A stretch of 64,000 nt of DNA, from assembly GCA_947446575.1 (NCBI GenBank), contig CANFHC010000016.1, positions 1 to 64,000 of the forward strand, in the 5' to 3' direction. The number at the start of each line of letters is the position of its first letter. The first letter of the stretch is position 1. Below are positions 1 through 64,000 of the stretch, one piece after another. Source of the DNA: Bacteriovoracaceae bacterium. Lineage in GTDB: Bacteria > Bdellovibrionota > Bacteriovoracia > Bacteriovoracales > Bacteriovoracaceae. The position numbers and the translations under genes are program-made. The notes beneath the pieces were generated by a model. That model saw only the letters and a list, made by a program, of their open reading frames with translations, ran no database searches and was not told the origin of the DNA.

Positions 1-1
1 A

Positions 2-85
2 ACTAAAAAAGTTTTTATTGATCAATTAGGAAATGCGTTTTTAAAAATGAAAAATAATAATTGGATAAACTTGATATTTGATTAA
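2..85 (+). CDS. Possible C-terminal end of a gene entering from the left
   Basis: An open frame runs in from the window edge and stops with TAA at 83-85, giving 27 residues that end in NWINLIFD. The mix of charged and hydrophobic residues is compatible with a real protein end, but the piece is too short to assign to a family. No start codon lies in the window for it. It could equally be a chance open frame in AT-rich DNA. Confidence 0.25.
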   Translation, partial: TKKVFIDQLGNAFLKMKNNNWINLIFD

Positions 86-257
86 TTCAAGGGAAGAGCT
101 TTATGCAGGCACAAAGCCAGCAGTACATGATTGCTAAAAAATCCTTGGGTAGTGACTTCTAAAAAAAACAGGGCCAAAAAAGGGCCAAGTCATTTAAAAA
201 ATATTTTTAGGTTGAAAATAGTGTGAAGAGAAATCGCTAATCACCGGTAAAAAGGAA

Positions 258-290
258 AAAAAAAGCCCCTTATTTCTAAGAGGCTTTTTA
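258..290 (-). terminator. Rho-independent terminator of tRNA-Phe
   Basis: Read on the minus strand, an inverted repeat of 13 bp with one mismatch (AAAAAGCC... / ...GGCTTTTT) surrounds a 4-base loop and runs into a T-rich stretch. It sits about 10 bases downstream of the tRNA-Phe 3' end on the same strand, where a tRNA terminator is expected. Confidence 0.7.
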
Positions 291-300
291 ACTCAAAAAG

Positions 301-376
301 TGGTGCCCAGGGACGGAATCGAACCGCCGACACAGGGATTTTCAGTCCCTTGCTCTACCGACTGAGCTACCTGGGC
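301..376 (-). tRNA. tRNA-Phe (anticodon GAA)
   Basis: On the minus strand the 76-base sequence folds as a full cloverleaf. The acceptor stem is GCCCAGG/CCTGGGC, the D stem GCTC/GAGC, the anticodon stem AGGGA/TCCCT with loop CTGAAAA (anticodon GAA, Phe), and the T arm carries GGTTCGATTCC. The 3' CCA is encoded in the DNA. A terminator hairpin follows directly. No other tRNA was seen nearby, so it is probably a single-gene transcript. Confidence 0.97.
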
Positions 377-542
377 AAGTCCATTTTTTGGAATCTAAAA
401 ATTAATAGATACATCTCATTCAGTCAATGAATTTCCCCAAAAAGCTCAAAAAAAGATAGGAATTTTGAATTTATCAAAGCGGCGCATATTCTATAGAGTC
501 GCTTTTTGGTCTCGCTTAAAAACATTGAATTTGAGGTAAATC

Positions 543-1061
543 ATGAAATTTGGAATTTTTTTATTGCTGCTTTTTTCCACTGCTCTCTATGCAGATGTCA
601 CTATCCCACAGAAGCTCATCGATCACCACACGGCAGTGTGTTCTGACTTTGGCACTGAAGATGGCAAATATCTCTTGCGAGCTGCTTATAAACTTCCCAA
701 GTCTCCCAATTCAGAATCAATAAAAACTCTCTATGTGCTTGGTTGTCAGATGTACGCTTACAACAGTTTAGAGAAGGCCTACATCTTAGATAGCGAAGAA
801 AATATCACAGACGTCTACGTTGTCGAAATTGACGAAGAGCGCTCTTTAACGGCGACCAATGACTTAATGGGCTCAGATTATGATGAAGCGAGTAATACTC
901 TGGGAACTTTTCAAAAAGGGCGTGGAATAGGCGATTGTGGAAGTACAGCGACCTATACTTATAGTTCAGAAGTTGAAAAATTTATTTTAGTGCAGGCCCG
1001 TCTAAAAAATCATTGCGATGGCGATGTAGAATCGGAGTGGCCAGTGGTTTATTCGAAATAA
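543..1061 (+). CDS. Exported DUF1176-like protein
   Basis: A 172-residue protein with a clear signal peptide (residues 1-17, hydrophobic core then ALYA), so probably periplasmic or secreted. Its C-terminal half has the pattern I associate with DUF1176 proteins: a GDCG motif followed by an aromatic/Tyr-rich stretch, a Lys/His-CDGD segment and a terminal WPVVY motif. Five cysteines are present, which could form disulfides in the periplasm. The start is supported by GAGGT nine bases upstream of the ATG. Function unknown. The next gene begins about 20 bases downstream on the same strand. Confidence 0.7.
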   Translation: MKFGIFLLLLFSTALYADVTIPQKLIDHHTAVCSDFGTEDGKYLLRAAYKLPKSPNSESIKTLYVLGCQMYAYNSLEKAYILDSEENITDVYVVEIDEERSLTATNDLMGSDYDEASNTLGTFQKGRGIGDCGSTATYTYSSEVEKFILVQARLKNHCDGDVESEWPVVYSK

Positions 1062-1080
1062 ATTAGTTATTCTTTTGAGC

Positions 1081-1893
1081 ATGAAAGTTCAAAAACTCAC
1101 GCTCGATTATTTAGATCAAAAAACTAACGCTCTCGTCTTTCTTCCAGAAGCCAGTGATTTAGGCGAGAGCGCAGTTAAATCAACATTTGCCATTCTCACA
1201 CATGGATATAGTTCTGATAAAAGCTCTATTCTCAATTGGCCCATTCGCCTTGCTGAAGTTGGAGTTCCCTGCATCCTTTTTGATTTACCCGGACATTACT
1301 TAGGAAATTATTCTGAAGTCGTGGACTTCGAGCATTTTAAAAATCATGCACACGAACTTTTTTATTCGGCATTTTTAAAATTGAAAGATTACTTTTTAGA
1401 AGAATTCCCATTAAACGAACAAATGTTGGAAACTGATCAATTAAAACTTGCTCTCGGCGGTCATTCATTAGGAGCAATGCTTTCTCTTAAAGCTTTAATG
1501 CTTCCGGAATTCTCTCAATATAATAAACGCGCTATCGCCGTAGGCTTAGGAATGGCGCCAAAAAATGTTGTGCATCTTTTTGATACGCCATTTTATAAAA
1601 GTACTTTGCGCGTGAGAGAACAGCTCGTGTCTCCTGCGCTTAATCCCGATAATGTTTTTCCATGGATTAAAGACGAAAAAGTGGCCTTGACTATTTCTAA
1701 TCAAACTATTCATCTCATCACCGGCATTGATGATTTAGTCGTGGGTGACGATGGCATGGAGCGCTTGGCGGAGAGTTTAACTTTAAAACAAAATACAGTC
1801 TCAACTGAGAAGCCTTCAAAGCTTCCTCATCATGAACCGCAACTTGCGGCTGCTCACGTGAAGAAGTATCTAAAAAAAATAAATTGGATTTAA
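1081..1893 (+). CDS. Alpha/beta hydrolase family protein
   Basis: About 270 residues with an alpha/beta-hydrolase layout. An N-terminal strand is followed by LTHGYSSDK (oxyanion-hole HG motif), then FDLPGH, the nucleophile elbow GGHSLGAM (Ser in GxSxG), a late acidic region ITGIDDLVVGDD and a candidate catalytic His near the end (LPHHEPQ). No signal peptide, so cytoplasmic; the substrate cannot be told. I place the start at the ATG at 1081. An in-frame TTG two codons earlier (1075) is also possible, and neither has a strong ribosome binding site. Its stop codon interlocks by 4 bases with the convergent BrnA-like gene. Confidence 0.8.
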   Translation: MKVQKLTLDYLDQKTNALVFLPEASDLGESAVKSTFAILTHGYSSDKSSILNWPIRLAEVGVPCILFDLPGHYLGNYSEVVDFEHFKNHAHELFYSAFLKLKDYFLEEFPLNEQMLETDQLKLALGGHSLGAMLSLKALMLPEFSQYNKRAIAVGLGMAPKNVVHLFDTPFYKSTLRVREQLVSPALNPDNVFPWIKDEKVALTISNQTIHLITGIDDLVVGDDGMERLAESLTLKQNTVSTEKPSKLPHHEPQLAAAHVKKYLKKINWI

Positions 1894-2135
1894 GCTTTTT
1901 TCTTTAAAACTATTTTTTCTAGTTTTGCTAATCGTTCTTCGAAACTCTCAGTTGAGTCCATCGATTTTCTCAAAAACCAATTGAGATAAGTTTGATAACC
2001 CATCCCTTGCTTTTCACCTTCTCGCTCGAGCCATCCAATAATGTCAGGATCTAGGCGAAACGTTTTTGTGATTTTTATATCTTTAATGACTCTGCCAGCT
2101 TTAATCCCTTTAGAAAAATCATATTCGTCTTTCAT
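1890..2135 (-). CDS. BrnA-like antitoxin
   Basis: An 81-residue protein that begins with the MKDEYDFSKG pattern of antitoxins paired with BrnT. A short ribbon-helix-helix-like region follows (KTFRLDPDIIGWLEREG, residues about 24-40), then a basic/amphipathic tail. In this family the antitoxin binds and neutralises the BrnT RNase and represses the shared promoter through its DNA-binding domain. The start codon overlaps the end of the upstream toxin gene by 4 bases (ATGA), the usual arrangement for translational coupling, with the toxin gene first. Confidence 0.85.
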   Translation of the reverse strand: MKDEYDFSKGIKAGRVIKDIKITKTFRLDPDIIGWLEREGEKQGMGYQTYLNWFLRKSMDSTESFEERLAKLEKIVLKKKA

Positions 2136-2440
2136 AAAATCACCATTTTCAAATTAAAATTATAATATTGTTGTTCTTTCATTGTAGCTTTTCTCGAAGA
2201 AATTAATCTGATAGATCCAAAATAATTTTCGACATAAACAGCAATTAGTAATCTTGTTTTTATAGAATATCCAATTCTGATCCATCTTATCTCGTCAGTT
2301 TCATCATTATTCATAAGGTCGATACCATTTGCATCTGACCAAATAGTAGAAGCTTCATAAAAATCGATTCCATGCTTTTTGAAATTGCTAATAGCTTTTT
2401 CACTATCCCATTCAAATGGATCAAATGAATTATATGTCAT
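2132..2440 (-). CDS. brnT: BrnT-family toxin
   Basis: About 102 residues matching the BrnT family: FEWDSEKAISNFKKHGIDF at the N-terminus, then a RWIRIGYS strand, RLLIAVYVE, and the diagnostic IRLISSRKATMKEQQYY near the C-terminus. BrnT toxins are RelE-fold RNases that inhibit translation. I chose the ATG at 2440, 16 codons inside the longest frame (which would begin at 2488), because AAGGT stands eight bases upstream and the family motif starts right after it. An imperfect TACAC/GTGTA inverted repeat upstream could be an operator. All expected motifs are intact, so the pair looks functional. Confidence 0.88.
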   Translation of the reverse strand: MTYNSFDPFEWDSEKAISNFKKHGIDFYEASTIWSDANGIDLMNNDETDEIRWIRIGYSIKTRLLIAVYVENYFGSIRLISSRKATMKEQQYYNFNLKMVIL

Positions 2441-2605
2441 TGTTATTACCTTGTAAATACACTCGAAATCTAATGTGTAAAAATGCAAGGCTGAAGAAAA
2501 TAGGTAAATCTAACTTATTAAAATTAATAGAGTAAAATTTTTAAATACCAAAAAATTAATGACTAACTCATTAAAAAGAATCAAGAAGACAAGAAAACTC
2601 GACAA

Positions 2606-2658
2606 AATGTAAAGTAAAATTGACATTTAAGCCTTTAATGTATAGTTTAGTTTACATT
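2606..2658 (+). promoter_or_regulatory. Operator and promoter of the XRE regulator operon
   Basis: Two 15-base arms form an inverted repeat: AATGTAAAGTAAAAT at 2606-2620 and its near reverse complement AGTTTAGTTTACATT at 2644-2658 (13 of 15 match). A -35 box TTGACA lies at 2620-2625. Candidate -10 boxes are TATAGT at 2641-2646 (15-base spacer) or TAGTTT at 2643-2648 (17-base spacer). The arms overlap both promoter boxes, the layout of a self-repressing regulator. AGGAG at 2661-2665 serves the following ATG at 2676. Confidence 0.55.
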
Positions 2659-2675
2659 GAAGGAGTCAATCACCC

Positions 2676-2909
2676 ATGGGAAATTTAAAACCAAAATTAG
2701 TGATCACTAATCTTCTGCATGTTCTTAGGGCCGAAAAAAAAATCACCCAACAAGAGCTTGCCGATATTTTAGGAGTCACGAGAGCGACAATTAACGCCCT
2801 AGAAAAAGGAAATTATAATCCGTCTCTAGAGCTAGCGTTTCGTTTGAGTATGTATTTTGAAAAATCAATACAAGAAATTTTTAGTGTGGAGGATTACCAT
2901 GAGTTCTAG
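2676..2909 (+). CDS. XRE/Cro-type helix-turn-helix regulator
   Basis: A 77-residue DNA-binding protein consisting essentially of one HTH_3 domain: ITQQELADILGVTRATINALEKGNYNPSLELAFRLSMYF (residues about 23-62), with the recognition helix at VTRATINALEKG. Small proteins of this kind often regulate the membrane-protein genes that follow them. Here AGGAG precedes the ATG, and an inverted repeat overlapping the promoter suggests self-repression. The downstream membrane-protein gene overlaps its last 11 bases. Confidence 0.85.
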   Translation: MGNLKPKLVITNLLHVLRAEKKITQQELADILGVTRATINALEKGNYNPSLELAFRLSMYFEKSIQEIFSVEDYHEF

Positions 2910-3141
2910 TTTAAATCGTTTTGACCGTTATTCATTTTATTATTTAGTGGGTCTAAGCCCAATCATCATACTTGCAACGATCTTGGTCGTTATAAAAGAA
3001 TACGCTCTTATAAGTGGCATGCGCCTCGTAGAGCTCTCTGGTAGTGGAATTGGTTGGACCATTCTGGGAATCGCTTTTGGTATTTGGATGCTGGATATTT
3101 TTTATCTAGTGACCAAGATGGTTTTGAGTAAGTCAGTTTGA
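2899..3141 (+). CDS. Small two-helix membrane protein of the XRE operon
   Basis: An 80-residue protein starting MSSSLNRFDRY, with two predicted transmembrane helices (about residues 14-33 and 50-72) and short charged ends. I recognise no family domain. The start at 2899 is supported by GGAGG eight bases upstream; a longer frame from 2857 lies mostly inside the regulator gene and lacks a ribosome site. Position suggests it is co-expressed with the XRE regulator and may be its effector or sensor partner; that is inference. Confidence 0.6.
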   Translation: MSSSLNRFDRYSFYYLVGLSPIIILATILVVIKEYALISGMRLVELSGSGIGWTILGIAFGIWMLDIFYLVTKMVLSKSV

Positions 3142-3150
3142 GAAATTGTG

Positions 3151-3453
3151 ATGACTAAATTAGCAGGAATGAAAGAGCGTGATGAAAGAGAGAGTATTGT
3201 CGCTGGAAATGCAGCTAAATTTTCTTTTTTATCATCGTTAGCAAAGTTGATCTTTCTTTTTGTCTTTTCCACTACAACCTTAACAATCAACAGACACCCA
3301 AAGGACTTAGACAATAAAAGAGGAAAAATCTTTTTTGGATTTAATCTAAACGCGATTGATGAAACGGCCGTAGTTCATGAGGTAAAAGGAGAGAGTGAAA
3401 ATTTTAATTATAAATCTCTTCCTATCACCAAACCTGTGATGATTCTCTACTAA
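3151..3453 (+). CDS. Small membrane-associated protein of the XRE operon
   Basis: About 100 residues with an N-terminal MKERDERE segment, then one hydrophobic helix (about residues 26-45) and a polar C-terminus. The DERE motif before a hydrophobic segment is reminiscent of the DUF2178-type small membrane proteins found beside YozG-like XRE regulators, but the match is weak. The gene starts within 10 bases of the previous stop (GTG at 3148 or ATG at 3151), so it is probably the third gene of the operon. Confidence 0.45.
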   Translation: MTKLAGMKERDERESIVAGNAAKFSFLSSLAKLIFLFVFSTTTLTINRHPKDLDNKRGKIFFGFNLNAIDETAVVHEVKGESENFNYKSLPITKPVMILY

Positions 3454-3522
3454 TCTTCTGGCAAGTCGGCAGCTATCATCTCATCGCTAGACGAGAACTT
3501 AAAGACTAAAGGATTTTATAAA

Positions 3523-3993
3523 ATGAAAAATATTACTTTCCGATTCGCAAAAACAGAAGACATTGAATCCTTAATCGAATTGCGAATCCTTATGCAGTGT
3601 GAAGTCAATGGTACTGATCTCTCCTCAGTGCCAGAAAACTATAAAGAATTGGTGAGAGAGTATTTTCTCACCAATCTTTCAAATGGATTTTATCAATGTG
3701 CGATTGCTTTAAGTGAAGACAAAATTATTGCAACGGCAGGAGTTTGTTTTTACCAAAAACCACCGAGTATTAATGGTGGATCAGGTCTTGTGGGTTATGT
3801 GACAAATGTTTATACATTGGAGAGTTTCCGTAAAAAGGGAATTGGTTCAACTCTAATGAAAAAATTAAATGAACTCGCTACAGATAAACGCGTCGACAAG
3901 CTTCACTTGGGCGCAACTGTAGATGGTGATAGCATTTATCGAAGTGTCGGTTATATTGAACCAAGATTTCTCAATTTAGAAATTAAGTTTTAG
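3523..3993 (+). CDS. GNAT-family N-acetyltransferase
   Basis: A 156-residue protein with the GNAT layout: N-terminal ITFRFAKTEDIESLIELR strand-helix, a central VTNVYTLESFRKKGIGSTLM, which is motif A (R/Q-x-x-G-x-G/A, acetyl-CoA pyrophosphate binding, residues about 98-117), and a late GDSIYRSVGYIE motif B. Cytoplasmic; acceptor substrate unknown. AAAGGA stands nine bases upstream of the ATG. The stop codon interlocks with that of the convergent apt gene. Confidence 0.85.
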   Translation: MKNITFRFAKTEDIESLIELRILMQCEVNGTDLSSVPENYKELVREYFLTNLSNGFYQCAIALSEDKIIATAGVCFYQKPPSINGGSGLVGYVTNVYTLESFRKKGIGSTLMKKLNELATDKRVDKLHLGATVDGDSIYRSVGYIEPRFLNLEIKF

Positions 3994-4520
3994 TGACCTG
4001 AAAAATCACAAAGAGTGTGGACCTTGTGCCCTAGATCTTGAATTCTTTTTGCGCCACCAAGCTCTGGAAGATCGACAACAAAAGCGGTTTCAAAAATCTT
4101 TCCACCAACTTTTTCAATAAGAGTGATTGCTCCAATAGCAGTTCCACCTGTTGCAATAAGGTCATCAATTAATAAAATGCTCGCACCTGCGTGAATAGCG
4201 TCTTCGTGAATTTCAATGGTGTCTGATCCGTATTCTAGATCGTAGCTTTGAGTGACAGTTTTACCAGGAAGTTTTCCTTTTTTTCTAACAGGAATAAATC
4301 CTTTTCCAAGAGCAAACGCAAGAGCAGCTCCTAAGATAAAGCCACGCGCTTCGATTCCAGCGATATAGTCAAATTCTGAATCTTTGTATTTAACGACGAG
4401 TTGGTTGATTGTGTCTTGAAAACCTTGTGGGTCTTTTAAGAGAGTGGTGATATCGCGAAACATGATTCCTTCTTTAGGGTAATTAGGAATCGTTCTAATG
4501 AGTTTCGCGATATCGGCCAT
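3990..4520 (-). CDS. apt: Adenine phosphoribosyltransferase
   Basis: A 176-residue cytoplasmic purine salvage enzyme that makes AMP from adenine and PRPP. It is full length for Apt. Recognisable elements are IPNYPKEGIMFRDITTLL near the N-terminus, the IAGIEARGFILG loop, RKKGKLPG (flexible loop) and the PRPP-binding motif ILLIDDLIATGGTA (residues about 118-131). GGAGA precedes the ATG. It lies 16 bases downstream of the yceI-like gene on the same strand, so the two may share a transcript. Confidence 0.96.
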   Translation of the reverse strand: MADIAKLIRTIPNYPKEGIMFRDITTLLKDPQGFQDTINQLVVKYKDSEFDYIAGIEARGFILGAALAFALGKGFIPVRKKGKLPGKTVTQSYDLEYGSDTIEIHEDAIHAGASILLIDDLIATGGTAIGAITLIEKVGGKIFETAFVVDLPELGGAKRIQDLGHKVHTLCDFSGH

Positions 4521-4536
4521 GTGCTCTCCGTAGTAA

Positions 4537-5127
4537 TTATTTTTTAGCGACTAATGTGATGTTCAATTCAACATCATCATTGATCATTTTGTCACCAAGT
4601 CCTTCGAAAAATTTTCCAGAACCATACTTAATATCGTATTTAGTTCTGTCGAAAACGATTTTTCCAGTTGCTTGCTCTTTTGTCGCTACTGCATCAAAAG
4701 TAACAGAATTCGATTTGCCTTTAATTGTAAGGTCCCCAGTAACTTTATAAGTGTTAGCTGCTTTTTCTTTTTTTACAGATTTAATAACTAGTTTAGAAGT
4801 TTTAAATTCTGCTGTGTTGAAAAAGTCTGGGCTTGATAAGTGGCCTAGAAGTTTATCGTGCATTTCTTTGTCACCGATATCAGTGTTTGTGATGCTAGAC
4901 ATATCAACTTCAAATTCTCCACCTTTTAGTGCGTTTTTTTCAAAGTTTAAAAATCCGTTAGTCACTTTCACTTCTCCAGTGTGTTGACCAGTAACTTTTT
5001 TTCCAACCCAAACAACTTTAGAAGTTGAGGCGTCAGCTTCAACTTTTTCGGCCTTAGCTTCTTTATTAGCTGCAAAGGCTGAAAGTGATGTAAGGGCAAT
5101 AGTAGCAATAAGTAAATTCTTAATCAT
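4537..5127 (-). CDS. YceI-family periplasmic lipid-binding protein
   Basis: A 196-residue exported protein: signal peptide MIKNLLIATIALTSLSAFA, then a YceI lipocalin-like beta-barrel domain (VVWVGKKVTGQHTGEVKV near residue 38; GGEFEVDMSSI; DKEMHDKLLGHLSSPDFF; NDVELNITLVAKK at the end). YceI domains bind long isoprenoid or fatty chains. A strong GGAGGA site precedes the ATG. Transcribed away from a LysR-type gene across a 147-base gap, which suggests but does not prove regulation by it. Confidence 0.9.
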   Translation of the reverse strand: MIKNLLIATIALTSLSAFAANKEAKAEKVEADASTSKVVWVGKKVTGQHTGEVKVTNGFLNFEKNALKGGEFEVDMSSITNTDIGDKEMHDKLLGHLSSPDFFNTAEFKTSKLVIKSVKKEKAANTYKVTGDLTIKGKSNSVTFDAVATKEQATGKIVFDRTKYDIKYGSGKFFEGLGDKMINDDVELNITLVAKK

Positions 5128-5221
5128 AGTAGTATCCTCCGGTTGATTAGAAATAGTTTTTTTATTTGGTTGTAAAAAATATTAACTTAGGTTTCTATAA
5201 AAAGAAATTATAATTAATCTA

Positions 5222-5238
5222 TTAACTCGATAAGTTAA
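5222..5238. promoter_or_regulatory. Candidate LysR-type operator
   Basis: TTAACTCGATAAGTTAA is a perfect 6+6 inverted repeat with a 5-base spacer and fits the T-N11-A style of LysR-family boxes. It lies in the gap between the divergent yceI-like and LysR-type genes, 36 bases before the LysR ATG, where a self-regulating or divergent activator site is expected. Confidence 0.4.
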
Positions 5239-5274
5239 ATTGATTGAGATTATGCCTTGTCGAGGAAGTGTATT

Positions 5275-6183
5275 ATGACATTAGAACAAATTTTAACGAT
5301 TGAGGCCATAGTTGAGTACGGAAGTTTTAAAGCGGCCGCTGATCATCTCCATAAAAGTCAGCCATCTATTAGCATGGCGATAAAAAAACTAGAAGAGGAG
5401 TATCAGGTGATCCTCTTTTCTCGCGACGAATACCGCCCGACTCTTACAAACGAAGGGAGAATCTTTTACGAGAAAGCTCGCTACGTATTAAAAGAATTTC
5501 GTGAATTAGAAATAACTGCTAAACAAATGAATCGTGGTGAAGAAGTTGAATTGCGCATAAGTATTGATTCAGTGAGTCCCGTATCCCTCATTTTAAAGTT
5601 TTTAAAGCGCTTTTTTAACAACCACCCCCACACTAAGTTGCAATTATCGTTTGAGGTCTTAAACGGCACACTAGAGCGCCTTATTGAGGGAGAAGTGGAC
5701 TTTGCTATCACTCCCATGAATCAAGGGGAATGGGACGTAGAGACGCTTTTTCTAACCAAGACTCATATGGTTCCGGTAATGAAGGCAGATATGATGAAAG
5801 ATAAGGGCAAAGACAAAAAAGTCACAGACGCGCTTTTGCGTGACTACAATCAAATTGTTCTAGCGGATTCAGCTAGAAGATTAAAAAAAGTTTCTACAGG
5901 AATATTGCCCGGTGGAAAAAGTGTCACACTGTCTGAAATTTCTTTTAAAAAGGAAATGATCCTCCAAGGACTCGGCTGGGGAGGATTACCCTACGAAATG
6001 GTTAAAAATGAATTAGCGAAAAAACTTTTAGTTCCCATTAAGACTACTTTGATTAAAGAAAGCACAATGGAGATATATTTAGTGCGCGATAAGAAAAAAG
6101 CTATGGGACCTGTTGCTCGCGAATTGTGGGGAAAAATGAGTTGTGAGTTGGAGCACAAGAAGTCAGAAGTTGGGAAAAAATAA
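5275..6183 (+). CDS. LysR-family transcriptional regulator
   Basis: About 302 residues. The N-terminal winged helix-turn-helix is typical (MTLEQILTIEAIVEYGSFKAAADHLHKSQPSISMAIKKLE split across residues 1-40), followed by the periplasmic-binding-like effector domain (ELRISIDSVSP, then FAITPM). I chose the ATG at 5275, preceded by GAGGAA, rather than an in-frame TTG at 5257. Effector and targets are unknown; the divergent yceI-like gene and the palindrome between them are the nearest candidates. Confidence 0.9.
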   Translation: MTLEQILTIEAIVEYGSFKAAADHLHKSQPSISMAIKKLEEEYQVILFSRDEYRPTLTNEGRIFYEKARYVLKEFRELEITAKQMNRGEEVELRISIDSVSPVSLILKFLKRFFNNHPHTKLQLSFEVLNGTLERLIEGEVDFAITPMNQGEWDVETLFLTKTHMVPVMKADMMKDKGKDKKVTDALLRDYNQIVLADSARRLKKVSTGILPGGKSVTLSEISFKKEMILQGLGWGGLPYEMVKNELAKKLLVPIKTTLIKESTMEIYLVRDKKKAMGPVARELWGKMSCELEHKKSEVGKK

Positions 6184-6500
6184 AAATCGACGCTTTCAAA
6201 ATCCGTTTTTAGAACGCCGACTATCTTCGTGTAATCCGTTTGTCTCTATGGATAAAATTCTAGTGGGCGGATTGGTTTTTTAGTAGTTTATTTTTCTTAC
6301 AATTAATTACTATTTTCTAACATTCGTGTCGCGTTTTTTGCAAGTAGCTGTAAATGCTGTGTGACGCGAAAAACATACTCTAAGGAAAGATTCAACTACT
6401 CTTTTAAAAATGGTAATTATTAAACTCAGTGTATTTAGAAAGTAGTGGAGAGAAATCTTTTTTTAATTTTGTTGTGAATATTTCGTTCACTATATTATAA
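6184..6500. other. 317-base gap without a gene; candidate promoter at the right end
   Basis: No open frame with a credible ribosome site was seen on either strand. Near the right end, TTGTTG (6469-6474) and TATATT (6491-6496) are 16 bases apart and could be a promoter for the membrane hydroxylase gene. If so, transcription would begin at or after 6501, favouring an internal start codon for that gene. Weak inverted repeats (AATCCG/CGGATT; TCGCGT/ACGCGA) are present but have large loops. Confidence 0.35.
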
Positions 6501-7148
6501 ATGGCCATTAACAAAATTTTCGAGAAACTTATGAAAAAACATACTGGTGAATCAATTAGAATTTTTAAAAATCCGATTCTTGAATCATTTACCCACGTTC
6601 ACCCCATCGTTCCCTTATTAGTTTGGACCCCAGTGATTCTCTTTTTACTCTATAGAGGTGCCACTGTAAAAAATGTATCGAGTTTTGAATTTTTTTATCT
6701 TTTTGTATTTGGAATGCTACTTTGGACTTTCACAGAATATATTTTGCATAGATATGTTTTTCATTGGGACGCTAAAAGCGCTGCTGGAAAATATTTTGTT
6801 TTTCTATTTCATGGACTCCACCACGATGATCCTCAAGATCCTACACGACTAGTGATGCCGCCGGTTCCCGCCATTATTATTGTTTCACTATTATGGTCGC
6901 TCTTTAGTGTGATTTTTCCCGCGCAATTTATAGATGTGATCATGGCCTATTTTTTAATCGGCTATCTAAGTTATGATTATATTCACTATGCCACTCACCA
7001 TTTTGCAATGACTTCTAAAGTTGGTCGCTACCTTCGCAAATATCACTTGCAACATCACTATGCTGGTGAAAAAAGTAAGTATGGTGTGAGTTCACCACTA
7101 TGGGATTATGTTTTTAAGACAACTACAGGTCCAAAAGAAATTCATTAA
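6501..7148 (+). CDS. Fatty acid hydroxylase-superfamily membrane enzyme (fatty-acid 2-hydroxylase-like)
   Basis: A 215-residue integral membrane di-iron enzyme with the histidine clusters of the family: HRYVFHWD, FHGLHHDDPQDPTRLVMPP, HYATHHF and LQHHYAGEKSKYGVSSPLWDYVF. The HGxHHxxPxDxxRLVMPP element resembles fatty-acid/sphingolipid 2-hydroxylases (FA2H/Scs7 type) more than sterol desaturases. Four hydrophobic segments flank the motifs. The ATG at 6501 lacks a ribosome site; the ATG at 6531 (MKKHTGE) has GAG upstream and fits the putative promoter better. A ceramide gene set lies 500 bases away, so 2-hydroxylation of ceramide acyl chains is an attractive but unproven role. Confidence 0.85.
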   Translation: MAINKIFEKLMKKHTGESIRIFKNPILESFTHVHPIVPLLVWTPVILFLLYRGATVKNVSSFEFFYLFVFGMLLWTFTEYILHRYVFHWDAKSAAGKYFVFLFHGLHHDDPQDPTRLVMPPVPAIIIVSLLWSLFSVIFPAQFIDVIMAYFLIGYLSYDYIHYATHHFAMTSKVGRYLRKYHLQHHYAGEKSKYGVSSPLWDYVFKTTTGPKEIH

Positions 7149-7540
7149 TTAAGAAATTCGACATGAGCTTCTTTTTCGTTAATGCAATTTGAAACTTCTT
7201 CGTAGAATTCTTCATTCAATGAATACTTTGTATCCATGATTTGATGAAACGAGTTGATATTTAATATTCGGCAAGTTTGAGGAAGAGAATAAATGTCCAT
7301 TTCAGATTTTTCAGTCGATTTAATAAATTGAAAATTTAATTCACAAGACTTCTCTTTTTTATCGCAAGTAAATTCATTAAATCTAAAATTATAATCACCT
7401 TCACACCAAGTATCGCCACAGATGCTGTCAATTGCTTGAAGGGCCGCGTTTTTTTGAACTGCTGAAAAAAGATCATTAGCGGTAGCTGCAAAAATATTAG
7501 TGCAAGAGATAAGTGTTACTATAAATATGATGTGTTTCAT
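7145..7540 (-). CDS. Exported cysteine-containing protein of unknown function
   Basis: A 131-residue protein with signal peptide (residues 1-18, ending FAA) and six cysteines in the mature part, including ICGDTWCEG, a CDKKEKSC pair, QTCR and SNCI. This suggests a disulfide-stabilised periplasmic or secreted protein. No family recognised. Its stop interlocks with the convergent hydroxylase gene. It lies downstream of the ceramide genes in the same direction but with a gap of about 100 bases, so co-transcription is uncertain. Confidence 0.65.
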   Translation of the reverse strand: MKHIIFIVTLISCTNIFAATANDLFSAVQKNAALQAIDSICGDTWCEGDYNFRFNEFTCDKKEKSCELNFQFIKSTEKSEMDIYSLPQTCRILNINSFHQIMDTKYSLNEEFYEEVSNCINEKEAHVEFLN

Positions 7541-7639
7541 GAATTTTCCTTTTTAGTGACTAATGTCATTCTTTTTTATCTAAAAAGAAACATTTTGAAA
7601 AATAGATTTAATGCGGAAGGTGTATCTTATAATTAGATA

Positions 7640-8629
7640 TTAAAGCCAACGGCGTTTTTTATAGTCAGCAAGCGTGACGGCGACTGTTTTATTTAAGTCA
7701 TAGTGGTATTCTTGAGTGAGAATTTTTCTTGAAAGACTAGCATCACACGTCCACGCTAGTGCCTTTAGCTCATAGATTTTATCAGGCGTGAGTCGAATAT
7801 TATGATTTTTTATTTTATAAAAAATATTCAAAATGAAACTTAAAAATTTCACGATAAAAAAGGGTATGGGCAAATAGATAAGAAAATGAATCCCCATTTG
7901 CTTTTTTATTTCATCAATCAACTCTTTAAAGGTAATAATTCGCTCAAATGAGCTGTAAAACATTTGAGAGTGATTAGTTTCTATGAGCTTTGTAATGGTC
8001 TCAATTAAATCAAACACGCAGACAAAGCTGTATTCTTTTATTTTAGAATTAATCCCAGGTAAAATAATAACTCTGCCTTTTACCATCTTAAATATATCTA
8101 AGACGGCCACGTCCCCAGGGCCTATAATCATAGGCGGACGAACGATTGAGCAAATCCAACTTGAGGGAGCAAGTGTCTTCATGATGTCTTCAGCACCTTT
8201 TTTTGATCTTCCATAAAGACTTACAGGAAAATCAATTTGCGATTCGTCTTTTATCTCACCAAGGTTTGCAGGGCCCGCAGCAGCGAGAGAAGAGATCAAT
8301 AGAAATTTAAAATTTATGGGGTAGAGCCATTTAAGCGCATTGATAAGATTTTTTGTTCCATCAACATTGACTTGAGTAAACTCATCATGCAGGTAGGTAT
8401 GAACTAGGCCCGCACTATGAACGCATGTTTTTAAGTCAGTTGGCAGACTTTTGGTCCAAGACAGCTCTGGAGAATTTAAATCTCCTTGCAAAAGAATTAA
8501 ATTCATATGAGTTAGTAACATCTTAGAAGGTTTGCGCACTAAAGCATAAACAGTATGCCCCTCATTCAAAAGTTTTTGAGTGAGGTGAGTTCCGACAAAT
8601 CCATTAGCGCCTGTAACTAAAATTTTCAT
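7640..8629 (-). CDS. NAD-dependent epimerase/dehydratase, candidate ceramide reductase (CerR-like)
   Basis: A 329-residue extended-SDR protein: TGANGFVG Rossmann motif (residues 6-13), the NVDGTKN segment, catalytic SS (113-114) and YGRSK (Tyr139, Lys143), and PPMIIGPGD. In Caulobacter an epimerase/dehydratase-family protein (CerR) reduces the 3-keto group of 3-ketoceramide. Here the gene follows an N-acyltransferase gene by 5 bases and a serine palmitoyltransferase-type gene, the same partner set, so I assign that role by context. A hydrophobic helix near residues 255-275 may tether it to the membrane. A generic sugar epimerase remains possible. Confidence 0.75.
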   Translation of the reverse strand: MKILVTGANGFVGTHLTQKLLNEGHTVYALVRKPSKMLLTHMNLILLQGDLNSPELSWTKSLPTDLKTCVHSAGLVHTYLHDEFTQVNVDGTKNLINALKWLYPINFKFLLISSLAAAGPANLGEIKDESQIDFPVSLYGRSKKGAEDIMKTLAPSSWICSIVRPPMIIGPGDVAVLDIFKMVKGRVIILPGINSKIKEYSFVCVFDLIETITKLIETNHSQMFYSSFERIITFKELIDEIKKQMGIHFLIYLPIPFFIVKFLSFILNIFYKIKNHNIRLTPDKIYELKALAWTCDASLSRKILTQEYHYDLNKTVAVTLADYKKRRWL

Positions 8630-8634
8630 ACGAG

Positions 8635-9765
8635 TTAAATTGCTTTCTCATAAATTCTATAACGTTTATATGCTTCTCCACCCATGCGGATAAGTGGCTT
8701 ATTCATTTCTAGATTGTTTTCAAGAATCCAGCTCATTTCAATATTTTTATTGAGTGGATTTTTTTTAATCGCGATATGGTTATGCTTGTAAAGAAGAGTT
8801 TCAAGACCAATCTTTCTAAATTCTTTTTTGATTCCCATCGTAATAACACGCACGCGGTTCATGCGTTTTTTAGCAGTGAGAATTTTATAGATGGCACTAG
8901 GTGAGAGATTTCCACTTGGGATAAGTTTAAAAACTTGATTTAAATCTGGAAGAGTTAGAATAAATCCCGCTACGACTCCATCTACAAGCGCGAAGTGCAC
9001 AAGTTCTGGATCAACAATTGATTTTAAATCTTTAGCTGTGTGATAGAACTCTTCTTTTGTCATGGGAACAAATCCCCAATTAGCTTCCCAAGCAGAGTTA
9101 TAAATTTCAAACATCGTATCAAGTTCATTATTCCAGTTTTTTAGATTAAGTGTTCGATAAGTTACTTTTGATTTTTTTTCAGTTCTCTCGGCTATGTCCA
9201 TAATGATTTTGGGCATCGTAAAGTGAGCGTCAACATTATATGCCAGTAGATCCATAGTTTTTGTATAGCCCAATTGCTCAACTTGAGTTGGGTAATAGCT
9301 TGGATTGTACGTCATCATGATCTGGGGAGCATCATCAAAGCGATCCACTAAAAAACCACATTCGTAGTTGGTTCCTGGATTCATCGGCCCTTGAACACTC
9401 GTCATGCCTTCTGCTTTCAGTGAAGCCTCAGCCGTTTTTAAAAGCAGTCTTGCGACTTGATCGTTTTGAATAGATTCAAAAAAACCGAAAAAACCAATTT
9501 TAGAATTTTGAAATTTATTAAATGCATGATTGTTGATGGCCATTATTCGCCCAACAGCGACTCCATCCATTTCAGCTAGCCATGCTTTCACGGTAGCTGT
9601 TTTATAAAAAGGATGCTTTTTTTGATTAAGAAGATCTTTAACGGCCATTTTTAATGGCGGAACCCAATGCGGATCATTTTTATAAATAGACCAAGGAAGA
9701 TTAACAAAATTTTTTAGATCTTTTTTATTATCTAGATTAATTTCTCTGATGCTAGGAGCAGACAT
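8635..9765 (-). CDS. GNAT-fold N-acyltransferase, candidate bacterial ceramide synthase (bCerS-like)
   Basis: A 376-residue protein with an acyl-CoA N-acyltransferase fold: AWLAEMDGVAVGRIMAI, FFGFFES, the GPMNPGTNYECG loop (near residue 127), MMTYNPSYYPTQVEQLGY, and a second GNAT-like half ending in RVRVITMGIKKEFRKIGLE. This family is typically encoded beside serine palmitoyltransferase-type genes. In Caulobacter its member acylates 3-ketosphinganine, the ceramide-forming step. The gene starts 42 bases after the synthase gene and 5 bases before the reductase gene. Its Shine-Dalgarno GGAG is buried in a 15-bp hairpin, which may control translation. Assignment rests on family pattern plus context. 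Confidence 0.78.
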   Translation of the reverse strand: MSAPSIREINLDNKKDLKNFVNLPWSIYKNDPHWVPPLKMAVKDLLNQKKHPFYKTATVKAWLAEMDGVAVGRIMAINNHAFNKFQNSKIGFFGFFESIQNDQVARLLLKTAEASLKAEGMTSVQGPMNPGTNYECGFLVDRFDDAPQIMMTYNPSYYPTQVEQLGYTKTMDLLAYNVDAHFTMPKIIMDIAERTEKKSKVTYRTLNLKNWNNELDTMFEIYNSAWEANWGFVPMTKEEFYHTAKDLKSIVDPELVHFALVDGVVAGFILTLPDLNQVFKLIPSGNLSPSAIYKILTAKKRMNRVRVITMGIKKEFRKIGLETLLYKHNHIAIKKNPLNKNIEMSWILENNLEMNKPLIRMGGEAYKRYRIYEKAI

Positions 9766-9766
9766 T

Positions 9767-9801
9767 TTATGATCTCCAAAATTAATTTTTGGAGATCATA
9801 A
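9767..9801 (-). promoter_or_regulatory. 15-bp hairpin covering the bCerS-like ribosome binding site
   Basis: Between the synthase stop and the acyltransferase ATG lies a perfect 15-bp inverted repeat, TTATGATCTCCAAAA / TTTTGGAGATCATAA, with a 5-base loop. On the mRNA, GGAG in the 3' arm is the only good Shine-Dalgarno, eight bases before the ATG, and it pairs with CTCC in the 5' arm. No T-run follows, so it does not look like a terminator. It could limit translation unless ribosomes or a factor open it, or it could be an RNase III site. Confidence 0.7.
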
Positions 9802-9807
9802 CTTAGA

Positions 9808-11010
9808 TCAATGTATAGATGAAGGTATTTCAAATGTTTTTTTGGCTTCAGCAAAAACTTGTAATACTGTCGCAAGGTCTTCTTTATTATGAGAGGCCAT
9901 GTAACTAGTTCTGATTAATGCTTCTCCTTTTGGCACAGCTGGTGGAAGAACAGGAGTTGCAAATACTCCATGCATCTCTAAGAATTTTGTCATCTGTAGC
10001 GCTTTCATATCATCACCAATAAAAATGGGAATGATAGGAGTTTGTGAGCCGTATGTGTAAAAACCTAATTCTTTAAATCCGTTTCTCATCATTGCAACAT
10101 TTTCCCAAAGATTTTTGAGAATTGATTCATCACTAGTCACTACGTCAATACATGCTGAAACTGTCGCAACTGCCGCAGGAGGCATTGAAGCTGAGAACAT
10201 AAATGAGCGAGCAGAGTGTCTAACATAATCAATTGCATCTTTAGAACCAGAGATAACTCCTCCGATTGAAGCAAATGATTTTGAGAAAGTTCCCATGTTG
10301 AAATCGACATCTTTTGTCAGTTCAAAATGGTTCATTGTCCCGCGGCCTTGCGCCCCCATAACACCTATTCCGTGAGCGTCATCAACATACACGTAAGCAC
10401 CGTATTTTTTGGCCAAGGCCACAACTTCCGGCAATTTCATTACATCTCCAGTCATAGAGAACACACCGTCAGCTACGATGATCACGCGGTTAAAGCGTGA
10501 AACGTTACTTTCTAGTAGTTCTTCTAGCGAAGACATATCATTGTGTTTGTATTTAAAAGTTGTTCCAAGAGAAAGTCGTGAAGAGTCAATAATAGATGCG
10601 TGGTTTTCAGAATCAAAAAGCATTAAGTCTTTTGGACCGCAAAGAGCAGAAAGAGCACCTAAGTTTGCTTGCATACCAGTTGAGAAAACGATAGCTTTTT
10701 CATGGCCTAAGTAGCTAGCTAGCTTTTCATCTAATTCTTCGTGAATATTTAAATTACCATTTAAAAAACGTGATCCAGTACAACCTGTTCCGTATTTTTC
10801 GATCGCTTTGATAGCAGCTTCTTGAACTACTGGGTGGTGAGTAAGTCCCAAATAATTGTTGGAACCAATCATGATTTGTTTTTTGCCTTTAACAGTAACA
10901 GTCGATGCTGCAGTTTCTTCTATTGCTCTAAAAAAAAAGTAAAGATCATTATTGCGCAATAAATTGGCACGCTCAATGATTTTACTTTCACTAAAAGGAG
11001 TTTTAGTCAT
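9808..11010 (-). CDS. spt: Alpha-oxoamine synthase, probable serine palmitoyltransferase
   Basis: A PLP enzyme of the family that condenses an acyl-CoA with an amino acid. Visible are NNYLGLTHHP, GTGCTGSRFLNG, DGVFSMTGD, DDAHGIGVMG (PLP Asp/His) and GTFSKS with the PLP lysine (about K244). GTFSKS is the form usual in serine palmitoyltransferases. Two partner genes of bacterial ceramide synthesis follow. I place the start at 11010, giving 400 residues, close to soluble bacterial SPTs. Longer frames start at ATG 11037 or TTG 11076, but that TTG lies in a good -35 box (TTGACG, 17 bases, TAATTT). KBL/AONS-type activity is the alternative. Confidence 0.85.
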   Translation of the reverse strand: MTKTPFSESKIIERANLLRNNDLYFFFRAIEETAASTVTVKGKKQIMIGSNNYLGLTHHPVVQEAAIKAIEKYGTGCTGSRFLNGNLNIHEELDEKLASYLGHEKAIVFSTGMQANLGALSALCGPKDLMLFDSENHASIIDSSRLSLGTTFKYKHNDMSSLEELLESNVSRFNRVIIVADGVFSMTGDVMKLPEVVALAKKYGAYVYVDDAHGIGVMGAQGRGTMNHFELTKDVDFNMGTFSKSFASIGGVISGSKDAIDYVRHSARSFMFSASMPPAAVATVSACIDVVTSDESILKNLWENVAMMRNGFKELGFYTYGSQTPIIPIFIGDDMKALQMTKFLEMHGVFATPVLPPAVPKGEALIRTSYMASHNKEDLATVLQVFAEAKKTFEIPSSIH

Positions 11011-11047
11011 TTTTATATCTCTGATTGTTGTTTCCATAAGTCTTGAA

Positions 11048-11076
11048 AAATTACTCTTTAGACCCCCTTTCGTCAA
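11048..11076 (-). promoter_or_regulatory. Candidate promoter of the ceramide operon
   Basis: On the minus strand TTGACG (11076-11071) and TAATTT (11053-11048) are separated by exactly 17 bases, close to the sigma-70 consensus. Transcription would then begin near 11040, leaving a leader of about 30 bases before the ATG at 11010. This argues that the upstream in-frame TTG is not the start codon. Confidence 0.45.
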
Positions 11077-11146
11077 TAAAATAGGCCAGGTGTGAAAATT
11101 CTATGTAGGATTTAAGTTGTTAAAAGATTAGGGGAATTAAATAGAA

Positions 11147-11923
11147 TTAAGTTGGATCTGCCTTTTTTGCCAAGATAGTGTCGAACTTCTTTTTCATTTC
11201 TTCGCCACGGGCCTCGGTCGAAATTTTGATGTAAAGCTCATCTTCGGTCTTTCTGGCCAGGTCTTTGAAGGATATGCCAACCTTATATTTATTATTGGGC
11301 TTACCAGTTTCATCAGTTAAGGGAATAAGGACAGCTATTTGGGCCAGAGGAATATAGTAATTTTTACGGTCAAAACGCAGAGTGCATTCTTTAAAGAGTT
11401 TCCCCTTAGTAAAGCGATCAGCATCGACTTGTTCAACAATAAAACTAGTTCCGCCTGTGGAAATATCTAGCGCATCAAAAACTTGTTCATCAATCTTAAA
11501 TTGAATGGGGATGACACTACTGGCACTTAAGCGGAAATTACCGCGCTGCTGGCTTTTAAAAATATCTTGTTGAATCTCTAGTGAATACGTGAGGTCTTCT
11601 GAATGAAATTTAAAGCGTCCGCCGGTGAAGTAATTTATTTTATCTTCAATAGGAACTTTTATCAAAACTTGTTTTCCGGCCTTTAGTGAGCCAGTAATTT
11701 TTGTTACCAGTTTTCCAGTGGGTTTTAATTTAATAATTTTTGGGTTGGGAAAATACTCTATAGCTATGTACTGTTCAGCCTGATCTTCTGATTCGCCTTT
11801 TTCCCATATAGTTAGTGGTTGAGCATCTTCTAAGTTACATTGCATAAGAATACTCTCAGCAAACTCTTTAGGGTCTACCGCTTGAAAATAGTGTTTCTTA
11901 TTTGGATCCTTTTTCTCTGTCAT
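11147..11923 (-). CDS. PilZ-domain protein (predicted c-di-GMP receptor)
   Basis: About 258 residues from the ATG at 11923. The C-terminal half carries a PilZ domain with both c-di-GMP motifs intact: RGNFR (RxxxR) and DISTGG (D/NxSxxG). A YcgR-like N-terminal region precedes it (KAGKQVLIKVPIEDKINYFTGGRF). It could relay c-di-GMP levels to motility, surface or secretion functions. A longer frame from 12049 would overlap the divergent DUF2797 gene, and I judge it less likely. The ceramide genes follow about 140 bases downstream in the same direction, but a promoter in between suggests a separate unit. Confidence 0.85.
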   Translation of the reverse strand: MTEKKDPNKKHYFQAVDPKEFAESILMQCNLEDAQPLTIWEKGESEDQAEQYIAIEYFPNPKIIKLKPTGKLVTKITGSLKAGKQVLIKVPIEDKINYFTGGRFKFHSEDLTYSLEIQQDIFKSQQRGNFRLSASSVIPIQFKIDEQVFDALDISTGGTSFIVEQVDADRFTKGKLFKECTLRFDRKNYYIPLAQIAVLIPLTDETGKPNNKYKVGISFKDLARKTEDELYIKISTEARGEEMKKKFDTILAKKADPT

Positions 11924-12014
11924 ATTCACATTTTCGGCACTTAGCTTAAAGGACTTTAATGCTACCTCATTTTTTTTGCGACTTAGCCCTGTATTTTTAG
12001 TAGAATTCACCCCC

Positions 12015-12836
12015 ATGAACACCTTTAATCTTGATAAAATGGATACCAAATTAGTCGGGGGAGTTGCCCACTATCAACTCGGGCCTAAGGGCGCTGAAAT
12101 TGAGCTTAATTCGCTAATTGGAAAGCCCTTGAAGATTCTCTTTCAAAAAGAAATCAATTGCACTAATTGCGGGACAAAAGTTAAGAAGGCCTATGCTGGA
12201 GGCTATTGTTATCCATGTTCATTAAAATTAGCTGAATGCGATATGTGTATTTTAAAGCCAGAGCTTTGCCATTATGCTCGGGGAACTTGTCGAGAACCAT
12301 CTTGGGGGGAAGCTAATTGCATGATCCCGCATTATATCTATTTGGCTAACTCTTCAGGATTAAAAGTAGGTATTACTCGCAATACGCAAATTCCAACTCG
12401 TTGGATTGATCAGGGTGCCATTTCTGGGTTGCCAATTATGCGCGTTCAGAGTCGCTATCAATCTGGAGTGTTTGAAAAATTATTTGCCAGTGAAATAAAA
12501 GATAAAACTGATTGGCGCAAAATGCTTAAAGGCAATAATGAAGAAATTGATTTAGAAGAGGCCCGCGCTTCGCTCTTTGAACTTTTTGGAGAAGACCTTG
12601 ATTCGATGGAAGGGGATTTTGGAGCGGCACAAGTTGAGATACTTGAAAGTGAACAAGTAACGACCATCGAGTATCCCGTTTTAATATATCCTGAAAAAGT
12701 GACTTCAATGTCATTGGATAAGATGGATATTGTGGCAGGTGTACTACAAGGGATCAAAGGTCAGTACCTGATTTTTGATACTGGAGTTATCAATATAAGA
12801 AGTCATACCGGATATAAAGTAGCATTAGAATTTTAG
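12015..12836 (+). CDS. DUF2797-family protein with zinc-ribbon and GIY-YIG-like region
   Basis: A 273-residue cytoplasmic protein. Residues about 48-70 hold a CTNCGTK...GGYCYPC four-cysteine cluster (probable zinc ribbon). More Cys/His pairs follow (CDMC, CHYARGTC). Then comes HYIYLANSSGLKVGITRN...RWIDQGA, which resembles a GIY-YIG nuclease core in layout. These features match DUF2797, whose function is unknown. Start chosen at ATG 12015; the frame continues upstream to 11976 into the divergent gene. An 11-base gap to pepN indicates an operon with pepN and the DUF4442 gene. Confidence 0.8.
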   Translation: MNTFNLDKMDTKLVGGVAHYQLGPKGAEIELNSLIGKPLKILFQKEINCTNCGTKVKKAYAGGYCYPCSLKLAECDMCILKPELCHYARGTCREPSWGEANCMIPHYIYLANSSGLKVGITRNTQIPTRWIDQGAISGLPIMRVQSRYQSGVFEKLFASEIKDKTDWRKMLKGNNEEIDLEEARASLFELFGEDLDSMEGDFGAAQVEILESEQVTTIEYPVLIYPEKVTSMSLDKMDIVAGVLQGIKGQYLIFDTGVINIRSHTGYKVALEF

Positions 12837-12847
12837 GAGATTATAAA

Positions 12848-15448
12848 ATGAAAACAGACACCCCAACAATGATTAAATTAAGTGATTACAAAGCACCAGA
12901 TTATCTGGTGGATACAATTGATTTAATTTTTAACTTAGAGAGCACAAAAACACTGGTGCAATCAAAAATAAATATCAAAAGAAATACGACAGTTGCCAAT
13001 GCTCCACTAGTTTTAAACGGAGAAGAGCTCACTCTTTGTTCTGTTAAAATTAATGGCCAGTTAGTGACTGATTATGTTCATGCCCCAGAGACACATACAC
13101 TTACCCTCCAAAACGTACCAGAGAGTTTTGTTTTAGAAATTGAAAATGAAATCAATCCTGAAGCTAATAAAACTCTAGATGGTCTTTATAAATCTGGAAC
13201 AATCTTTTGTACGCAAAATGAGCCGGAAGGATTTAGAAGAATTACGTTTTACGTTGATCGCCCAGATAATATGGCAAAATTTACGACAAAAATTATCGCG
13301 GATAAAAATCTTTATCCCGTTCTTCTTTCTAACGGAAATCCAACGGCCAAAGGTGACCTCGAAGGTGGAAAACATTTTGTTGAATGGGTTGATCCATTTA
13401 AAAAACCATCTTATTTATACGCTCTGGTTGCTGGAGATTTAGGTTCTATAAAAGATACGTTTAAAACGAAATCTGGGCGTTTGGTGGCGCTTGAAATTTA
13501 TTGCGACAAAGGTAATGAAGATAAATGTCATCACGCTATGGAATCTTTAAAAAAATCGATGAAGTGGGATGAAGATCGTTTTGGATTAGAATACGATCTC
13601 GATATTTATATGATCGTCGCGGTAGATGCTTTCAATATGGGGGCGATGGAAAATAAAGGTCTCAATATCTTTAACTCTGCTTACGTTTTAGCAAATCCAA
13701 AAACGGCCACAGATTCAAACTTCTATGGGATTGAATCTGTTATTGGACATGAGTATTTTCATAACTGGACAGGAAACAGAATCACTTGTCGCGACTGGTT
13801 TCAGTTAACACTTAAAGAAGGTTTAACTGTTTTCCGCGACCAAGAGTTCTCGGCCGATATGAATTCGCGCCAAGTAGAGCGCATTCAATCAGTCATGGGA
13901 TTAAGAGCAGCTCAATTTGCTGAAGATGCAGGGCCTACGAGCCATCCGATAAAACCTGCGACTTATATTGAAATTAATAATTTTTATACTTCAACTATTT
14001 ATGAAAAAGGTGCAGAAGTTATTCGTATGATTCAGACTCTTTTAGGAGTCGAGGGATTCAGACGTGGTATGGATAAATATTTTGAACTCTTTGATGGCCT
14101 TGCCGTGCGGACGGAAGATTTTATCCACGCCATGAGTATTGCTAATAATAATTTTGATTTTACACAATTTAAAAATTGGTACTCACAAAATGGCACGCCA
14201 AAAATAACGGCAACAACTCATTATGATGAAGCAAAAAAACAATTTAAACTAACACTAGAGCAACACCTGCCAGAAAATACAATTCCGGGAGCACAGGCAT
14301 ATCATATCCCATTTAAGTTGGGACTAGTGGGAGCTGATGGGAGTGATTTATTAACAAAAACTTTAGAGATTAAAACTTTAAAAGAAGAATTTGTTTTTGA
14401 TAATATAACTCATCGTCCGGTAGCTTCACTAAATCGTGATTTTTCAGCACCAATAAAACTGACGAGTGATTTAAGCTTTGATGATCAATTGTTTTTAATG
14501 GCCAATGATAGTGATTCGTTTAATCGTTTCGAAGCAACTCAAGTAGTGGTGACTAAAATTATTTCAGAATTAATCACAGACTTAAAGGCCGGAAGGTCAT
14601 TGGAAGTGAACGGGAAATTTATAGAGGCATTCGGCAAAATTCTAAAAGATACAAAGATCGATGCAGCTTTTAAATCTCTTTCAATGACAATTCCAGGTGA
14701 GGGAGTTCTGCAGCAAGAACAAGTGGAGATCATGTATGCTGAAACAGAGAAGGCACGAAACTTTGTAAAAAAATCTCTAGCACAGGCCCATCATGCTGAA
14801 CTCTTTAGTTTATATAATTCAGTCAATAGTACTGGAGAGTATAAGTTAGATGCTAAATCAATGGGGGAGAGAGATTTGAAAATGAAGTGTCTTGATTTCC
14901 TTTCTTTTGTAGAAGGTGCGACTTACCAAGCTCTTCCTTATGAACAATTTAAAACAGCCAGCAATATGACTGATGAGATTGGCGCCCTGAGCGTTTTAGT
15001 AAACTCAAATTCGACTTATAAAAATGAAGCGATCAAATCTTTTTACAGTAAATGGAAACACGAAACCCTTGTTATGCAAAAATGGCTAACGGTTCAAGCG
15101 TGTGCTAGTTACGACAGCACGTACGAGAGTGTATTAGCTTTGGAAAATGATGCTATTTATGACCGTACTATTCCCAATTTAGTTCGTTCATTGTTAGGCC
15201 AATTTGCGATGAATAAAATGCAATTCAATCATGCTTCAGGAAGAGGGTATAAGTTGATTGCCGATAGAATGTTGGAAATTGATAAACTTAATCCACAGGT
15301 AGCTTCGCGCTTAGCTGCGGCTTTTAAAGACTATAAACGTCTGCCAAAAAACTTAAAAGAATTAATGAAGCCAGAACTTGAAAGAGTGCTTGCAGCTCCT
15401 AATTTATCAAAAAACGTTTTTGAAATTGTTTCAAAAATTTTAGCGTAG
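12848..15448 (+). CDS. pepN: Aminopeptidase N (M1 family)
   Basis: An 866-residue zinc aminopeptidase that removes N-terminal residues from peptides. It has the exopeptidase motif GAMEN (residues 265-269), zinc-binding HEYFH (301-305) with the second glutamate at E324 (TLKEGLTV), and the IYEKGAEVIRM region carrying the conserved Tyr. The length and the C-terminal helical domain match the Escherichia coli PepN type. No signal peptide, so cytoplasmic. An AGGAG site precedes the ATG. It sits between the DUF2797 and DUF4442 genes with gaps of 11 and 1 bases. Confidence 0.96.
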   Translation: MKTDTPTMIKLSDYKAPDYLVDTIDLIFNLESTKTLVQSKINIKRNTTVANAPLVLNGEELTLCSVKINGQLVTDYVHAPETHTLTLQNVPESFVLEIENEINPEANKTLDGLYKSGTIFCTQNEPEGFRRITFYVDRPDNMAKFTTKIIADKNLYPVLLSNGNPTAKGDLEGGKHFVEWVDPFKKPSYLYALVAGDLGSIKDTFKTKSGRLVALEIYCDKGNEDKCHHAMESLKKSMKWDEDRFGLEYDLDIYMIVAVDAFNMGAMENKGLNIFNSAYVLANPKTATDSNFYGIESVIGHEYFHNWTGNRITCRDWFQLTLKEGLTVFRDQEFSADMNSRQVERIQSVMGLRAAQFAEDAGPTSHPIKPATYIEINNFYTSTIYEKGAEVIRMIQTLLGVEGFRRGMDKYFELFDGLAVRTEDFIHAMSIANNNFDFTQFKNWYSQNGTPKITATTHYDEAKKQFKLTLEQHLPENTIPGAQAYHIPFKLGLVGADGSDLLTKTLEIKTLKEEFVFDNITHRPVASLNRDFSAPIKLTSDLSFDDQLFLMANDSDSFNRFEATQVVVTKIISELITDLKAGRSLEVNGKFIEAFGKILKDTKIDAAFKSLSMTIPGEGVLQQEQVEIMYAETEKARNFVKKSLAQAHHAELFSLYNSVNSTGEYKLDAKSMGERDLKMKCLDFLSFVEGATYQALPYEQFKTASNMTDEIGALSVLVNSNSTYKNEAIKSFYSKWKHETLVMQKWLTVQACASYDSTYESVLALENDAIYDRTIPNLVRSLLGQFAMNKMQFNHASGRGYKLIADRMLEIDKLNPQVASRLAAAFKDYKRLPKNLKELMKPELERVLAAPNLSKNVFEIVSKILA

Positions 15449-15449
15449 A

Positions 15450-15893
15450 ATGAAAAAAAATGTACTTTTAAAACTCTTGAATTACTGGCCTCCATTTTTG
15501 GGGGCCGGCATTCGAGTGGATTCTATGTCTGCAGATTTTTTTGAAGTTAAAGTTTCTATGAAACTTAAATTTTGGAATCGCAATTATGTGAACACCCATT
15601 ACGGTGGATCTTTATATTCTATGACAGATCCTTTTTATATGCTGATGCTTATTCAGATTTTAGGACCCGACTATATTATTTGGGACAAGTCAGCTTCAAT
15701 ACGATTTAAAAAACCTGGCAAAGGAACAGTGAAGGCCGTTTTTAAACTGACGCCAGATCAAATTGAATCGTATAAAAATGAATTACTAGATAAAGATAAA
15801 ATCGAGCCAAAGCTATTAGTAACTATTGTGGATGAAAATAATGATGTAGTCGCTGTTGTTGAAAAACTACTCTACATCAAAAAGAAAAATTAA
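15450..15893 (+). CDS. DUF4442 hotdog-fold protein (thioesterase-like)
   Basis: A 147-residue protein with the DUF4442 pattern: LLNYWPPFLGAGIRVDSMSADF at the N-terminus, NYVNTHYGGSLYSMTDPF (hotdog helix region, residues about 47-65), and IIWDKSASIRFKKPGKGTV. Related hotdog proteins are acyl-CoA/ACP thioesterases, but catalysis has not been shown for this group as far as I know. The start ATG is one base after the pepN stop, so translation is probably coupled. Cytoplasmic. Confidence 0.85.
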   Translation: MKKNVLLKLLNYWPPFLGAGIRVDSMSADFFEVKVSMKLKFWNRNYVNTHYGGSLYSMTDPFYMLMLIQILGPDYIIWDKSASIRFKKPGKGTVKAVFKLTPDQIESYKNELLDKDKIEPKLLVTIVDENNDVVAVVEKLLYIKKKN

Positions 15894-16247
15894 TTATTTC
15901 TTTTTACAGTCAGAAGCTTTTGTTTGAGTCATTTTCGTCCCACTTCCTTGGGCCAATGGATCGGGGACCAGCACTTTTATATTATTTATTGTCGAAGCAG
16001 TTCCCATTGTGAAATCCATCTTATCAGTAATCGTGATTTGCGCTTCTATGAAGCGGTCAATATAAGGTGAAAGCTTCGCCGATTCATTGAATTCAACTTT
16101 TAAATTAATTTCAGATTTAGTTTTAGGATTGATGACTAATCCCGCGAAGCCATCTTTCATAACAACTAAGGCCCGAACATCATAATCTCCACAGGCCCAA
16201 GCATTTACAGAAAAAATTAAGCATAAAAAAAGAAAGAGTTTATTCAT
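15894..16247 (-). CDS. Small exported protein of unknown function
   Basis: A 117-residue protein with a signal peptide (MNKLFLFLCLIFSVNAWA, then CGDYDVRALVV). The cysteine directly after the predicted cleavage site might be a lipidation site, but the preceding AWA is a poor lipobox. The C-terminus is basic (SDCKKK). No family recognised. It follows the caspase-like gene by 10 bases on the same strand, so the two are probably co-transcribed and may act together. Confidence 0.6.
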   Translation of the reverse strand: MNKLFLFLCLIFSVNAWACGDYDVRALVVMKDGFAGLVINPKTKSEINLKVEFNESAKLSPYIDRFIEAQITITDKMDFTMGTASTINNIKVLVPDPLAQGSGTKMTQTKASDCKKK

Positions 16248-16257
16248 AGAAGCCTAA

Positions 16258-17712
16258 TTAAAGTAAAAAGTCCTTGCAAGGATTGGTTGCTGATTTTTTT
16301 TCCGTACGTAGATTTTTATAAATTTTATCGTAAAGTTTTCTTTCTTCTAATGCAATCTGATTTGCAGTTTGATACGTACCATCCATTGCTTTTATTTGTT
16401 CTGTGAATTTTTGTTTATAATCTTTAAGCGATGGATACTGAGAAATAATCTCTTGTTGTTTGGCTTTGCCTTTTTTGTGCATATCAATTGAAGCTTGAAA
16501 CATGGCAATCGTCATTGGGTCTTTTGCTGATTTTTTTGCAGAAGTGACATTGAAAATAATAGTGTCGTAATCTGTTTCAAGAATTTCTTTCCAAGTGTAT
16601 TTCTGATTCATCTTTTCCGTTTTATTTCCGGATGTTCCTGATCCTTGAAATTGCTCAACTCTTGTAAGCTCCTGAACTCCCCAGCCACGGAGTTGTTTAA
16701 TGTATTCATCTTGTTTATTTTTGTAATCTCCTATTAGTGCTTTTAATCTAGCGATTTCGGGCCAGCTATTTTCCATATTGAGAGCATTTACTGCACGCAA
16801 TCCATCGAGTTGCTTTAAAAGATCAGCATACTGATTTTCACGGGCACATACTCCGCCCTTTGTTGCCGCTTGAAGCAGGTAATTAGTCATCTTGTCTTCA
16901 TTTGGATTTTTTTCATAATAGTAAAGATAGGGAGTCAGGTCTGGATAGAGATCCGAGTTTATGGCCATACCTGCAGGCGTAGATATCATAGGGTAAGAAT
17001 TATCATCAACTGCTTTTCTGGTATCCAAAAAAACATCTTCGAGGGATTTTCCGGCCTTCATTTTACTAATAAAATTATCTGAAAAAGTATTATATCCAAA
17101 ATGATTTGGTCCTGTTGAAGAGATCACACAGGTATTGCTATTAGCTAATGATAAAGAATTTCCAGAATGGCAAGAAAAGTCTAGGATAGCTAGTTTGATT
17201 CCATTTTGTTTGGCAAGGTCAGAAAGATTTTTTAGTGTATCTAGGCTGATTACTGAAGTGCCCTTTAAATCGTTTAGATCGGTTGGATTGGCTGCTTGGC
17301 CTACGGCAATCTGGTGAGTCGATTCATTCACTGATTGAACGGCCCCGTGAGTGTCAATCATCAACATTAGTTGATCGCCTGATTTCATCTTGCCACTTTT
17401 AATTTGATTTTCATAATACTTAATTATGGCGTTATAGTTTCCGGGTGTGAAAGAACTTTTATTTTGAGCATCGTTAAACTTCATACTCATAATGGCTTCA
17501 GTTTCCGAATGTCCTCCATTGAAACTGATTTGAGTCGCCCATTTATTTCCTTGCAAATATCCATCTAGCCCATTGAGAGTACCATCAAAAATAGTTTTGT
17601 TAACATTTTTTGGTTCTCCACCACCGCCTAAGAGGGCCATTGAGCGAGTGGCACTTGCATTACTTGAAATAATAAGAGCAGAAGTTAGAGTCAAAATTTG
17701 TGATAATTTCAT
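16258..17712 (-). CDS. Exported caspase-like (clan CD) cysteine peptidase domain protein
   Basis: 484 residues from the ATG at 17712, which has GGGAG upstream and opens directly with a signal peptide (MKLSQILTLTSALIISSNASA); a longer frame from 17772 lacks these. The mature N-terminal part has the clan CD arrangement: a strand ending in a catalytic-type His (LMLMIDTHGAV, His about 122), then a strand ending in Cys (LAILDFSCHSGNS, Cys about 181). This fits a C13/C14 caspase-hemoglobinase fold. The C-terminal half is helical, lysine-rich, with long coiled stretches. Exported caspase-like proteins of this type are poorly studied; activity is inferred from the His/Cys pair only. Confidence 0.7.
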   Translation of the reverse strand: MKLSQILTLTSALIISSNASATRSMALLGGGGEPKNVNKTIFDGTLNGLDGYLQGNKWATQISFNGGHSETEAIMSMKFNDAQNKSSFTPGNYNAIIKYYENQIKSGKMKSGDQLMLMIDTHGAVQSVNESTHQIAVGQAANPTDLNDLKGTSVISLDTLKNLSDLAKQNGIKLAILDFSCHSGNSLSLANSNTCVISSTGPNHFGYNTFSDNFISKMKAGKSLEDVFLDTRKAVDDNSYPMISTPAGMAINSDLYPDLTPYLYYYEKNPNEDKMTNYLLQAATKGGVCARENQYADLLKQLDGLRAVNALNMENSWPEIARLKALIGDYKNKQDEYIKQLRGWGVQELTRVEQFQGSGTSGNKTEKMNQKYTWKEILETDYDTIIFNVTSAKKSAKDPMTIAMFQASIDMHKKGKAKQQEIISQYPSLKDYKQKFTEQIKAMDGTYQTANQIALEERKLYDKIYKNLRTEKKSATNPCKDFLL

Positions 17713-17837
17713 TGCTATTTGTCTCCCAATTTGGACCAACCTAATTGTGACATAGTATAGAATTTCTCTCAACGTTAGAGCTGGTCCATAAAGAGCGATT
17801 GCTTTATATGGACCATAAGATGTTAATTTTCCGATAG

Positions 17838-18872
17838 TTAGTGAGTATTTCCCAAAAGAAGTGATTTACCTGAACTTTTTAAGTCATCACAGGCAGCGGC
17901 AATTCTTTCTGTCATTCCCTTCTCAGCGGCCTTTAGCCACTCACGTGGATCGTAATGCTTTTTTGAACCAACTTCGCCATCAATCTTTAAAACTTTGTCG
18001 TAGTTTTTTAACATGAAATCTACCACTGGTCTTGTATATGTATATTGAGTGTCAGTATCGATATTCATTTTTACCACACCATAGCCAAGTGTTTCGTGAA
18101 TTTCAGAAAGCTCTGATCCAGATCCTCCATGGAAAACTAAAAAGTGTTCTGCTTCTGCTCCTAGAGATTTTTTAACTGCAACTTGTCCGTCTCTTAAAAT
18201 AGTCGGGCGAAGTTTTACGTTTCCAGGTTTATAAACTCCATGCACGTTTCCAAAAGTTGCAGCATACATAAAAGTACCGATTGGTCTTAAGGCCTTGGCG
18301 ATTTCAACCATCTCTTCCGGAGTTGTATAAAGTTTGTCGGCCGGCGCATGTTCGTTATTAACACCATCTTCTTCACCGCCTACAACGCCAGTTTCCACTT
18401 CCAGAATTAATTCGCTCTTAGCGAATCTCTCCAAAAGTGCCTTTGATTGCTTAATATTTTCATTTAATGGCAATTCAGAACCATCAAACATGTGGGAGTT
18501 GAAAAGATTAGGTAACCCTTTTGCTCTTCTTTTTTCTGTTTCAGCCACTAGCGGTAACATGAAATTTTCGACGTATTGAGGATGGCAATGATCAGTGTGT
18601 AGGGCAATTAGAACATTGTATTTTTCGGCCATTAAATGCACGTGTTGAGCAATAGAAATCGCTCCCAAGGCCATGTCTGCAACTGAACCAGAAGCAAATT
18701 TCCCACCGCCTGTTGATACTTGGATAATACCGTCAGACTTCTTATCAGCAAACGCTTTTAACGCGGCATTGGCCGTGGACATTGAAGTCACGTTGATAGC
18801 TGGATACGCATATCCATTCTTTTTGGCATTATTGAGCATTTGTTTATATTGATCGGGGGTGGCCACTGGCAT
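17838..18872 (-). CDS. fbaA: Class II fructose-bisphosphate aldolase
   Basis: A 344-residue zinc-dependent aldolase of glycolysis and gluconeogenesis that interconverts fructose-1,6-bisphosphate with DHAP and GAP. Visible are ALHTDHCHP (catalytic Asp and zinc His), the glutamate-rich LEVETGVVGGEEDGVNNE, TFGNVHGVYKPGNV (zinc His), VFHGGSGS and VKMNIDTDTQY (phosphate binding). Length fits the class IIA type. AAGGAG precedes the ATG. Divergent from the dehydrogenase E1 gene across about 120 bases. Confidence 0.94.
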   Translation of the reverse strand: MPVATPDQYKQMLNNAKKNGYAYPAINVTSMSTANAALKAFADKKSDGIIQVSTGGGKFASGSVADMALGAISIAQHVHLMAEKYNVLIALHTDHCHPQYVENFMLPLVAETEKRRAKGLPNLFNSHMFDGSELPLNENIKQSKALLERFAKSELILEVETGVVGGEEDGVNNEHAPADKLYTTPEEMVEIAKALRPIGTFMYAATFGNVHGVYKPGNVKLRPTILRDGQVAVKKSLGAEAEHFLVFHGGSGSELSEIHETLGYGVVKMNIDTDTQYTYTRPVVDFMLKNYDKVLKIDGEVGSKKHYDPREWLKAAEKGMTERIAAACDDLKSSGKSLLLGNTH

Positions 18873-18992
18873 ATGAACTCCTTGGATAAAAGCGTTAAGG
18901 TTTTTACTTTTTGAGACGACAAATTGTAGAATGAAAAAAATTTTGTTACCATAAAAATCCTTTAAATTTAAATTTAAACATGAGGTTAATAT

Positions 18993-21038
18993 ATGCTTAA
19001 GAAAGTAGAAAAAAAGTATTCAGTAAAATCCACACCAAAAGCTATGCTTAAAAAATGGTATGAGTTAATGACGCTTGGGAGATTATTAGACGAGCGCGCC
19101 CCTAATTACTTAAAGCAAGCTATTGGCTGGTCATACCATGCTCCTTATGCTGGACATGATGGAATTCAATTGGCAATCGGACAAACTTTTACCAAGGGCC
19201 TTGATCATCTTTTCCCATACTATCGCGATATGCTTACTGCTGTTTCGGCGGGACTTACTGCTGAAGAAATTATTTTGAACGGAATTTCTAAGGCCACTGA
19301 CTTAGCATCTGGAGGCAGACATATGTCGAATCACTTTGCTAAACCAGCATGGAATATTCACAACGTCTCTAGCTGCACAGGTAACCACACTTTGCACGCT
19401 GTCGGTGTTGCTCGTGCTATGAAGCGATACAAACACACAGGTGTTGCCATTTCATCTCAAGGTGAGTCTTCTGTTTCAGAAGGCTACTGTTATGAAGCAA
19501 TCAATGGTGCATCTAACGAAAAACTTCCTGTCATTTTTGTTTTCCAAGATAACGGATATGGAATTTCAGTTCCCAAACGCGATCAAACAGCAAATGAGAG
19601 AGTAGCAGATAACTTTAGTGGATTTGCAAATTTAAGAATTATTCATTGTGATGGAAAAGATGTCTTTGATTCCATGTCAGCAATGGACGAAGCCAGAAAA
19701 CACGCAATAGAAAAACAAGAACCTGTAATTGTTCACGCTGATTGTGTTCGCATTGGAGCTCATTCAAATTCTGATAAGCACGAATGGTATAGAGATGATA
19801 AAGAAATTGCAGAAGCAAAAGCTCAAGATCCATATCCAAGATTTAGAAAAGAATTAATAGAAGGAAAAGCATTTAGCGAAAAGGAACTTGTAGCGATTGA
19901 AGAAGATATGAAAAAGGTAGTTTTGGACGCTCATATGAAAGCGATGAAAGCACCAAATCCAGATCCAGCTTCTATATTTGATTTTGTTATTCCTCCATCA
20001 CATATTCCTGAAAAATTCAAAGATGGAACGCATACAGATTCTTCAGAGCCAGTGAAATTCATTGATGCAATCAATGGGGCACTTAAAGCAGAATTCCGTC
20101 ACAACCCGAATACTTTTATTTGGGGACAAGATATGGCCAATAAAGAAAAAGGTGGGATCTTTAACGTTTCAAAAGGAATGCAACAAGAATTCGGCATTGA
20201 GCGCGTATTCAATGGTCCAATCGCCGAAGATTATATTCTAGGAACGGCCAATGGATTTTCTCGTTTTAGAAAAGATATTCGTGTCGTCGTTGAAGGAGCA
20301 GAGTTTGCTGACTACTTCTGGCCTGCGATGGAACAATACATCGAGATGTCGCATGACTATTGGAGATCAAACGGAGCTTTTTCTGCAAACGTTTTAATTC
20401 GCTTAGCTTCTGGTGGTTATATCGGTGGTGGACTTTACCACTCACAAAACTTAGAAGGCTCCCTTGCGACTATTCCGGGTGTGAGAATCGTATGTCCTGC
20501 TTTTGCTGACGACGCCGCAGGGTTAATCAGAACGGCAATGAGATCGGAAGGCCCAACACTTTATTTAGAGCCAAAATCTCTCTACAATTCAAAACAAGCA
20601 ATGACATCAATTCCAGAAGATTTTGAAGTTCCATTTGGGAAAGCCCGAGTAAGAAGAGCAGGAAAAGATTTAACGGTTATTAGTTACGGAAATACTATTC
20701 ATATGTGTCTTGAAGCCGCTGAAAAATTAGCGACTGAAGGATTTGATGTAGAAGTAGTTGACCTTCGCTCAATAGTTCCTTTGGATGAAGAAGCTATTGT
20801 TAATTCTATTAAAAAAACGAATCGTTGTTTGATCGTTCATGAAGACAAGGTCTTCGGAGGTTTTGGAGGAGAGTTGGTAGCTTTAATAAATGAAAAAGCT
20901 TTTGAACATCTCGACGCTCCAGTTAAGCGTATTGGTTCTCCCTATACGCCAGTTGGCTTTAACCGTATTTTAGAACGTGCAATTTTGCCTGATACAGAAA
21001 AAATTTACCAAGGAATGATTTCTCTACTAAGATATTAG
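18993..21038 (+). CDS. Fused alpha/beta 2-oxoacid dehydrogenase E1
   Basis: A 681-residue single-chain E1 with an alpha-type thiamine-diphosphate half (residues about 15-330) and a beta-type transketolase-like half (about 350-680). Such fusions are usually called branched-chain 2-oxoacid or pyruvate dehydrogenase E1. The usual GDG-N(26-30)-NN cofactor motif is altered: GES (157-159) followed by SEG, and DNGYGIS (186-192). The rest of the fold is well kept (GHDGIQLAIG; GGRHMSNH; EDKVFGGFGGE). No E2 or E3 gene lies nearby, so the partner complex is elsewhere. GAGG precedes the ATG. Confidence 0.88.
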   Translation: MLKKVEKKYSVKSTPKAMLKKWYELMTLGRLLDERAPNYLKQAIGWSYHAPYAGHDGIQLAIGQTFTKGLDHLFPYYRDMLTAVSAGLTAEEIILNGISKATDLASGGRHMSNHFAKPAWNIHNVSSCTGNHTLHAVGVARAMKRYKHTGVAISSQGESSVSEGYCYEAINGASNEKLPVIFVFQDNGYGISVPKRDQTANERVADNFSGFANLRIIHCDGKDVFDSMSAMDEARKHAIEKQEPVIVHADCVRIGAHSNSDKHEWYRDDKEIAEAKAQDPYPRFRKELIEGKAFSEKELVAIEEDMKKVVLDAHMKAMKAPNPDPASIFDFVIPPSHIPEKFKDGTHTDSSEPVKFIDAINGALKAEFRHNPNTFIWGQDMANKEKGGIFNVSKGMQQEFGIERVFNGPIAEDYILGTANGFSRFRKDIRVVVEGAEFADYFWPAMEQYIEMSHDYWRSNGAFSANVLIRLASGGYIGGGLYHSQNLEGSLATIPGVRIVCPAFADDAAGLIRTAMRSEGPTLYLEPKSLYNSKQAMTSIPEDFEVPFGKARVRRAGKDLTVISYGNTIHMCLEAAEKLATEGFDVEVVDLRSIVPLDEEAIVNSIKKTNRCLIVHEDKVFGGFGGELVALINEKAFEHLDAPVKRIGSPYTPVGFNRILERAILPDTEKIYQGMISLLRY

Positions 21039-21039
21039 A

Positions 21040-22392
21040 ATGGGAAAAACTCTAGTAATATCAGATAACGAATTTTTAAATTTGCTCTACGTGATGAACT
21101 TGGAAGTTTACCTAGCGGTGTCGACTGTTTTGGTGAAATCACTTGTCGAGGCTCAAGAGCAATTAAAAATTAATAAATTTGATCTCATACTAACTCTTGA
21201 GACAATCAATAAAGAGACTGCTCAAACTTCGATTTTTAATTTTTTAAAATCTTATGGACTCAAAATTCCTATAATTATCGCTGGAGCTAGCTTTGACGAT
21301 GTCATTGCTGAAAATGTATTCGGTGTCACGGGGAAATTTAATATTTCTGGGATTCTAAAAATGAGTGCCAAGATTTTAGGTGTGACCGCAAAACAAATGT
21401 CAGAACTCAATGTTGGTGCTTATTATCCAATTTCTCTAAGTCCTTTAATGGGACTCGGTGTTGCTCCCTGTAATATTTATGAACAAAAGGGTGCTACTTA
21501 TAAAATCGTTTTGCGAAATGACGATCCTATAAACGACTCCTTTAAAGTTATTGCTAGTAGTGGAGTTGAGCATTTATTTGTCAGTAGCAGCGATCGTTTA
21601 ACCATTATTAATAAAATCTCACTCTCATTAATTGAAAAGATTACCGCTCAATTAAAAAGTTTAGAAGGTGCTCCAGTAGCTCAAAAAGTTCAGGCCTTAA
21701 GTGATGGATATGAATTTGCAGCGGCAAATTTATTTTCAAGTGATGAAATCAAAAAGCAGATGCAAGAAATAGCTGCGGCTTCAGCAAAAGTTATGGGGGA
21801 TGTCGCAAAAGATACTGCTAGTTTGAAATCTCTTTTGGCCATCATGTTGAGCAATAAAGATGGATATATTTTTACCCATTCGATGATCGTTTCATACGTT
21901 ACATATCATATGATCAAAAATGTTACTTGGGGGGGGGAAGGGCAAGTTGAAAAAATTAATTTTGTTCTTTTCTTCCATGATATTTTCTTGGCACCCCTTT
22001 ATTTAAAATATCCAGATTTAAAAATTGAAACAGAGCTTTTAGAAAACGCTAAAATTTCTGAAAAAGAAAAAGATGTTGTTTTAAACCACGCCAAATTGGC
22101 CGCTGAAATGGTCGTTACTTATAAACGTTGCCCTATGGGAGCAGACGTTCTTATAAAACAACATCATGGGATGAAAAAAGGTAAGGGCTTTGTAAAGTTT
22201 TACATGGAAGACCTATCTCCATTGTCAAAAGTTATTTTAATTGCCGAAGTTTTTGTTGAAGAATTTATTAAGTCTCAAGAAAATAAAGAGATACCATTTA
22301 ATATAAAAATAGTTATCCCAAAACTTATTTCCGAGTTTAAATCACCTTCGTACACGAAGATTGTTCAATCGCTTGTTCATGTTCCGCTTTAA
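21040..22392 (+). CDS. HD-domain (degenerate HD-GYP-like) signalling protein
   Basis: A 450-residue cytoplasmic protein. Residues 1-120 resemble a receiver domain without a clear phosphoacceptor site. Residues about 270-440 form an HD phosphohydrolase-like region with THSMIVSYVTYHM, FFHDI (HD), LNHAKLAAEMV and QHHGMKKGKGF. The last stands where HD-GYP enzymes have HHExxDGxGYP, so the GYP motif is not conserved and c-di-GMP hydrolysis is doubtful. The start is one base after the E1 stop. A G9 run at 21929-21937 lies ahead of the HD motif and is a slippage-prone spot. Confidence 0.75.
   Translation: MGKTLVISDNEFLNLLYVMNLEVYLAVSTVLVKSLVEAQEQLKINKFDLILTLETINKETAQTSIFNFLKSYGLKIPIIIAGASFDDVIAENVFGVTGKFNISGILKMSAKILGVTAKQMSELNVGAYYPISLSPLMGLGVAPCNIYEQKGATYKIVLRNDDPINDSFKVIASSGVEHLFVSSSDRLTIINKISLSLIEKITAQLKSLEGAPVAQKVQALSDGYEFAAANLFSSDEIKKQMQEIAAASAKVMGDVAKDTASLKSLLAIMLSNKDGYIFTHSMIVSYVTYHMIKNVTWGGEGQVEKINFVLFFHDIFLAPLYLKYPDLKIETELLENAKISEKEKDVVLNHAKLAAEMVVTYKRCPMGADVLIKQHHGMKKGKGFVKFYMEDLSPLSKVILIAEVFVEEFIKSQENKEIPFNIKIVIPKLISEFKSPSYTKIVQSLVHVPL
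21929..21937 (+). repeat. G9 homopolymer inside the HD-domain gene
   Basis: Nine consecutive G in a strongly AT-rich genome, encoding TWGGEG at about residue 296 of the HD protein. The next longest G run I noticed in the window is seven (38106-38112). Long G tracts are typical contingency loci for slipped-strand phase variation. Here a one-base change would remove the HD motif that follows. Confidence 0.8.
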
Positions 22393-22841
22393 ATTTTACA
22401 AAATTCAGCTCTAAAAGCAGTTTGCACGTCTATAGCTTCCCATTCTAAGCTTTCGTCTGAAAGATCCCAGTTTTGATACTTAACTTGCAAGTAATGAGTG
22501 AGCTCATGAGCAATAGAATCATCCATGCAGCGCTCAGTTTTTTTGTAATAAGAAGCATCATCTAGAATATAAATCTCATTATTGGCCTCGGCAAATGCGT
22601 TGGTAAAAACATCTGGACGAAAACCCCATTGTCTTTCAATAGCATCTTGAAATTGTTTTAGGGAGGTTTTACTTTCGTAAAAAAACTTTGGAAATGGAAT
22701 TTCAGCTTTTTTATCAAGGTGCTTTTTTTCTAAAACTTTTTCAAAAATAAATTCGAGAGGGTGCTGAAGTTTTGCCGGTGTTGTTGCCATGATAGCATTA
22801 TTAAATAGAAACAAAGTGATAAGAAAGAATAATTTTTTCAT
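22389..22841 (-). CDS. Small exported zincin-like protein (HExxH)
   Basis: 150 residues from the ATG at 22841, which begins a signal peptide (MKKLFFLITLFLFNNAIMA). An HELTH motif lies at residues 112-116 within SIAHELTHYLQ, followed by EWEAIDVQ about 20 residues on, which may supply a third zinc ligand. This is a minimal metallopeptidase-like pattern, and no named family is clear. The frame can be extended to 22994 but then overlaps the cyclase gene and loses the signal peptide. The stop interlocks with the convergent HD gene. Confidence 0.65.
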   Translation of the reverse strand: MKKLFFLITLFLFNNAIMATTPAKLQHPLEFIFEKVLEKKHLDKKAEIPFPKFFYESKTSLKQFQDAIERQWGFRPDVFTNAFAEANNEIYILDDASYYKKTERCMDDSIAHELTHYLQVKYQNWDLSDESLEWEAIDVQTAFRAEFCKI

Positions 22842-22905
22842 AAGTTTCAGATTAGGATCTCTTGAAAGAAATATCAAGAGATCCAGATCATAAAATAACT
22901 TACTT

Positions 22906-25122
22906 TTATTTTGATTTGTGAGTATAAGTTCCATCCCATCCAGGTGTAGGTGGTACTTTAGAGAAATCAGTACAAATATAGAGCATGCGCTCAAACGTTT
23001 TATCTTCTGGATATTTTTCGTGTAAAGGTTTTAAAATTTCTGCTGCTTCAGTAAATTTTTGAAGAAGATAATACGCAAAGGCCCTCTCGTATCTTTCAAG
23101 TCCTTGTGTGTCTTGATAAAGCATGTGAGTTGGGTGAAGAACTTCATAAATCGTTAAGGCGTTTTCTTTACCTTTAACCTTTACTTTATCAAGTGTTCTA
23201 AATGTAAATTCACGAGCAAGCTCCGGAGGAATAGCATTTTTTGTGTATTCAGAAATATTGAGCTGAACTCCATAGAACTTACAAAGAGACTCAAGACGAG
23301 CTCCAAGGTTCATGTTATCACCAAGAGCGGTATAAGAAAAAATTTGATTAGAACCCATGTTACCAACTGAGCACTCACCAGTATTTAAACCTATACCATG
23401 TTTAAATATAGGAAAGCCGTCGCGTTTAAATTCTTCATTGATGGCAGGTAAGCGCTCAATCATTTGAATCGCTCCTTTTACGGCCCAGTAAGGATGATTT
23501 TCTAAATCAACAGGCGCTCCCCAGTAAGCGACCATCGCGTCTCCGATATATTTATCGAGAGTCCCTTTATGCTCGAAGAGAGTGTCAGTCATCATGGTCA
23601 TATATTTATTTAAACATAATGTAAGTTGCTCGGGTGTTAGCTTCTCAGAGATAGAAGTGAAGTCTCGAACATCGGAAAAGAAGACAGTAATATTTTTCTT
23701 TTCACCGCCCAAGCGAACTTTATCTGGGTTTTTAAGAAGGTCGTTAACGATAGAAGGGGCAAGGTAGCGAGAAAATGTTCCTTTGATCTTTTTCTTTTCT
23801 TTATTTGATTGATAAAAATGTAAAAAAGTTGACCACGAATAACACATAACAACTGATAAAATGCAAAAGAACAATCGAATATTATATCCTTTAGGGATAA
23901 AATAATATGTGTCTATGTAAAGAAATCCAGCAATGATGGCATTGACCACCAAAAAATCCAAAATAGCATTTCCTAAAAACATCGTTCCGATAATGAGAGC
24001 AGAACCTAAAGTTAAAAGTATCCAAGAGTACTTCGTTGAATCGGATTCAGAGACGAAAAATTTTCCTTCAAGTAACATATGAGTCATGTTCATGTGGAAA
24101 ACGACTCCAGGCAAAGCAGAGTCAACCGGTGTGTTTCTTAAATCGTGAGCACCAAAAGCTGTTGAAGCAAAAAAGACAATTTTATCTTTAAAAATTTCAG
24201 TCATGTGTGGATCGCCATCTTTGGCATTGAAAATATCGTAAACTGAAACGACCGGAAAGTGATCCAATCCCCCCAACCAACGGACCTTTGTTTCGGCGTT
24301 GTAATTGAGATTAGCTATACCTTTTTTAGTTCTGAGAAATGCCGCTTCTGGAGAAGATATTTCTATTACTGGTTTATCTCCGGTATAAAACTGATAAGTT
24401 TGAAGGGCAAAAGAGGGAAAATAGATGGAATCGACATTGGCCACTAATCTATAGTGGCGATAAACCCCGTCTGAATCCGCATCAGCTTCAATGTGTGATA
24501 GACCAACATCTGAATTTGCAAGCGATGGAATGGGATAAACTTTTTTTCCAACAATATTTGGTTGAAGGTTTGCTCCTGAAGCTTGTTTTGTATCTAAAAC
24601 GTAATTTAAAAGTTGATCAGGGGCATCTTTGTAAAAATTTTCTTCATCGATAGGTCCACTGTCTTTAGGATCTACAGAGTAAGGAATAATAATTTTTCGA
24701 CCCGGAACAGATTGAAATTTTTTAATACTCGCCAGAAGAACATTGTCAGGGGATTCGGCATTACAGGCAACTTCGGGTTCAGAATAAAAAACGTCGAAAG
24801 CGATAATTTTAGCACCGAATGATCCTAGTTTATCAATGACCTTTGCGTGTTTTGTTCTTGTCCAAGGCCAACGACCAATTTTATTAAGTGAGTGATCATC
24901 TATTGCAGCAAGAACTAATCGATCATCTTTTTTATTTTTATCAATGGTGAAGCGCATACGTAAATCGTAAAATCGGTCTTCAAAAAATGAAGCGTAGGTA
25001 AGGATAAATGATTTGTTACCATCTGAATTATAATCTCTTTCACTAGTAGAGAGTAATATACTAATGGCGCAAAATGTAACAATTATGGATATTCCAAAAT
25101 ATTGGAAGATTCTAAATAACAT
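22906..25122 (-). CDS. CHASE2-domain class III adenylate cyclase
   Basis: A 738-residue inner-membrane sensor. It has one N-terminal helix (residues about 5-25), a periplasmic CHASE2 domain (about 35-355), three transmembrane helices (about 364-438) and a cytoplasmic class III cyclase domain (about 475-665). Metal aspartates are present (FFSDVRD, D484; GDAMVAYWG, D528), as are the substrate lysine (K524), the adenine-selecting aspartate (LGD, D602) and the transition-state Asn605/Arg609. It should therefore make cAMP. A TPR-like tail follows. It is the last gene of a minus-strand set with the FecR and TPR/barrel genes (15-base gap), which probably provide or read its periplasmic signal. Confidence 0.92.
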   Translation of the reverse strand: MLFRIFQYFGISIIVTFCAISILLSTSERDYNSDGNKSFILTYASFFEDRFYDLRMRFTIDKNKKDDRLVLAAIDDHSLNKIGRWPWTRTKHAKVIDKLGSFGAKIIAFDVFYSEPEVACNAESPDNVLLASIKKFQSVPGRKIIIPYSVDPKDSGPIDEENFYKDAPDQLLNYVLDTKQASGANLQPNIVGKKVYPIPSLANSDVGLSHIEADADSDGVYRHYRLVANVDSIYFPSFALQTYQFYTGDKPVIEISSPEAAFLRTKKGIANLNYNAETKVRWLGGLDHFPVVSVYDIFNAKDGDPHMTEIFKDKIVFFASTAFGAHDLRNTPVDSALPGVVFHMNMTHMLLEGKFFVSESDSTKYSWILLTLGSALIIGTMFLGNAILDFLVVNAIIAGFLYIDTYYFIPKGYNIRLFFCILSVVMCYSWSTFLHFYQSNKEKKKIKGTFSRYLAPSIVNDLLKNPDKVRLGGEKKNITVFFSDVRDFTSISEKLTPEQLTLCLNKYMTMMTDTLFEHKGTLDKYIGDAMVAYWGAPVDLENHPYWAVKGAIQMIERLPAINEEFKRDGFPIFKHGIGLNTGECSVGNMGSNQIFSYTALGDNMNLGARLESLCKFYGVQLNISEYTKNAIPPELAREFTFRTLDKVKVKGKENALTIYEVLHPTHMLYQDTQGLERYERAFAYYLLQKFTEAAEILKPLHEKYPEDKTFERMLYICTDFSKVPPTPGWDGTYTHKSK

Positions 25123-25137
25123 GAAGACTCCCTAGTC

Positions 25138-26730
25138 CTAAAAGCTATAACGAAACTCTGTTGTAAAAACATTTTTTTGATAAGAATAGTCACTAAGCTT
25201 TGATTTGTTTTTGGTAAAATCGTAATTGATGGAAATTTTCATTTTCTCATTAATTTCTTTTGAAAGATCTAAGGATGGATTGAATGTAAACTCCGTTCCT
25301 CGAGAAGATTTTTGAGTCTTTGTATCTGTCACTGTGGTCGCCATAGCAAAGGCCAAAGTGTACTTTGGCAGAATTTCAGGAATTAAATAATCAAAGCGCA
25401 ATAAGTATGAGTCTGTGTTTGTCGATGAATTATTGTAGTTATCGACAAAGTCTGCTTCAAATAAAGCGATAATTAAATGTTGATTGGGGAGAGCTATTGT
25501 CTGATCTCCAATCAAACTATTTGTATTGTTGTTGATTGCCTCACTTTCACCTTTATAAATTTTTCTTTTAAATTTAAAAGAAGTGTCACCAACACTAAAG
25601 AAATTAAAAAGTTCTCCCAGTGAAAAGCTTGTTGATTTTGCATAGCCTATTCTTTTATGTTCTTGTTTCCAGTCTTTATTTATTTTAGAGAACTCAATAT
25701 CAAACATCAAACTTGCAGGCTGACCTCGAACCATATGCTCATATTTATTTTTCAGATTAGCATTGAGAGAAAAAGAATCGTTTTGAAAAACATCTGGTGA
25801 GTTCTGATCACTATGTTGAATAAAGTTCCAGCGAAAATCAGGCGAAATAATAAATTTCTTTTTCAAAACGAAATCGTATTTCCCATAAACTTCCGACTCA
25901 AAAATATAAGACTCTTTTTTTGATTGAGAGACATTGTTTTCTTCATTTATTAAAGAGATGTTGTCATCAAATTTAACTTTTTGAGAAACGTAACCACTGT
26001 ATCTTTTGGGTGAGATTCTTTTTCCATTAGTTAATAGGTTGGGATCGAGATTAAATTCTTTTTCGACTTCTTGAATTCGTTGAATAATTTCTATTGCTGC
26101 ACCAGTACTCTTGTCGGTGTTAAGGGCCTGCTTCATCATCGGAACGATATATTTTTCTACACTCGATTCTAGTTTTTCTTTTTCAGTATTTTTTTCCCTC
26201 ATCATCAGCAGCATTGTTTCTGCTAATTGAAAACGAGCAATTTGTTTTATTTTATTGTCTGCATCTTGGCTTTTTATAAGCTCTGTATAGCTGTCTGTTG
26301 CTTTTGGATATTCTTCTAAAATTTGAGAGATATGAGCAACGTAGTAGAGAGAAGCTGGTGCATTGTATTTTCTTTTGACTGATTCACTAAAAGCTCTTCT
26401 GGCAGCTTTCAATTCGTTGGAAGCATAAAGAGCCTGTCCATACTCGTAATAAATGTCTATGTGCGTGTTATTTTCGTTTATTGCTAATTCAAAATTTTTA
26501 TAGGCCTTGTCGTATTCTTGCAACTTAGAGTAAGTTAACCCCGCTAAATAAAACTTTTCACCAGCTAGACCTTCTTGGGTAGATATTTTTTCGAGTGAAG
26601 AAATGGCTTTAGTATACTGACCATTTTTAAAAAATTGATTAAAATCATTCAACGCTCCAGATTGAGCATAAAGATTAAAACTAATCAAAGTGTATATTGG
26701 TAAACATTTTAAGAAACATTGTTTCTTCAT
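25138..26730 (-). CDS. TPR protein with C-terminal outer-membrane beta-barrel
   Basis: About 530 residues from the ATG at 26730 (GGAAGGA upstream) with a signal peptide. Residues about 25-230 hold TPR-like helical repeats (KFYLAGLTYSKLQEYDKAYKNF; IYYEYGQALYASNELKAARRAF). The rest is rich in alternating aromatic and polar strands and ends in VFTTEFRYSF, the terminal-Phe signature of outer-membrane barrels. A longer frame from 26778 runs into a terminator hairpin and is not the true start. It lies between the FecR gene and the CHASE2 cyclase gene; a role in a periplasm-to-cyclase signalling chain is inference. Confidence 0.75.
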   Translation of the reverse strand: MKKQCFLKCLPIYTLISFNLYAQSGALNDFNQFFKNGQYTKAISSLEKISTQEGLAGEKFYLAGLTYSKLQEYDKAYKNFELAINENNTHIDIYYEYGQALYASNELKAARRAFSESVKRKYNAPASLYYVAHISQILEEYPKATDSYTELIKSQDADNKIKQIARFQLAETMLLMMREKNTEKEKLESSVEKYIVPMMKQALNTDKSTGAAIEIIQRIQEVEKEFNLDPNLLTNGKRISPKRYSGYVSQKVKFDDNISLINEENNVSQSKKESYIFESEVYGKYDFVLKKKFIISPDFRWNFIQHSDQNSPDVFQNDSFSLNANLKNKYEHMVRGQPASLMFDIEFSKINKDWKQEHKRIGYAKSTSFSLGELFNFFSVGDTSFKFKRKIYKGESEAINNNTNSLIGDQTIALPNQHLIIALFEADFVDNYNNSSTNTDSYLLRFDYLIPEILPKYTLAFAMATTVTDTKTQKSSRGTEFTFNPSLDLSKEINEKMKISINYDFTKNKSKLSDYSYQKNVFTTEFRYSF

Positions 26731-26744
26731 TTTTCCTTCCGTAG

Positions 26745-26775
26745 AAAAAAAGAGCGCACCACTAAGGGTGCGCTC
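26745..26775 (-). terminator. Intrinsic terminator between FecR and TPR/barrel genes
   Basis: On the minus strand GAGCGCACC and GGTGCGCTC form a perfect 9-bp GC-rich stem with a 6-base loop, followed by seven T. It stands after the FecR gene and only 14 bases before the ATG of the TPR/barrel gene. Expression of the latter must depend on read-through or on a promoter inside this small region, so the element may act as an attenuator. Confidence 0.8.
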
Positions 26776-26821
26776 CATATTATTTAAATGTGGTTTCTCA
26801 ATTATTATAATTGATATTCAA

Positions 26822-28303
26822 TTATGGTGCATTGAAAATTACATGCACTTTTGACGTTGAAGCCGGTGATCCAAGGCTTGTTGCTGTATCTTTTTGTTGA
26901 GCGTTCGAGTCCAGTACCGCTCTAGCATCAATTAAAGGTTTTGGCGGTGGCGCAGGTGCAGTGGGAGAGAAGTTATTAACGAACGCTACCATTGCTGGAG
27001 AGTTCGCAAGTGGCTGAGGAATATTAAGCGAGGCAGGTGCTGGACCTACTGCCCCAGGTGGAGGAGGTGAACCTGCGGGAGGCGCGCCATCGCTGGCAGG
27101 AACTCTCGATCCCTCTTTGCTTGAAGCTACTTCGGCAGTTTTTGCATCGTTGGCTTTTTTGTCATCTTTTTTGTCATCTTTTTTGTCATCTTTTTTATCC
27201 TTGTCGTCTTTCTTTTCTTCTTTGTTTATTGACTGAGATTTTGAATAGGCTTCAGGGTCAACTAAAATAAATTTTCCATCTACTCCAAGTTTTAATCCTT
27301 CTGGAGATTTATATTCACCAGTTGATTTATCGATTTTCCCGAATGTTTCTGGAACAACATATGTTTTTGAGTTTGGATCAAAGACAGCATTAGCTGGAGG
27401 AGGAATAATATTAACTGTATTTAAATCAATGATTGATCCTGCAGGAAGTTTATATTCACCAGTTTTAGTATTAAAAAATCCATTGGGGTCACTAAGTTTT
27501 TTTTGATCATTTCCTGCTGCTGATATTGTTTCCTTGGGAGCATTAGAAAAACTTGCACTATCTGCCCCGGGAGGAAGAGGATTGCGAAATTGTTTTTTAT
27601 CACCTTCAGTTGACTCTTTTATACCTGTTTCGTTTTCTTTAAGAGCGTCGATTTGTTTTGTTCCTAGCAGAGTAGGAGTCATTGCTCTGTCTGCCACATT
27701 TAAATTAACTGCAGAAATTTGTCCATGTTCAACCATAACGGCTTTTTCACTAGAGACAACTTTTTCTAATCGAACTTGATCAAATTTTTCTTCGCGCATA
27801 TCTTTTTCAATATGTGCCATGGCCACTTTGCCTTCAAAAGTAATTAAAGATGTATTGTTATTATCGGCGTTGTAGTTAACTTGAAAATCCGTTCCACGAA
27901 TACCCATGGCCGCAGTTTTCGTTTTAATATAAAGCTTAGACTTACTCTTGTCGTCCATTTCCATATAGTCTTTGGTTACTTGTGATCTGATTTGTCCCTT
28001 AACCAAAGTTATGATTCCAGCTTCTTTTTTTGGAAAAGCATTTATTACCATTTGAGAGTTAGGGCCTAAGTTCATTTGTGATTTATCAATAAAGATAAGT
28101 TTTACGAAACTTTTTTCAGCTGTTTGTAAAACAGTTCCCTCTGGAATGGATTGATCTGCTTGAACATCCAGAACAGTTCCATTTGCAAGCTTTCCTTTTA
28201 CATGGCCTTTTAATATGACAACTTTGGCGACATCGTCAGCGTACAAATTCCCCGCTAAAATAAGCGAAAAAGAAAGGACTGAAAGTGTTTGTAATAGTTT
28301 CAT
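26822..28303 (-). CDS. Exported FecR-domain protein with charged repeats and Pro-rich tail
   Basis: About 493 residues from the ATG at 28303 (AGGGA upstream), opening with a signal peptide that ends in AGNLYA. The FecR domain occupies residues about 22-180 (GTVLQTAEKSFVKLIFIDKS; MGIRGTDFQVNY; TFEGKVAMAH). A linker with repeated PxGSIIDLN/EYKSPEG-type segments follows, then a highly charged DDKK repeat near residue 370 and a proline/alanine-rich tail ending VHVIFNAP. As first gene of the FecR-TPR-cyclase set, it probably senses or assembles in the periplasm. This is not the TonB/FecI type: no sigma factor gene is near. Confidence 0.8.
   Translation of the reverse strand: MKLLQTLSVLSFSLILAGNLYADDVAKVVILKGHVKGKLANGTVLDVQADQSIPEGTVLQTAEKSFVKLIFIDKSQMNLGPNSQMVINAFPKKEAGIITLVKGQIRSQVTKDYMEMDDKSKSKLYIKTKTAAMGIRGTDFQVNYNADNNNTSLITFEGKVAMAHIEKDMREEKFDQVRLEKVVSSEKAVMVEHGQISAVNLNVADRAMTPTLLGTKQIDALKENETGIKESTEGDKKQFRNPLPPGADSASFSNAPKETISAAGNDQKKLSDPNGFFNTKTGEYKLPAGSIIDLNTVNIIPPPANAVFDPNSKTYVVPETFGKIDKSTGEYKSPEGLKLGVDGKFILVDPEAYSKSQSINKEEKKDDKDKKDDKKDDKKDDKKANDAKTAEVASSKEGSRVPASDGAPPAGSPPPPGAVGPAPASLNIPQPLANSPAMVAFVNNFSPTAPAPPPKPLIDARAVLDSNAQQKDTATSLGSPASTSKVHVIFNAP
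27155..27196. repeat. 12-base tandem repeat (3.5 copies) in the FecR gene
   Basis: Three exact copies of TTTTTTGTCATC followed by half a copy, encoding a DDKK repeat on the minus strand. Because the unit is a multiple of three, copy-number changes would lengthen or shorten the charged linker without breaking the frame. Confidence 0.85.
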
Positions 28304-28546
28304 AAAATTCCCTAATTTGAGACAGATAAGGCTAAACATCTCTTCGTTAATTATAAGAGAGTTCTTTAGAAGATAATTAACCTATGATTTTTCTTTGGTA
28401 AGGGCAATTTTTAGTAAAGGAAGTGACAAAAATTCTGGCCAATTAAAGCTTAATAACTTGATATCAATAAAATATTTACCAGGAAGTTAAGACAGAGCAA
28501 TCCCCCTTGTGGTACTGATTAAGCATTAATTTTAACGGGACTATTT

Positions 28547-29473
28547 ATGAGCTTGAACGAATTAGAATTAAAAAAAACCGAGTTTCACAATCATGTATTG
28601 AATCTGCAAAATCAAATCACCAGAGCAATTCAAAATGTTGATATATCTATAAATCTTGAAGAAGATCCTTGGGAGCGGATGGATTATTTAGGTGCTCCAG
28701 GAGGTGGAGGAATTACTCGCGCTTTCACCGGCGATATCATTGAAAATGCCGGAGTAAATACTTCAAAAGTTTTTGGGGCCATCGACCCAGAATTTGCAAA
28801 AAACCTTGGTGGTACAGGATCTGCAATGTGGGCCTGTGGAATTTCATTAATTATTCATCCAAGAAATCCTCGCGTTCCCACTGTGCATGCTAATTTTAGA
28901 ATGATTGTGGCCGGAGAAAAATTTTGGTTTGGTGGTGGAGCTGATCTCACACCATTTTATCCACATCCAGAAGACTTTAATTATTTTCACGAAACTTGGA
29001 AGAGAGCATGCTCACCCTATAATTCTTATGAATCAATGAAAGCGACTTGTGATAAATATTTCGTCAATACGCATCGAAAAGACGCTCGTGGAGAAGAAAT
29101 GCGCGGAGTGAGTGGAATCTTTTTTGATCATATGAACACAGGAAATTTAGAAAACGATTTTAAAATGGTTGTAGATCTTTCTAATCATTTTCTTGAATCG
29201 TATTTTCCAATTGTAGAAAAAAGAAAAGATGAAGCCTATACTCTCGAAGATGTGGATTTCCAACTGCACCGCCGTGGACGTTACGTAGAGTTTAACTTAT
29301 TGCATGACAGAGGAACTATGTTTGGTTTAAAAACGAACGGGCGAACAGATTCGATTTTAATTTCTCTACCTGCGAGAGCAAAATTTTCTTATAAGTATAA
29401 GCCTATTGCTGGTTCACCTCATGAAGAAATGATGAATTATTATTTTGCTGAATCTAAGACAATAAATAAATGA
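28547..29473 (+). CDS. hemF: Oxygen-dependent coproporphyrinogen III oxidase
   Basis: A 308-residue haem-biosynthesis enzyme that uses O2 to convert coproporphyrinogen III to protoporphyrinogen IX. The HemF signature regions are clear: GGGGITRAF, MWACGISLIIHPRNPRVPTVHANFR, WFGGGADLTPFYP, GVSGIFFDH and the C-terminal RGRYVEFNLLHDRGTMFGL. Length matches the family. Cytoplasmic. It overlaps the downstream EamA gene by 4 bases. Its presence indicates aerobic growth. Confidence 0.96.
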   Translation: MSLNELELKKTEFHNHVLNLQNQITRAIQNVDISINLEEDPWERMDYLGAPGGGGITRAFTGDIIENAGVNTSKVFGAIDPEFAKNLGGTGSAMWACGISLIIHPRNPRVPTVHANFRMIVAGEKFWFGGGADLTPFYPHPEDFNYFHETWKRACSPYNSYESMKATCDKYFVNTHRKDARGEEMRGVSGIFFDHMNTGNLENDFKMVVDLSNHFLESYFPIVEKRKDEAYTLEDVDFQLHRRGRYVEFNLLHDRGTMFGLKTNGRTDSILISLPARAKFSYKYKPIAGSPHEEMMNYYFAESKTINK

Positions 29474-30363
29474 TCAGCAATATATTACTGCTCTCACTCT
29501 CGAGTGCCATCTGGGGATTTGGTTTTATTGCTACCAGATGGTCATTGACAGCTTTTGATCCTTTCTGGGCAAATGCTTTGCGATTTGCACTGGCAGCAAC
29601 ATTAAGTATTCCATTTTTGATTTATAAAAAATCATTTTGGCGAAAAAATAATATTTTAAAAAAAGCTGCTATTAGCTCAGTGTTTCTTTTGGGTACACTG
29701 TTGTTTCAAACCTTGGGATTAAATTCCACAACGGTCGCTAAAAGTGGTTTTATCACGACTTTGTATTCGCTTTTTGTACCAATTATTTTAATGCTTTTTT
29801 CTGGCAAACGTTATCGTTTAACATTTTGGCTTTTAGTTTTCATGGCATTAATAGGTATGGCCTTAATGTGTAACCTTGAAGTCAAAGATTTAAATGGAGG
29901 AGATTTCCTTACGTTACTTTGTTCAATTTCAGCGGCGTTGCATATTTTGTACATTGGCAAAGTAGCAAATTCTATTGAGTCACCAGTTGAATTTAATTTT
30001 TTGCAGAATTTTTTTGTAGCAATTTTTTCTATTTTTATAGCTTTCATCGCCATTGGGCCGGTAGATCTTTCGCCACTAAAAGATATTCATTCTCTAGCAG
30101 TCAATGGTTTGCTTTTTTTGGGAATTATCTCGAGTATGATTTCTTTTACCATCCAAGTTGTAGCACAAAAAAAAATACCATCACATATCGCAGGTCTTAT
30201 CTTTTTAATGGAGTCACCATTTGCAGCAGTGTTTGGTTATTTTGTTTTTAAAGAGCTGCTAAGCCCTATGAATATGGTTGGTGCGTTGTTGATTATGTTG
30301 TCGGTGATTTTAGTGCCAGTGCTTGGAAGAGAAGTGACTACTCCAAAAAAATCTTCGGAGTAG
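29470..30363 (+). CDS. EamA/DMT-family transporter
   Basis: A 297-residue inner-membrane protein with about ten hydrophobic helices in two EamA repeats (for example AIWGFGFIATRWSLTAFDPFWANALRFALA in the first and HIAGLIFLMESPFAAVFGYFVF in the second). Members export or import metabolites such as amino acids; the substrate cannot be told. Its ATG overlaps the hemF stop, so the two are translationally coupled, although no functional link to haem is known to me. Confidence 0.88.
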   Translation: MISNILLLSLSSAIWGFGFIATRWSLTAFDPFWANALRFALAATLSIPFLIYKKSFWRKNNILKKAAISSVFLLGTLLFQTLGLNSTTVAKSGFITTLYSLFVPIILMLFSGKRYRLTFWLLVFMALIGMALMCNLEVKDLNGGDFLTLLCSISAALHILYIGKVANSIESPVEFNFLQNFFVAIFSIFIAFIAIGPVDLSPLKDIHSLAVNGLLFLGIISSMISFTIQVVAQKKIPSHIAGLIFLMESPFAAVFGYFVFKELLSPMNMVGALLIMLSVILVPVLGREVTTPKKSSE

Positions 30364-30365
30364 TC
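30336..30365. terminator. Hairpin at the end of the EamA gene (weak terminator candidate)
   Basis: GACTACTCC (30336-30344) and GGAGTAGTC (30357-30365) form a perfect 9-bp stem with an A-rich 12-base loop spanning the EamA stop codon, between convergent genes. No T-run follows on either strand, so it is not a classical intrinsic terminator; it may stabilise the mRNA end instead. Confidence 0.35.
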
Positions 30366-30377
30366 AGTTAAAAAATC

Positions 30378-31016
30378 TTAGTTAAATTTTTTGTAGATAT
30401 TCATCATTTTTGCTTTTGTTGAACCTGTAAGATTAATCATAAGTAGAACACCAGCATTTTCTCCTGAAGCATCGTTACCAACAAGTGAAATTGTGCCAGC
30501 TGCTTTAGTATTCATATAATATCTAAAGCTAGCGATAGCTCCATCAACACCAACTGCCGCTGGAACGAAGATACCAAAAACATCTTTTCCCAAGTAAAAA
30601 GACATGTTGTGGAATTTTTCAATTGAGAAAGCAACTGCTGGAAGTGCACCAGTTGAAACACCTGGTAGGTTTCTTCCACCAGGAAGTTTTTGTGGATCAA
30701 GTTTATCAAGACCACCATCAACGATATCTTTTAATGAAACAGAAATTGTCATTAAAGTTCCATTTGATTGTAAATCTGGAGAGACTTCAAGAAATGAGTA
30801 CTTGTACTTTGGAATGTTATAACGAAGACCACCATCCATTTGAACATTTTCAAAAACCATAGAGATTTGAAGATTGTCTTGAAGTAGCGAAACAGTCGGA
30901 CCTTGAATACCGGCAATTTGGATATTAGAAGTACTGTTGTTACCACATGAAGTAGCGAATCCTAGTGTACAAAAAGCAATAGTCGCGACTAAATACGTTT
31001 TCCATTTTATTAACAT
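30378..31016 (-). CDS. Putative lipoprotein of unknown function
   Basis: A 212-residue exported protein whose N-terminus (positive MLIKWK, hydrophobic core, GFATSCGNN) looks like a lipoprotein signal with Cys24 as the lipidated residue; the ATSC lipobox is acceptable but not ideal. The mature part is beta-rich, with several glycine-rich turns. No family recognised. AAGGAGAA precedes the ATG. It is convergent with the hemF-EamA pair and stands alone. Confidence 0.6.
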   Translation of the reverse strand: MLIKWKTYLVATIAFCTLGFATSCGNNSTSNIQIAGIQGPTVSLLQDNLQISMVFENVQMDGGLRYNIPKYKYSFLEVSPDLQSNGTLMTISVSLKDIVDGGLDKLDPQKLPGGRNLPGVSTGALPAVAFSIEKFHNMSFYLGKDVFGIFVPAAVGVDGAIASFRYYMNTKAAGTISLVGNDASGENAGVLLMINLTGSTKAKMMNIYKKFN

Positions 31017-31110
31017 AAAAAAGTTCTCCTTTAAGTTGGCCTGTTAAAACATTTTTAAGTTATTTCGGAAACCGTTTGAATAAATTTAGAACTTATTTTC
31101 CGCTCTCAAT

Positions 31111-31224
31111 TTAATTTTTAGTGCTTTCCATGATTTCTTCATCGCTTAGGATTGGATGTTGAGTTGCTTGGTCGGGTACTGTTGACACTATTTTTGAGAT
31201 TAATACTAACAAAAAAAGTGGCAT
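31111..31224 (-). CDS. Possible 37-residue small protein
   Basis: In the 278-base gap between the lipoprotein and nfu genes, a minus-strand frame gives MPLFLLVLISKIVSTV followed by a polar, acidic tail ending ESTKN. The hydrophobic start could be a signal or a membrane anchor. There is no convincing ribosome binding site, so this may be a chance frame. Nothing else coding was seen in the gap. Confidence 0.25.
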   Translation of the reverse strand: MPLFLLVLISKIVSTVPDQATQHPILSDEEIMESTKN

Positions 31225-31294
31225 TTTGATTGACCATAGATTTTCCTGTTAGCATTGAAGATATGTAATTTAAAGAGTAAATCTTTGTTAAAAT

Positions 31295-31876
31295 CTAAAA
31301 ATCTGGAGCAATATAAACTTCAATTTCTGGATTCAATTCGTCTCTCAAAATGGCCTTAATTGCTTCGAGTGTTCCAGTAGTAGAACTTGGACATGTTCCA
31401 CAAGCACCTTGGTACTTAACCATTAAAATATTGTCTTGGTAAGTGAGTGCTTGGATATCTCCACCATCACCTTGAAGTCCAGGCCTAATTGTTTTATCTA
31501 AGATGGCCTCAATTTGCTGCAGCTCTGGGGATAGATTTTTACGTCTATCTTCTTCTGGATTAGGATCATTATAATCTGGATTATGTTTTGGCATTTCAGC
31601 TTCTAAAAGCTTTACAACATTTTTTTCTACGGATTCCCAATCTTCATAGGAAAATTTTGTTATAGCTATAACATTTTCAAAAAAGTGCAGTTGATCAATT
31701 CCTCTTACTTTAAAAAGCTCCATCGCAAGATGATTATCACCACATTCTGTTGGAGATTTATAAGTTGAGTTCCCAATATTTTTTACCGGTACGTTTAATA
31801 TAAATTTAAGCGCATTCGGGTTCGGTGTTGGTTGAATATCAATATCGAGATTAAATTCATTATTAGCTGTATTCAT
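31295..31876 (-). CDS. nfu: NFU-type iron-sulfur scaffold/carrier
   Basis: A 193-residue protein with an N-terminal Nfu_N domain (IQPTPNPNALKFILN, residues 14-28) and a C-terminal NifU-like domain with the cluster-binding GACGTCPSS (CxxC, near residue 160) preceded by IRPGLQGDGGDIQ. It accepts or delivers 4Fe-4S clusters. Last gene of the suf operon, 9 bases after sufS, so it probably acts as the A-type/carrier component here. Cytoplasmic. Confidence 0.92.
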   Translation of the reverse strand: MNTANNEFNLDIDIQPTPNPNALKFILNVPVKNIGNSTYKSPTECGDNHLAMELFKVRGIDQLHFFENVIAITKFSYEDWESVEKNVVKLLEAEMPKHNPDYNDPNPEEDRRKNLSPELQQIEAILDKTIRPGLQGDGGDIQALTYQDNILMVKYQGACGTCPSSTTGTLEAIKAILRDELNPEIEVYIAPDF

Positions 31877-31885
31877 ATTGTCCTC

Positions 31886-33112
31886 TTAGAGTAAAAAATC
31901 GCGAGCTTTTTTTAGTCCCGCAATAAATATATCGATTTCTTCTTTAGTATTATAAAAAGCAAATGAAGCTCTGGCCGCTGCTGAACACTGGTAATGTTTA
32001 AGCAGTGGTTGAGTGCAGTGATGTCCCGTTCTAATGGCGATACCTTGCTTGTCTAAAAGGGTTCCAAGGTCATGCGGATGAGCGCCTTCGAGAACAAAAG
32101 AGAGTACGCCGGATTTTTCTTTGGCTTCTCCAATAATTCTAATGCCGCTAATTTTTTTTATTTCGCTAGTGGCATAATCTAATAGCTCGAGTTCACGAGT
32201 TTTTATATTATCAAGACCTAATTCCAAAACATATTCGATAGCTTTTTTAAACGCGATGATCCCCGAAATTGCAGGGGTTCCAGCTTCAAATTTATTAGGG
32301 AGAACGTTATAAGTCGTTTTTTCAAACGTCACTTCTGAAATCATCGATCCTCCACCTTCAAAAGGTGGCATCTCGTTTAATAAATCTTCTTTTCCATATA
32401 AAAATCCTAAACCATCTGGTCCGTACATTTTATGTGCTGAAAAAATAAGGAAGTCACAATCCATTGCTTGAACATCAATTTTCATATGAGCAATGCTTTG
32501 AGCAGCATCGATGCAAACTTTTGCACCCACGCTATGGGCCAGTGTGATCATTTCATTAACAGGATTAACAGTGCCCAGTGTGTTTGAGACATGAGTGATA
32601 GAAACCATTTTTGTTTTGGAATTTAATAATTTTTTATATTCAACTAAATCGATTTCACCAGCAGCATTAATGGGAATAACAACAACTTTAGCACCCGTGA
32701 CTTCAGCAATCATCTGCCATGGGACAATGTTGGAGTGATGTTCCATTAAAGAGAGAAGAATTTCATCTCCAGGCTTTAAAAATTTTTTACCAAAACATTG
32801 CGCTAGTAAATTAACAGAGTCCGTTGTTCCTTTGGTGTAGATAACTTCATATGCTTCTCGAGCATTGAGTAAATGTTGAACAGCGACTCTCGTCTCTTCA
32901 AAGTGTCGTGTACCTACTTCAGAAAGAGTGTGAATTCCTCTATGAACGTTGGCAACTTCAAATGAATAATAATGAGTAATGGCGTCGATCACCACTTTAG
33001 GCTTAAGCGTTGTTGCCGCATTATCTAAATAAACCAGAGGATGATTATTGATAGAAATTCCTAGTTGGGGAAAATCCGCTCTAATTTTTTTTATATTTTG
33101 TTCTAAATTCAT
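31886..33112 (-). CDS. sufS: Cysteine desulfurase SufS
   Basis: A 408-residue PLP enzyme that takes sulfur from cysteine for Fe-S assembly. Landmarks are YLDNAATTLKP, the LMEHHSNIVPWQ loop, DAAQS (PLP Asp), SAHKMYGPDG (PLP lysine) and the short catalytic-cysteine loop RTGHHCTQPLL of group II desulfurases. No SufE gene is in the cluster, so the sulfur acceptor is either elsewhere or SufB/Nfu directly. Fifteen bases separate it from sufD. Confidence 0.95.
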   Translation of the reverse strand: MNLEQNIKKIRADFPQLGISINNHPLVYLDNAATTLKPKVVIDAITHYYSFEVANVHRGIHTLSEVGTRHFEETRVAVQHLLNAREAYEVIYTKGTTDSVNLLAQCFGKKFLKPGDEILLSLMEHHSNIVPWQMIAEVTGAKVVVIPINAAGEIDLVEYKKLLNSKTKMVSITHVSNTLGTVNPVNEMITLAHSVGAKVCIDAAQSIAHMKIDVQAMDCDFLIFSAHKMYGPDGLGFLYGKEDLLNEMPPFEGGGSMISEVTFEKTTYNVLPNKFEAGTPAISGIIAFKKAIEYVLELGLDNIKTRELELLDYATSEIKKISGIRIIGEAKEKSGVLSFVLEGAHPHDLGTLLDKQGIAIRTGHHCTQPLLKHYQCSAAARASFAFYNTKEEIDIFIAGLKKARDFLL

Positions 33113-33127
33113 AAATACCTAATCGAC

Positions 33128-34384
33128 TTAATCTATAAGTGCTGTTTTTTCAAAGTTTTCAGTGACTAAATTAATGGCGAAATTTCGTATTTCATCATTT
33201 TCAATTTTATAAAGTGCATCGGCAGCAAACCCATAACAAAGCATGCGTTTAGCACGCTCCTTGGCAATACCGCGTGATTCAAGATAAAATTCTTCATCAA
33301 AAGAAAGTTGACCAATCGTCGCTCCATGCGAGCATTTTACATCATCGGCATGAACCAGAAGTTGTGGGCGAGTATCTATATGCGCTTTTTTTGATAGCAC
33401 TAAGTTTTTATTTAGCTGAGAAGAATTACTTTGTTGAGCGTCTTGTTTTACGATTATTTTTCCAGTGAAAATTCCGTGTGATTCTCCGCCTAAAATTCCT
33501 TTAAACAATTGATCAGAATTAGTGTGAGGTGCAAAGTGTGTAATTGTCGAAAAGACATCAGTGTGTTCTGATTTTTTTATAGCAAAAAGTCCATGAACAC
33601 TTGTTTCAGCTGCCGGAGCATTAAGAGCTACATTGATATTGTGTCTGGCGGTAAGCATCCCTAAATCGACAGTCACGGATCTAAAAGTGGCATTGGCCGC
33701 GACGTTTGCATTGGTTAAACCAATGTGGACAGAATTTGCCGCTTCAGTTTGAATTTTAACGTGTTCAATATAAGAGTTTGGCAAAAGATTAAATTTTGTC
33801 ACTGCATTGGTCGTATATTGAAACAGATCATTGTTAGTCGATTCAAAAATTTCCACAAAGCTAGCTTTTGAATTTTCTTCGACTGAAATGCTAAGACGTG
33901 GAGAAATCATTTTATTGACTCCCACATCGTCAACTAAATGAATAATTGAAATAGGAAACTTGATTACTGAATTTTTTTTAATTTTAATCGCCAGTGGAGA
34001 GATCGCTACACCAAAATTTAGTGAATCGAAAGTATCGAAGAATTTCTCTTCAGGAGACAACGAATCAAGTTCAATTCCAGCGGGCAAAACTGAAAGGAAT
34101 TTGTTGAAGATTCCATTGTTAAAAATAATCATTCCTTGTTTATCCAAAACGGATTTTGGAACATCAGAAATGATAGACTCATTCATTTGATAAAAACGAG
34201 GAGAGAGGTGAGCTCCAATATTAGTGTATTTCCAATCTTCATTTTTCTTAGTTGGAATGCCACTCTTTTCAAAAACGCCTAAAGCACTTTTCATGGCCTC
34301 TTGGTAACTAGGACTTAAATCCTGGCCCTTAAGAAGAACTGCTTTAGAATTTTTTACAAGTTCGTTGAATATTACTTTTTCCAT
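33128..34384 (-). CDS. sufD: Fe-S assembly scaffold protein SufD
   Basis: A 418-residue partner of SufB in the SufBCD scaffold. The SufB/D beta-helix core occupies the C-terminal two thirds: FVEIFES, GLTNANVAANATFRSVTVDLG, HGIFTGKIIVKQDAQQSNSSQLNKNL, and HADDVKCSHGATIGQLSFDEEFYLESRG with the conserved Cys/His. The N-terminal part (EDWKYTNIG) is typical of SufD. Ten bases upstream of it sufC ends. Confidence 0.94.
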   Translation of the reverse strand: MEKVIFNELVKNSKAVLLKGQDLSPSYQEAMKSALGVFEKSGIPTKKNEDWKYTNIGAHLSPRFYQMNESIISDVPKSVLDKQGMIIFNNGIFNKFLSVLPAGIELDSLSPEEKFFDTFDSLNFGVAISPLAIKIKKNSVIKFPISIIHLVDDVGVNKMISPRLSISVEENSKASFVEIFESTNNDLFQYTTNAVTKFNLLPNSYIEHVKIQTEAANSVHIGLTNANVAANATFRSVTVDLGMLTARHNINVALNAPAAETSVHGLFAIKKSEHTDVFSTITHFAPHTNSDQLFKGILGGESHGIFTGKIIVKQDAQQSNSSQLNKNLVLSKKAHIDTRPQLLVHADDVKCSHGATIGQLSFDEEFYLESRGIAKERAKRMLCYGFAADALYKIENDEIRNFAINLVTENFEKTALID

Positions 34385-34394
34385 TTTTTATCTC

Positions 34395-35192
34395 TTAGTG
34401 CTTTTGAGCTTGTTCATTTTCTTCGAATTCTTTAATAACCCAATCGTAGCCTTTTTCTTCTAGTTCATGCGCCAGCTCTTTTCCGCCTGATCTAATAATT
34501 TTGCCTTGGTATAGGACATGCACATGATCAGGAATAATATAATCAAGAAGACGTTGGTAGTGTGTGACTAAAACTGTTGCATTGAAGCGGCTCTTAAGAG
34601 CGTTTACACCTTTTGCGACAATCTTTAGTGCATCGATATCAAGACCAGAATCAGTTTCGTCCAAAAGTGCAAGGCGAGGATTTAAAACGGCCATTTGTAG
34701 AATTTCATTTTTCTTTTTTTCTCCGCCAGAAAATCCCGTATTCACTGGACGATTCAGGAAAGCCTCATTCATTTCTAATAGTTCTAATTTAGGTTTTAAA
34801 AAGATTCTGAAATCTTCTTCCGACATTTCAGAGGCTCCATTATGCTTACAAGTTTCATTGAAAGCTTCATGTAAAAATGTAAAATTAGATACACCTGGAA
34901 TTTCTACTGGGTATTGAAAGCCCAGAAAGATTCCGCTTTTTGCTCTTTCGTCAGCTTCAAGTTCTAGCAGGTTTCTATCTTTGGCATTGATCTTAAAAGT
35001 AATTGATCCTTCAGTTACGTTGAATGATGGGTGGCCGGCGATCACTTTTGACAAAGTACTTTTTCCAGAACCGTTTGGACCCATGATGGCATGAACTTCA
35101 CCAGCTTTTACTGTGAGATTAATCCCTTTAAGGATTTCTTTGATCTCACCGTTGGCTTCGATGCTTGCGTGTAAATTTTTAACTTCAATCAT
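34395..35192 (-). CDS. sufC: Fe-S assembly ATPase SufC
   Basis: A 265-residue ABC-type ATPase of the SufBCD complex; soluble. Walker A GPNGSGKST (residues about 37-45), Q-loop GFQYP, signature FSGGEKKKNEI and Walker B LALLDETDSGLD are all present, with the switch His in VTHYQRLL. The SGGEKKxNE form is the SufC-specific version of the signature. Between sufB and sufD with short gaps. Confidence 0.96.
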   Translation of the reverse strand: MIEVKNLHASIEANGEIKEILKGINLTVKAGEVHAIMGPNGSGKSTLSKVIAGHPSFNVTEGSITFKINAKDRNLLELEADERAKSGIFLGFQYPVEIPGVSNFTFLHEAFNETCKHNGASEMSEEDFRIFLKPKLELLEMNEAFLNRPVNTGFSGGEKKKNEILQMAVLNPRLALLDETDSGLDIDALKIVAKGVNALKSRFNATVLVTHYQRLLDYIIPDHVHVLYQGKIIRSGGKELAHELEEKGYDWVIKEFEENEQAQKH

Positions 35193-35213
35193 AATTATTC
35201 CTGCAATTTTTAA

Positions 35214-36641
35214 TTATCCGATACTATTTTCTAATTTCATTTCTATTAATTTGACGGCCTCAACAGAGAATTCCAGTGGAAGTTCTTTGAAGACATCTTT
35301 ACAAAATCCATTTACGATCATGGAGATACATTTTTCTTCTGAGAGGCCTCTAGACTGAAGATAAAAAAGTTGTTCTTCAGAAATTTTAGAAGTCGAAGCT
35401 TCGTGTTCAACGACAGCTGAATTATTTTTCACGTCTATATAGGGAAATGTATTGGCCTGGGCTTTATCGCCAATAAGCATTGAATCACATTGAGAATAAT
35501 TGCGAGCGCCAGTTGCACTCGGCATGATTTTAACTAATCCACGATAATTATTTTCTGATTGTTCGGCCGATATCCCTTTAGAAATAATAGTCGACTTGGT
35601 ATTTTTCCCAATGTGAACCATTTTCGTTCCGGTATCTGCTTGCATAAAATTATTGGTAAGAGCTACTGAGTAGAAAGCTCCTTCCGAATTATCACCAATT
35701 AAGTTACATGATGGGTATTTCCAAGTGATCGCTGAACCAGCTTCAACTTGTGTCCACGAGATTTTTGAATTGACACCAACGCAGTTTCCGCGTTTAGTGA
35801 CGAAGTTATAAATTCCACCCAAACCTTTTTTATCGCCGGCGTACCAGTTTTGAACGGTCGAATATTTTATTTCTGCATTGTCGAGAGCAACTAATTCAAC
35901 AATCGCAGCGTGTAGTTGGTTTTCATCGCGCTGAGGGGCAGTACAACCTTCGAGGTAGTTAACAAAAGAGCCTTCATCGGCTATGATGAGTGTGCGCTCA
36001 AACTGGCCCGTCTCCTTAGCATTTATTCTAAAGTAAGTTGAAAGATCTAACGGACACTTCACTCCTTTAGGAATGTAGACAAATGAACCATCAGAAAAAA
36101 CGGCTGCATTGAGAGCAGCATAATAATTATCAGAGTAGGGAACTACTGTTCCCAAGTATTTTTTAACAAGATCAGGATAGTCTTTAACTGCTTCTGAAAT
36201 AGAGCAAAAGATGACTCCCACTTTTTCTAATTCAACTCTGTGAGTAGTCGCTACAGATACAGAATCAAATACCGCATCGACCGCAACACCGCTGATGCGT
36301 TTTTGTTCGTTGAGCGGAATTCCTAATTTTTCAAAAGTGGCCAGTAGTTCTGGATCGATTTCATCGAGACTAGCGTGAACATCTTTTTTCTTTGGGGCAG
36401 AGTAGTAGTAAAGATTTTGCAAATCGATATCGGGAATTTTTAATTTTGCCCATTTAGGCAAAATCATTTTTTCGAAATGGTGAAAAGCTTTTATGCGGTA
36501 ATCAAGTAACCATTGAGGTTCAGCTTTTTTTGCCGAAATCATACGCACGATTTCTTCGTTAAGTCCTTTAGGAAACTCTTCGGTTTCGATATCGGTAAAG
36601 AAGCCGTATTTGTAATCGCTGTTTAAAATATCTGTGCTCAT
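35214..36641 (-). CDS. sufB: Fe-S assembly scaffold protein SufB
   Basis: A 475-residue scaffold on which the cluster is built. Typical SufB stretches are [71 protein letters not shown] and [22 protein letters not shown], with the conserved Cys in [10 protein letters not shown] near residue 390. Its start overlaps the end of the Rrf2 regulator gene by 4 bases, so regulator and scaffold are translationally coupled. Confidence 0.96.
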
Positions 36642-37117
36642 AAACTTTTCTCGACTGTTGGATTTGTAATATGGGGATGCGGCAATGAAAGGTGAGCGTG
36701 ATTGAACTCCGCTCCTTGCAAAAGATCGCCAAGAGTTAACGTTTCTAAAAAAATATTGAGTTTGCGATTGAGTTGTTCAACCGGAGTGGCGATATTGCAT
36801 TTTCCAAAAAGTTCACATGTGCCTTTGTTGCTTACACACACGCGACCAATATCTTCTTTACCTTCAATTAAGCGCACTAGTTCCATATAAGTTATTTCTG
36901 TTAATGCTTTATTCAAAGAGTATCCACCCTTGATGCCTTTAGTGGATTTTAAAATTTCTTGGTTATTCATCAACTGCATGACTTTGGCAGTTGTATCGAA
37001 AGGTGTTTTGAATTCGTCACATATTTCACGCGCAGAAGTCAGCGAGCTGTCTTTTTTATCGGCCATAAACTTTAGGGCCATTAAAGCGTATTCTACTTTT
37101 TTATTAATCTTAAGCAT
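36638..37117 (-). CDS. Rrf2-family Fe-S-sensing regulator of the suf operon
   Basis: A 159-residue winged-helix regulator of the IscR type: [19 protein letters not shown], the recognition helix around [11 protein letters not shown], and [12 protein letters not shown] (wing). Three cysteines, C94, C101 and C107, have nearly the IscR spacing for a 2Fe-2S cluster. As first gene of the operon it most likely represses suf when clusters are plentiful. An inverted repeat about 100 bases upstream is a candidate binding site. Confidence 0.9.
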
Positions 37118-37218
37118 GTGAGCGCCTTATCGTTATATTGACTAAAACACCGGCTTTTAAAAGCATAAGCGTTAATAGTATCAGTTCCTTAGTTGTCTTA
37201 TTGGCCTAAATTAGCTCA

Positions 37219-37243
37219 AAATAGGTTAAAAATAAACCTATTT
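37219..37243. promoter_or_regulatory. Inverted repeat in the suf / metallopeptidase divergent promoter region
   Basis: AAATAGGTT (37219-37227) and AACCTATTT (37235-37243) form a perfect 9-bp inverted repeat with a 7-base spacer. It lies about 100 bases from the start of each divergent gene, in a region without coding potential. It could be an operator for the Rrf2 regulator; it could also form an RNA hairpin. Confidence 0.4.
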
Positions 37244-37341
37244 CTTTTGTGTCTAGCTATAAAGTTGACTAAAAATTATGGTTTTTGCCGATTTTGCCGA
37301 TAAATTCAACATAAGTTGGTTACTAAGGAGTCCTTTGTTCT

Positions 37342-39234
37342 ATGCGCGTCCATCTCTTAATACTATTTTTACTAGTTTTGGTAGGGCAATGTTTTGCTCA
37401 GGATCAGGGGCGTATTTTGGCAGAAACGATTAAAGACTATGCAAAACTGCAAAGTGAACTTGATGGTCTTTTAAAAATTAAATCGCCCGATTGTCTTCCA
37501 GGGACAATTTCGACATCTTTAAAAAATTATTGCTCTATTAAAGACATGTGTACCAAGAGGGAAGTTCGAGTTGACGATCCAATCCTTTATATAAACGAAA
37601 AAGGAGAAAAGATTATCAATGAGAACTATTATTTTATAAGGGATGGAGTGAGAACTTGTCTCAAAGAAAAATACGCTGATGTAATAAAAGAAAGAAGAGA
37701 CGAATTAGCAGCTAAGCTTAGGACAATACATCTTCAAAAAATTATTGATGCTAATAAATTGTTAATTAAATTATCAGATAAATATAATCAAGGGACAAAA
37801 ATCCAAAAAATTAGTGCGGAAATTCTCACTATTTCTCTTGAGTCTGCAATGAGAAATGAAGAGTCTGAGTGGCAAAAAGATAAAGGAAGTCATGATGAGT
37901 TGGCGAAAGTAATAGCTCAGGCAGAAAAAAGAACAAAAATAAGTTTAAATTCGGAAGTTAAAAAAACATTAATTGAAATTCACTATTTGAAATTTAATGC
38001 GACTTATCCTGAAGAAGTAGCGCGTTTTGAAGATGCCATTATTCCCCAAACAAAAATTAATGATCCCTTTTATGATTGGTCATTACTTAAAGATGAAAAA
38101 GTAGCGGGGGGGCCAGCTCGATTAGCTTTTAATAGAGCTAAGTTGACTGAAAAATCCCAAGAAGCATATGCTCTTTTTCAAGAGACACAAAAAGAAATGG
38201 TTAGTTATTTAGAAAGTAAAAAAAATGAATCTAATGTTGATAATATGGACCGGATCATCTCACGAGTCAAAACGATTAGATTTAATCCACCTAGGCTGAC
38301 TAATACATTGACCACAGTTTGCGAAAGTCCTAACGCCTTTTATTCTGCAAAAACTCATTCATTCACAATTTGTCCACAGATGCTTAATTTTCCCAAAATG
38401 GCATTGATGGAAACTATCGCTCACGAAATTGCTCACAGTTATGATTCATGTAATTTTTCTGGAAAAATGTATCAAAAAAAAGGTCCACTTATAATCGAAG
38501 AAGCTCCTTTTGAAGTTGAAATTAAGACTGAACCTATTAATGGAAATTATAGAAATACTTTCGACGATGATCCAACAGATTTGAAATTAAAAGATAAGAT
38601 TCAAGAAAAAATTAAATACGCTGATCATCCTTTTGCTAAAACACTCAGCTGCTTGCAAGATCCTGCTTCTGTTGGTGCTAAAGCGATAGATCCAGCAGAC
38701 ATTACAAAAAAAGCAAAAGCAAGTCTCGAGGCCCTTATCAAGTTAGGTCAAAATACTCCTGAAAATTCAAAGGCCCGTTATGTTAATTATTTAATCACTA
38801 ATCAAAAAGATTATTTTGATTATTTTCAGGGCTGTAATAATATCGAGTCAAGCAGTGTTTTAAGAAGTCAGTTGCAAGAGGCATTTGCGGATAAGATGGC
38901 CACAGAAATTGTTGCAAGAAAACTACAGTCAGCTTCAAAAGTTGATGCTGAAAAATCTATGTTAGAAATTTCTCTAGGATATAATAATATTTGTTCAAAT
39001 GAAGGGCAAAGTAATGCTAAAATTCGTGAATTTGCAGCAAAGAATGGGTGCAAGAATTTTTATGAAAATAAAACAAATGAAGAAAAAATATTAAATGGTA
39101 TTTCTATAAGTGATCCAGAATTTGATCCACATCCAAATTCAGCTTTGCGTATTGAGAGAAATTTAATGAGTCATCCAATAATAAGAAAAGCCCTCAATTG
39201 TCCAATTGAAAAAGGACTGAAATACTGTGAATAA
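37342..39234 (+). CDS. Exported zinc metallopeptidase-like protein (HExxH)
   Basis: A 630-residue protein with signal peptide MRVHLLILFLLVLVGQCFA. A helical, charged N-terminal region is followed by TICPQ and MALMETIAHEIAHSYD with HEIAH at residues 361-365. A possible third ligand is the Glu in LQEAFADKMATE (513-517), an ExxxD arrangement like M13 peptidases, but about 150 residues away, much farther than usual. Many cysteines suggest disulfides. Secretion by the type II system encoded downstream is possible. AAGGAG precedes the ATG. It overlaps the next exported gene by 8 bases. Confidence 0.65.
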   Translation: MRVHLLILFLLVLVGQCFAQDQGRILAETIKDYAKLQSELDGLLKIKSPDCLPGTISTSLKNYCSIKDMCTKREVRVDDPILYINEKGEKIINENYYFIRDGVRTCLKEKYADVIKERRDELAAKLRTIHLQKIIDANKLLIKLSDKYNQGTKIQKISAEILTISLESAMRNEESEWQKDKGSHDELAKVIAQAEKRTKISLNSEVKKTLIEIHYLKFNATYPEEVARFEDAIIPQTKINDPFYDWSLLKDEKVAGGPARLAFNRAKLTEKSQEAYALFQETQKEMVSYLESKKNESNVDNMDRIISRVKTIRFNPPRLTNTLTTVCESPNAFYSAKTHSFTICPQMLNFPKMALMETIAHEIAHSYDSCNFSGKMYQKKGPLIIEEAPFEVEIKTEPINGNYRNTFDDDPTDLKLKDKIQEKIKYADHPFAKTLSCLQDPASVGAKAIDPADITKKAKASLEALIKLGQNTPENSKARYVNYLITNQKDYFDYFQGCNNIESSSVLRSQLQEAFADKMATEIVARKLQSASKVDAEKSMLEISLGYNNICSNEGQSNAKIREFAAKNGCKNFYENKTNEEKILNGISISDPEFDPHPNSALRIERNLMSHPIIRKALNCPIEKGLKYCE

Positions 39235-39601
39235 GCTCTTATTGCTTTCAATATTTTTTTCAACAGCTCTTATGGCATCTGAGACTGTTATTCTGCTTGA
39301 ATCTCAAACGATTTTAGGCAAAGAATTGAAAAAAGAGTTTGTCATAATTAATGATGGAAGTGTTATTGTTAATAATGAAAAACTAAGTGCCACTGAGGTT
39401 ATTACTCAGTCAGAAAATATTAAAAATATTGCAACTTTTTCGGATCTAAAATCATTAGAAAATTGTACAAGCGGAGCATTCAAGCATATTCTTAAAAAAG
39501 GTAAAATCTTGAAAATAGAAAAAGGATGTTTGGAGAGTGCTCGTTACAAAGTGCTTAAAGAGAATTTTAAAGCGCTTAAAAAAGATCACATCACACAATA
39601 A
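39227..39601 (+). CDS. Small exported protein, partner of the metallopeptidase-like gene
   Basis: A 124-residue protein that begins with GTG inside the end of the previous gene (8-base overlap) and has a signal peptide (residues 1-17, ending LMA). The mature part contains two cysteines (NCTSG; KGCLE) about 25 residues apart and is lysine-rich at the end. No family recognised. Tight coupling to the metallopeptidase-like gene suggests a chaperone, propeptide or inhibitor role, which is inference. Confidence 0.6.
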   Translation: MNKLLLLSIFFSTALMASETVILLESQTILGKELKKEFVIINDGSVIVNNEKLSATEVITQSENIKNIATFSDLKSLENCTSGAFKHILKKGKILKIEKGCLESARYKVLKENFKALKKDHITQ

Positions 39602-39608
39602 ATAAATT

Positions 39609-40511
39609 ATGCAAATTGTAGGCGAATTAAGAGATAAGCGAATGGTAGTGGAGATCATTGCGGGTTTAAGTCAAATAGGTATCACGGCGAATTCTCATTA
39701 TGTCAGTGAGGGGGATATTTATATCATCACCGTAGACAATGCTGAGCATCTTGGTCTTGCGCAAGATTTTTTCCGGGTAAAGCTTGGTTTCAAAAAACCG
39801 ATTGAAGTCGATCAGCAATGGGTAAAAATAAAAACGCTTCCAAGAGGCGAGATGACTTTTGCCATGCTCGTTACCTGCATCGGAATATACCTCTTAAGTT
39901 TTTCTAATATGGGGGTACCCTTATACGATACACTTTTTTTGGGAAAAACCGATAGTAGTCTTTTTTATGAAGTTGGGAGAGGTCAATTTTGGAGACTCAT
40001 CACTCCTATCTTTTTGCATATGAGTTTCCTGCATATTCTTTTTAATATGTTGTGGTTTAAAGACTTAGGTTATTTAATCGAATTTAATTTCAAAAAAAAC
40101 TTCCTCCTTCTTTTTGTTTTATTAACAGGTCTTTTTTCTAATATCTGCCAATACCTAGTCAGTGGGCCACAATTTGGCGGAATGTCCGGTGTCCTCTATG
40201 CCATGTTGGGCTTTATCTGGGTTTATAAAAAGCTCCACGTCGATTTCGAATACGCCATCCCTAAATTTGATATTGGAATGATGATTGGTTGGTATTTTAT
40301 GTGTTTAACCGGTGTTTTGGGGCCAATTGCCAACACCGCTCATGGAGCTGGATTAGTTGCAGGAATGTTGTGTGCAGTAGGTATGCAATTTCGTTTGGAT
40401 CGCGAGCGCTTAAAGTATTTAAGCCTTGCCTTGTTTTTTTTGATTTTCACCCTAGGAGTTGAAGGGTATAAGCTCCAAGGACGATATTACCTATTACTTT
40501 GGAAACAATAA
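39609..40511 (+). CDS. glpG: Rhomboid intramembrane serine protease (GlpG type)
   Basis: A 300-residue inner-membrane protease. Residues 1-70 form a small cytoplasmic domain like that of GlpG, followed by six or more hydrophobic helices. Catalytic Ser193 is in GGMSGVLYA, His245 in ANTAHGAG, and the HILFNMLW motif (142-149) supplies the oxyanion site. It cleaves membrane proteins near their transmembrane helices; the substrate is unknown. It begins 7 bases after the preceding gene and its stop overlaps the next start (TAATG). Confidence 0.92.
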   Translation: MQIVGELRDKRMVVEIIAGLSQIGITANSHYVSEGDIYIITVDNAEHLGLAQDFFRVKLGFKKPIEVDQQWVKIKTLPRGEMTFAMLVTCIGIYLLSFSNMGVPLYDTLFLGKTDSSLFYEVGRGQFWRLITPIFLHMSFLHILFNMLWFKDLGYLIEFNFKKNFLLLFVLLTGLFSNICQYLVSGPQFGGMSGVLYAMLGFIWVYKKLHVDFEYAIPKFDIGMMIGWYFMCLTGVLGPIANTAHGAGLVAGMLCAVGMQFRLDRERLKYLSLALFFLIFTLGVEGYKLQGRYYLLLWKQ

Positions 40512-40762
40512 TGGACAACAAGAATTTATCAGTTGAAGCACGCTTAAATCATTTAAAAGAAAGTTTTCAAGAAAAAACGCCAAAACAAATGCGTACAATT
40601 AGAAATAATCTTAACAATCGCATTCGTTCATTTAATGAAGAACTAAAATTCGGAAAATCCCTTCCAAGTCTATCAGCGAGTCATATGTTTTTTGAATTTG
40701 ATCTAAAAGATTGCAAAGAGCTTTTATTAGCTGCTCAAAAACAAATCAAAACGCAAAAATGA
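40511..40762 (+). CDS. Small helical cytoplasmic protein of unknown function
   Basis: An 83-residue charged, largely helical protein (MDNKNLSVEARLNHLKES...LLLAAQKQIKTQK) with no signal peptide. Its ATG overlaps the glpG stop codon by one base, and its own stop overlaps the next start by 4 bases, so it is firmly inside an operon. I recognise no domain. Confidence 0.6.
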   Translation: MDNKNLSVEARLNHLKESFQEKTPKQMRTIRNNLNNRIRSFNEELKFGKSLPSLSASHMFFEFDLKDCKELLLAAQKQIKTQK

Positions 40763-41133
40763 GATTCATGGCTTTCATTTTTTTCTTTTTCCTAAATGCT
40801 TTTGTGATTAACGCAGAAGAGAGTATTAAACTGGAAGTCAAAAAGACTGAAGCTGAAATTTACGCTGAATCGATAAAGACTGATTATAAAATGGATTGGA
40901 AATATAGCGCCGGTGAATATTTAATTTATGACTGCGAAAGAAAACATTTCGCTTGTATCGATAGAAGCAGTCAAGAAAACTGTGTTGAAGAGCGAGCATT
41001 TGCACTCGCTCAGAAGCTACCAAGCCTTCCTTGTGCACCTTTAAAAAAATATACGGATAAAACGGCCTGTGTACATGAAAATTACAAAGTCGTGGATATA
41101 AACGCTCTTAAGCGCTTTTGTTATCCCAAATAA
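40759..41133 (+). CDS. Exported cysteine-rich small protein
   Basis: 124 residues from the ATG at 40759, with signal peptide MRFMAFIFFFFLNAFVINA. Six cysteines in the mature part (YDCERKHFAC, NCVEE, LPCAP, ACVHE, RFCYPK) suggest a disulfide-rich periplasmic or secreted fold. The start overlaps the preceding gene by 4 bases (ATGA); a longer frame from 40711 would lose the signal peptide. Last gene of the metallopeptidase/glpG run. Function unknown. Confidence 0.65.
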   Translation: MRFMAFIFFFFLNAFVINAEESIKLEVKKTEAEIYAESIKTDYKMDWKYSAGEYLIYDCERKHFACIDRSSQENCVEERAFALAQKLPSLPCAPLKKYTDKTACVHENYKVVDINALKRFCYPK

Positions 41134-41152
41134 AGTAATCCTGTTCTTTTGA

Positions 41153-41593
41153 TTAGATATTTTTGTACATGAGAACATGCGGACCGATTTCATCAATTTC
41201 AAAAACTTCATCATTAAATTTCTTAAAACCAACTTTTTCGTAATAACCAATCGCCGATGTGCGGGCGTTACACCAAAGTAATGTGCAAAAGTTTTGTTTG
41301 ATAATAGGAAATGCAGTCGTTAGAAGTTCAGAGCTTAGGCCTTGGCCTTGATTTTCTGGAAGAGTGGCCATACCACGCAATTGGTATTGATGTAGATCTT
41401 CGAAGATTGGATTACGTTCATAAAAAAATGAAGCAACACTGACTAGTTGAGAATTCTGAAAGGCACCTAGATGAAAAGAGACATCTTCGTCGTCGTCATT
41501 TTCAAACTTCGCTTTTTTCAATTCATGTGAAGGTACCAATACTTGTTGGCGGATAGGATAGGTATCTTGTGCGCTAATTCTTAAAACTCTCAT
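41153..41593 (-). CDS. GNAT-family N-acetyltransferase
   Basis: A 146-residue acetyltransferase. Motif A reads LRGMATLPENQGQGLSSELL (Q-x-x-G-x-G, residues about 73-92), followed by LLWCNARTSAIGYYEKVGF (motif B). The N-terminal RQQVLVPSHELKKAKF resembles the group of small GNAT enzymes of unknown substrate. Cytoplasmic. It stands 44 bases downstream of an exported-protein gene on the same strand. Confidence 0.85.
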   Translation of the reverse strand: MRVLRISAQDTYPIRQQVLVPSHELKKAKFENDDDEDVSFHLGAFQNSQLVSVASFFYERNPIFEDLHQYQLRGMATLPENQGQGLSSELLTTAFPIIKQNFCTLLWCNARTSAIGYYEKVGFKKFNDEVFEIDEIGPHVLMYKNI

Positions 41594-41637
41594 TGGAATT
41601 TTATAATATGCTTTCGGGTGTTTGTCATGAAAATGTT

Positions 41638-42234
41638 TTAATGCGAAAGGCTCGAAGAAATTCTAAACAATATCTCCATTGATAATTTTGACAGTGCTTG
41701 AGAGAAAAGCTCAAACATAGTGGGGTTAAAACCTGTCGTCGGCCCGCGCCAATTTGCAGTAGTGTAAAAAAAGCATCGGTCTTTGAAATTTGAAACAATA
41801 ATATTTCCACGCAAATTTTTTAAAATTCCTATCTCAAAGATGAAGGGATAGTTACCTGGAGCAGTTATGCGTGGAAGAGTGAAAATGAGGCGCATATCGT
41901 ATGGCATAAGCATGTGGGAGATGAGGAAGTTGATTTCTTTTTTTTTCTCGTCATAACGTGATTCTTTCACAAAACTTAAAAATCGAGAAAATTCTTCATA
42001 ATTGGAAAGCGTTTTAAGTGCATATTTGCAAGATTTTGGATGGAGCCCTGCGATCGAAAAACTCAGGTTTTGGTCAATACCCAGATTTTTTACTCTTGAT
42101 TCGGAGAATATTTGGCCATTTAAAATATTTTCTTTAATATTTTTTTTAAAGGGCGAGTTTTCGAAGTTTAGCTCTTGAGAGCACAGTGTTTTGGTGAAAA
42201 AAATAAGGGCAAAAAAAATAATTTTACAACGCAT
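41638..42234 (-). CDS. Exported SRPBCC-fold-like protein
   Basis: A 198-residue protein with signal peptide MRCKIIFFALIFFTKTLCS. The mature part has the run of a START/Coq10-like lipid-binding fold: ALKTLSNYEEFSRFLSFVKESRYD, FTLPRITAPGNYPFIFEIG, TTANWRGPTTGFNPTMFELFSQALSKLSMEILFRIS as the C-terminal helix. This is a pattern judgement, not a firm family match. It may bind a hydrophobic ligand in the periplasm. Confidence 0.6.
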   Translation of the reverse strand: MRCKIIFFALIFFTKTLCSQELNFENSPFKKNIKENILNGQIFSESRVKNLGIDQNLSFSIAGLHPKSCKYALKTLSNYEEFSRFLSFVKESRYDEKKKEINFLISHMLMPYDMRLIFTLPRITAPGNYPFIFEIGILKNLRGNIIVSNFKDRCFFYTTANWRGPTTGFNPTMFELFSQALSKLSMEILFRISSSLSH

Positions 42235-42323
42235 TGTACCTTTTCTATTACATGGTCGGGTCTTTAACCTTACATCAAAGTTTGATTATATTCCCAATAT
42301 TTAGAGATTGAAAAGGATACATA

Positions 42324-44444
42324 ATGAGTAGTGTAGGACCTGTTGTTAGAAAAGGTAGTACCAAAGACGCGGTGATTGAAAGTAAAGATCAACGATGGCA
42401 CGTACGCAATCGTATAACTCTTACGTTTGGTAGTAACGACGTCGAGGAGTTAGAAACTTATATTTATAAGCCAAATGGTGTTGAATTTAAGGCAGTAAAG
42501 TTTCACCAAGCTAAGTCGAAGGCGATCGAAGAAATTATCGATAACTCTATTGATGAATATTACCGTGGTCACGTAACGGAAATTCACACAAAACTCTCTG
42601 ATGACAAAAAGACTGTAACCATTTCTGATAATGGAATTGGTTTTCCCATTGATAAAGTCCCTCAAGTTTATACAGAGTTTAGAACAGGTTCTAAATTTAA
42701 AGATGAAGAAACAGATGAAAAGGGATTTCTTTTTAGAACTCTTGGGCAAAACGGATTAGGAGCTGCAGCAACATGCCTAACTTCTGACGTTTTTATCGCG
42801 ACTGTTAAGCACTACAATTCAAAAAAAGAGCAAACATACGAATTTTTAAATGGTGCTCTGAAAACCAACAAAACGAAGCCAAAACCTTTTAAAGGTGCTA
42901 GTGGTGTAAGTGTTACATTGGTGCTTTCAAAAGAAGTTTATAAAGACAATTTAATCAATGAAGATTTACTTAGAAAAAGAATCATCGATTTAGCTTACAA
43001 CAACCCAGGATTAATCTTTTTCTTTAATGGAGAACGTTACCAATTTAAGAAAGGTTTATTTGAACTTGCTCAAAGAATTGACCCGGAAACGGCACAAAAT
43101 TTTGGAGAAGAAGCTTTTATCTATGAAGCTGAAAGTGCAAAAGGAAAAAAAGTTAAAGGAAAAATCGATTTTCACCTTTCAATTTGTTTTGATAAACGTT
43201 CTGATGATCGCGAAAAATTCATTTCTTTCGTCAACTCAACACCTACATTTGACGGTGGATTCCACCACGATCGCGTAAAGAGAATTTTCATCAATGCGAT
43301 TAAAGAAAAAATAGAAAGAACGGCAAGAAAAGAAAAAATTACTGTTATCGACAACGATGTTTTAACGGGAATTTATTTCATTATGGGCATTACAATGCCT
43401 AATCCTCGCTTTGAATCTCAAACAAAACGTAAACTCGTTCGTGACTTAAACCTTGAAAAAGGAATTGAGCATTTTATGAACGAAAACATAGAAAAATTCT
43501 TACGTAAAAATAAGGAATTTTTAGAGCAAGTAGTTGAGCGAGCTAAATCTCGTCACCGTTTCCAAGAATTAAAAGACGCTTCACTTAAAGGTAAAAAAGC
43601 AAAAAAGCAAAGAGTAGAAAAACTTCTCGATGCTAACGAAAGAAAAGACCGACACCTGTGTACACTTTTTATCTGTGAAGGAGACTCGGCCATTGGTGGC
43701 CTTCGTTCTGCTCGTAATAAGTTATTCCAAGGTGGTATTGCGCTTAAAGGGAAACCGATGAACGTAATGCAAGCGTCTATCAACGACGTTATCAATAACC
43801 AAGAATTTTTAGATATTATGGCCTCTATAGGTCTGACGATTGGACAAAAAGCAGATGTGAAAGATCTTCGTTATTCTAAAATTGTTTTCCTGGCTGACTC
43901 AGATGTCGACGGTGGACATATCAACACACTTTTAGTGAATTTCTTTTTTACATTCTGGCCCGAAATGTTCGAGCAAGGTGCAATTCAATTTGCGAAAGCG
44001 CCACTTTTTGAGGTTATCACAGACAAAGAAACTCTTTTTGTTGAAAGTGATGAGCAATTAGATCGTCTCAAAAAATCGAATGTAAAAATTCGTGAGATCC
44101 AAAGAAACAAGGGACTGGGAGAGATGTCGCCGGAAGCTTTTAAGCATACTTTATCGCGCGCTGAATTTTGTAAAATCACTGTGGACGATATGAGTTCAGC
44201 CAAGCACACTCTGGATATTTGTTTTGGAAAAGACACAAATTTAAGAAAAGAACTTTTATTAGATACTGAATCGACTGGAGTTTTGCCTAGTGATTTAGAA
44301 GAACCAACTGCAGCTAAAAAAGCAGCAAAGGCAGCGGCTGCTGCGAAAGCTACTAAAGCTACAAAAACTGCGAAAGCTGCACCCAAGGCTACGAAAAAAG
44401 CACCAGTGGCTAAAGCGACAAAAAAAGTAAAAGGAAAAAAGTAA
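42324..44444 (+). CDS. Type IIA DNA topoisomerase B subunit with histone-H1-like tail
   Basis: A 706-residue ATPase subunit of a gyrase/topoisomerase IV-type enzyme. It has the GHKL ATP site (IIDNSIDEYY; ISDNGIGFP; GQNGLGAAATCL), the transducer, and a TOPRIM domain (FICEGDSA; DSDVDGGHI; KGLGEM). The sequence is divergent from ordinary GyrB/ParE, with YFIMGITMPNPRFESQTK in the transducer. The last 45 residues are almost only Ala, Lys and Thr/Pro (AAKKAAKAAAAAKATKATK..., 662-706), like histone H1 or AlgP tails, and presumably bind DNA. AAGGA precedes the ATG. The A subunit starts at the next base. Confidence 0.88.
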   Translation: MSSVGPVVRKGSTKDAVIESKDQRWHVRNRITLTFGSNDVEELETYIYKPNGVEFKAVKFHQAKSKAIEEIIDNSIDEYYRGHVTEIHTKLSDDKKTVTISDNGIGFPIDKVPQVYTEFRTGSKFKDEETDEKGFLFRTLGQNGLGAAATCLTSDVFIATVKHYNSKKEQTYEFLNGALKTNKTKPKPFKGASGVSVTLVLSKEVYKDNLINEDLLRKRIIDLAYNNPGLIFFFNGERYQFKKGLFELAQRIDPETAQNFGEEAFIYEAESAKGKKVKGKIDFHLSICFDKRSDDREKFISFVNSTPTFDGGFHHDRVKRIFINAIKEKIERTARKEKITVIDNDVLTGIYFIMGITMPNPRFESQTKRKLVRDLNLEKGIEHFMNENIEKFLRKNKEFLEQVVERAKSRHRFQELKDASLKGKKAKKQRVEKLLDANERKDRHLCTLFICEGDSAIGGLRSARNKLFQGGIALKGKPMNVMQASINDVINNQEFLDIMASIGLTIGQKADVKDLRYSKIVFLADSDVDGGHINTLLVNFFFTFWPEMFEQGAIQFAKAPLFEVITDKETLFVESDEQLDRLKKSNVKIREIQRNKGLGEMSPEAFKHTLSRAEFCKITVDDMSSAKHTLDICFGKDTNLRKELLLDTESTGVLPSDLEEPTAAKKAAKAAAAAKATKATKTAKAAPKATKKAPVAKATKKVKGKK

Positions 44445-45881
44445 ATGGAAGAGAGATACCTTCACGCCCTTGATTCAGTTTCACTTACTGAAGTAGTAAA
44501 AGAAGAATACCGTTTATACCAAATCTATACGCTGATGGATCGCGCGATTCCTTATCTGCAGGATGGATTAAAGCCCGGACAAAGAAGAATTCTTTTTACG
44601 TTGTGGAAAAATCAATCAAAAGGGTTGATGAAAGTATCTTCTGCGACCGGATTAGTTTTAACTTTGCACCCGCATGGACCCGCTTCTGTAGAATCGGCGA
44701 TCGTTAACATGGCCCAAGATTATACTTTTTCTAATAACTACCCACTTATAGACAAAAAAGGATATTTCGGAGAGAGAATGGAGACAGCTCCAGCGGCTTC
44801 TCGTTATATCGAATGCAAGCTGGGGAAAGTGGCCGAGTTCTTACTTTTTGATGATATGAACCAAGTTGCCATGGTTCCCAATTATGATGAAAAAGTGATG
44901 GAGCCGGTTTGTTTGCTTCCAAAACTTCCAATTATGTTACTTAACGGAGCTGAAGGAATTGGAACGGGATTCTCTTCTGTTATTCCTAGTTTTCATCATT
45001 CAGATTTAATTCAATCAATCATTCAATTTGTTGAAACTGGAAAAGCAAAAAAATTAAGAAGCTACGTTCATAATTATAAAAATAAAATTCACATGGATGA
45101 AAAAGGTCGTTTCGTATTCAGCATGAATATCGAAGAGATCAATGGAAGTATTTATATAACTGAACTTCCACGCGGATACGATGCAACTAAAATTTATCGC
45201 TACCTTACAAAATATATCGAAGAAGATTATATTAAAGACTTTATCGACTCTTCGGTAAACAACGATATCAAGATTGAGCTTATTTTTAAAAAAGGTCAGC
45301 AACCAAAGGTAGCTGAGGTTATTCAGAAGCTTTCTGTTTCAACAACTTTAGTTCCAAACTACACATTGATTTCAGAGCGCGGTGTGCGCATTTTTAATAC
45401 TCCAGAAGAAATCATCGAGATTTTTGGAGCAAAAAGATTAGAAGTTGTTAAGCGTCGTTATGAATTACTTTGCGAAGATTACGAAAAGAAAATTCGTCAA
45501 AATAACGAAATTATCCGCTTCATTAAAGATAAAGAATACGAAGTTGCGACAAAGTCTTCTAACAGAAAAACTTACGTCGAGTATCTAGATAAAAAGAAAT
45601 TCACCTTCGCTGACTACCTGGCGGATATGCCAATTTATAGAATGACCAAAGAAGAAGTTGAAAAACGAGCACTGATGGTTAAGGACGATACTGCTGCCCT
45701 AAAAGAATTTGATCGAATCGCAAAATCGAAATCTATGATCGAAAAGAAACTCATCGAAGAACTTCGTGAAGTGGATGATCGTTTGACTGCATGGATGAAG
45801 CAAAAAGATTCAGAAAAAATTAATTTGCAGAAAAAAATCGAAAAAGAGACGAGCAAAAAAGTTAAATTGAAGAAGAAATAA
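44445..45881 (+). CDS. Type IIA DNA topoisomerase A subunit, lacking the C-terminal pinwheel domain
   Basis: A 478-residue breakage-reunion subunit. It shows RAIPYLQDGLKPGQRRIL at the N-terminus, HPHGPASVESAI in the winged helix, catalytic Tyr121 in APAASRYIECKL, and the GAEGIGTGF segment. Usual GyrA/ParC proteins have 700-900 residues; this one ends after the coiled-coil (KINLQKKIEKETSKKVKLKKK), without the beta-pinwheel that wraps DNA in gyrase. It is therefore more likely a decatenating/relaxing enzyme. The basic end and the tail of the B subunit may compensate for DNA contacts. Confidence 0.88.
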   Translation: MEERYLHALDSVSLTEVVKEEYRLYQIYTLMDRAIPYLQDGLKPGQRRILFTLWKNQSKGLMKVSSATGLVLTLHPHGPASVESAIVNMAQDYTFSNNYPLIDKKGYFGERMETAPAASRYIECKLGKVAEFLLFDDMNQVAMVPNYDEKVMEPVCLLPKLPIMLLNGAEGIGTGFSSVIPSFHHSDLIQSIIQFVETGKAKKLRSYVHNYKNKIHMDEKGRFVFSMNIEEINGSIYITELPRGYDATKIYRYLTKYIEEDYIKDFIDSSVNNDIKIELIFKKGQQPKVAEVIQKLSVSTTLVPNYTLISERGVRIFNTPEEIIEIFGAKRLEVVKRRYELLCEDYEKKIRQNNEIIRFIKDKEYEVATKSSNRKTYVEYLDKKKFTFADYLADMPIYRMTKEEVEKRALMVKDDTAALKEFDRIAKSKSMIEKKLIEELREVDDRLTAWMKQKDSEKINLQKKIEKETSKKVKLKKK

Positions 45882-46021
45882 CTCAATTTGGGGTAAATGT
45901 CAGACGAAGATAGTCGGGCAACGTCCAAATACTTAATTTTTGTGTAGATAAAAATGATCTTCCTTGTTAACCTGTTAATACTAGGGAATTGCATACGACC
46001 AGATTTTCATGGAGGAAGATG

Positions 46022-46453
46022 ATGAGTCTAACTAAGGCCGATATAGTTGAACGAGTTTACAAAGAAGCAGGTTTCTCAAAGAAGGAAGCTGCAGATTTAG
46101 TTGATTTGGTATTTAAAGTTATCAAAGATACACTCTCAAAAGGGGAGAAGGTAAAAATTTCTGGATTTGGAAATTTTTCAATCCGAGATAAAGCAACACG
46201 TGTTGGGAGAAATCCTCAAACAGGTGAAGCAATGGATATTTCAGCAAGACGCGTACTTACTTTTAAACCGTCACAAGTTTTAAAAGAAGACGTTACAATG
46301 AGATACTCCCATCGCCTGGATGAAAAGGGTAATGAGAATAAATCACTTCCACCAAAAGAAGGAACGGCTAGAGCACTTAGCTCATTTATGTCGAATACTG
46401 ATGAAGGTGACGAAGATATCGATTTCGATCCACATGAGGACGATAACGATTAA
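46022..46453 (+). CDS. ihfA: IHF/HU-family protein with acidic C-terminal extension
   Basis: About 143 residues. Residues 1-95 are an IHF-alpha/HU DNA-bending domain (SLTKADIVERVYKEAGFSK; ISGFGNFSIRDKATRVGRNPQTGEAMDI; RVLTFKPSQVLKEDV). A 45-residue extension follows, ending in a strongly acidic stretch (NTDEGDEDIDFDPHEDDND), not found in the usual 95-100-residue forms. I chose the second of two adjacent ATGs (46022), 6 bases after GGAGG. It is followed 18 bases on by a MerR-type gene, a common partner order, and lies next to the tailed topoisomerase. Confidence 0.88.
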   Translation: MSLTKADIVERVYKEAGFSKKEAADLVDLVFKVIKDTLSKGEKVKISGFGNFSIRDKATRVGRNPQTGEAMDISARRVLTFKPSQVLKEDVTMRYSHRLDEKGNENKSLPPKEGTARALSSFMSNTDEGDEDIDFDPHEDDND

Positions 46454-46471
46454 TTAAGGCAGGATTTTTAA

Positions 46472-46951
46472 GTGATAAATGAACCGATAGAAATTCCAAA
46501 CAAATCTTCTTTTAAAATAAATGAAGTTTGTGCGCTCACTGGAGTAAAATCCTATGTTTTGCGGTTTTGGGAATCGGAATTCACTGAGATTGCTCCCTTA
46601 ATGTCCTCGGCAGGCATGAAGTTATATGAGCATAAAGATATCGAAGCTATCCTGCTAATTAAAAAATTATTATTTGATGATAAGCTTTCCATTGAACGAG
46701 CGCGTAGTGAGATGAAAATTCTTATGCCTCGTGAACGTTTAGTGGAGGCTGAGTTTTCTGATTATGATGAAGATGAAATGTCTTCTGTTTTTTTAGACGA
46801 ACTATCTACTCCAAAGTCTGCACCTACTCAATATTCTCAATCTAAGCGCGTATTAATTGAGTCTGATTTTCAAAAATTAGTTATGGCGAAAGTAAAGTTG
46901 ACTGAAGTTTTAGCTTTAACTGAAGCTATTCATCAAAAGAATAACTGGTAG
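46472..46951 (+). CDS. MerR-family regulator
   Basis: A 159-residue protein starting with GTG. The N-terminal winged helix reads FKINEVCALTGVKSYVLRFWESEFTEI, then KLYEHKDIEAILLIKKLLFDDKLSIERARSEM, the MerR_1 pattern. The C-terminal part lacks a recognisable ligand domain or cysteine metal site. A MerR protein of this type directly after an IHF-alpha gene is common in delta-type proteobacteria. The last 36 bases overlap the convergent polyprenyl synthase gene. Confidence 0.87.
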   Translation: MINEPIEIPNKSSFKINEVCALTGVKSYVLRFWESEFTEIAPLMSSAGMKLYEHKDIEAILLIKKLLFDDKLSIERARSEMKILMPRERLVEAEFSDYDEDEMSSVFLDELSTPKSAPTQYSQSKRVLIESDFQKLVMAKVKLTEVLALTEAIHQKNNW

Positions 46952-47845
46952 TATATCCAAATTATTTAAATGACCTTCAATCGTTTTCTGATTATCAGTC
47001 AGGATTGTAAGCATTTTTTGATAATATTCAGAAATAATTTTATTTGTATTGGTCAGTCTTAGTTCAGAACTAAGTTTATTAAAAGATTTAAGGGCCGTTA
47101 GCGTCTCTGTAAGCGTTTTTTCTGGATGATGAAGCCAAGGATTAACATCTTGTTCATGTGAACTTAAATCGCCTTCAGCCAATTCACTAAGATCGTCTAT
47201 CAGTTGAAAATTTATTCCCAGAAGTCTTGAGAATCTCCATAACTTTTTTTCTTTTTGTCTGTTTTTATCTTCGGCCAATATTGCACTTCCTAAGATGGCC
47301 ACTTGAATGAGTCTTGCAGTTTTGAGTTCGTGCGTTCGAAGAGTGTTTTCAAAACTTTTTGTCATCTCGTGAGATAAATCTAGAACTTGTCCTTGGATGA
47401 GACCCTTAGGTCCAAGTGCCCAAGAGAAAAATTTTATTAGTTCAAGAGTTCTTGGATTGTTGCTTTTTGCTAAGAGCTGATAAGAAAGATTTAAAAGTCC
47501 ATCTCCAGCTAAAAGGGCTTGCCATTGCCCGAAAGCGATATGAGTGCACGGCTTTCCTCTTCTCATGGAATCATCGTCCATGCAAGGGAGGTCGTCATGG
47601 ATAAGAGTATAGCTATGATGAAATTCCACGCTGCTTGCTAAAAGGGCATGTGGAGAAGTTTTTTCTTTTTTTGATTTTTCGCAAAGATTTGGGTTTAAAT
47701 CGGCAAGGACGGACCAAACGAGATTTGGTCTAAAAAGTTTTCCACCAGGAAGTACGGCGTATTCATAAACAGCGCGAATGGCGTGATGAGGCAAAAGCAT
47801 CGTTAGGTGAAAGTGCAATGTGTTTTCAATTTCTGTTGGGGTCAT
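46916..47845 (-). CDS. Polyprenyl diphosphate synthase (IspA-like)
   Basis: A 309-residue isoprenoid chain-elongating enzyme. The first aspartate-rich motif is IHDDLPCMDDD with RRGKPC following, typical of farnesyl/geranylgeranyl synthases. The second is FQLIDDLSELAEGD, in which the usual DDxxD reads DDLSE. Chain length cannot be called with certainty. It starts 14 bases after the last type II secretion gene on the same strand, with no good ribosome site of its own, so it is probably co-transcribed with the gsp operon. Confidence 0.86.
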   Translation of the reverse strand: MTPTEIENTLHFHLTMLLPHHAIRAVYEYAVLPGGKLFRPNLVWSVLADLNPNLCEKSKKEKTSPHALLASSVEFHHSYTLIHDDLPCMDDDSMRRGKPCTHIAFGQWQALLAGDGLLNLSYQLLAKSNNPRTLELIKFFSWALGPKGLIQGQVLDLSHEMTKSFENTLRTHELKTARLIQVAILGSAILAEDKNRQKEKKLWRFSRLLGINFQLIDDLSELAEGDLSSHEQDVNPWLHHPEKTLTETLTALKSFNKLSSELRLTNTNKIISEYYQKMLTILTDNQKTIEGHLNNLDILPVILLMNSFS

Positions 47846-47859
47846 GGGCTTTTTATTTT

Positions 47860-48789
47860 TTATTTAAACTGTGGAGGACCAAGGTTTCCGAGTGGTCCCA
47901 TTATCTTCATTTGATAGGTACCACTGGAGTTTGCTTCAGGCAAGAATAGTTTAATGAAAGAGAAATTTGTTAAAATATAATTGGTCAGATGAAGAGTGCC
48001 GGAAAGTTGTAATTGTGAGCTGATAAAACTTTGAGGGTTTATTAATAAATTTCCTTTAAGTTTTAATTCAATCGGCATATTAACTTGTCCAATCTCTATT
48101 TTATCAATTTGCATCGTAGTTTTATTGGTAAAATGAGCATTCAAAATCAATCGATTAAGTTCAATTTGTGCCATTTCAAAACCTTTAATATTTTGAGCAG
48201 GCAAACGAAAATCGCGAGAATTAATTGTCAAACTTCCATCTTCAATTGTTCCGGAAGAAAATTTTAGCCATCCTTCAATATTAAGTAGTCCTTCAACAGG
48301 AGATTTATTAGTTTCAGTCATTGCTCCGAAAATTTTAGAGTCAAATTTTGATTCTTTTATATCTAGGTATTGTGAAAAAGGTGAAAGGCTAGGGTAGAGA
48401 TTGATTCTAGTTTTTCCCTCAGAAATAGTTACATGCAGTTTAATTCCTGGAGGAGAAAAGCTAGGTCCTGCGAATGAGATTTTAAATTCATTTAGAGGAA
48501 GTTTGTTATTCATTTGACCAAAGCAGGCACCTAAGATGATCGGTTTTTTAATATTTACCTGTGGTAAAAAATAGGACAGTTCAGCTTTGTCAAAGACAAT
48601 CGGGCATGCTTCGTTGGCGCCTAGGCTTACTTGCAGCCATTTATTTAATTTTTCTTCAAGTGAGAAATTAAAAAGAAATCCAAAAATTAAGAGGATAATT
48701 CCTGTGATGATTAATCTTGGTTTGGTCCAATATTTTGGCCCATAGATTTCCTCACTTAGTTCATTATATTGAATTCTTTTTCTTTTCAT
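47860..48789 (-). CDS. gspN: Type II secretion protein GspN
   Basis: A 309-residue inner-membrane protein with one N-terminal helix (IITGIILLIFGFLFNF, residues about 28-43) and a long periplasmic beta-rich part. The sequence and its place after gspM fit the GspN protein of deltaproteobacterial and Bdellovibrio-type systems, which resembles AsmA/TamB-like strands. Exact role in the secretion machine is not settled. Start at ATG 48789, 10 bases after gspM. Confidence 0.75.
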   Translation of the reverse strand: MKRKRIQYNELSEEIYGPKYWTKPRLIITGIILLIFGFLFNFSLEEKLNKWLQVSLGANEACPIVFDKAELSYFLPQVNIKKPIILGACFGQMNNKLPLNEFKISFAGPSFSPPGIKLHVTISEGKTRINLYPSLSPFSQYLDIKESKFDSKIFGAMTETNKSPVEGLLNIEGWLKFSSGTIEDGSLTINSRDFRLPAQNIKGFEMAQIELNRLILNAHFTNKTTMQIDKIEIGQVNMPIELKLKGNLLINPQSFISSQLQLSGTLHLTNYILTNFSFIKLFLPEANSSGTYQMKIMGPLGNLGPPQFK

Positions 48790-48799
48790 TTTTTATTTT

Positions 48800-49426
48800 T
48801 TAAAAGGATGAGCTTTTCCCTAAATGCATAAGTGAAACTTCACCTTGCAGAAGGTTGGAAGTTTTATTTTTAGTTAAATTTATACGCATCACTTTAAATT
48901 TTTCTTGTTCAACTAAGGCGCGCATAAAATTTGAAAAATCTTGTGTTCCAAAGTTTTGAAAACTTAATGAAGCCTCAATTTTTGCGATGCTATTTGAAGT
49001 AGAGAGTTGGTTAAAATTTAAAATACGAACCTTGCTTTGATCAATACTGCTGGCCGACATAATGTTTCTGATTTTATTGTCTAGGTCTTCTTGTCCCAAA
49101 ATAGGTACTGGCGAAATATAATTAGCACTCACACTCGTTAGCGTACCCTTATTACCATTTAAAAATGCAATTTGATCTAATATTTGATTTTTAACTTCTA
49201 AATTGGCCTTCGTTTTATGATTTCCCCACCAAAGTGTCATCACAAACAAAAATGGAATAATAAGCAAAGTGAAGGTGAGGACTTGGGCAAAGATTTTTTG
49301 TTGGTCTTCTTCTAGTCCTATAAGCAATTCATTTATTTTATGAAAGCTTCCGTCTGTTTTAAAAAGATCAATTTTTTGAAAAATAAATTCATCTATTTTG
49401 ATAAATATATTTTTTGTTTTTTCCAT
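48800..49426 (-). CDS. gspM: Type II secretion assembly-platform protein GspM
   Basis: A 208-residue bitopic membrane protein: cytoplasmic residues 1-45, one helix (FTLLIIPFLFVMTLWWG, about 47-65) and a periplasmic part with a ferredoxin-like alternation of strands and helices. The match to GspM is by size, topology and position between gspL and gspN; primary sequence of this family is poorly conserved. It pairs with GspL at the inner membrane. Confidence 0.75.
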   Translation of the reverse strand: MEKTKNIFIKIDEFIFQKIDLFKTDGSFHKINELLIGLEEDQQKIFAQVLTFTLLIIPFLFVMTLWWGNHKTKANLEVKNQILDQIAFLNGNKGTLTSVSANYISPVPILGQEDLDNKIRNIMSASSIDQSKVRILNFNQLSTSNSIAKIEASLSFQNFGTQDFSNFMRALVEQEKFKVMRINLTKNKTSNLLQGEVSLMHLGKSSSF

Positions 49427-49427
49427 C

Positions 49428-51008
49428 TTATTCTCTATCCGTAAATTCTACGGTTAATATATTTTTTCCCGTAGTGTAAATCACTTTCAAGTCACTAAGT
49501 CCTGAGCCTTTTAAATGGGTGTTCATGGCCTCTAGTTCATTTGGTTCAATAGAAGTGAAGGTCGCTGTCACGTTATGACCATCGCTGCTAAATCTCTCTA
49601 AGTTCACTTTTGGATTAGAGTTCATTGTTTTACTTAAAACGGCAAGTGGTCTTAGAGCATTGATGCTACTTGAAGAAAGAATTGAACTTACTTCATCTTT
49701 TATGATTTTATTTTTTTTCTTTAGAGCCGTAAGAACATTCTCTGGTTTACTCGTATAAATTTTGCGATCTTTTGGTGCAATTTCAAGGGACGGAGTCTTT
49801 AAAAGTCCAGTTATTTTTGAGTCCAAAGCTTTTTCTTGTTTTGCTAGAAAAAAGAAACGTTCAGAGGAAAGCCCTAAAACAAGCAAGATAGCAATGAAAG
49901 ACGATCGCACCCATAAAAACACAGCAGAGTGAAGTGAGATGAATGCATTTGATGCCGTTTGAAATTTTCCCGTAAGAAAATTAATTAAATTGCTCGGAAC
50001 TTTTTGCGAGATAGCCATCATTTTTACGAGGTAAAATGATTTATCATGAATTGAATAATCATTTTTAAAATCAAGTAGCGGAGGTAGAGATTCTATTGCT
50101 AATCCTGTATGAGAATTGAGAAAATTTTCTAAACTATTTATTTGAGAACTTCCACCTAGAATATAAATCTTATCAATACTGGTCCCAAATTTTACTCTAT
50201 GACCAATTTCCCATCTCTTTAAATCTAAGATGAGTGGACTAAAAATTTGTTTCATTAAAAGAGCAAATTCTTTTTGATCAGGTGAGACTTCTTCTAGCTG
50301 TTCATCAGTTAATAAAAAAGCATTTTCATGTTTATAAATAACCGCATCTTCATGCGAAATTTGATAAGTTTTTGAGATGACTTCATTGATGGCGCTTCCA
50401 GCTACAAATGAAGTGTGGTTAGAAACTATTTGGCGACTTTCTACGAAATAGGCTTTGGTCGTTTTATGGCCAAAATCTAAAATGCAGCAGGTATCATTCA
50501 TTCTTATATGATCAATATAAGCTTGCATGGTTGAAATTTCAGAAGTTAGTACTGAGGGCTGAGCATCTTTATTTTCAAAGAAACCAAAAAAATCTTTGAA
50601 GACATTGAGTTGAGTAATGTTGGATAGAACTGAATATCCACCTGAGCGTTTGATTAATCTCGAGCTAAAATGCGCCAGACTAAGTGAGTAGGGAAGATTT
50701 TCATCTAATTGAAAGGGAATAATTTGTTCTGTTTTCCTTTTCGAAGTCCCAGGTATTTCTAAATACCTAGTTGTTAACATTTCATTGGGAACTTGAAAAA
50801 TTATTTTAATATCATTTGGTTTTTTTTGAATGAATGCTGCAACAACTTCTTTTTGCAATTCACTTAATGTTGAAGCTTGAGGATAATGAGTGCGTGCCTC
50901 ATCTAAAATGATCTCGTTTTTATCAACAAGTATTAAATTCTTTCGTTCAGGTCTTACTTCAACGAATTTGATAGAGTAAGAACCAACATCAATTGCCAAT
51001 ATGTTCAT
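49428..51008 (-). CDS. gspL: Type II secretion assembly-platform protein GspL
   Basis: A 526-residue protein. Residues 1-330 are an actin-like (PilM/ASKHA) cytoplasmic domain: MNILAIDVGSYSIKFVEV, CCILDFGHKTTKAYFV and KIYILGGSSQINSLENFL. A single membrane helix near 360-380 (FIAILLVLGLSSERFFF) and a periplasmic ferredoxin-like domain follow. It links the GspE ATPase to GspM. One base separates it from gspM. It is followed upstream by about 70 bases before gspK ends. Confidence 0.85.
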   Translation of the reverse strand: MNILAIDVGSYSIKFVEVRPERKNLILVDKNEIILDEARTHYPQASTLSELQKEVVAAFIQKKPNDIKIIFQVPNEMLTTRYLEIPGTSKRKTEQIIPFQLDENLPYSLSLAHFSSRLIKRSGGYSVLSNITQLNVFKDFFGFFENKDAQPSVLTSEISTMQAYIDHIRMNDTCCILDFGHKTTKAYFVESRQIVSNHTSFVAGSAINEVISKTYQISHEDAVIYKHENAFLLTDEQLEEVSPDQKEFALLMKQIFSPLILDLKRWEIGHRVKFGTSIDKIYILGGSSQINSLENFLNSHTGLAIESLPPLLDFKNDYSIHDKSFYLVKMMAISQKVPSNLINFLTGKFQTASNAFISLHSAVFLWVRSSFIAILLVLGLSSERFFFLAKQEKALDSKITGLLKTPSLEIAPKDRKIYTSKPENVLTALKKKNKIIKDEVSSILSSSSINALRPLAVLSKTMNSNPKVNLERFSSDGHNVTATFTSIEPNELEAMNTHLKGSGLSDLKVIYTTGKNILTVEFTDRE

Positions 51009-51079
51009 AGGTTTAGTTTACCTAAAAAGTCTAATCGTAGATAGAGAAAAGATTTGCAGGTGCGATATGAGAAACTTGA

Positions 51080-52495
51080 CTATTCAAGTCTGATTTCTAC
51101 AACACGCGGCCGCATTAGTTCAGTGGGTTTTGGTTTCTCAGGTTGTGTTCCTGGTGGTGGAGGTGCAGCTCCAGCTCCAGTCGGATCTTGGTCATCAGGA
51201 TTAACTGGTGGAGGAGTAGTTCCAGCAGGAGTTGGAGGTTTTTTTGGTTGAGGCTTGATTGGCAGATCAACAAAAGCTACTAAGTTATAAACAGCATTAT
51301 TCATGGTCCCACGAGAAGTCACTTTATAAAGTTTTCCTGCTGTATCTATTGTGAGTCCTGCATTTTTTAATGAAGTGATACGTTCCTGGTATTCAGAGTC
51401 AGTGACAATGCTAAGTTCAGTTGTGACAACTCTTTTGAAATCTTCTGCGTCTTTAAATTTTTTACCTTTGATCCTTTTATCAACATCACCATCACGGTAT
51501 TTAAAAAATTCTTCAATTTGAATATTGTTGATGCTGGGAAAGAGAACTTTTAAATCTTCAAGTGTAAGTTCGTTGATAGCTATCACGCTTACTTCATGGA
51601 CACTCATTCGGTCTTTGACGAGGTCGACTAAAGCATCATCCCAAGAAGGGAGAAGATAAAGTTCGTCTATAGAGCTCATTGGAGCAAATTTAGGAGTTAG
51701 ATTTTTTTGACTAAATTTAGCTTCAATTTCTTGGCGGTCATTTCCTTGATAGGCACCTTTGTCGTTAACGTAATACTTCAGCTCTTGCACTAAATAATTC
51801 GCATCGACGTTAGCATAGTGTTGGTGAAACTCTTCATCACTATCATTTTTATCTTTCATCAATCGCTGAAGAGTTTCTATTAATTTTTTTTCTATGACTA
51901 TTGCAGCGGGAACCGGAGGTTCTTTTCCAGGACTTGTTGGTGGTGGAGTGATACCAGTTCCAGCTGCAGCTGCAGCAGCAGCGGCGGCTGCATCATTATC
52001 TGGATTTGTGTCGGGGGTGGATGCTTGAGGCTTAGCCCGCAGTCCATTGGGATTTAAAAATCCTGAAACTTTATTAAAAGTCACACCGACTTCACCATTG
52101 AAAATGATTTTTTTTAAAAAATCATTTACTGCAGTTCTTTGGATAACGTTAGCCTTGGCACTAACAGGAGGAGGATAAATAAAAGGTTGAATAATAATGG
52201 CTTCTAGGTCTGAGCTTGGAAATGCACTTTTTAAGCTTTCATCTTTTTCAATTTTATTTCGCCCCTCTTGGTACATGCGTAGTTTTCCCAGCGCAAAGTT
52301 TAATCCAGCCTCTGCGTTAAGGCGTGCTTGAATTTTATCTTGAGTGTTATAAATTTTAATTTTGTTGAGTTGAGTTTCAAAGGTAAAGTCAGCCAAGAGA
52401 AAAGTTAAAATAACAATAACTCCCATAACCATTAATAAGGCCATACCGTCTTGATTATGTATTGTCTTTTTTAAGAATGATTTAGAGGTGGACAC
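51080..52495 (-). CDS. gspK: Type II secretion minor pseudopilin GspK
   Basis: 471 residues from the GTG at 52495, which has a perfect AGGAGG five bases upstream; the frame extends to 52609, but that would run deep into gspJ. The prepilin leader is KKTIHNQDG/MALLMVMGVIVILTFLL. The GspK large domain follows, including NEAGLNFAL and the helix-hairpin-helix-like DLKVLFPSINNIQIEEFFKYRDGD. Oddities: a 10-Ala tract inserted near residue 175 and a 60-residue proline-rich stretch before the end. It caps the pseudopilus tip with GspI and GspJ. Confidence 0.87.
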   Translation of the reverse strand: MSTSKSFLKKTIHNQDGMALLMVMGVIVILTFLLADFTFETQLNKIKIYNTQDKIQARLNAEAGLNFALGKLRMYQEGRNKIEKDESLKSAFPSSDLEAIIIQPFIYPPPVSAKANVIQRTAVNDFLKKIIFNGEVGVTFNKVSGFLNPNGLRAKPQASTPDTNPDNDAAAAAAAAAAGTGITPPPTSPGKEPPVPAAIVIEKKLIETLQRLMKDKNDSDEEFHQHYANVDANYLVQELKYYVNDKGAYQGNDRQEIEAKFSQKNLTPKFAPMSSIDELYLLPSWDDALVDLVKDRMSVHEVSVIAINELTLEDLKVLFPSINNIQIEEFFKYRDGDVDKRIKGKKFKDAEDFKRVVTTELSIVTDSEYQERITSLKNAGLTIDTAGKLYKVTSRGTMNNAVYNLVAFVDLPIKPQPKKPPTPAGTTPPPVNPDDQDPTGAGAAPPPPGTQPEKPKPTELMRPRVVEIRLE

Positions 52496-53414
52496 CGTTG
52501 CCTCCTGTTGAGCCTTGAGATCCGCTTTGTCCGTTTGCATCGTCTGGATTTGGAATTCCGGGAGGAGCAGCACTATCTCCATAAGCTCCACCAGCGCCAT
52601 TGATATCATCCATTTTTAGATTATAGTAAGGGGATAAAACTCTATAAGTTTTAATTATTTTTTGTTCATTATTATTTTCATCCACCCAAACTAAAGCCAT
52701 TTTGATCGAGCGAGGAGAATTTTTATTTTCATTTAAGTCTTGAAGTGAGCCAACAAACTTTTTTGTACGTTCATCCCAAAATGAAAATTCAATACTTTTA
52801 ACTTGAGTGAGAAGGATTTGGGATTTGACATCTCCCCAGTTTAAATCCCCGTTGTAAATATTATTGCTTATACTTTGGCGGATAAGTTCATATTCACCTT
52901 TCGTATTTAAATTTTTTTCATCAACGTCGTCAGGTTTTTCTGAGCGGCGAAGACTGTATTTGACCCAAGAAAATCTAGACTCTTTTGTTTCAGCCATTTT
53001 TCTTCTATTGGCCGCAGTAAAAAAGACTAATGTTGATTTATCTTCTGATTGAAATTGTGGAACAATCATTCCGTTTTTTGCTTTACCGTCAAAAGATCCC
53101 TTAGAAGAAGCATTGTCTTGATAAACAGCATTTGGGTCAGTGGCTGCATTGGCACGACCACTAAAAAAGAGGGGACTAAACATTTGAGAAAAATCACTAT
53201 CGATGCGGTTGATTGCCGTTAAGCTTTGTAGCTTAAGTTGATCTTCTCTTAAAACGCGATCTTTGGTGTCGGTACTGTTATCGACCATCTTAAATGTATA
53301 AAGAGAAATGAAGGCCATGAGTAAAATAGCGATTAAAACTTCTATTAAGGTGAAGCCATCATTATTAGTATATTTGAAGCACGATTTAGAATTGTCCAAT
53401 CTGTACTTCCGCAT
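52482..53414 (-). CDS. gspJ: Type II secretion minor pseudopilin GspJ
   Basis: A 310-residue prepilin-like protein with leader and hydrophobic helix KYTNNDG/FTLIEVLIAILLMAFISLYTF (the conserved Glu5 is present), followed by a globular domain with FSQMFSPLFF and VKSIEFSFWDERTKKFV. The C-terminal 45 residues are Gly/Pro/Ser-rich (GDSAAPPGIPNPDD...). It overlaps gspI by 29 bases and gspK by 14, so translation is coupled along the operon. Confidence 0.87.
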   Translation of the reverse strand: MRKYRLDNSKSCFKYTNNDGFTLIEVLIAILLMAFISLYTFKMVDNSTDTKDRVLREDQLKLQSLTAINRIDSDFSQMFSPLFFSGRANAATDPNAVYQDNASSKGSFDGKAKNGMIVPQFQSEDKSTLVFFTAANRRKMAETKESRFSWVKYSLRRSEKPDDVDEKNLNTKGEYELIRQSISNNIYNGDLNWGDVKSQILLTQVKSIEFSFWDERTKKFVGSLQDLNENKNSPRSIKMALVWVDENNNEQKIIKTYRVLSPYYNLKMDDINGAGGAYGDSAAPPGIPNPDDANGQSGSQGSTGGNGVHL

Positions 53415-53919
53415 TTTGATTTAAGAGCCAGGTTGATAATCTAAATTGCGAACCAGTCGTTTTATTTTTTACTGTGACTTCGACCTGCCAGATAATTTTT
53501 TCCATATTATCTTTGAAGACTTTAAAAATTCTTTTTTCCATTTGGTCTTGAGCTGATTGTTCTTTATCTTTTTGACCATCATCTTCGCCGGTAATTTTAT
53601 TGACGTCAGGAATAAAGAATTTTTTATACTCAACAGTGTATTGATAGTCAGGGTTTGATTCGACATCTTTTGTGTCTTTGGTCAGAGTTAAAGCTTCACG
53701 TAGCTCGGGAGGATTAACGATAATATCGTTTATTTGATTTTCAGCGAGGTCTTTTAAAATCATTTCTTCTTTCAGTTTGGATGAGTCGAGTAGGTTATAG
53801 CCTTGGCTAGTCATAAAGTAAGTCGCAAAAATGGTAAAGATGGCAATAGCGATCATCACTTCTATAAGCGTGAATCCACTTTGGTTGTTTAAATTATTTT
53901 TTAAACACACTTTGCTCAT
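53386..53919 (-). CDS. gspI: Type II secretion minor pseudopilin GspI
   Basis: About 177 residues from the ATG at 53919, with AGGA six bases upstream and a 4-base overlap with gspH. Leader and helix read LNNQSG/FTLIEVMIAIAIFTIFATYF, with Glu5. The rest is short and charged, then a C-terminal WQVEVTVKNKTTGSQFRLSTWL strand region that is GspI-like. It forms the pseudopilus tip complex with GspJ and GspK. Confidence 0.85.
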   Translation of the reverse strand: MSKVCLKNNLNNQSGFTLIEVMIAIAIFTIFATYFMTSQGYNLLDSSKLKEEMILKDLAENQINDIIVNPPELREALTLTKDTKDVESNPDYQYTVEYKKFFIPDVNKITGEDDGQKDKEQSAQDQMEKRIFKVFKDNMEKIIWQVEVTVKNKTTGSQFRLSTWLLNQNAEVQIGQF

Positions 53920-54626
53920 TTTTCCTTTGCCCATTTTTCAAAAATTTCTTTGGCGACCTTTTTTTGTAATTCTGCCAAATCTTTTTCTGCTCCAGTGCCT
54001 TTTCCAAGTGCGTGTGACTCGCGTTCAATTTTCATTGAAAACGCACTTACTTTTAAGCTAATTATATCCTCATCGCTGGCAATAAGCACTAAGGCCTCAT
54101 CTTTCTCACCAGTAGGAAAAGCGTAGAGTGAGACTTCACCTTTTTCTTGTAGTTTGTCCGATTGGGTTGTGGCAATTCCTACGATTTTTATATCGGTTCC
54201 AAGTTCATTATTTTTTTCTTGAAACTCAGAAACTTTTGCAAATTTCATATTGAGATTTTTTGTATCTTTTTTTCTTTTGTCTTCTTCTTCTTTGGATTCA
54301 GTTTTTGTTTCAAATTCTGGTTTTGGGGGAAGAATAAATGAATCGGAGGGGCCATACTCAACGGAATATTCTTGAGGGTCTTTGTCGAGAATGAAGTGCA
54401 GTCTTACGACAGCATTTTTTAGGGCAGCTTCGTCAGTCATGAACCGAATGGCGCGTTCGATGTTTCCGACATCTTTTTCAAGATTTCCACGCGATGAAAA
54501 AGATCCAGTAATCGTTATGCCGAGAACGACAGAAACTAAAACCAGGGCCACTAAAATTTCAAGTAAAGTGAAGCCCTGGTTGTTATTGAGATGATTTTTA
54601 ATTGGCTTATTGAGGAGCGGCCTCAT
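53916..54626 (-). CDS. gspH: Type II secretion minor pseudopilin GspH
   Basis: About 236 residues from the ATG at 54626 (AAGGT five bases upstream); the frame continues to 54716 but overlaps gspG too far. Leader and helix read LNNNQG/FTLLEILVALVLVSVVLGITI. The globular part includes a KTESKEEEDKRKKDTKN charged insertion near residue 120. Assignment to GspH rests on the prepilin signature and on the gene order between gspG and gspI. Confidence 0.82.
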   Translation of the reverse strand: MRPLLNKPIKNHLNNNQGFTLLEILVALVLVSVVLGITITGSFSSRGNLEKDVGNIERAIRFMTDEAALKNAVVRLHFILDKDPQEYSVEYGPSDSFILPPKPEFETKTESKEEEDKRKKDTKNLNMKFAKVSEFQEKNNELGTDIKIVGIATTQSDKLQEKGEVSLYAFPTGEKDEALVLIASDEDIISLKVSAFSMKIERESHALGKGTGAEKDLAELQKKVAKEIFEKWAKEK

Positions 54627-55161
54627 TATTACCTTGGCCACCATTTGTTGCTGGGGCTTCTGTGTTGCCACCGCCAGCATCTTTAGCTGCTGGAGAGGCT
54701 GCACCTTTTGCTGCACCTTTTAGGTAAATATCTGCATCAGTTCCTTCTCCACCTGCTTCTCCGTCTGGTCCGTAAGAGTAGATATTGAAAGTTTTTCCAT
54801 CTGACTCATACACGAAGTCATGATCCCATGGGTCTTTAGGAACTGCGTCTCCGTCAATGAAGCCATTTTGCGGATAATCTTTACACTCGCGACCACCACT
54901 TGGTTTTGTCACAAGAGCTTCAAGACCTTGCTCAGTAGTTGGATAGAATGAACATTTTCTTCTAAATTCTTTTAAGCGACCTTCTAGAGAACTCATTTGA
55001 ATTTTAGTCGAGTTTACTTGTCCTTCATGATAGCTATCAAGAAATTTTCCACCGACAAACGTACCTGCAAGAGCAAGTAGAGTAAGTGCGATCAAAATTT
55101 CAATGAGGGAGAACCCTTTTTGATTTTGAATTAGTGTTTTTTGAAAAAAGCCAGTTTCCAT
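54607..55161 (-). CDS. gspG: Type II secretion major pseudopilin GspG
   Basis: A 184-residue protein with leader LIQNQKG/FSLIEILIALTLLALAGTFVGG, then the diagnostic GspG globular domain: CSFYPTTEQGLEALV, NGFIDGDAVPKDPWDHDFVYES and YSYGPDGEAGGEGTDADI, which contains the calcium-binding loop. The last 35 residues are an Ala/Gly/Asn-rich tail absent from usual GspG (about 140-150 residues). Major subunit of the pseudopilus. Confidence 0.93.
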   Translation of the reverse strand: METGFFQKTLIQNQKGFSLIEILIALTLLALAGTFVGGKFLDSYHEGQVNSTKIQMSSLEGRLKEFRRKCSFYPTTEQGLEALVTKPSGGRECKDYPQNGFIDGDAVPKDPWDHDFVYESDGKTFNIYSYGPDGEAGGEGTDADIYLKGAAKGAASPAAKDAGGGNTEAPATNGGQGNNEAAPQ

Positions 55162-55204
55162 TTTTTCTCCGAAATTCTAGTGTCTAAAATTATGTAAAAA
55201 AGTA

Positions 55205-56419
55205 TCAGTGTTTTAAAGTATTCAAGTCCATTAAAGGAACGACAACTGAGAAGAGAATGAACGCTACAACAATCCCCATTCCTATCATCATTATAGGTTC
55301 TAATACGGATGTAAGTCCACTAAGTTTTGTATTGACCTGATCTTCATAGTTTTCTGAAACTATTTTTAGCATGGGTTCTAATTCACCGGATTTTTCTCCG
55401 AGTTTAATCATATGAGTTACCATGGGAGGAAAAAGCTCAGACTTTATAAGTGGTCCAGTAATTGAAGCCCCTTCGGATATACTTGTACGAGCTTCTTCGA
55501 TAGCTTTTTTCATATGAACGTTTGAGACAAGATTCGAAACAATTTTCATTGAAGCTAAAATGGGAACACCTGACTGAAGTAGTGTGGCAAGTGTTGAGCA
55601 AAAGCGACTGACATTGATCATAGTGATAATTTCAGCAACGATTGGCAATTTTAAAACGAGGTTGTCCCAATTAGAGCGACCCTTTTCTGTTTTAGTATAA
55701 CGCTTGATACTAGTAAAAATGAAAAATCCAGCAAGTAATATGACCCACCAGTAGTTTAGGAGGGTATTAGAAATCCATACGCATATTTTGGTCTGGAGTG
55801 GGAGTTCTCGTTTTTGGGTTATAAATATTTTGGTAATTTTAGGAATAACGACCATGAAAATAATCGAAATCATCAATCCACCAGCAAGCATCATGATTAC
55901 TGGATAAGTCATCGCACCTTTAATTTTATTTCGAAGTTGTAGCTGACTTTCTGTAAAGTCAGCAAGTCTTAATAAAACGACTTCAAGCGTTCCGGAAGTT
56001 TCTCCCGCATCAACCATGTTAACGTAAACGTTATCAAAAATTTTAGGGTAATCAGAAAGTGCTTTAGCTAGAGAAGATCCTTCGTTAACCTTTTGACGGA
56101 TCTCAGAAAGAGCAATTTTCAATCTTGGGTTTTCGGTTTGGTCAACGAGAGCGGAAAAAGCTTCGACGATTTGAATTTTAGCGCGAAGTAGGGTCGCGAG
56201 CTGTCTGGTCATCAAAGAGAGATCGGCAATAGAGACGGTACTTCCAAATGATATTCCAGCACTTTTTTTCACCGTACTAGAAGTTTGCTCATGGATTTCA
56301 ATGAGCATAATTCCCATGGCTTTCGCTTTCATTTTAGCAGGAGAGAGTCCTTCAGCGCTTATAGTACCTTTGACTTCTTTACCTGTTTTCTCGAGACCTT
56401 TGTAGTTGTATATTGCCAT
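55205..56419 (-). CDS. gspF: Type II secretion inner-membrane protein GspF
   Basis: A 404-residue platform protein with two homologous cytoplasmic T2SSF domains (residues about 70-190 and 275-395) and three membrane helices (around 170-190, 220-240, 375-395). Typical GspF stretches are LSLMTRQLATLLRAKIQIVEAFSAL, VDAGETSGTLEVVLLRLADF and SRFCSTLATLLQSGVPILASMKIV. It lies between gspE and gspG as in other systems. Twenty-five bases separate it from gspE. Confidence 0.95.
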   Translation of the reverse strand: MAIYNYKGLEKTGKEVKGTISAEGLSPAKMKAKAMGIMLIEIHEQTSSTVKKSAGISFGSTVSIADLSLMTRQLATLLRAKIQIVEAFSALVDQTENPRLKIALSEIRQKVNEGSSLAKALSDYPKIFDNVYVNMVDAGETSGTLEVVLLRLADFTESQLQLRNKIKGAMTYPVIMMLAGGLMISIIFMVVIPKITKIFITQKRELPLQTKICVWISNTLLNYWWVILLAGFFIFTSIKRYTKTEKGRSNWDNLVLKLPIVAEIITMINVSRFCSTLATLLQSGVPILASMKIVSNLVSNVHMKKAIEEARTSISEGASITGPLIKSELFPPMVTHMIKLGEKSGELEPMLKIVSENYEDQVNTKLSGLTSVLEPIMMIGMGIVVAFILFSVVVPLMDLNTLKH

Positions 56420-56444
56420 TAATTTTTTTCTTTATATTGTTCTT

Positions 56445-58181
56445 TTAGTGTTGCTCTTCGTCTTCTTCGTTAATTGCGCGAACCATTTCATCTACTGAAG
56501 TGATTCCTTTAAAAACTTTCTCCAAAGCATCTTGGCGCAAAGTTTTCATTCCATTTTTCATTGCTTCTTTTTTTACTGAGGCCGCATCTGCTTTTCTTAA
56601 AATGAGCGGACGGATATCATCAGTGATAATTAAGAGTTCTGCAACAACAGTTACACCAGAATACCCATGGTAATTACACTTCGGACATCCTTTAGCTTTA
56701 TAAAGAATAAGATCTTTGGGAATTGATTGAATATCGAGCAACTGCATATCATAGTCAGTTGGCGTGTATGATTCTTTGCATTCATTACATAATGTACGAA
56801 TTAATCTTTGTGCTAAAACAGCAGCGAGAGATGAAGCAATTAGAAAGGGCTGAACACCCATATCAATAAGCCTATTGGGAGCGGAAGCGGCATCATTCGT
56901 GTGAATAGTAGAAAGAACAAAGTGACCAGTAAGTGAAGCTTGAATGGCCATTTCTGCAGTTTCTAAATCGCGCGTTTCTCCCACCATTATTACATCGGGG
57001 TTTTGGCGCAAGATTGATCTAAGTGCTATCGCAAAAGTTAAATTGATTTTATGATTAACTTGAATTTGAGAAATACCAGCGAGTTCAATTTCGACAGGAT
57101 CTTCTACAGTAATAATCATTTTATCGGGTGTATTTATACGATCGAGCATGGCAAAGAGAGTCGTTGTTTTTCCATGTCCAGTTGGCCCGGAAACATATAC
57201 CACGCCATGTTTTCTTTTAGAGATCTCATCAAGTGTTTTTAAATTCTGACCATGAAATCCCAAATTTTCCAGCGTCATAGTATTATTGGATTTTTCTAGA
57301 ATCCTCATTACAATTCGCTCACCATTTTGAATGGGTACAATAGACACCCTTATATCAATATCTTTTCCGGCCATTTTAATTTTAATACGACCATCTTGCG
57401 GCAGACGTTTTTCGGCGATGTCCATAGACTTCGTCATAACTTTCAATCGAGATGTGACTGATGCTTGAGTTTTAATTGGTTGACGCAAAATCTCGCGCAT
57501 AACTCGGTTGATACGAAAACGATACACAACATCTTTTTCATAGGGCTCAATATGTATATCTGAAGCGCGATCTTTAATCGCTCGAAAAATAATCGAGTTT
57601 ACAAATCTGATAACCGGCGCTTCATCAGCTCCAGCTTCCAAGATATCAATAGGTCCTTCGAGATCTAAGTTCTCATCAAATTCGCCTTCTATAGAATCGA
57701 CAACATTGCGATTAGCACGTTCATAGACACGGTTAATGGCATCTTGAACTTTTAAGGGAGAGGCAACAACGAGTTTGACCTCTTTTTTAAAAATTTCTTG
57801 AATATCGTTAATGGCATCAAAGTTAAACGGATCTGTGATCACAATCGTCACAGTATAATCTGTTTCTAAAATGGGTAGAACTTCGTGCTGTTTAGCATAG
57901 TTGATATTTATATTGAGAGTAAGGTTGGGGTCAATTTCATCGAGCTTTAATTCGTTGATGTAGGGGATATCCACTTGATGACATATTACTTTAATAATGT
58001 CGTGGGGGTGAATATAGTTTTTCTTTAAAAGAATTTCACCCAAGAGCATTCCAGATTCCTGTTGAATCTCTAATGCTTCTTCGAGTTGATTATCAGTTAA
58101 ACTTGTATGCTTTAAAAGCAACTGCCCGATGCGCTCTTTTTGGCCTTCAACTTTTTCCAGCATATGATCTGTTATTTTCAA
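56445..58181 (-). CDS. gspE: Type II secretion ATPase GspE
   Basis: A 578-residue cytoplasmic ATPase that powers pseudopilus assembly. An N-terminal T2SSE_N domain (residues about 15-150) is followed by a RecA-like domain with Walker A GPTGHGKTTT (His in place of the usual Ser), an Asp box, Walker B and GETRD. A four-cysteine zinc loop (CNECKESY...CPKCNYHG) is intact, which distinguishes GspE from some pilus ATPases. Seventeen bases separate it from gspD. Confidence 0.96.
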   Translation of the reverse strand: MKITDHMLEKVEGQKERIGQLLLKHTSLTDNQLEEALEIQQESGMLLGEILLKKNYIHPHDIIKVICHQVDIPYINELKLDEIDPNLTLNININYAKQHEVLPILETDYTVTIVITDPFNFDAINDIQEIFKKEVKLVVASPLKVQDAINRVYERANRNVVDSIEGEFDENLDLEGPIDILEAGADEAPVIRFVNSIIFRAIKDRASDIHIEPYEKDVVYRFRINRVMREILRQPIKTQASVTSRLKVMTKSMDIAEKRLPQDGRIKIKMAGKDIDIRVSIVPIQNGERIVMRILEKSNNTMTLENLGFHGQNLKTLDEISKRKHGVVYVSGPTGHGKTTTLFAMLDRINTPDKMIITVEDPVEIELAGISQIQVNHKINLTFAIALRSILRQNPDVIMVGETRDLETAEMAIQASLTGHFVLSTIHTNDAASAPNRLIDMGVQPFLIASSLAAVLAQRLIRTLCNECKESYTPTDYDMQLLDIQSIPKDLILYKAKGCPKCNYHGYSGVTVVAELLIITDDIRPLILRKADAASVKKEAMKNGMKTLRQDALEKVFKGITSVDEMVRAINEEDEEQH

Positions 58182-58197
58182 CCTTTATTCTCCATGC

Positions 58198-60720
58198 TTA
58201 CTGTACTGTGCTCGCTGGTGTTTTTTCCTGAGTCGCTTTCTGAATTATCTGTTGATAATCCGGAACATCTACATCAGTTGGAGCTGCATTTTCAGAGTTT
58301 CTATTAGGAGCTGCTTCAATTGACCCGGAGTCTTGGTTATTGTTGCGCTCAATATATTTTTCTGTTTCAGCAACGTCATAGAGTGGACCTGCATCTTGTT
58401 TTTTAGCTTTGTCGTATAATCCTTTGGCAGTTGTTGCAAAAGCATCATCATCGCCCACAGTCTTTTTTAAATGAGCTTGTCTTCTGTTAAGTAGGTCACG
58501 CACATTTTCAGAATTGGCTTTGCCGTATGGAGCTAAAATTTTTGGTGTCATGAAAAAAAGTAAATTGACTTTTTCTACACTTTTAACAGAGTTTTTAAAT
58601 AACCAACCCAATACTGGAATATCTCCAAGAAGAGGGACTTTGCTGATGTTATTTGTTTCTTTATCTCTCATTAGACCACCCATTGCAATGGTGTCTTTAT
58701 CGCGGACAACTACAGTTGTCACAATATTTCTAATAACAGTAGCAGCACCACCACCAGTATTAGCGACTGCGCGGTTAGAGAAGTCTTCAATTTTTTGATC
58801 AATTTTTAATTTAATAAAGCGCGTAGCCTTATTAATTTGTGGAGTGATTTTTAAAGTTAAAGCTACTTTTTGCAGCTTGGTAGCTGTTTGAGTTGAACCA
58901 TTACTGGCATTTGTTGTTTCAGTTGTTGGAACTTGCTCACCACTTTCAAATAAACCTTCAACGTTATCTAGGGTTAAAATCTGAGGAGTCGCTAAAACGT
59001 TTGTTCCGTTTTGTGTGGCCACTGCACTAATAAGACCGTTAACGGAGTTAACATTTATAGTTGTATTATTAGGTCCAGGTATGGCATACGAGTGACCGAT
59101 ACCACCCCCGAAGAAAAGGCCAGAAAGATTGGTAATATTATTTGAAAGAAGATTTGTTAGATCACTTTGTTTACCTGTTCCAGCTCTTTGTAAATTTCCT
59201 GATCCCGTTGCTCCTAGAAGTGTAATTCCGAAAGCATTTGTCTTATCGACATTCGTCTCCATCATCAGACCTTCTACGTAAACCTGATCGCGAGGAATAT
59301 CTAATTTTGCAATAACCGTTTTCACAGTATCGTAGTCAGTAGGTGAAGCTGTAACAACCAGAGCATTGTTATCTTTATCAGCAGTAATTTTGACTTCACT
59401 GTTAAAAAGATTTTCAGTCGTTGCTGTTCCACTAGAGTTTGGAGCTGTAAAACGAGTTAATCCACCAAGACCTCCGGCCTTAGGAGCATTTCCAACTAAT
59501 GAAGAGAGTGTTTTTGAAAGTGCTTCAGCATCGCCATAGTTTAAATAATAAACGTGGATTTGACCTGAACCCGCTGCCACAATTTTAACATCGAGTTTTA
59601 AAATAAGATCGCGCAGCTCGCGAGCTCCATCAGAGTTCGCCATTGCAATAATTGAATTGGTTCGTGGTTCTGCAATAATTCTTGAAATATTAACTTGAGT
59701 AGTCTGGCCTGTAGCTGCAGATGTTTTAAATTTAGAGTCAGCAGCATTTCCTTTTAAAATTTTATCTAAAAGAGTCGCAATTTCTTGAGAAGAAGTATTT
59801 TTAACTTTGATAATTTGCAGCGATTCTTCGTGACCTGGAATATCGATAAACTTAATGAGTTTCATCAAACGATTAATATGTGTTCCCGTTTCTTGCACGA
59901 TAACAGTATTGGTTTGTTTGATTTCAATAATACGTCCGTATCGAGACATGAAAGGACGAAATGAGTTAGCAACTTCTCTAGAGTTAACATATTTAAGTGG
60001 AATGATCTGCATGACGTAGTTTTCTGTATTCGGAGTGTATGTTCCTGTATACATCGTCGTTGGAGAGTAGCGAATATCGCGATTGTTTACGATTGTGTAG
60101 TATGCGCCAGATTTAACCAGCGAGTAACCGTTAATCGAAAGTGCTTGAAGATAAGCTTTCCATGCATCCCCAATCGTAATAGGAGTAGGTGACGAAATTG
60201 AAATTTTCCCTTTGATATCCTTATCGAGAATTAAATTTAATCCCGTAAGCTTTTGCATGTGTTTTGTTAAATCAAGAATTGAAACATTGGGAAAATCAAA
60301 ACTTGTAACAACTTCAGGACCAAAAGCAGTTTCTGGATTTAAATTGACATATTTTTTATCAACTTTATTTGGCTTAACTCCTTTTGTATTTGCTCTTCCA
60401 AAAGTATCACTGTCACCAGATGAACTGCTGTCGCTGCCACTATCGTCGCCACCGCCATTATCAGCTGAAGCTTCATCTCCACCTTCTTCGTCCCCTGGGA
60501 CAAAGTTAGTTGTGTCTTGTAAAAGTGATTTTGCAGATTTTCCTGTATCAGGAATAGCAATCTCATCTTGAACAGGAGATTTTTTTACAGCACTTGCTTT
60601 GTTGAATTTTGTTTTACTTTTATACTTATCAAACTGAGCAAAAACAGCTGGAGAGAGTCCCGCAGTTAATAGCACCGAAACCGATAGTAGTGGAGTAAGC
60701 CATACATTTTTTTTAGTCAT
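58198..60720 (-). CDS. gspD: Type II secretion outer-membrane secretin GspD
   Basis: An 840-residue secretin. It has a signal peptide (to about residue 28), then a low-complexity acidic/serine segment (about 75-105). N0-N3 domains follow (FDFPNVSILDLTKHMQKLTGLNLIL; PLKYVNSREVANSFRPFM; YYLNYGDAEALSKTL), then the C-domain with VYVEGLMMETNVDKTNAFG, NVLATPQILTLDN and VVRDKDTIAMGGLMRDKE. A C-terminal extension of about 100 residues follows the secretin domain. Gives the channel through which folded proteins leave. Twenty-nine bases separate it from gspC. Confidence 0.96.
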   Translation of the reverse strand: MTKKNVWLTPLLSVSVLLTAGLSPAVFAQFDKYKSKTKFNKASAVKKSPVQDEIAIPDTGKSAKSLLQDTTNFVPGDEEGGDEASADNGGGDDSGSDSSSSGDSDTFGRANTKGVKPNKVDKKYVNLNPETAFGPEVVTSFDFPNVSILDLTKHMQKLTGLNLILDKDIKGKISISSPTPITIGDAWKAYLQALSINGYSLVKSGAYYTIVNNRDIRYSPTTMYTGTYTPNTENYVMQIIPLKYVNSREVANSFRPFMSRYGRIIEIKQTNTVIVQETGTHINRLMKLIKFIDIPGHEESLQIIKVKNTSSQEIATLLDKILKGNAADSKFKTSAATGQTTQVNISRIIAEPRTNSIIAMANSDGARELRDLILKLDVKIVAAGSGQIHVYYLNYGDAEALSKTLSSLVGNAPKAGGLGGLTRFTAPNSSGTATTENLFNSEVKITADKDNNALVVTASPTDYDTVKTVIAKLDIPRDQVYVEGLMMETNVDKTNAFGITLLGATGSGNLQRAGTGKQSDLTNLLSNNITNLSGLFFGGGIGHSYAIPGPNNTTINVNSVNGLISAVATQNGTNVLATPQILTLDNVEGLFESGEQVPTTETTNASNGSTQTATKLQKVALTLKITPQINKATRFIKLKIDQKIEDFSNRAVANTGGGAATVIRNIVTTVVVRDKDTIAMGGLMRDKETNNISKVPLLGDIPVLGWLFKNSVKSVEKVNLLFFMTPKILAPYGKANSENVRDLLNRRQAHLKKTVGDDDAFATTAKGLYDKAKKQDAGPLYDVAETEKYIERNNNQDSGSIEAAPNRNSENAAPTDVDVPDYQQIIQKATQEKTPASTVQ

Positions 60721-60749
60721 TAGATCTTCCTAATAATTGTCTAATCTAT

Positions 60750-62171
60750 TTATTCAAAACCATAATCCATATTTTCTGACATACCATTGCGCTTAAGTCC
60801 GATTTGGAATTGATCAATTTCTTTGATTCTTCCTAATAGACCCATCAACTCATTTAAATTTTCAATCTTTTTGCCATTGATATTACAAATGATATCGTTT
60901 TCTTGAATGTTTAATTGAGAGTAGAGACTTCCTGCCACAACTTCCGTCATTTTAAAACAAAGTGATCCATCTGGATTTGTTATCTGAACTGCCTTAGCTT
61001 GAGTGAGAACTTCACTCATATTATTAATCATTGAATCGCGGAATTTTCTTTTAATTTTAAAACTATTTCCAGCGTTTTTAATGTTTGGATTCATACTTTT
61101 AAACAAAGATTTTCCAGCTTTAGGAGATAAGATCTTAAGTTTTGGCATGGTCGGCTCAGCTTCTGCTTCCGTCACTGCATATTCACAATCGCCAGTTTGC
61201 AGATTTTTTAAAATAACTTTCATGCGGTCAATTTTTGAAACTTCTGCCATTTCATCAAGGCGTTCACCTTCTCTTACGTTCATAAGTTCTGCATTTCCAC
61301 GGAATTGAACTGAGGCCACTGATTTTACTGAATCTTGCAAAACAATAGTGTCTAATAATTTAATGTTCAGAGTTGTTGGTTTTTCAGCATCCAAACAAAT
61401 AATACTTGCGATATCTTTTTTCGATGAAGTATCAGTGGATTTGTCACTTTCTTTTACATTGAAGAGGTTAGTTGAAGCAATTTTATTAATGTCTTGAACA
61501 GTTGTATCTGCGCGCTCCATTGGAATTTGCATGCTTCTGACGATTTTTGTAACTGGAGGTGTTTTATTAAAAAAGAGGGCCAGGTTTTTACCTAACATGT
61601 AAGTGACAGTGACAACTAATAAAATAATAAAGACAGAATGAATTTTTCCTCTGGTATAGGGAGAAAAAAGACGGAGAACAAAATCATTCCAATTAAATTT
61701 ATCCAAACTATTCATTGGCGATTTGCCAGAAAGAGAGGACTTTATTTTATTCTTGGCGTTTTCGCGACTAAAAGTAGGAAATTTAAACTTAAATTTTTTA
61801 GCCATTGATGGCGGTGCTGGCAATTCCATTTCTTGGAATGAAAAGCTATTTTGTGTAGGATCTTTCTCAGAATCACTCGAGAAGTTTGGATCACTTTCGC
61901 GGGCCGCTTGCTCAAGTGCAGCTTCTTGCAATTGTTTTTGGTATTTATTTATCTTGAATCCACCCAAGGTTTTTTCAGCGAAATCTTCTGGACTTTCCTC
62001 TGAATCATATTCAGATTGCTCTGCTGTTCTAGAATAGAGTGATTCATCGCTATCAGCAGTATCATTTGAGTCAATGATTTCTTCAGCATCTTCAATTATA
62101 TTTGATGCATCATCGGATTTTGTCTTCTTGAAACGATCAAGAAAGCTAAAATTAAATTTAAACTTTTTCAT
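60750..62171 (-). CDS. gspC: Type II secretion protein GspC with extended cytoplasmic region
   Basis: A 473-residue inner-membrane protein that couples the platform to GspD. It has an unusually long, acidic and probably disordered cytoplasmic region (1-175), one membrane helix (about 178-200, VFIILLVVTVTYMLG), a periplasmic HR domain (CLDAEKPTTLNIKLLDTIVLQDSVKSVASVQF split near 265-295) and a C-terminal PDZ domain (residues about 385-470, VVAGSLYSQLNIQENDIICNINGKKI). Usual GspC proteins have 270-300 residues. First gene of the operon; a -10-like TATAAT lies about 115 bases upstream. Confidence 0.9.
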   Translation of the reverse strand: MKKFKFNFSFLDRFKKTKSDDASNIIEDAEEIIDSNDTADSDESLYSRTAEQSEYDSEESPEDFAEKTLGGFKINKYQKQLQEAALEQAARESDPNFSSDSEKDPTQNSFSFQEMELPAPPSMAKKFKFKFPTFSRENAKNKIKSSLSGKSPMNSLDKFNWNDFVLRLFSPYTRGKIHSVFIILLVVTVTYMLGKNLALFFNKTPPVTKIVRSMQIPMERADTTVQDINKIASTNLFNVKESDKSTDTSSKKDIASIICLDAEKPTTLNIKLLDTIVLQDSVKSVASVQFRGNAELMNVREGERLDEMAEVSKIDRMKVILKNLQTGDCEYAVTEAEAEPTMPKLKILSPKAGKSLFKSMNPNIKNAGNSFKIKRKFRDSMINNMSEVLTQAKAVQITNPDGSLCFKMTEVVAGSLYSQLNIQENDIICNINGKKIENLNELMGLLGRIKEIDQFQIGLKRNGMSENMDYGFE

Positions 62172-62285
62172 TTTTTAACTTCATGTTAATTTTGAATTTC
62201 ATCAAATCCAAAGTCACCTTCCATGGTGGAGCTTTTTTATTCTTATTCTTCTATTCTAAGAAGTTAGGCGATACACAGCAAGTAA

Positions 62286-62291
62286 ATTATA
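62286..62291 (-). promoter_or_regulatory. Candidate -10 box of the gsp operon promoter
   Basis: A perfect TATAAT on the minus strand (in CTTAATATAATTTAC), 115 bases upstream of the gspC ATG in a 251-base non-coding gap. No good -35 box is seen 16-18 bases further up, so the assignment is tentative. The leader would carry a tiny 12-codon frame that I do not regard as a gene. Confidence 0.3.
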
Positions 62292-62422
62292 TTAAGTTGA
62301 ATTAATACACTTCTAAATTATCCGAGCGTTTCGGTAGATTTATGGCTTTTTCTTTTCTTTTAAAAAAGATTGAGTATTCTATTACTGTTTAAAAGTTATT
62401 CTCTAAAATAAGGTGATAAAAA

Positions 62423-64000
62423 ATGTCAAGTAACGAGTCGGGTAATTTTCAATCAGTAGTTGGTGGATTCTTTTTTGGTGAAGTAAGCGAAAATCTTATT
62501 TTTCCTTTTCCGCATTTTTCGGACTCACAAGTTGAGATGGCCAAAGAAATGACCTCCGCAATCGATGCTTTTGCTAAAGATAATATAAATGGTGAGAAAT
62601 TTGATCATGATTCACATATTCCTGATGAAGTTATTGCAGGCTTGGGACAATTGGGTCTTTTAGGCTTAGCAGTCCCGGAAGATTTGGGTGGTTTAGGGCT
62701 CGATTACACTCTTTACTGTCGCGTATTCGCCCAAGTCGCTAGTCACGATGCATCTGTCGCGACAATGGTTGGAGCTCACCAGTCGATTGGTTACCGCGCT
62801 TTGATTAATGAAGGGAGTGAGGCGCAAAAGAAAAAGTGGCTTCCTAAATTAGCTAGCGGTGAAGTTATCGCCGCGTTCTGTTTAACAGAACCTGGTTCTG
62901 GATCAGACGCTTATTCAATTAAAACAAAAGCAGTTGATAATAAGGATGGAACCTTTACCATTACTGGTCAAAAACTTTGGATCACCAACGGAGGCCTTGC
63001 TGGATTTTATTCTGTTTATTGTAAAACTGATCATGAAGTTGACGGTAAGACAGTGGAAAAAATTTCCTGTTTTATCGTTGAAAAAACAATGGCAGGAATT
63101 TCATTTGGTGAAAAAGAAAATAAAATGGGGATTAGAGGAAGTGAGACTCGTGCCGTTTATTTTGATAAAGTCGTTGTTCCTAAAGAAAATATTTTAGGAG
63201 AATTAGGAAAAGGATTCAAAATCGCGATGAACGTTTTGAACTCAGGACGTTTATCTTTAGGTGCTGGATGTGTGGCCGGAATGAAATCGGTTTTAGCTCT
63301 TGCTACTGAACACGCTACCAATAGAAAACAATTTGACCGCCCAATTGCGGAGTTTGGATTAATTCAACAAAAATTGGCAAAAATGGCAGAGATGACTTAT
63401 GCCGTAGAAAGTATTGTTTATTTATCAACTGGAAATATGACAAAAGGGATGAACGATTACTATATGGAGACTGCTGTCTGTAAAGTATTTGGATCAGAAT
63501 GTCTTTGGAGTACAGTAGATATGGGAATGCAGATTGCTGCAGGTAACGGATACATGAAAGAGTATCCATATGAACGCATTATGCGTGACTCTCGCATTCA
63601 ATTAATTTTTGAAGGAACAAATGAAATCCTTCGCTGTCTTCTTGCTCTCTCTGGAGTGCGTGGACCATCAGAAGATATGAAAGAATTAGGAAAAATTTCT
63701 GATGTGGGTTCAGCACTTCATGACCCAATTAAATCATTGGGTGTTTTCACAAAATTTGCCCGCAAAAGATTATCAAATATGATGGGATCAAAGCAGTTAA
63801 CAAAAGCTCATCCTGAATTAAAAGAGCAAGCAGAAAAATTCTCATCTTGTTTAGGAAAATTTGCCATTGCAGTGGAAGACTCACTTATTAAATACGGCAA
63901 AAAAATTATAGACAATGAACTTCCTCAAGGTCGCTTAGCAGATATGGTTATTGATCTTTATGTTATGTGTGCAGTTATTTCAAGAACGACTGCTATTTTA
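62423..64000 (+). CDS. Acyl-CoA dehydrogenase (very-long-chain/ACAD9-like), cut by the window end
   Basis: An open frame of 526 codons running off the right edge, starting at ATG 62423 with AAGGTGA upstream. It has the acyl-CoA dehydrogenase fold: LGLLGLAVPEDLGGLGLDY, FCLTEPGSGSDA (FAD/substrate signature), KLWITNGGLAGFY, and IFEGTNEILR with the catalytic-type Glu397. The C-terminal extension past residue 420 (SDVGSALHDPIKSLGVFTKFARK...) is the kind found in very-long-chain and ACAD9-type enzymes. It starts fatty-acid beta-oxidation and is divergent from the gsp operon. Confidence 0.93.
   Translation, partial: MSSNESGNFQSVVGGFFFGEVSENLIFPFPHFSDSQVEMAKEMTSAIDAFAKDNINGEKFDHDSHIPDEVIAGLGQLGLLGLAVPEDLGGLGLDYTLYCRVFAQVASHDASVATMVGAHQSIGYRALINEGSEAQKKKWLPKLASGEVIAAFCLTEPGSGSDAYSIKTKAVDNKDGTFTITGQKLWITNGGLAGFYSVYCKTDHEVDGKTVEKISCFIVEKTMAGISFGEKENKMGIRGSETRAVYFDKVVVPKENILGELGKGFKIAMNVLNSGRLSLGAGCVAGMKSVLALATEHATNRKQFDRPIAEFGLIQQKLAKMAEMTYAVESIVYLSTGNMTKGMNDYYMETAVCKVFGSECLWSTVDMGMQIAAGNGYMKEYPYERIMRDSRIQLIFEGTNEILRCLLALSGVRGPSEDMKELGKISDVGSALHDPIKSLGVFTKFARKRLSNMMGSKQLTKAHPELKEQAEKFSSCLGKFAIAVEDSLIKYGKKIIDNELPQGRLADMVIDLYVMCAVISRTTAIL

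Follow-up and report, generated by a model that had tools for sequence, protein, structure and literature searches.

A conserved, clade-specific stem-loop sequesters the Shine-Dalgarno sequence between the serine palmitoyltransferase-like and N-acyltransferase genes of a Bacteriovoracaceae sphingolipid operon

Introduction

In translational coupling by RNA unfolding, a hairpin between or across co-directional genes masks the downstream ribosome-binding site (RBS) and is opened by upstream translation, as in f1 VII/IX, MS2 coat/lysis and E. coli rpmI-rplT, and Shine-Dalgarno (SD)-masking structure in coupled gene pairs is established (PMC12548453). Coupling also operates, though less efficiently, over distances that extend to about +40 nt (PMC12548453), and structure immediately 3' of the upstream stop lowers it, according to Chemla et al. 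as cited in the same review. In other SD-sequestering switches, such as RNA thermometers and riboswitch expression platforms, the SD likewise lies in a stem just 5' of the ATG. For bacterial sphingolipids, the model pathway is that of Caulobacter Spt, bCerS and CerR, in which Spt and bCerS are cytoplasmic and act before CerR (PMC11087976, PMC11324152). How bacteria balance the maker of the long-chain base and the enzyme that acylates its product has been little studied.

We analysed a window of 64,000 nucleotides (the whole stretch of DNA under study) from a Bacteriovoracaceae bacterium, in which a serine palmitoyltransferase (SPT)-like gene is followed by an acyltransferase gene with a hairpin over its RBS. 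As in the RNA-unfolding systems, the two genes are adjacent and co-directional, with a gap of 42 nt, and a stable structure that includes the downstream RBS is conserved by pairing; the spacing is similar to that of E. coli rpmI-rplT (+52 nt; PMC12548453). In f1 and MS2, however, the upstream frame enters or crosses the structure, whereas here the stop precedes the stem, in four species well beyond the reach of a ribosome, and the coupling is putative. Unlike the SD-sequestering switches, the locus gave no Rfam match and showed no sign of a ligand domain, of a second fold or of a thermometer-like stem with weak or mismatched pairing. The gene types are those of Caulobacter spt, bcerS and cerR (SPT-like, N-acyltransferase, NAD-dependent reductase-like), a likeness at the level of gene type; the three genes are adjacent and in one direction here, whereas in Caulobacter cerS (CC_1154) is separated from spt (CC_1162) (PMC11087976, PMC11324152). 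The style of control is already known, and its location is new as judged from the openly licensed papers searched.

Results and Discussion

The hairpin and its gene neighbourhood

An earlier note on this DNA had described a perfect 15-bp hairpin filling the gap between the SPT-like and acyltransferase genes and burying the only SD of the latter, and both descriptions held. The inverted repeat at 9767-9801 has fully complementary arms (100%). Of the 42 nt that separate the SPT-like stop from the acyltransferase ATG on the - strand it takes up 35, the rest being the spacer and a single A (9766) before the ATG. On the coding strand the junction reads TGA-TCTAAG-(TTATGATCTCCAAAA-ATTAA-TTTTGGAGATCATAA)-A-ATG. 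The GGAG is the sole SD of the acyltransferase gene and pairs with CTCC of the opposite arm. The coordinates are collected in Table 1.

Table 1. Coordinates of the hairpin, its parts and the neighbouring genes in the window
Feature	Position	Strand	Remarks
SPT-like PLP enzyme, upstream gene	9808..11076	-	422 aa from a TTG start, in-frame ATG further on; stop TGA 9810-9808
Spacer, SPT-like stop to stem	9802..9807	-	6 nt, from sequence
Hairpin 5' arm TTATGATCTCCAAAA (coding strand)	9787..9801	-	CTCC 9794-9791 masks the SD
Hairpin loop	9782..9786	-	5 nt; length and sequence differ among species
Hairpin 3' arm TTTTGGAGATCATAA (coding strand)	9767..9781	-	inverted-repeat arm
GGAG Shine-Dalgarno	9774..9777	-	8 nt 5' of ATG, all paired in the stem
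GNAT-type N-acyltransferase, downstream gene, ceramide-synthase candidate	8635..9765	-	376 aa; ATG 9765-9763
NAD-dependent epimerase/dehydratase family, third gene, CerR candidate	7640..8629	-	Pfam Epimerase 73.8 bits

The upstream protein was assigned to SPT because bacterial serine palmitoyltransferases score highest among its solved relatives (369.6 bits, the next class reaching 294) and its top NCBIfam model is SerpalmtaseCFB, at 485 bits below the cut-off of 640. The acyltransferase gave a weak GNAT match (Pfam Acetyltransf_1, 26.5 bits against a cut-off of 20.7), matched no NCBIfam family, and had no solved relatives in our search; its gene neighbourhood together with this match suggests that it may be a ceramide synthase, with the Caulobacter pathway as the model (PMC11087976, PMC11324152). 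The third gene starts 5 nt beyond the acyltransferase gene. A fatty-acid hydroxylase family gene (6501-7148, + strand) adjoins the three genes and fits a sphingolipid cluster.

Two transcriptional roles were considered and rejected. An intrinsic terminator, already dismissed in the earlier note, is contradicted by the lack of a T-run after the stem on either strand, and the repeat is missing from the list of the terminator scan. For an internal promoter, four sigma-70-like matches were found in the region against 4.4 expected, none of them in the gap.

Stability of the fold and rank in the genome

The minimum free energy of the hairpin, folded on the + strand (the repeat is nearly symmetric), is -27.4 against a mean of -16.6 for shuffled sequences (z = -3.75), and none of 200 shuffles equalled it. 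The background set comprised the window and 40 stretches of the same genome, 863 kb in total or roughly one quarter of the whole. It contains 36 perfect inverted repeats (arm of at least 12, loop of 3-10), among which the hairpin ranks sixth in length; many of the remaining ones resemble A-tract/T-tract terminators. The modelled cost of opening the SD at the acyltransferase start is 15.0 kcal/mol, second of 395 SD-bearing starts, for which the median is 2.0 and the 99th percentile 9.3 kcal/mol; these starts have an SD motif at a usable distance in a rough gene call, and the start choices are approximate. Other costly openings in the same genome, with uncertain start choices, were found at L128 17527 (-), L132 9336 (+) and L129 15291 (-), with 15.3, 11.4 and 9.2 kcal/mol, respectively. 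The hairpin occurs as a single copy in its own genome, not as a member of a repeat family or mobile element, and a search of Rfam returned sub-threshold chance matches with no family at gathering score.

Conservation of the pairing

The same hairpin precedes the acyltransferase gene at the SPT junction in 8 of 14 genus genomes: the window genome (G000), G006, G009, G011, G013, G014, G015 and G016. The core arms (11 + 11 positions) are 93.5% identical across the eight, compared with 36% identity at the fourfold sites and 51.5% at the third positions of the acyltransferase gene in the same genomes, where none of 75 fourfold columns is invariant. The hairpin region of G009 is identical to that of G013, leaving seven distinct sequences, in which 93.5% of the cells pair. 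Two column pairs show clean compensatory changes, namely 8-36 (AU in four sequences, UA in three) and 10-34 (AU in six, GC in one, from G006); one outer pair is also altered on both sides but is thinly covered. When the partner columns were slid by 1-3 positions, pairing fell to 35-57%. The expectation of the earlier note that the pairing would be kept in relatives was therefore borne out, with compensatory changes. Seven core pairs are invariant and by themselves say nothing about pairing. Swapping arms between species was weakly worse than keeping the own arms (96 of 5040 permutations were as good); this test is weak because the arms are nearly invariant, and the column-wise count is more telling.

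Pairing alone does not explain all of the conservation. None of the eight hairpin genomes departs from TCTCCAAAA in the 5' arm, even where the opposing T's differ, and the AAAA of this strand is fixed although its UUUU partner has changed in places. This pattern suggests that a sequence constraint on the 5' strand may act in addition to the pairing.

The conserved half-sites TCTCCAA/TTGGAGA also form a DNA palindrome, such as a dimeric transcription factor could bind as an operator. We regard this as very unlikely, given that the half-sites are separated by 7, 8 or 9 nt depending on the species, as expected of a hairpin loop rather than of a rigid dimer site. In addition, the palindrome lies inside the operon, 6 nt past a stop and with no promoter above chance, occurs once in its own genome, and has one core pair that changed as a compensated pair.

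Distribution among relatives

The acyltransferase was detected in 91 of 129 family genomes. In the acyltransferase tree, which left out G010 and G012, the eight hairpin genomes and the solo paralogue of the window genome fall on one side of a branch with 99/98 support, and four genus members without the hairpin fall on the other. This grouping of the hairpin genomes fits a single gain. Thirty SPT-acyltransferase junctions lack the hairpin (6 in the genus and 24 in the rest of the family); their gaps are 0-58 nt with a median of 15, as termination-reinitiation coupling expects (PMC12548453), and their median fold is -1.45 kcal/mol, the strongest being -10.5. The hairpin clade differs from that arrangement by its longer gap (42-59 nt in the eight junctions), its clear SD and the intervening stem, with folds of -16.4 to -22.7. 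Taken together, these data indicate a real and conserved stem-loop that sequesters the SD, is specific to one clade and belongs to a sphingolipid operon.

In the hairpin clade the gap exceeds that of the sister species by roughly the length of one hairpin (42-59 against 9-27 nt), as would also follow from a recent neutral insertion or a functionless repeat relic. Such an origin is disfavoured by the conservation, to the point of being hardly credible: the element is single-copy and has been retained across a clade with saturated fourfold sites while acquiring compensatory changes.

The position of the stem bears on another alternative. Hairpins that act between cistrons in mRNA stability or processing are known, and a stable stem without mismatches, placed within an operon between two of its genes, could block 3'-5' decay of the spt segment or mark a cut, with the SD masking a by-product of the short gap. 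We consider this improbable. Among the hairpin genomes GGAG always lies 8-10 nt from the ATG but at varying distances from the SPT stop. With gaps as long as 57-59 nt the stem keeps its cover of the SD and its register with the ATG, while its position with respect to the SPT stop shifts. Moreover, a stem of 11-15 bp is short for RNase III.

Seven of the eight hairpin genomes contain no further match to the stem pattern, and G014 has one more, on contig 410 (L105, 7782-7805). There the ATG of a reading frame whose beginning resembles a signal peptide is immediately preceded by a GGTCTCC...GGAGATC inverted repeat with GGAG in its 3' arm. This single extra match across the 14 genomes is not above the yield of the reversed control pattern.

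Proposed function and opening of the stem

We propose, with a probability of about 0.6, that the hairpin is a conserved intercistronic SD-sequestering attenuator of acyltransferase translation, eased probably by partial coupling. In the spt-acyltransferase mRNA the 35-nt repeat would fold into a stable stem-loop with GGAG paired to CUCC, and independent initiation at the acyltransferase would be strongly attenuated by this pairing. The hairpin thus probably keeps acyltransferase translation low in the cell unless it is opened. The likeliest relief would be partial coupling to translation of SPT, by post-termination scanning or, where the stop is close, by melting of the stem, and fewer acyltransferase than SPT molecules would then be made; a dedicated unfolding factor could be an alternative. 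The passage of ribosomes past the stem is the least certain part of this explanation, and the loss of coupling caused by structure just 3' of an upstream stop (Chemla et al., as cited in PMC12548453) speaks against it.

The earlier note had suggested that the ribosome terminating at the SPT stop opens the stem, a claim that stood only in part. The stop lies 10, 10, 10 and 13 nt from the core stem in four genomes and 26 nt in the other four, so a terminating ribosome could reach the stem in the former and not in the latter. The opening cost was modelled with a ribosome occupying the nucleotides immediately 3' of the SPT stop. With 9 nt covered the cost was barely altered; with 12 nt covered it dropped to 9-10 kcal/mol in the three closest genomes (G000, G011 and G016) and was still 14.3 in G006 and 13.7-15.3 in G013-G015, which have the 26-nt distance (G013 standing for G009). 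These distances and modelled costs indicate that a terminating ribosome would at best be part of the opening mechanism, and not throughout the clade. Other possible routes past the stem are scanning with reinitiation, leaky independent initiation or the action of a factor, and acyltransferase output could possibly be tied to SPT output through scanning or a factor.

The stem lying out of reach in four genomes would also imply that something else must open it, for instance an RNA-binding protein or small RNA that reads the 5' arm and the A-rich side of the loop (GRUCUCCAAAA) and either stabilises the hairpin or opens it; acyltransferase output would then be regulated beyond mere attenuation. 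Such a trans-acting switch is possible, if on balance unlikely. It would agree with the invariance of the 5' arm described above, which holds even in those three of the seven distinct sequences whose opposing TTTT has lost pairs, and beside a gene whose fourfold sites are saturated, but there is no candidate factor and no Rfam family, and an element that is single-copy in its own genome leaves no same-element regulon there. More specifically, a sphingolipid regulator of Bacteriovorax-type bacteria might bind the invariant GRUCUCCAAAA in a sequence-specific manner and switch ceramide-synthase translation, a doubtful proposal at present; if true, N-acylation would be controlled apart from long-chain-base production within one operon.

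Returning to the attenuator eased by partial coupling, a conserved stem over the acyltransferase RBS means that a few base changes could test whether the balance between the two enzymes is set by translation. The clade would also be a natural case for separating RNA-unfolding from scanning models of coupling, whose predictions differ here, the same stem lying 10 nt past the stop in some related species and 26 nt past it in others.

The solo paralogue and a repeat at a desaturase gene

The window genome carries a second acyltransferase copy that is 72% identical (G000:C35:7983-9092, L087). It lies on contig 35, where assembly contamination is possible, follows a P-type ATPase-like gene and has no SPT neighbour. 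This solo paralogue has a plain GGAG 5 nt before its ATG, a weak fold (-6.7 kcal/mol) and no comparable hairpin. In the window genome, SD masking goes only with the SPT-linked copy of the acyltransferase.

A second strong SD-masking inverted repeat was observed at a fatty-acid desaturase gene on contig 33 of the same genome (L137, about 7982-8055, - strand). All 13 genus genomes that carry the gene (L146-L158) share an 18-bp conserved box near TGTGACANTTGTTTTACA and, about 21 nt further on, a -10-like TANNNT that falls within the repeat's loop. Exact copies of the box occur in nine genus genomes and in one other of 124 family genomes. The arms of this repeat vary among species and are mostly still complementary, with poor pairing in G005, and the duplex formed by a species' own arms (-17.6 kcal/mol) is stronger than that formed by swapped arms (-13.0 kcal/mol), none of 20000 permutations being as good. 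One reading is that a promoter in the loop yields transcripts with an open SD and that read-through from upstream carries the closed hairpin.
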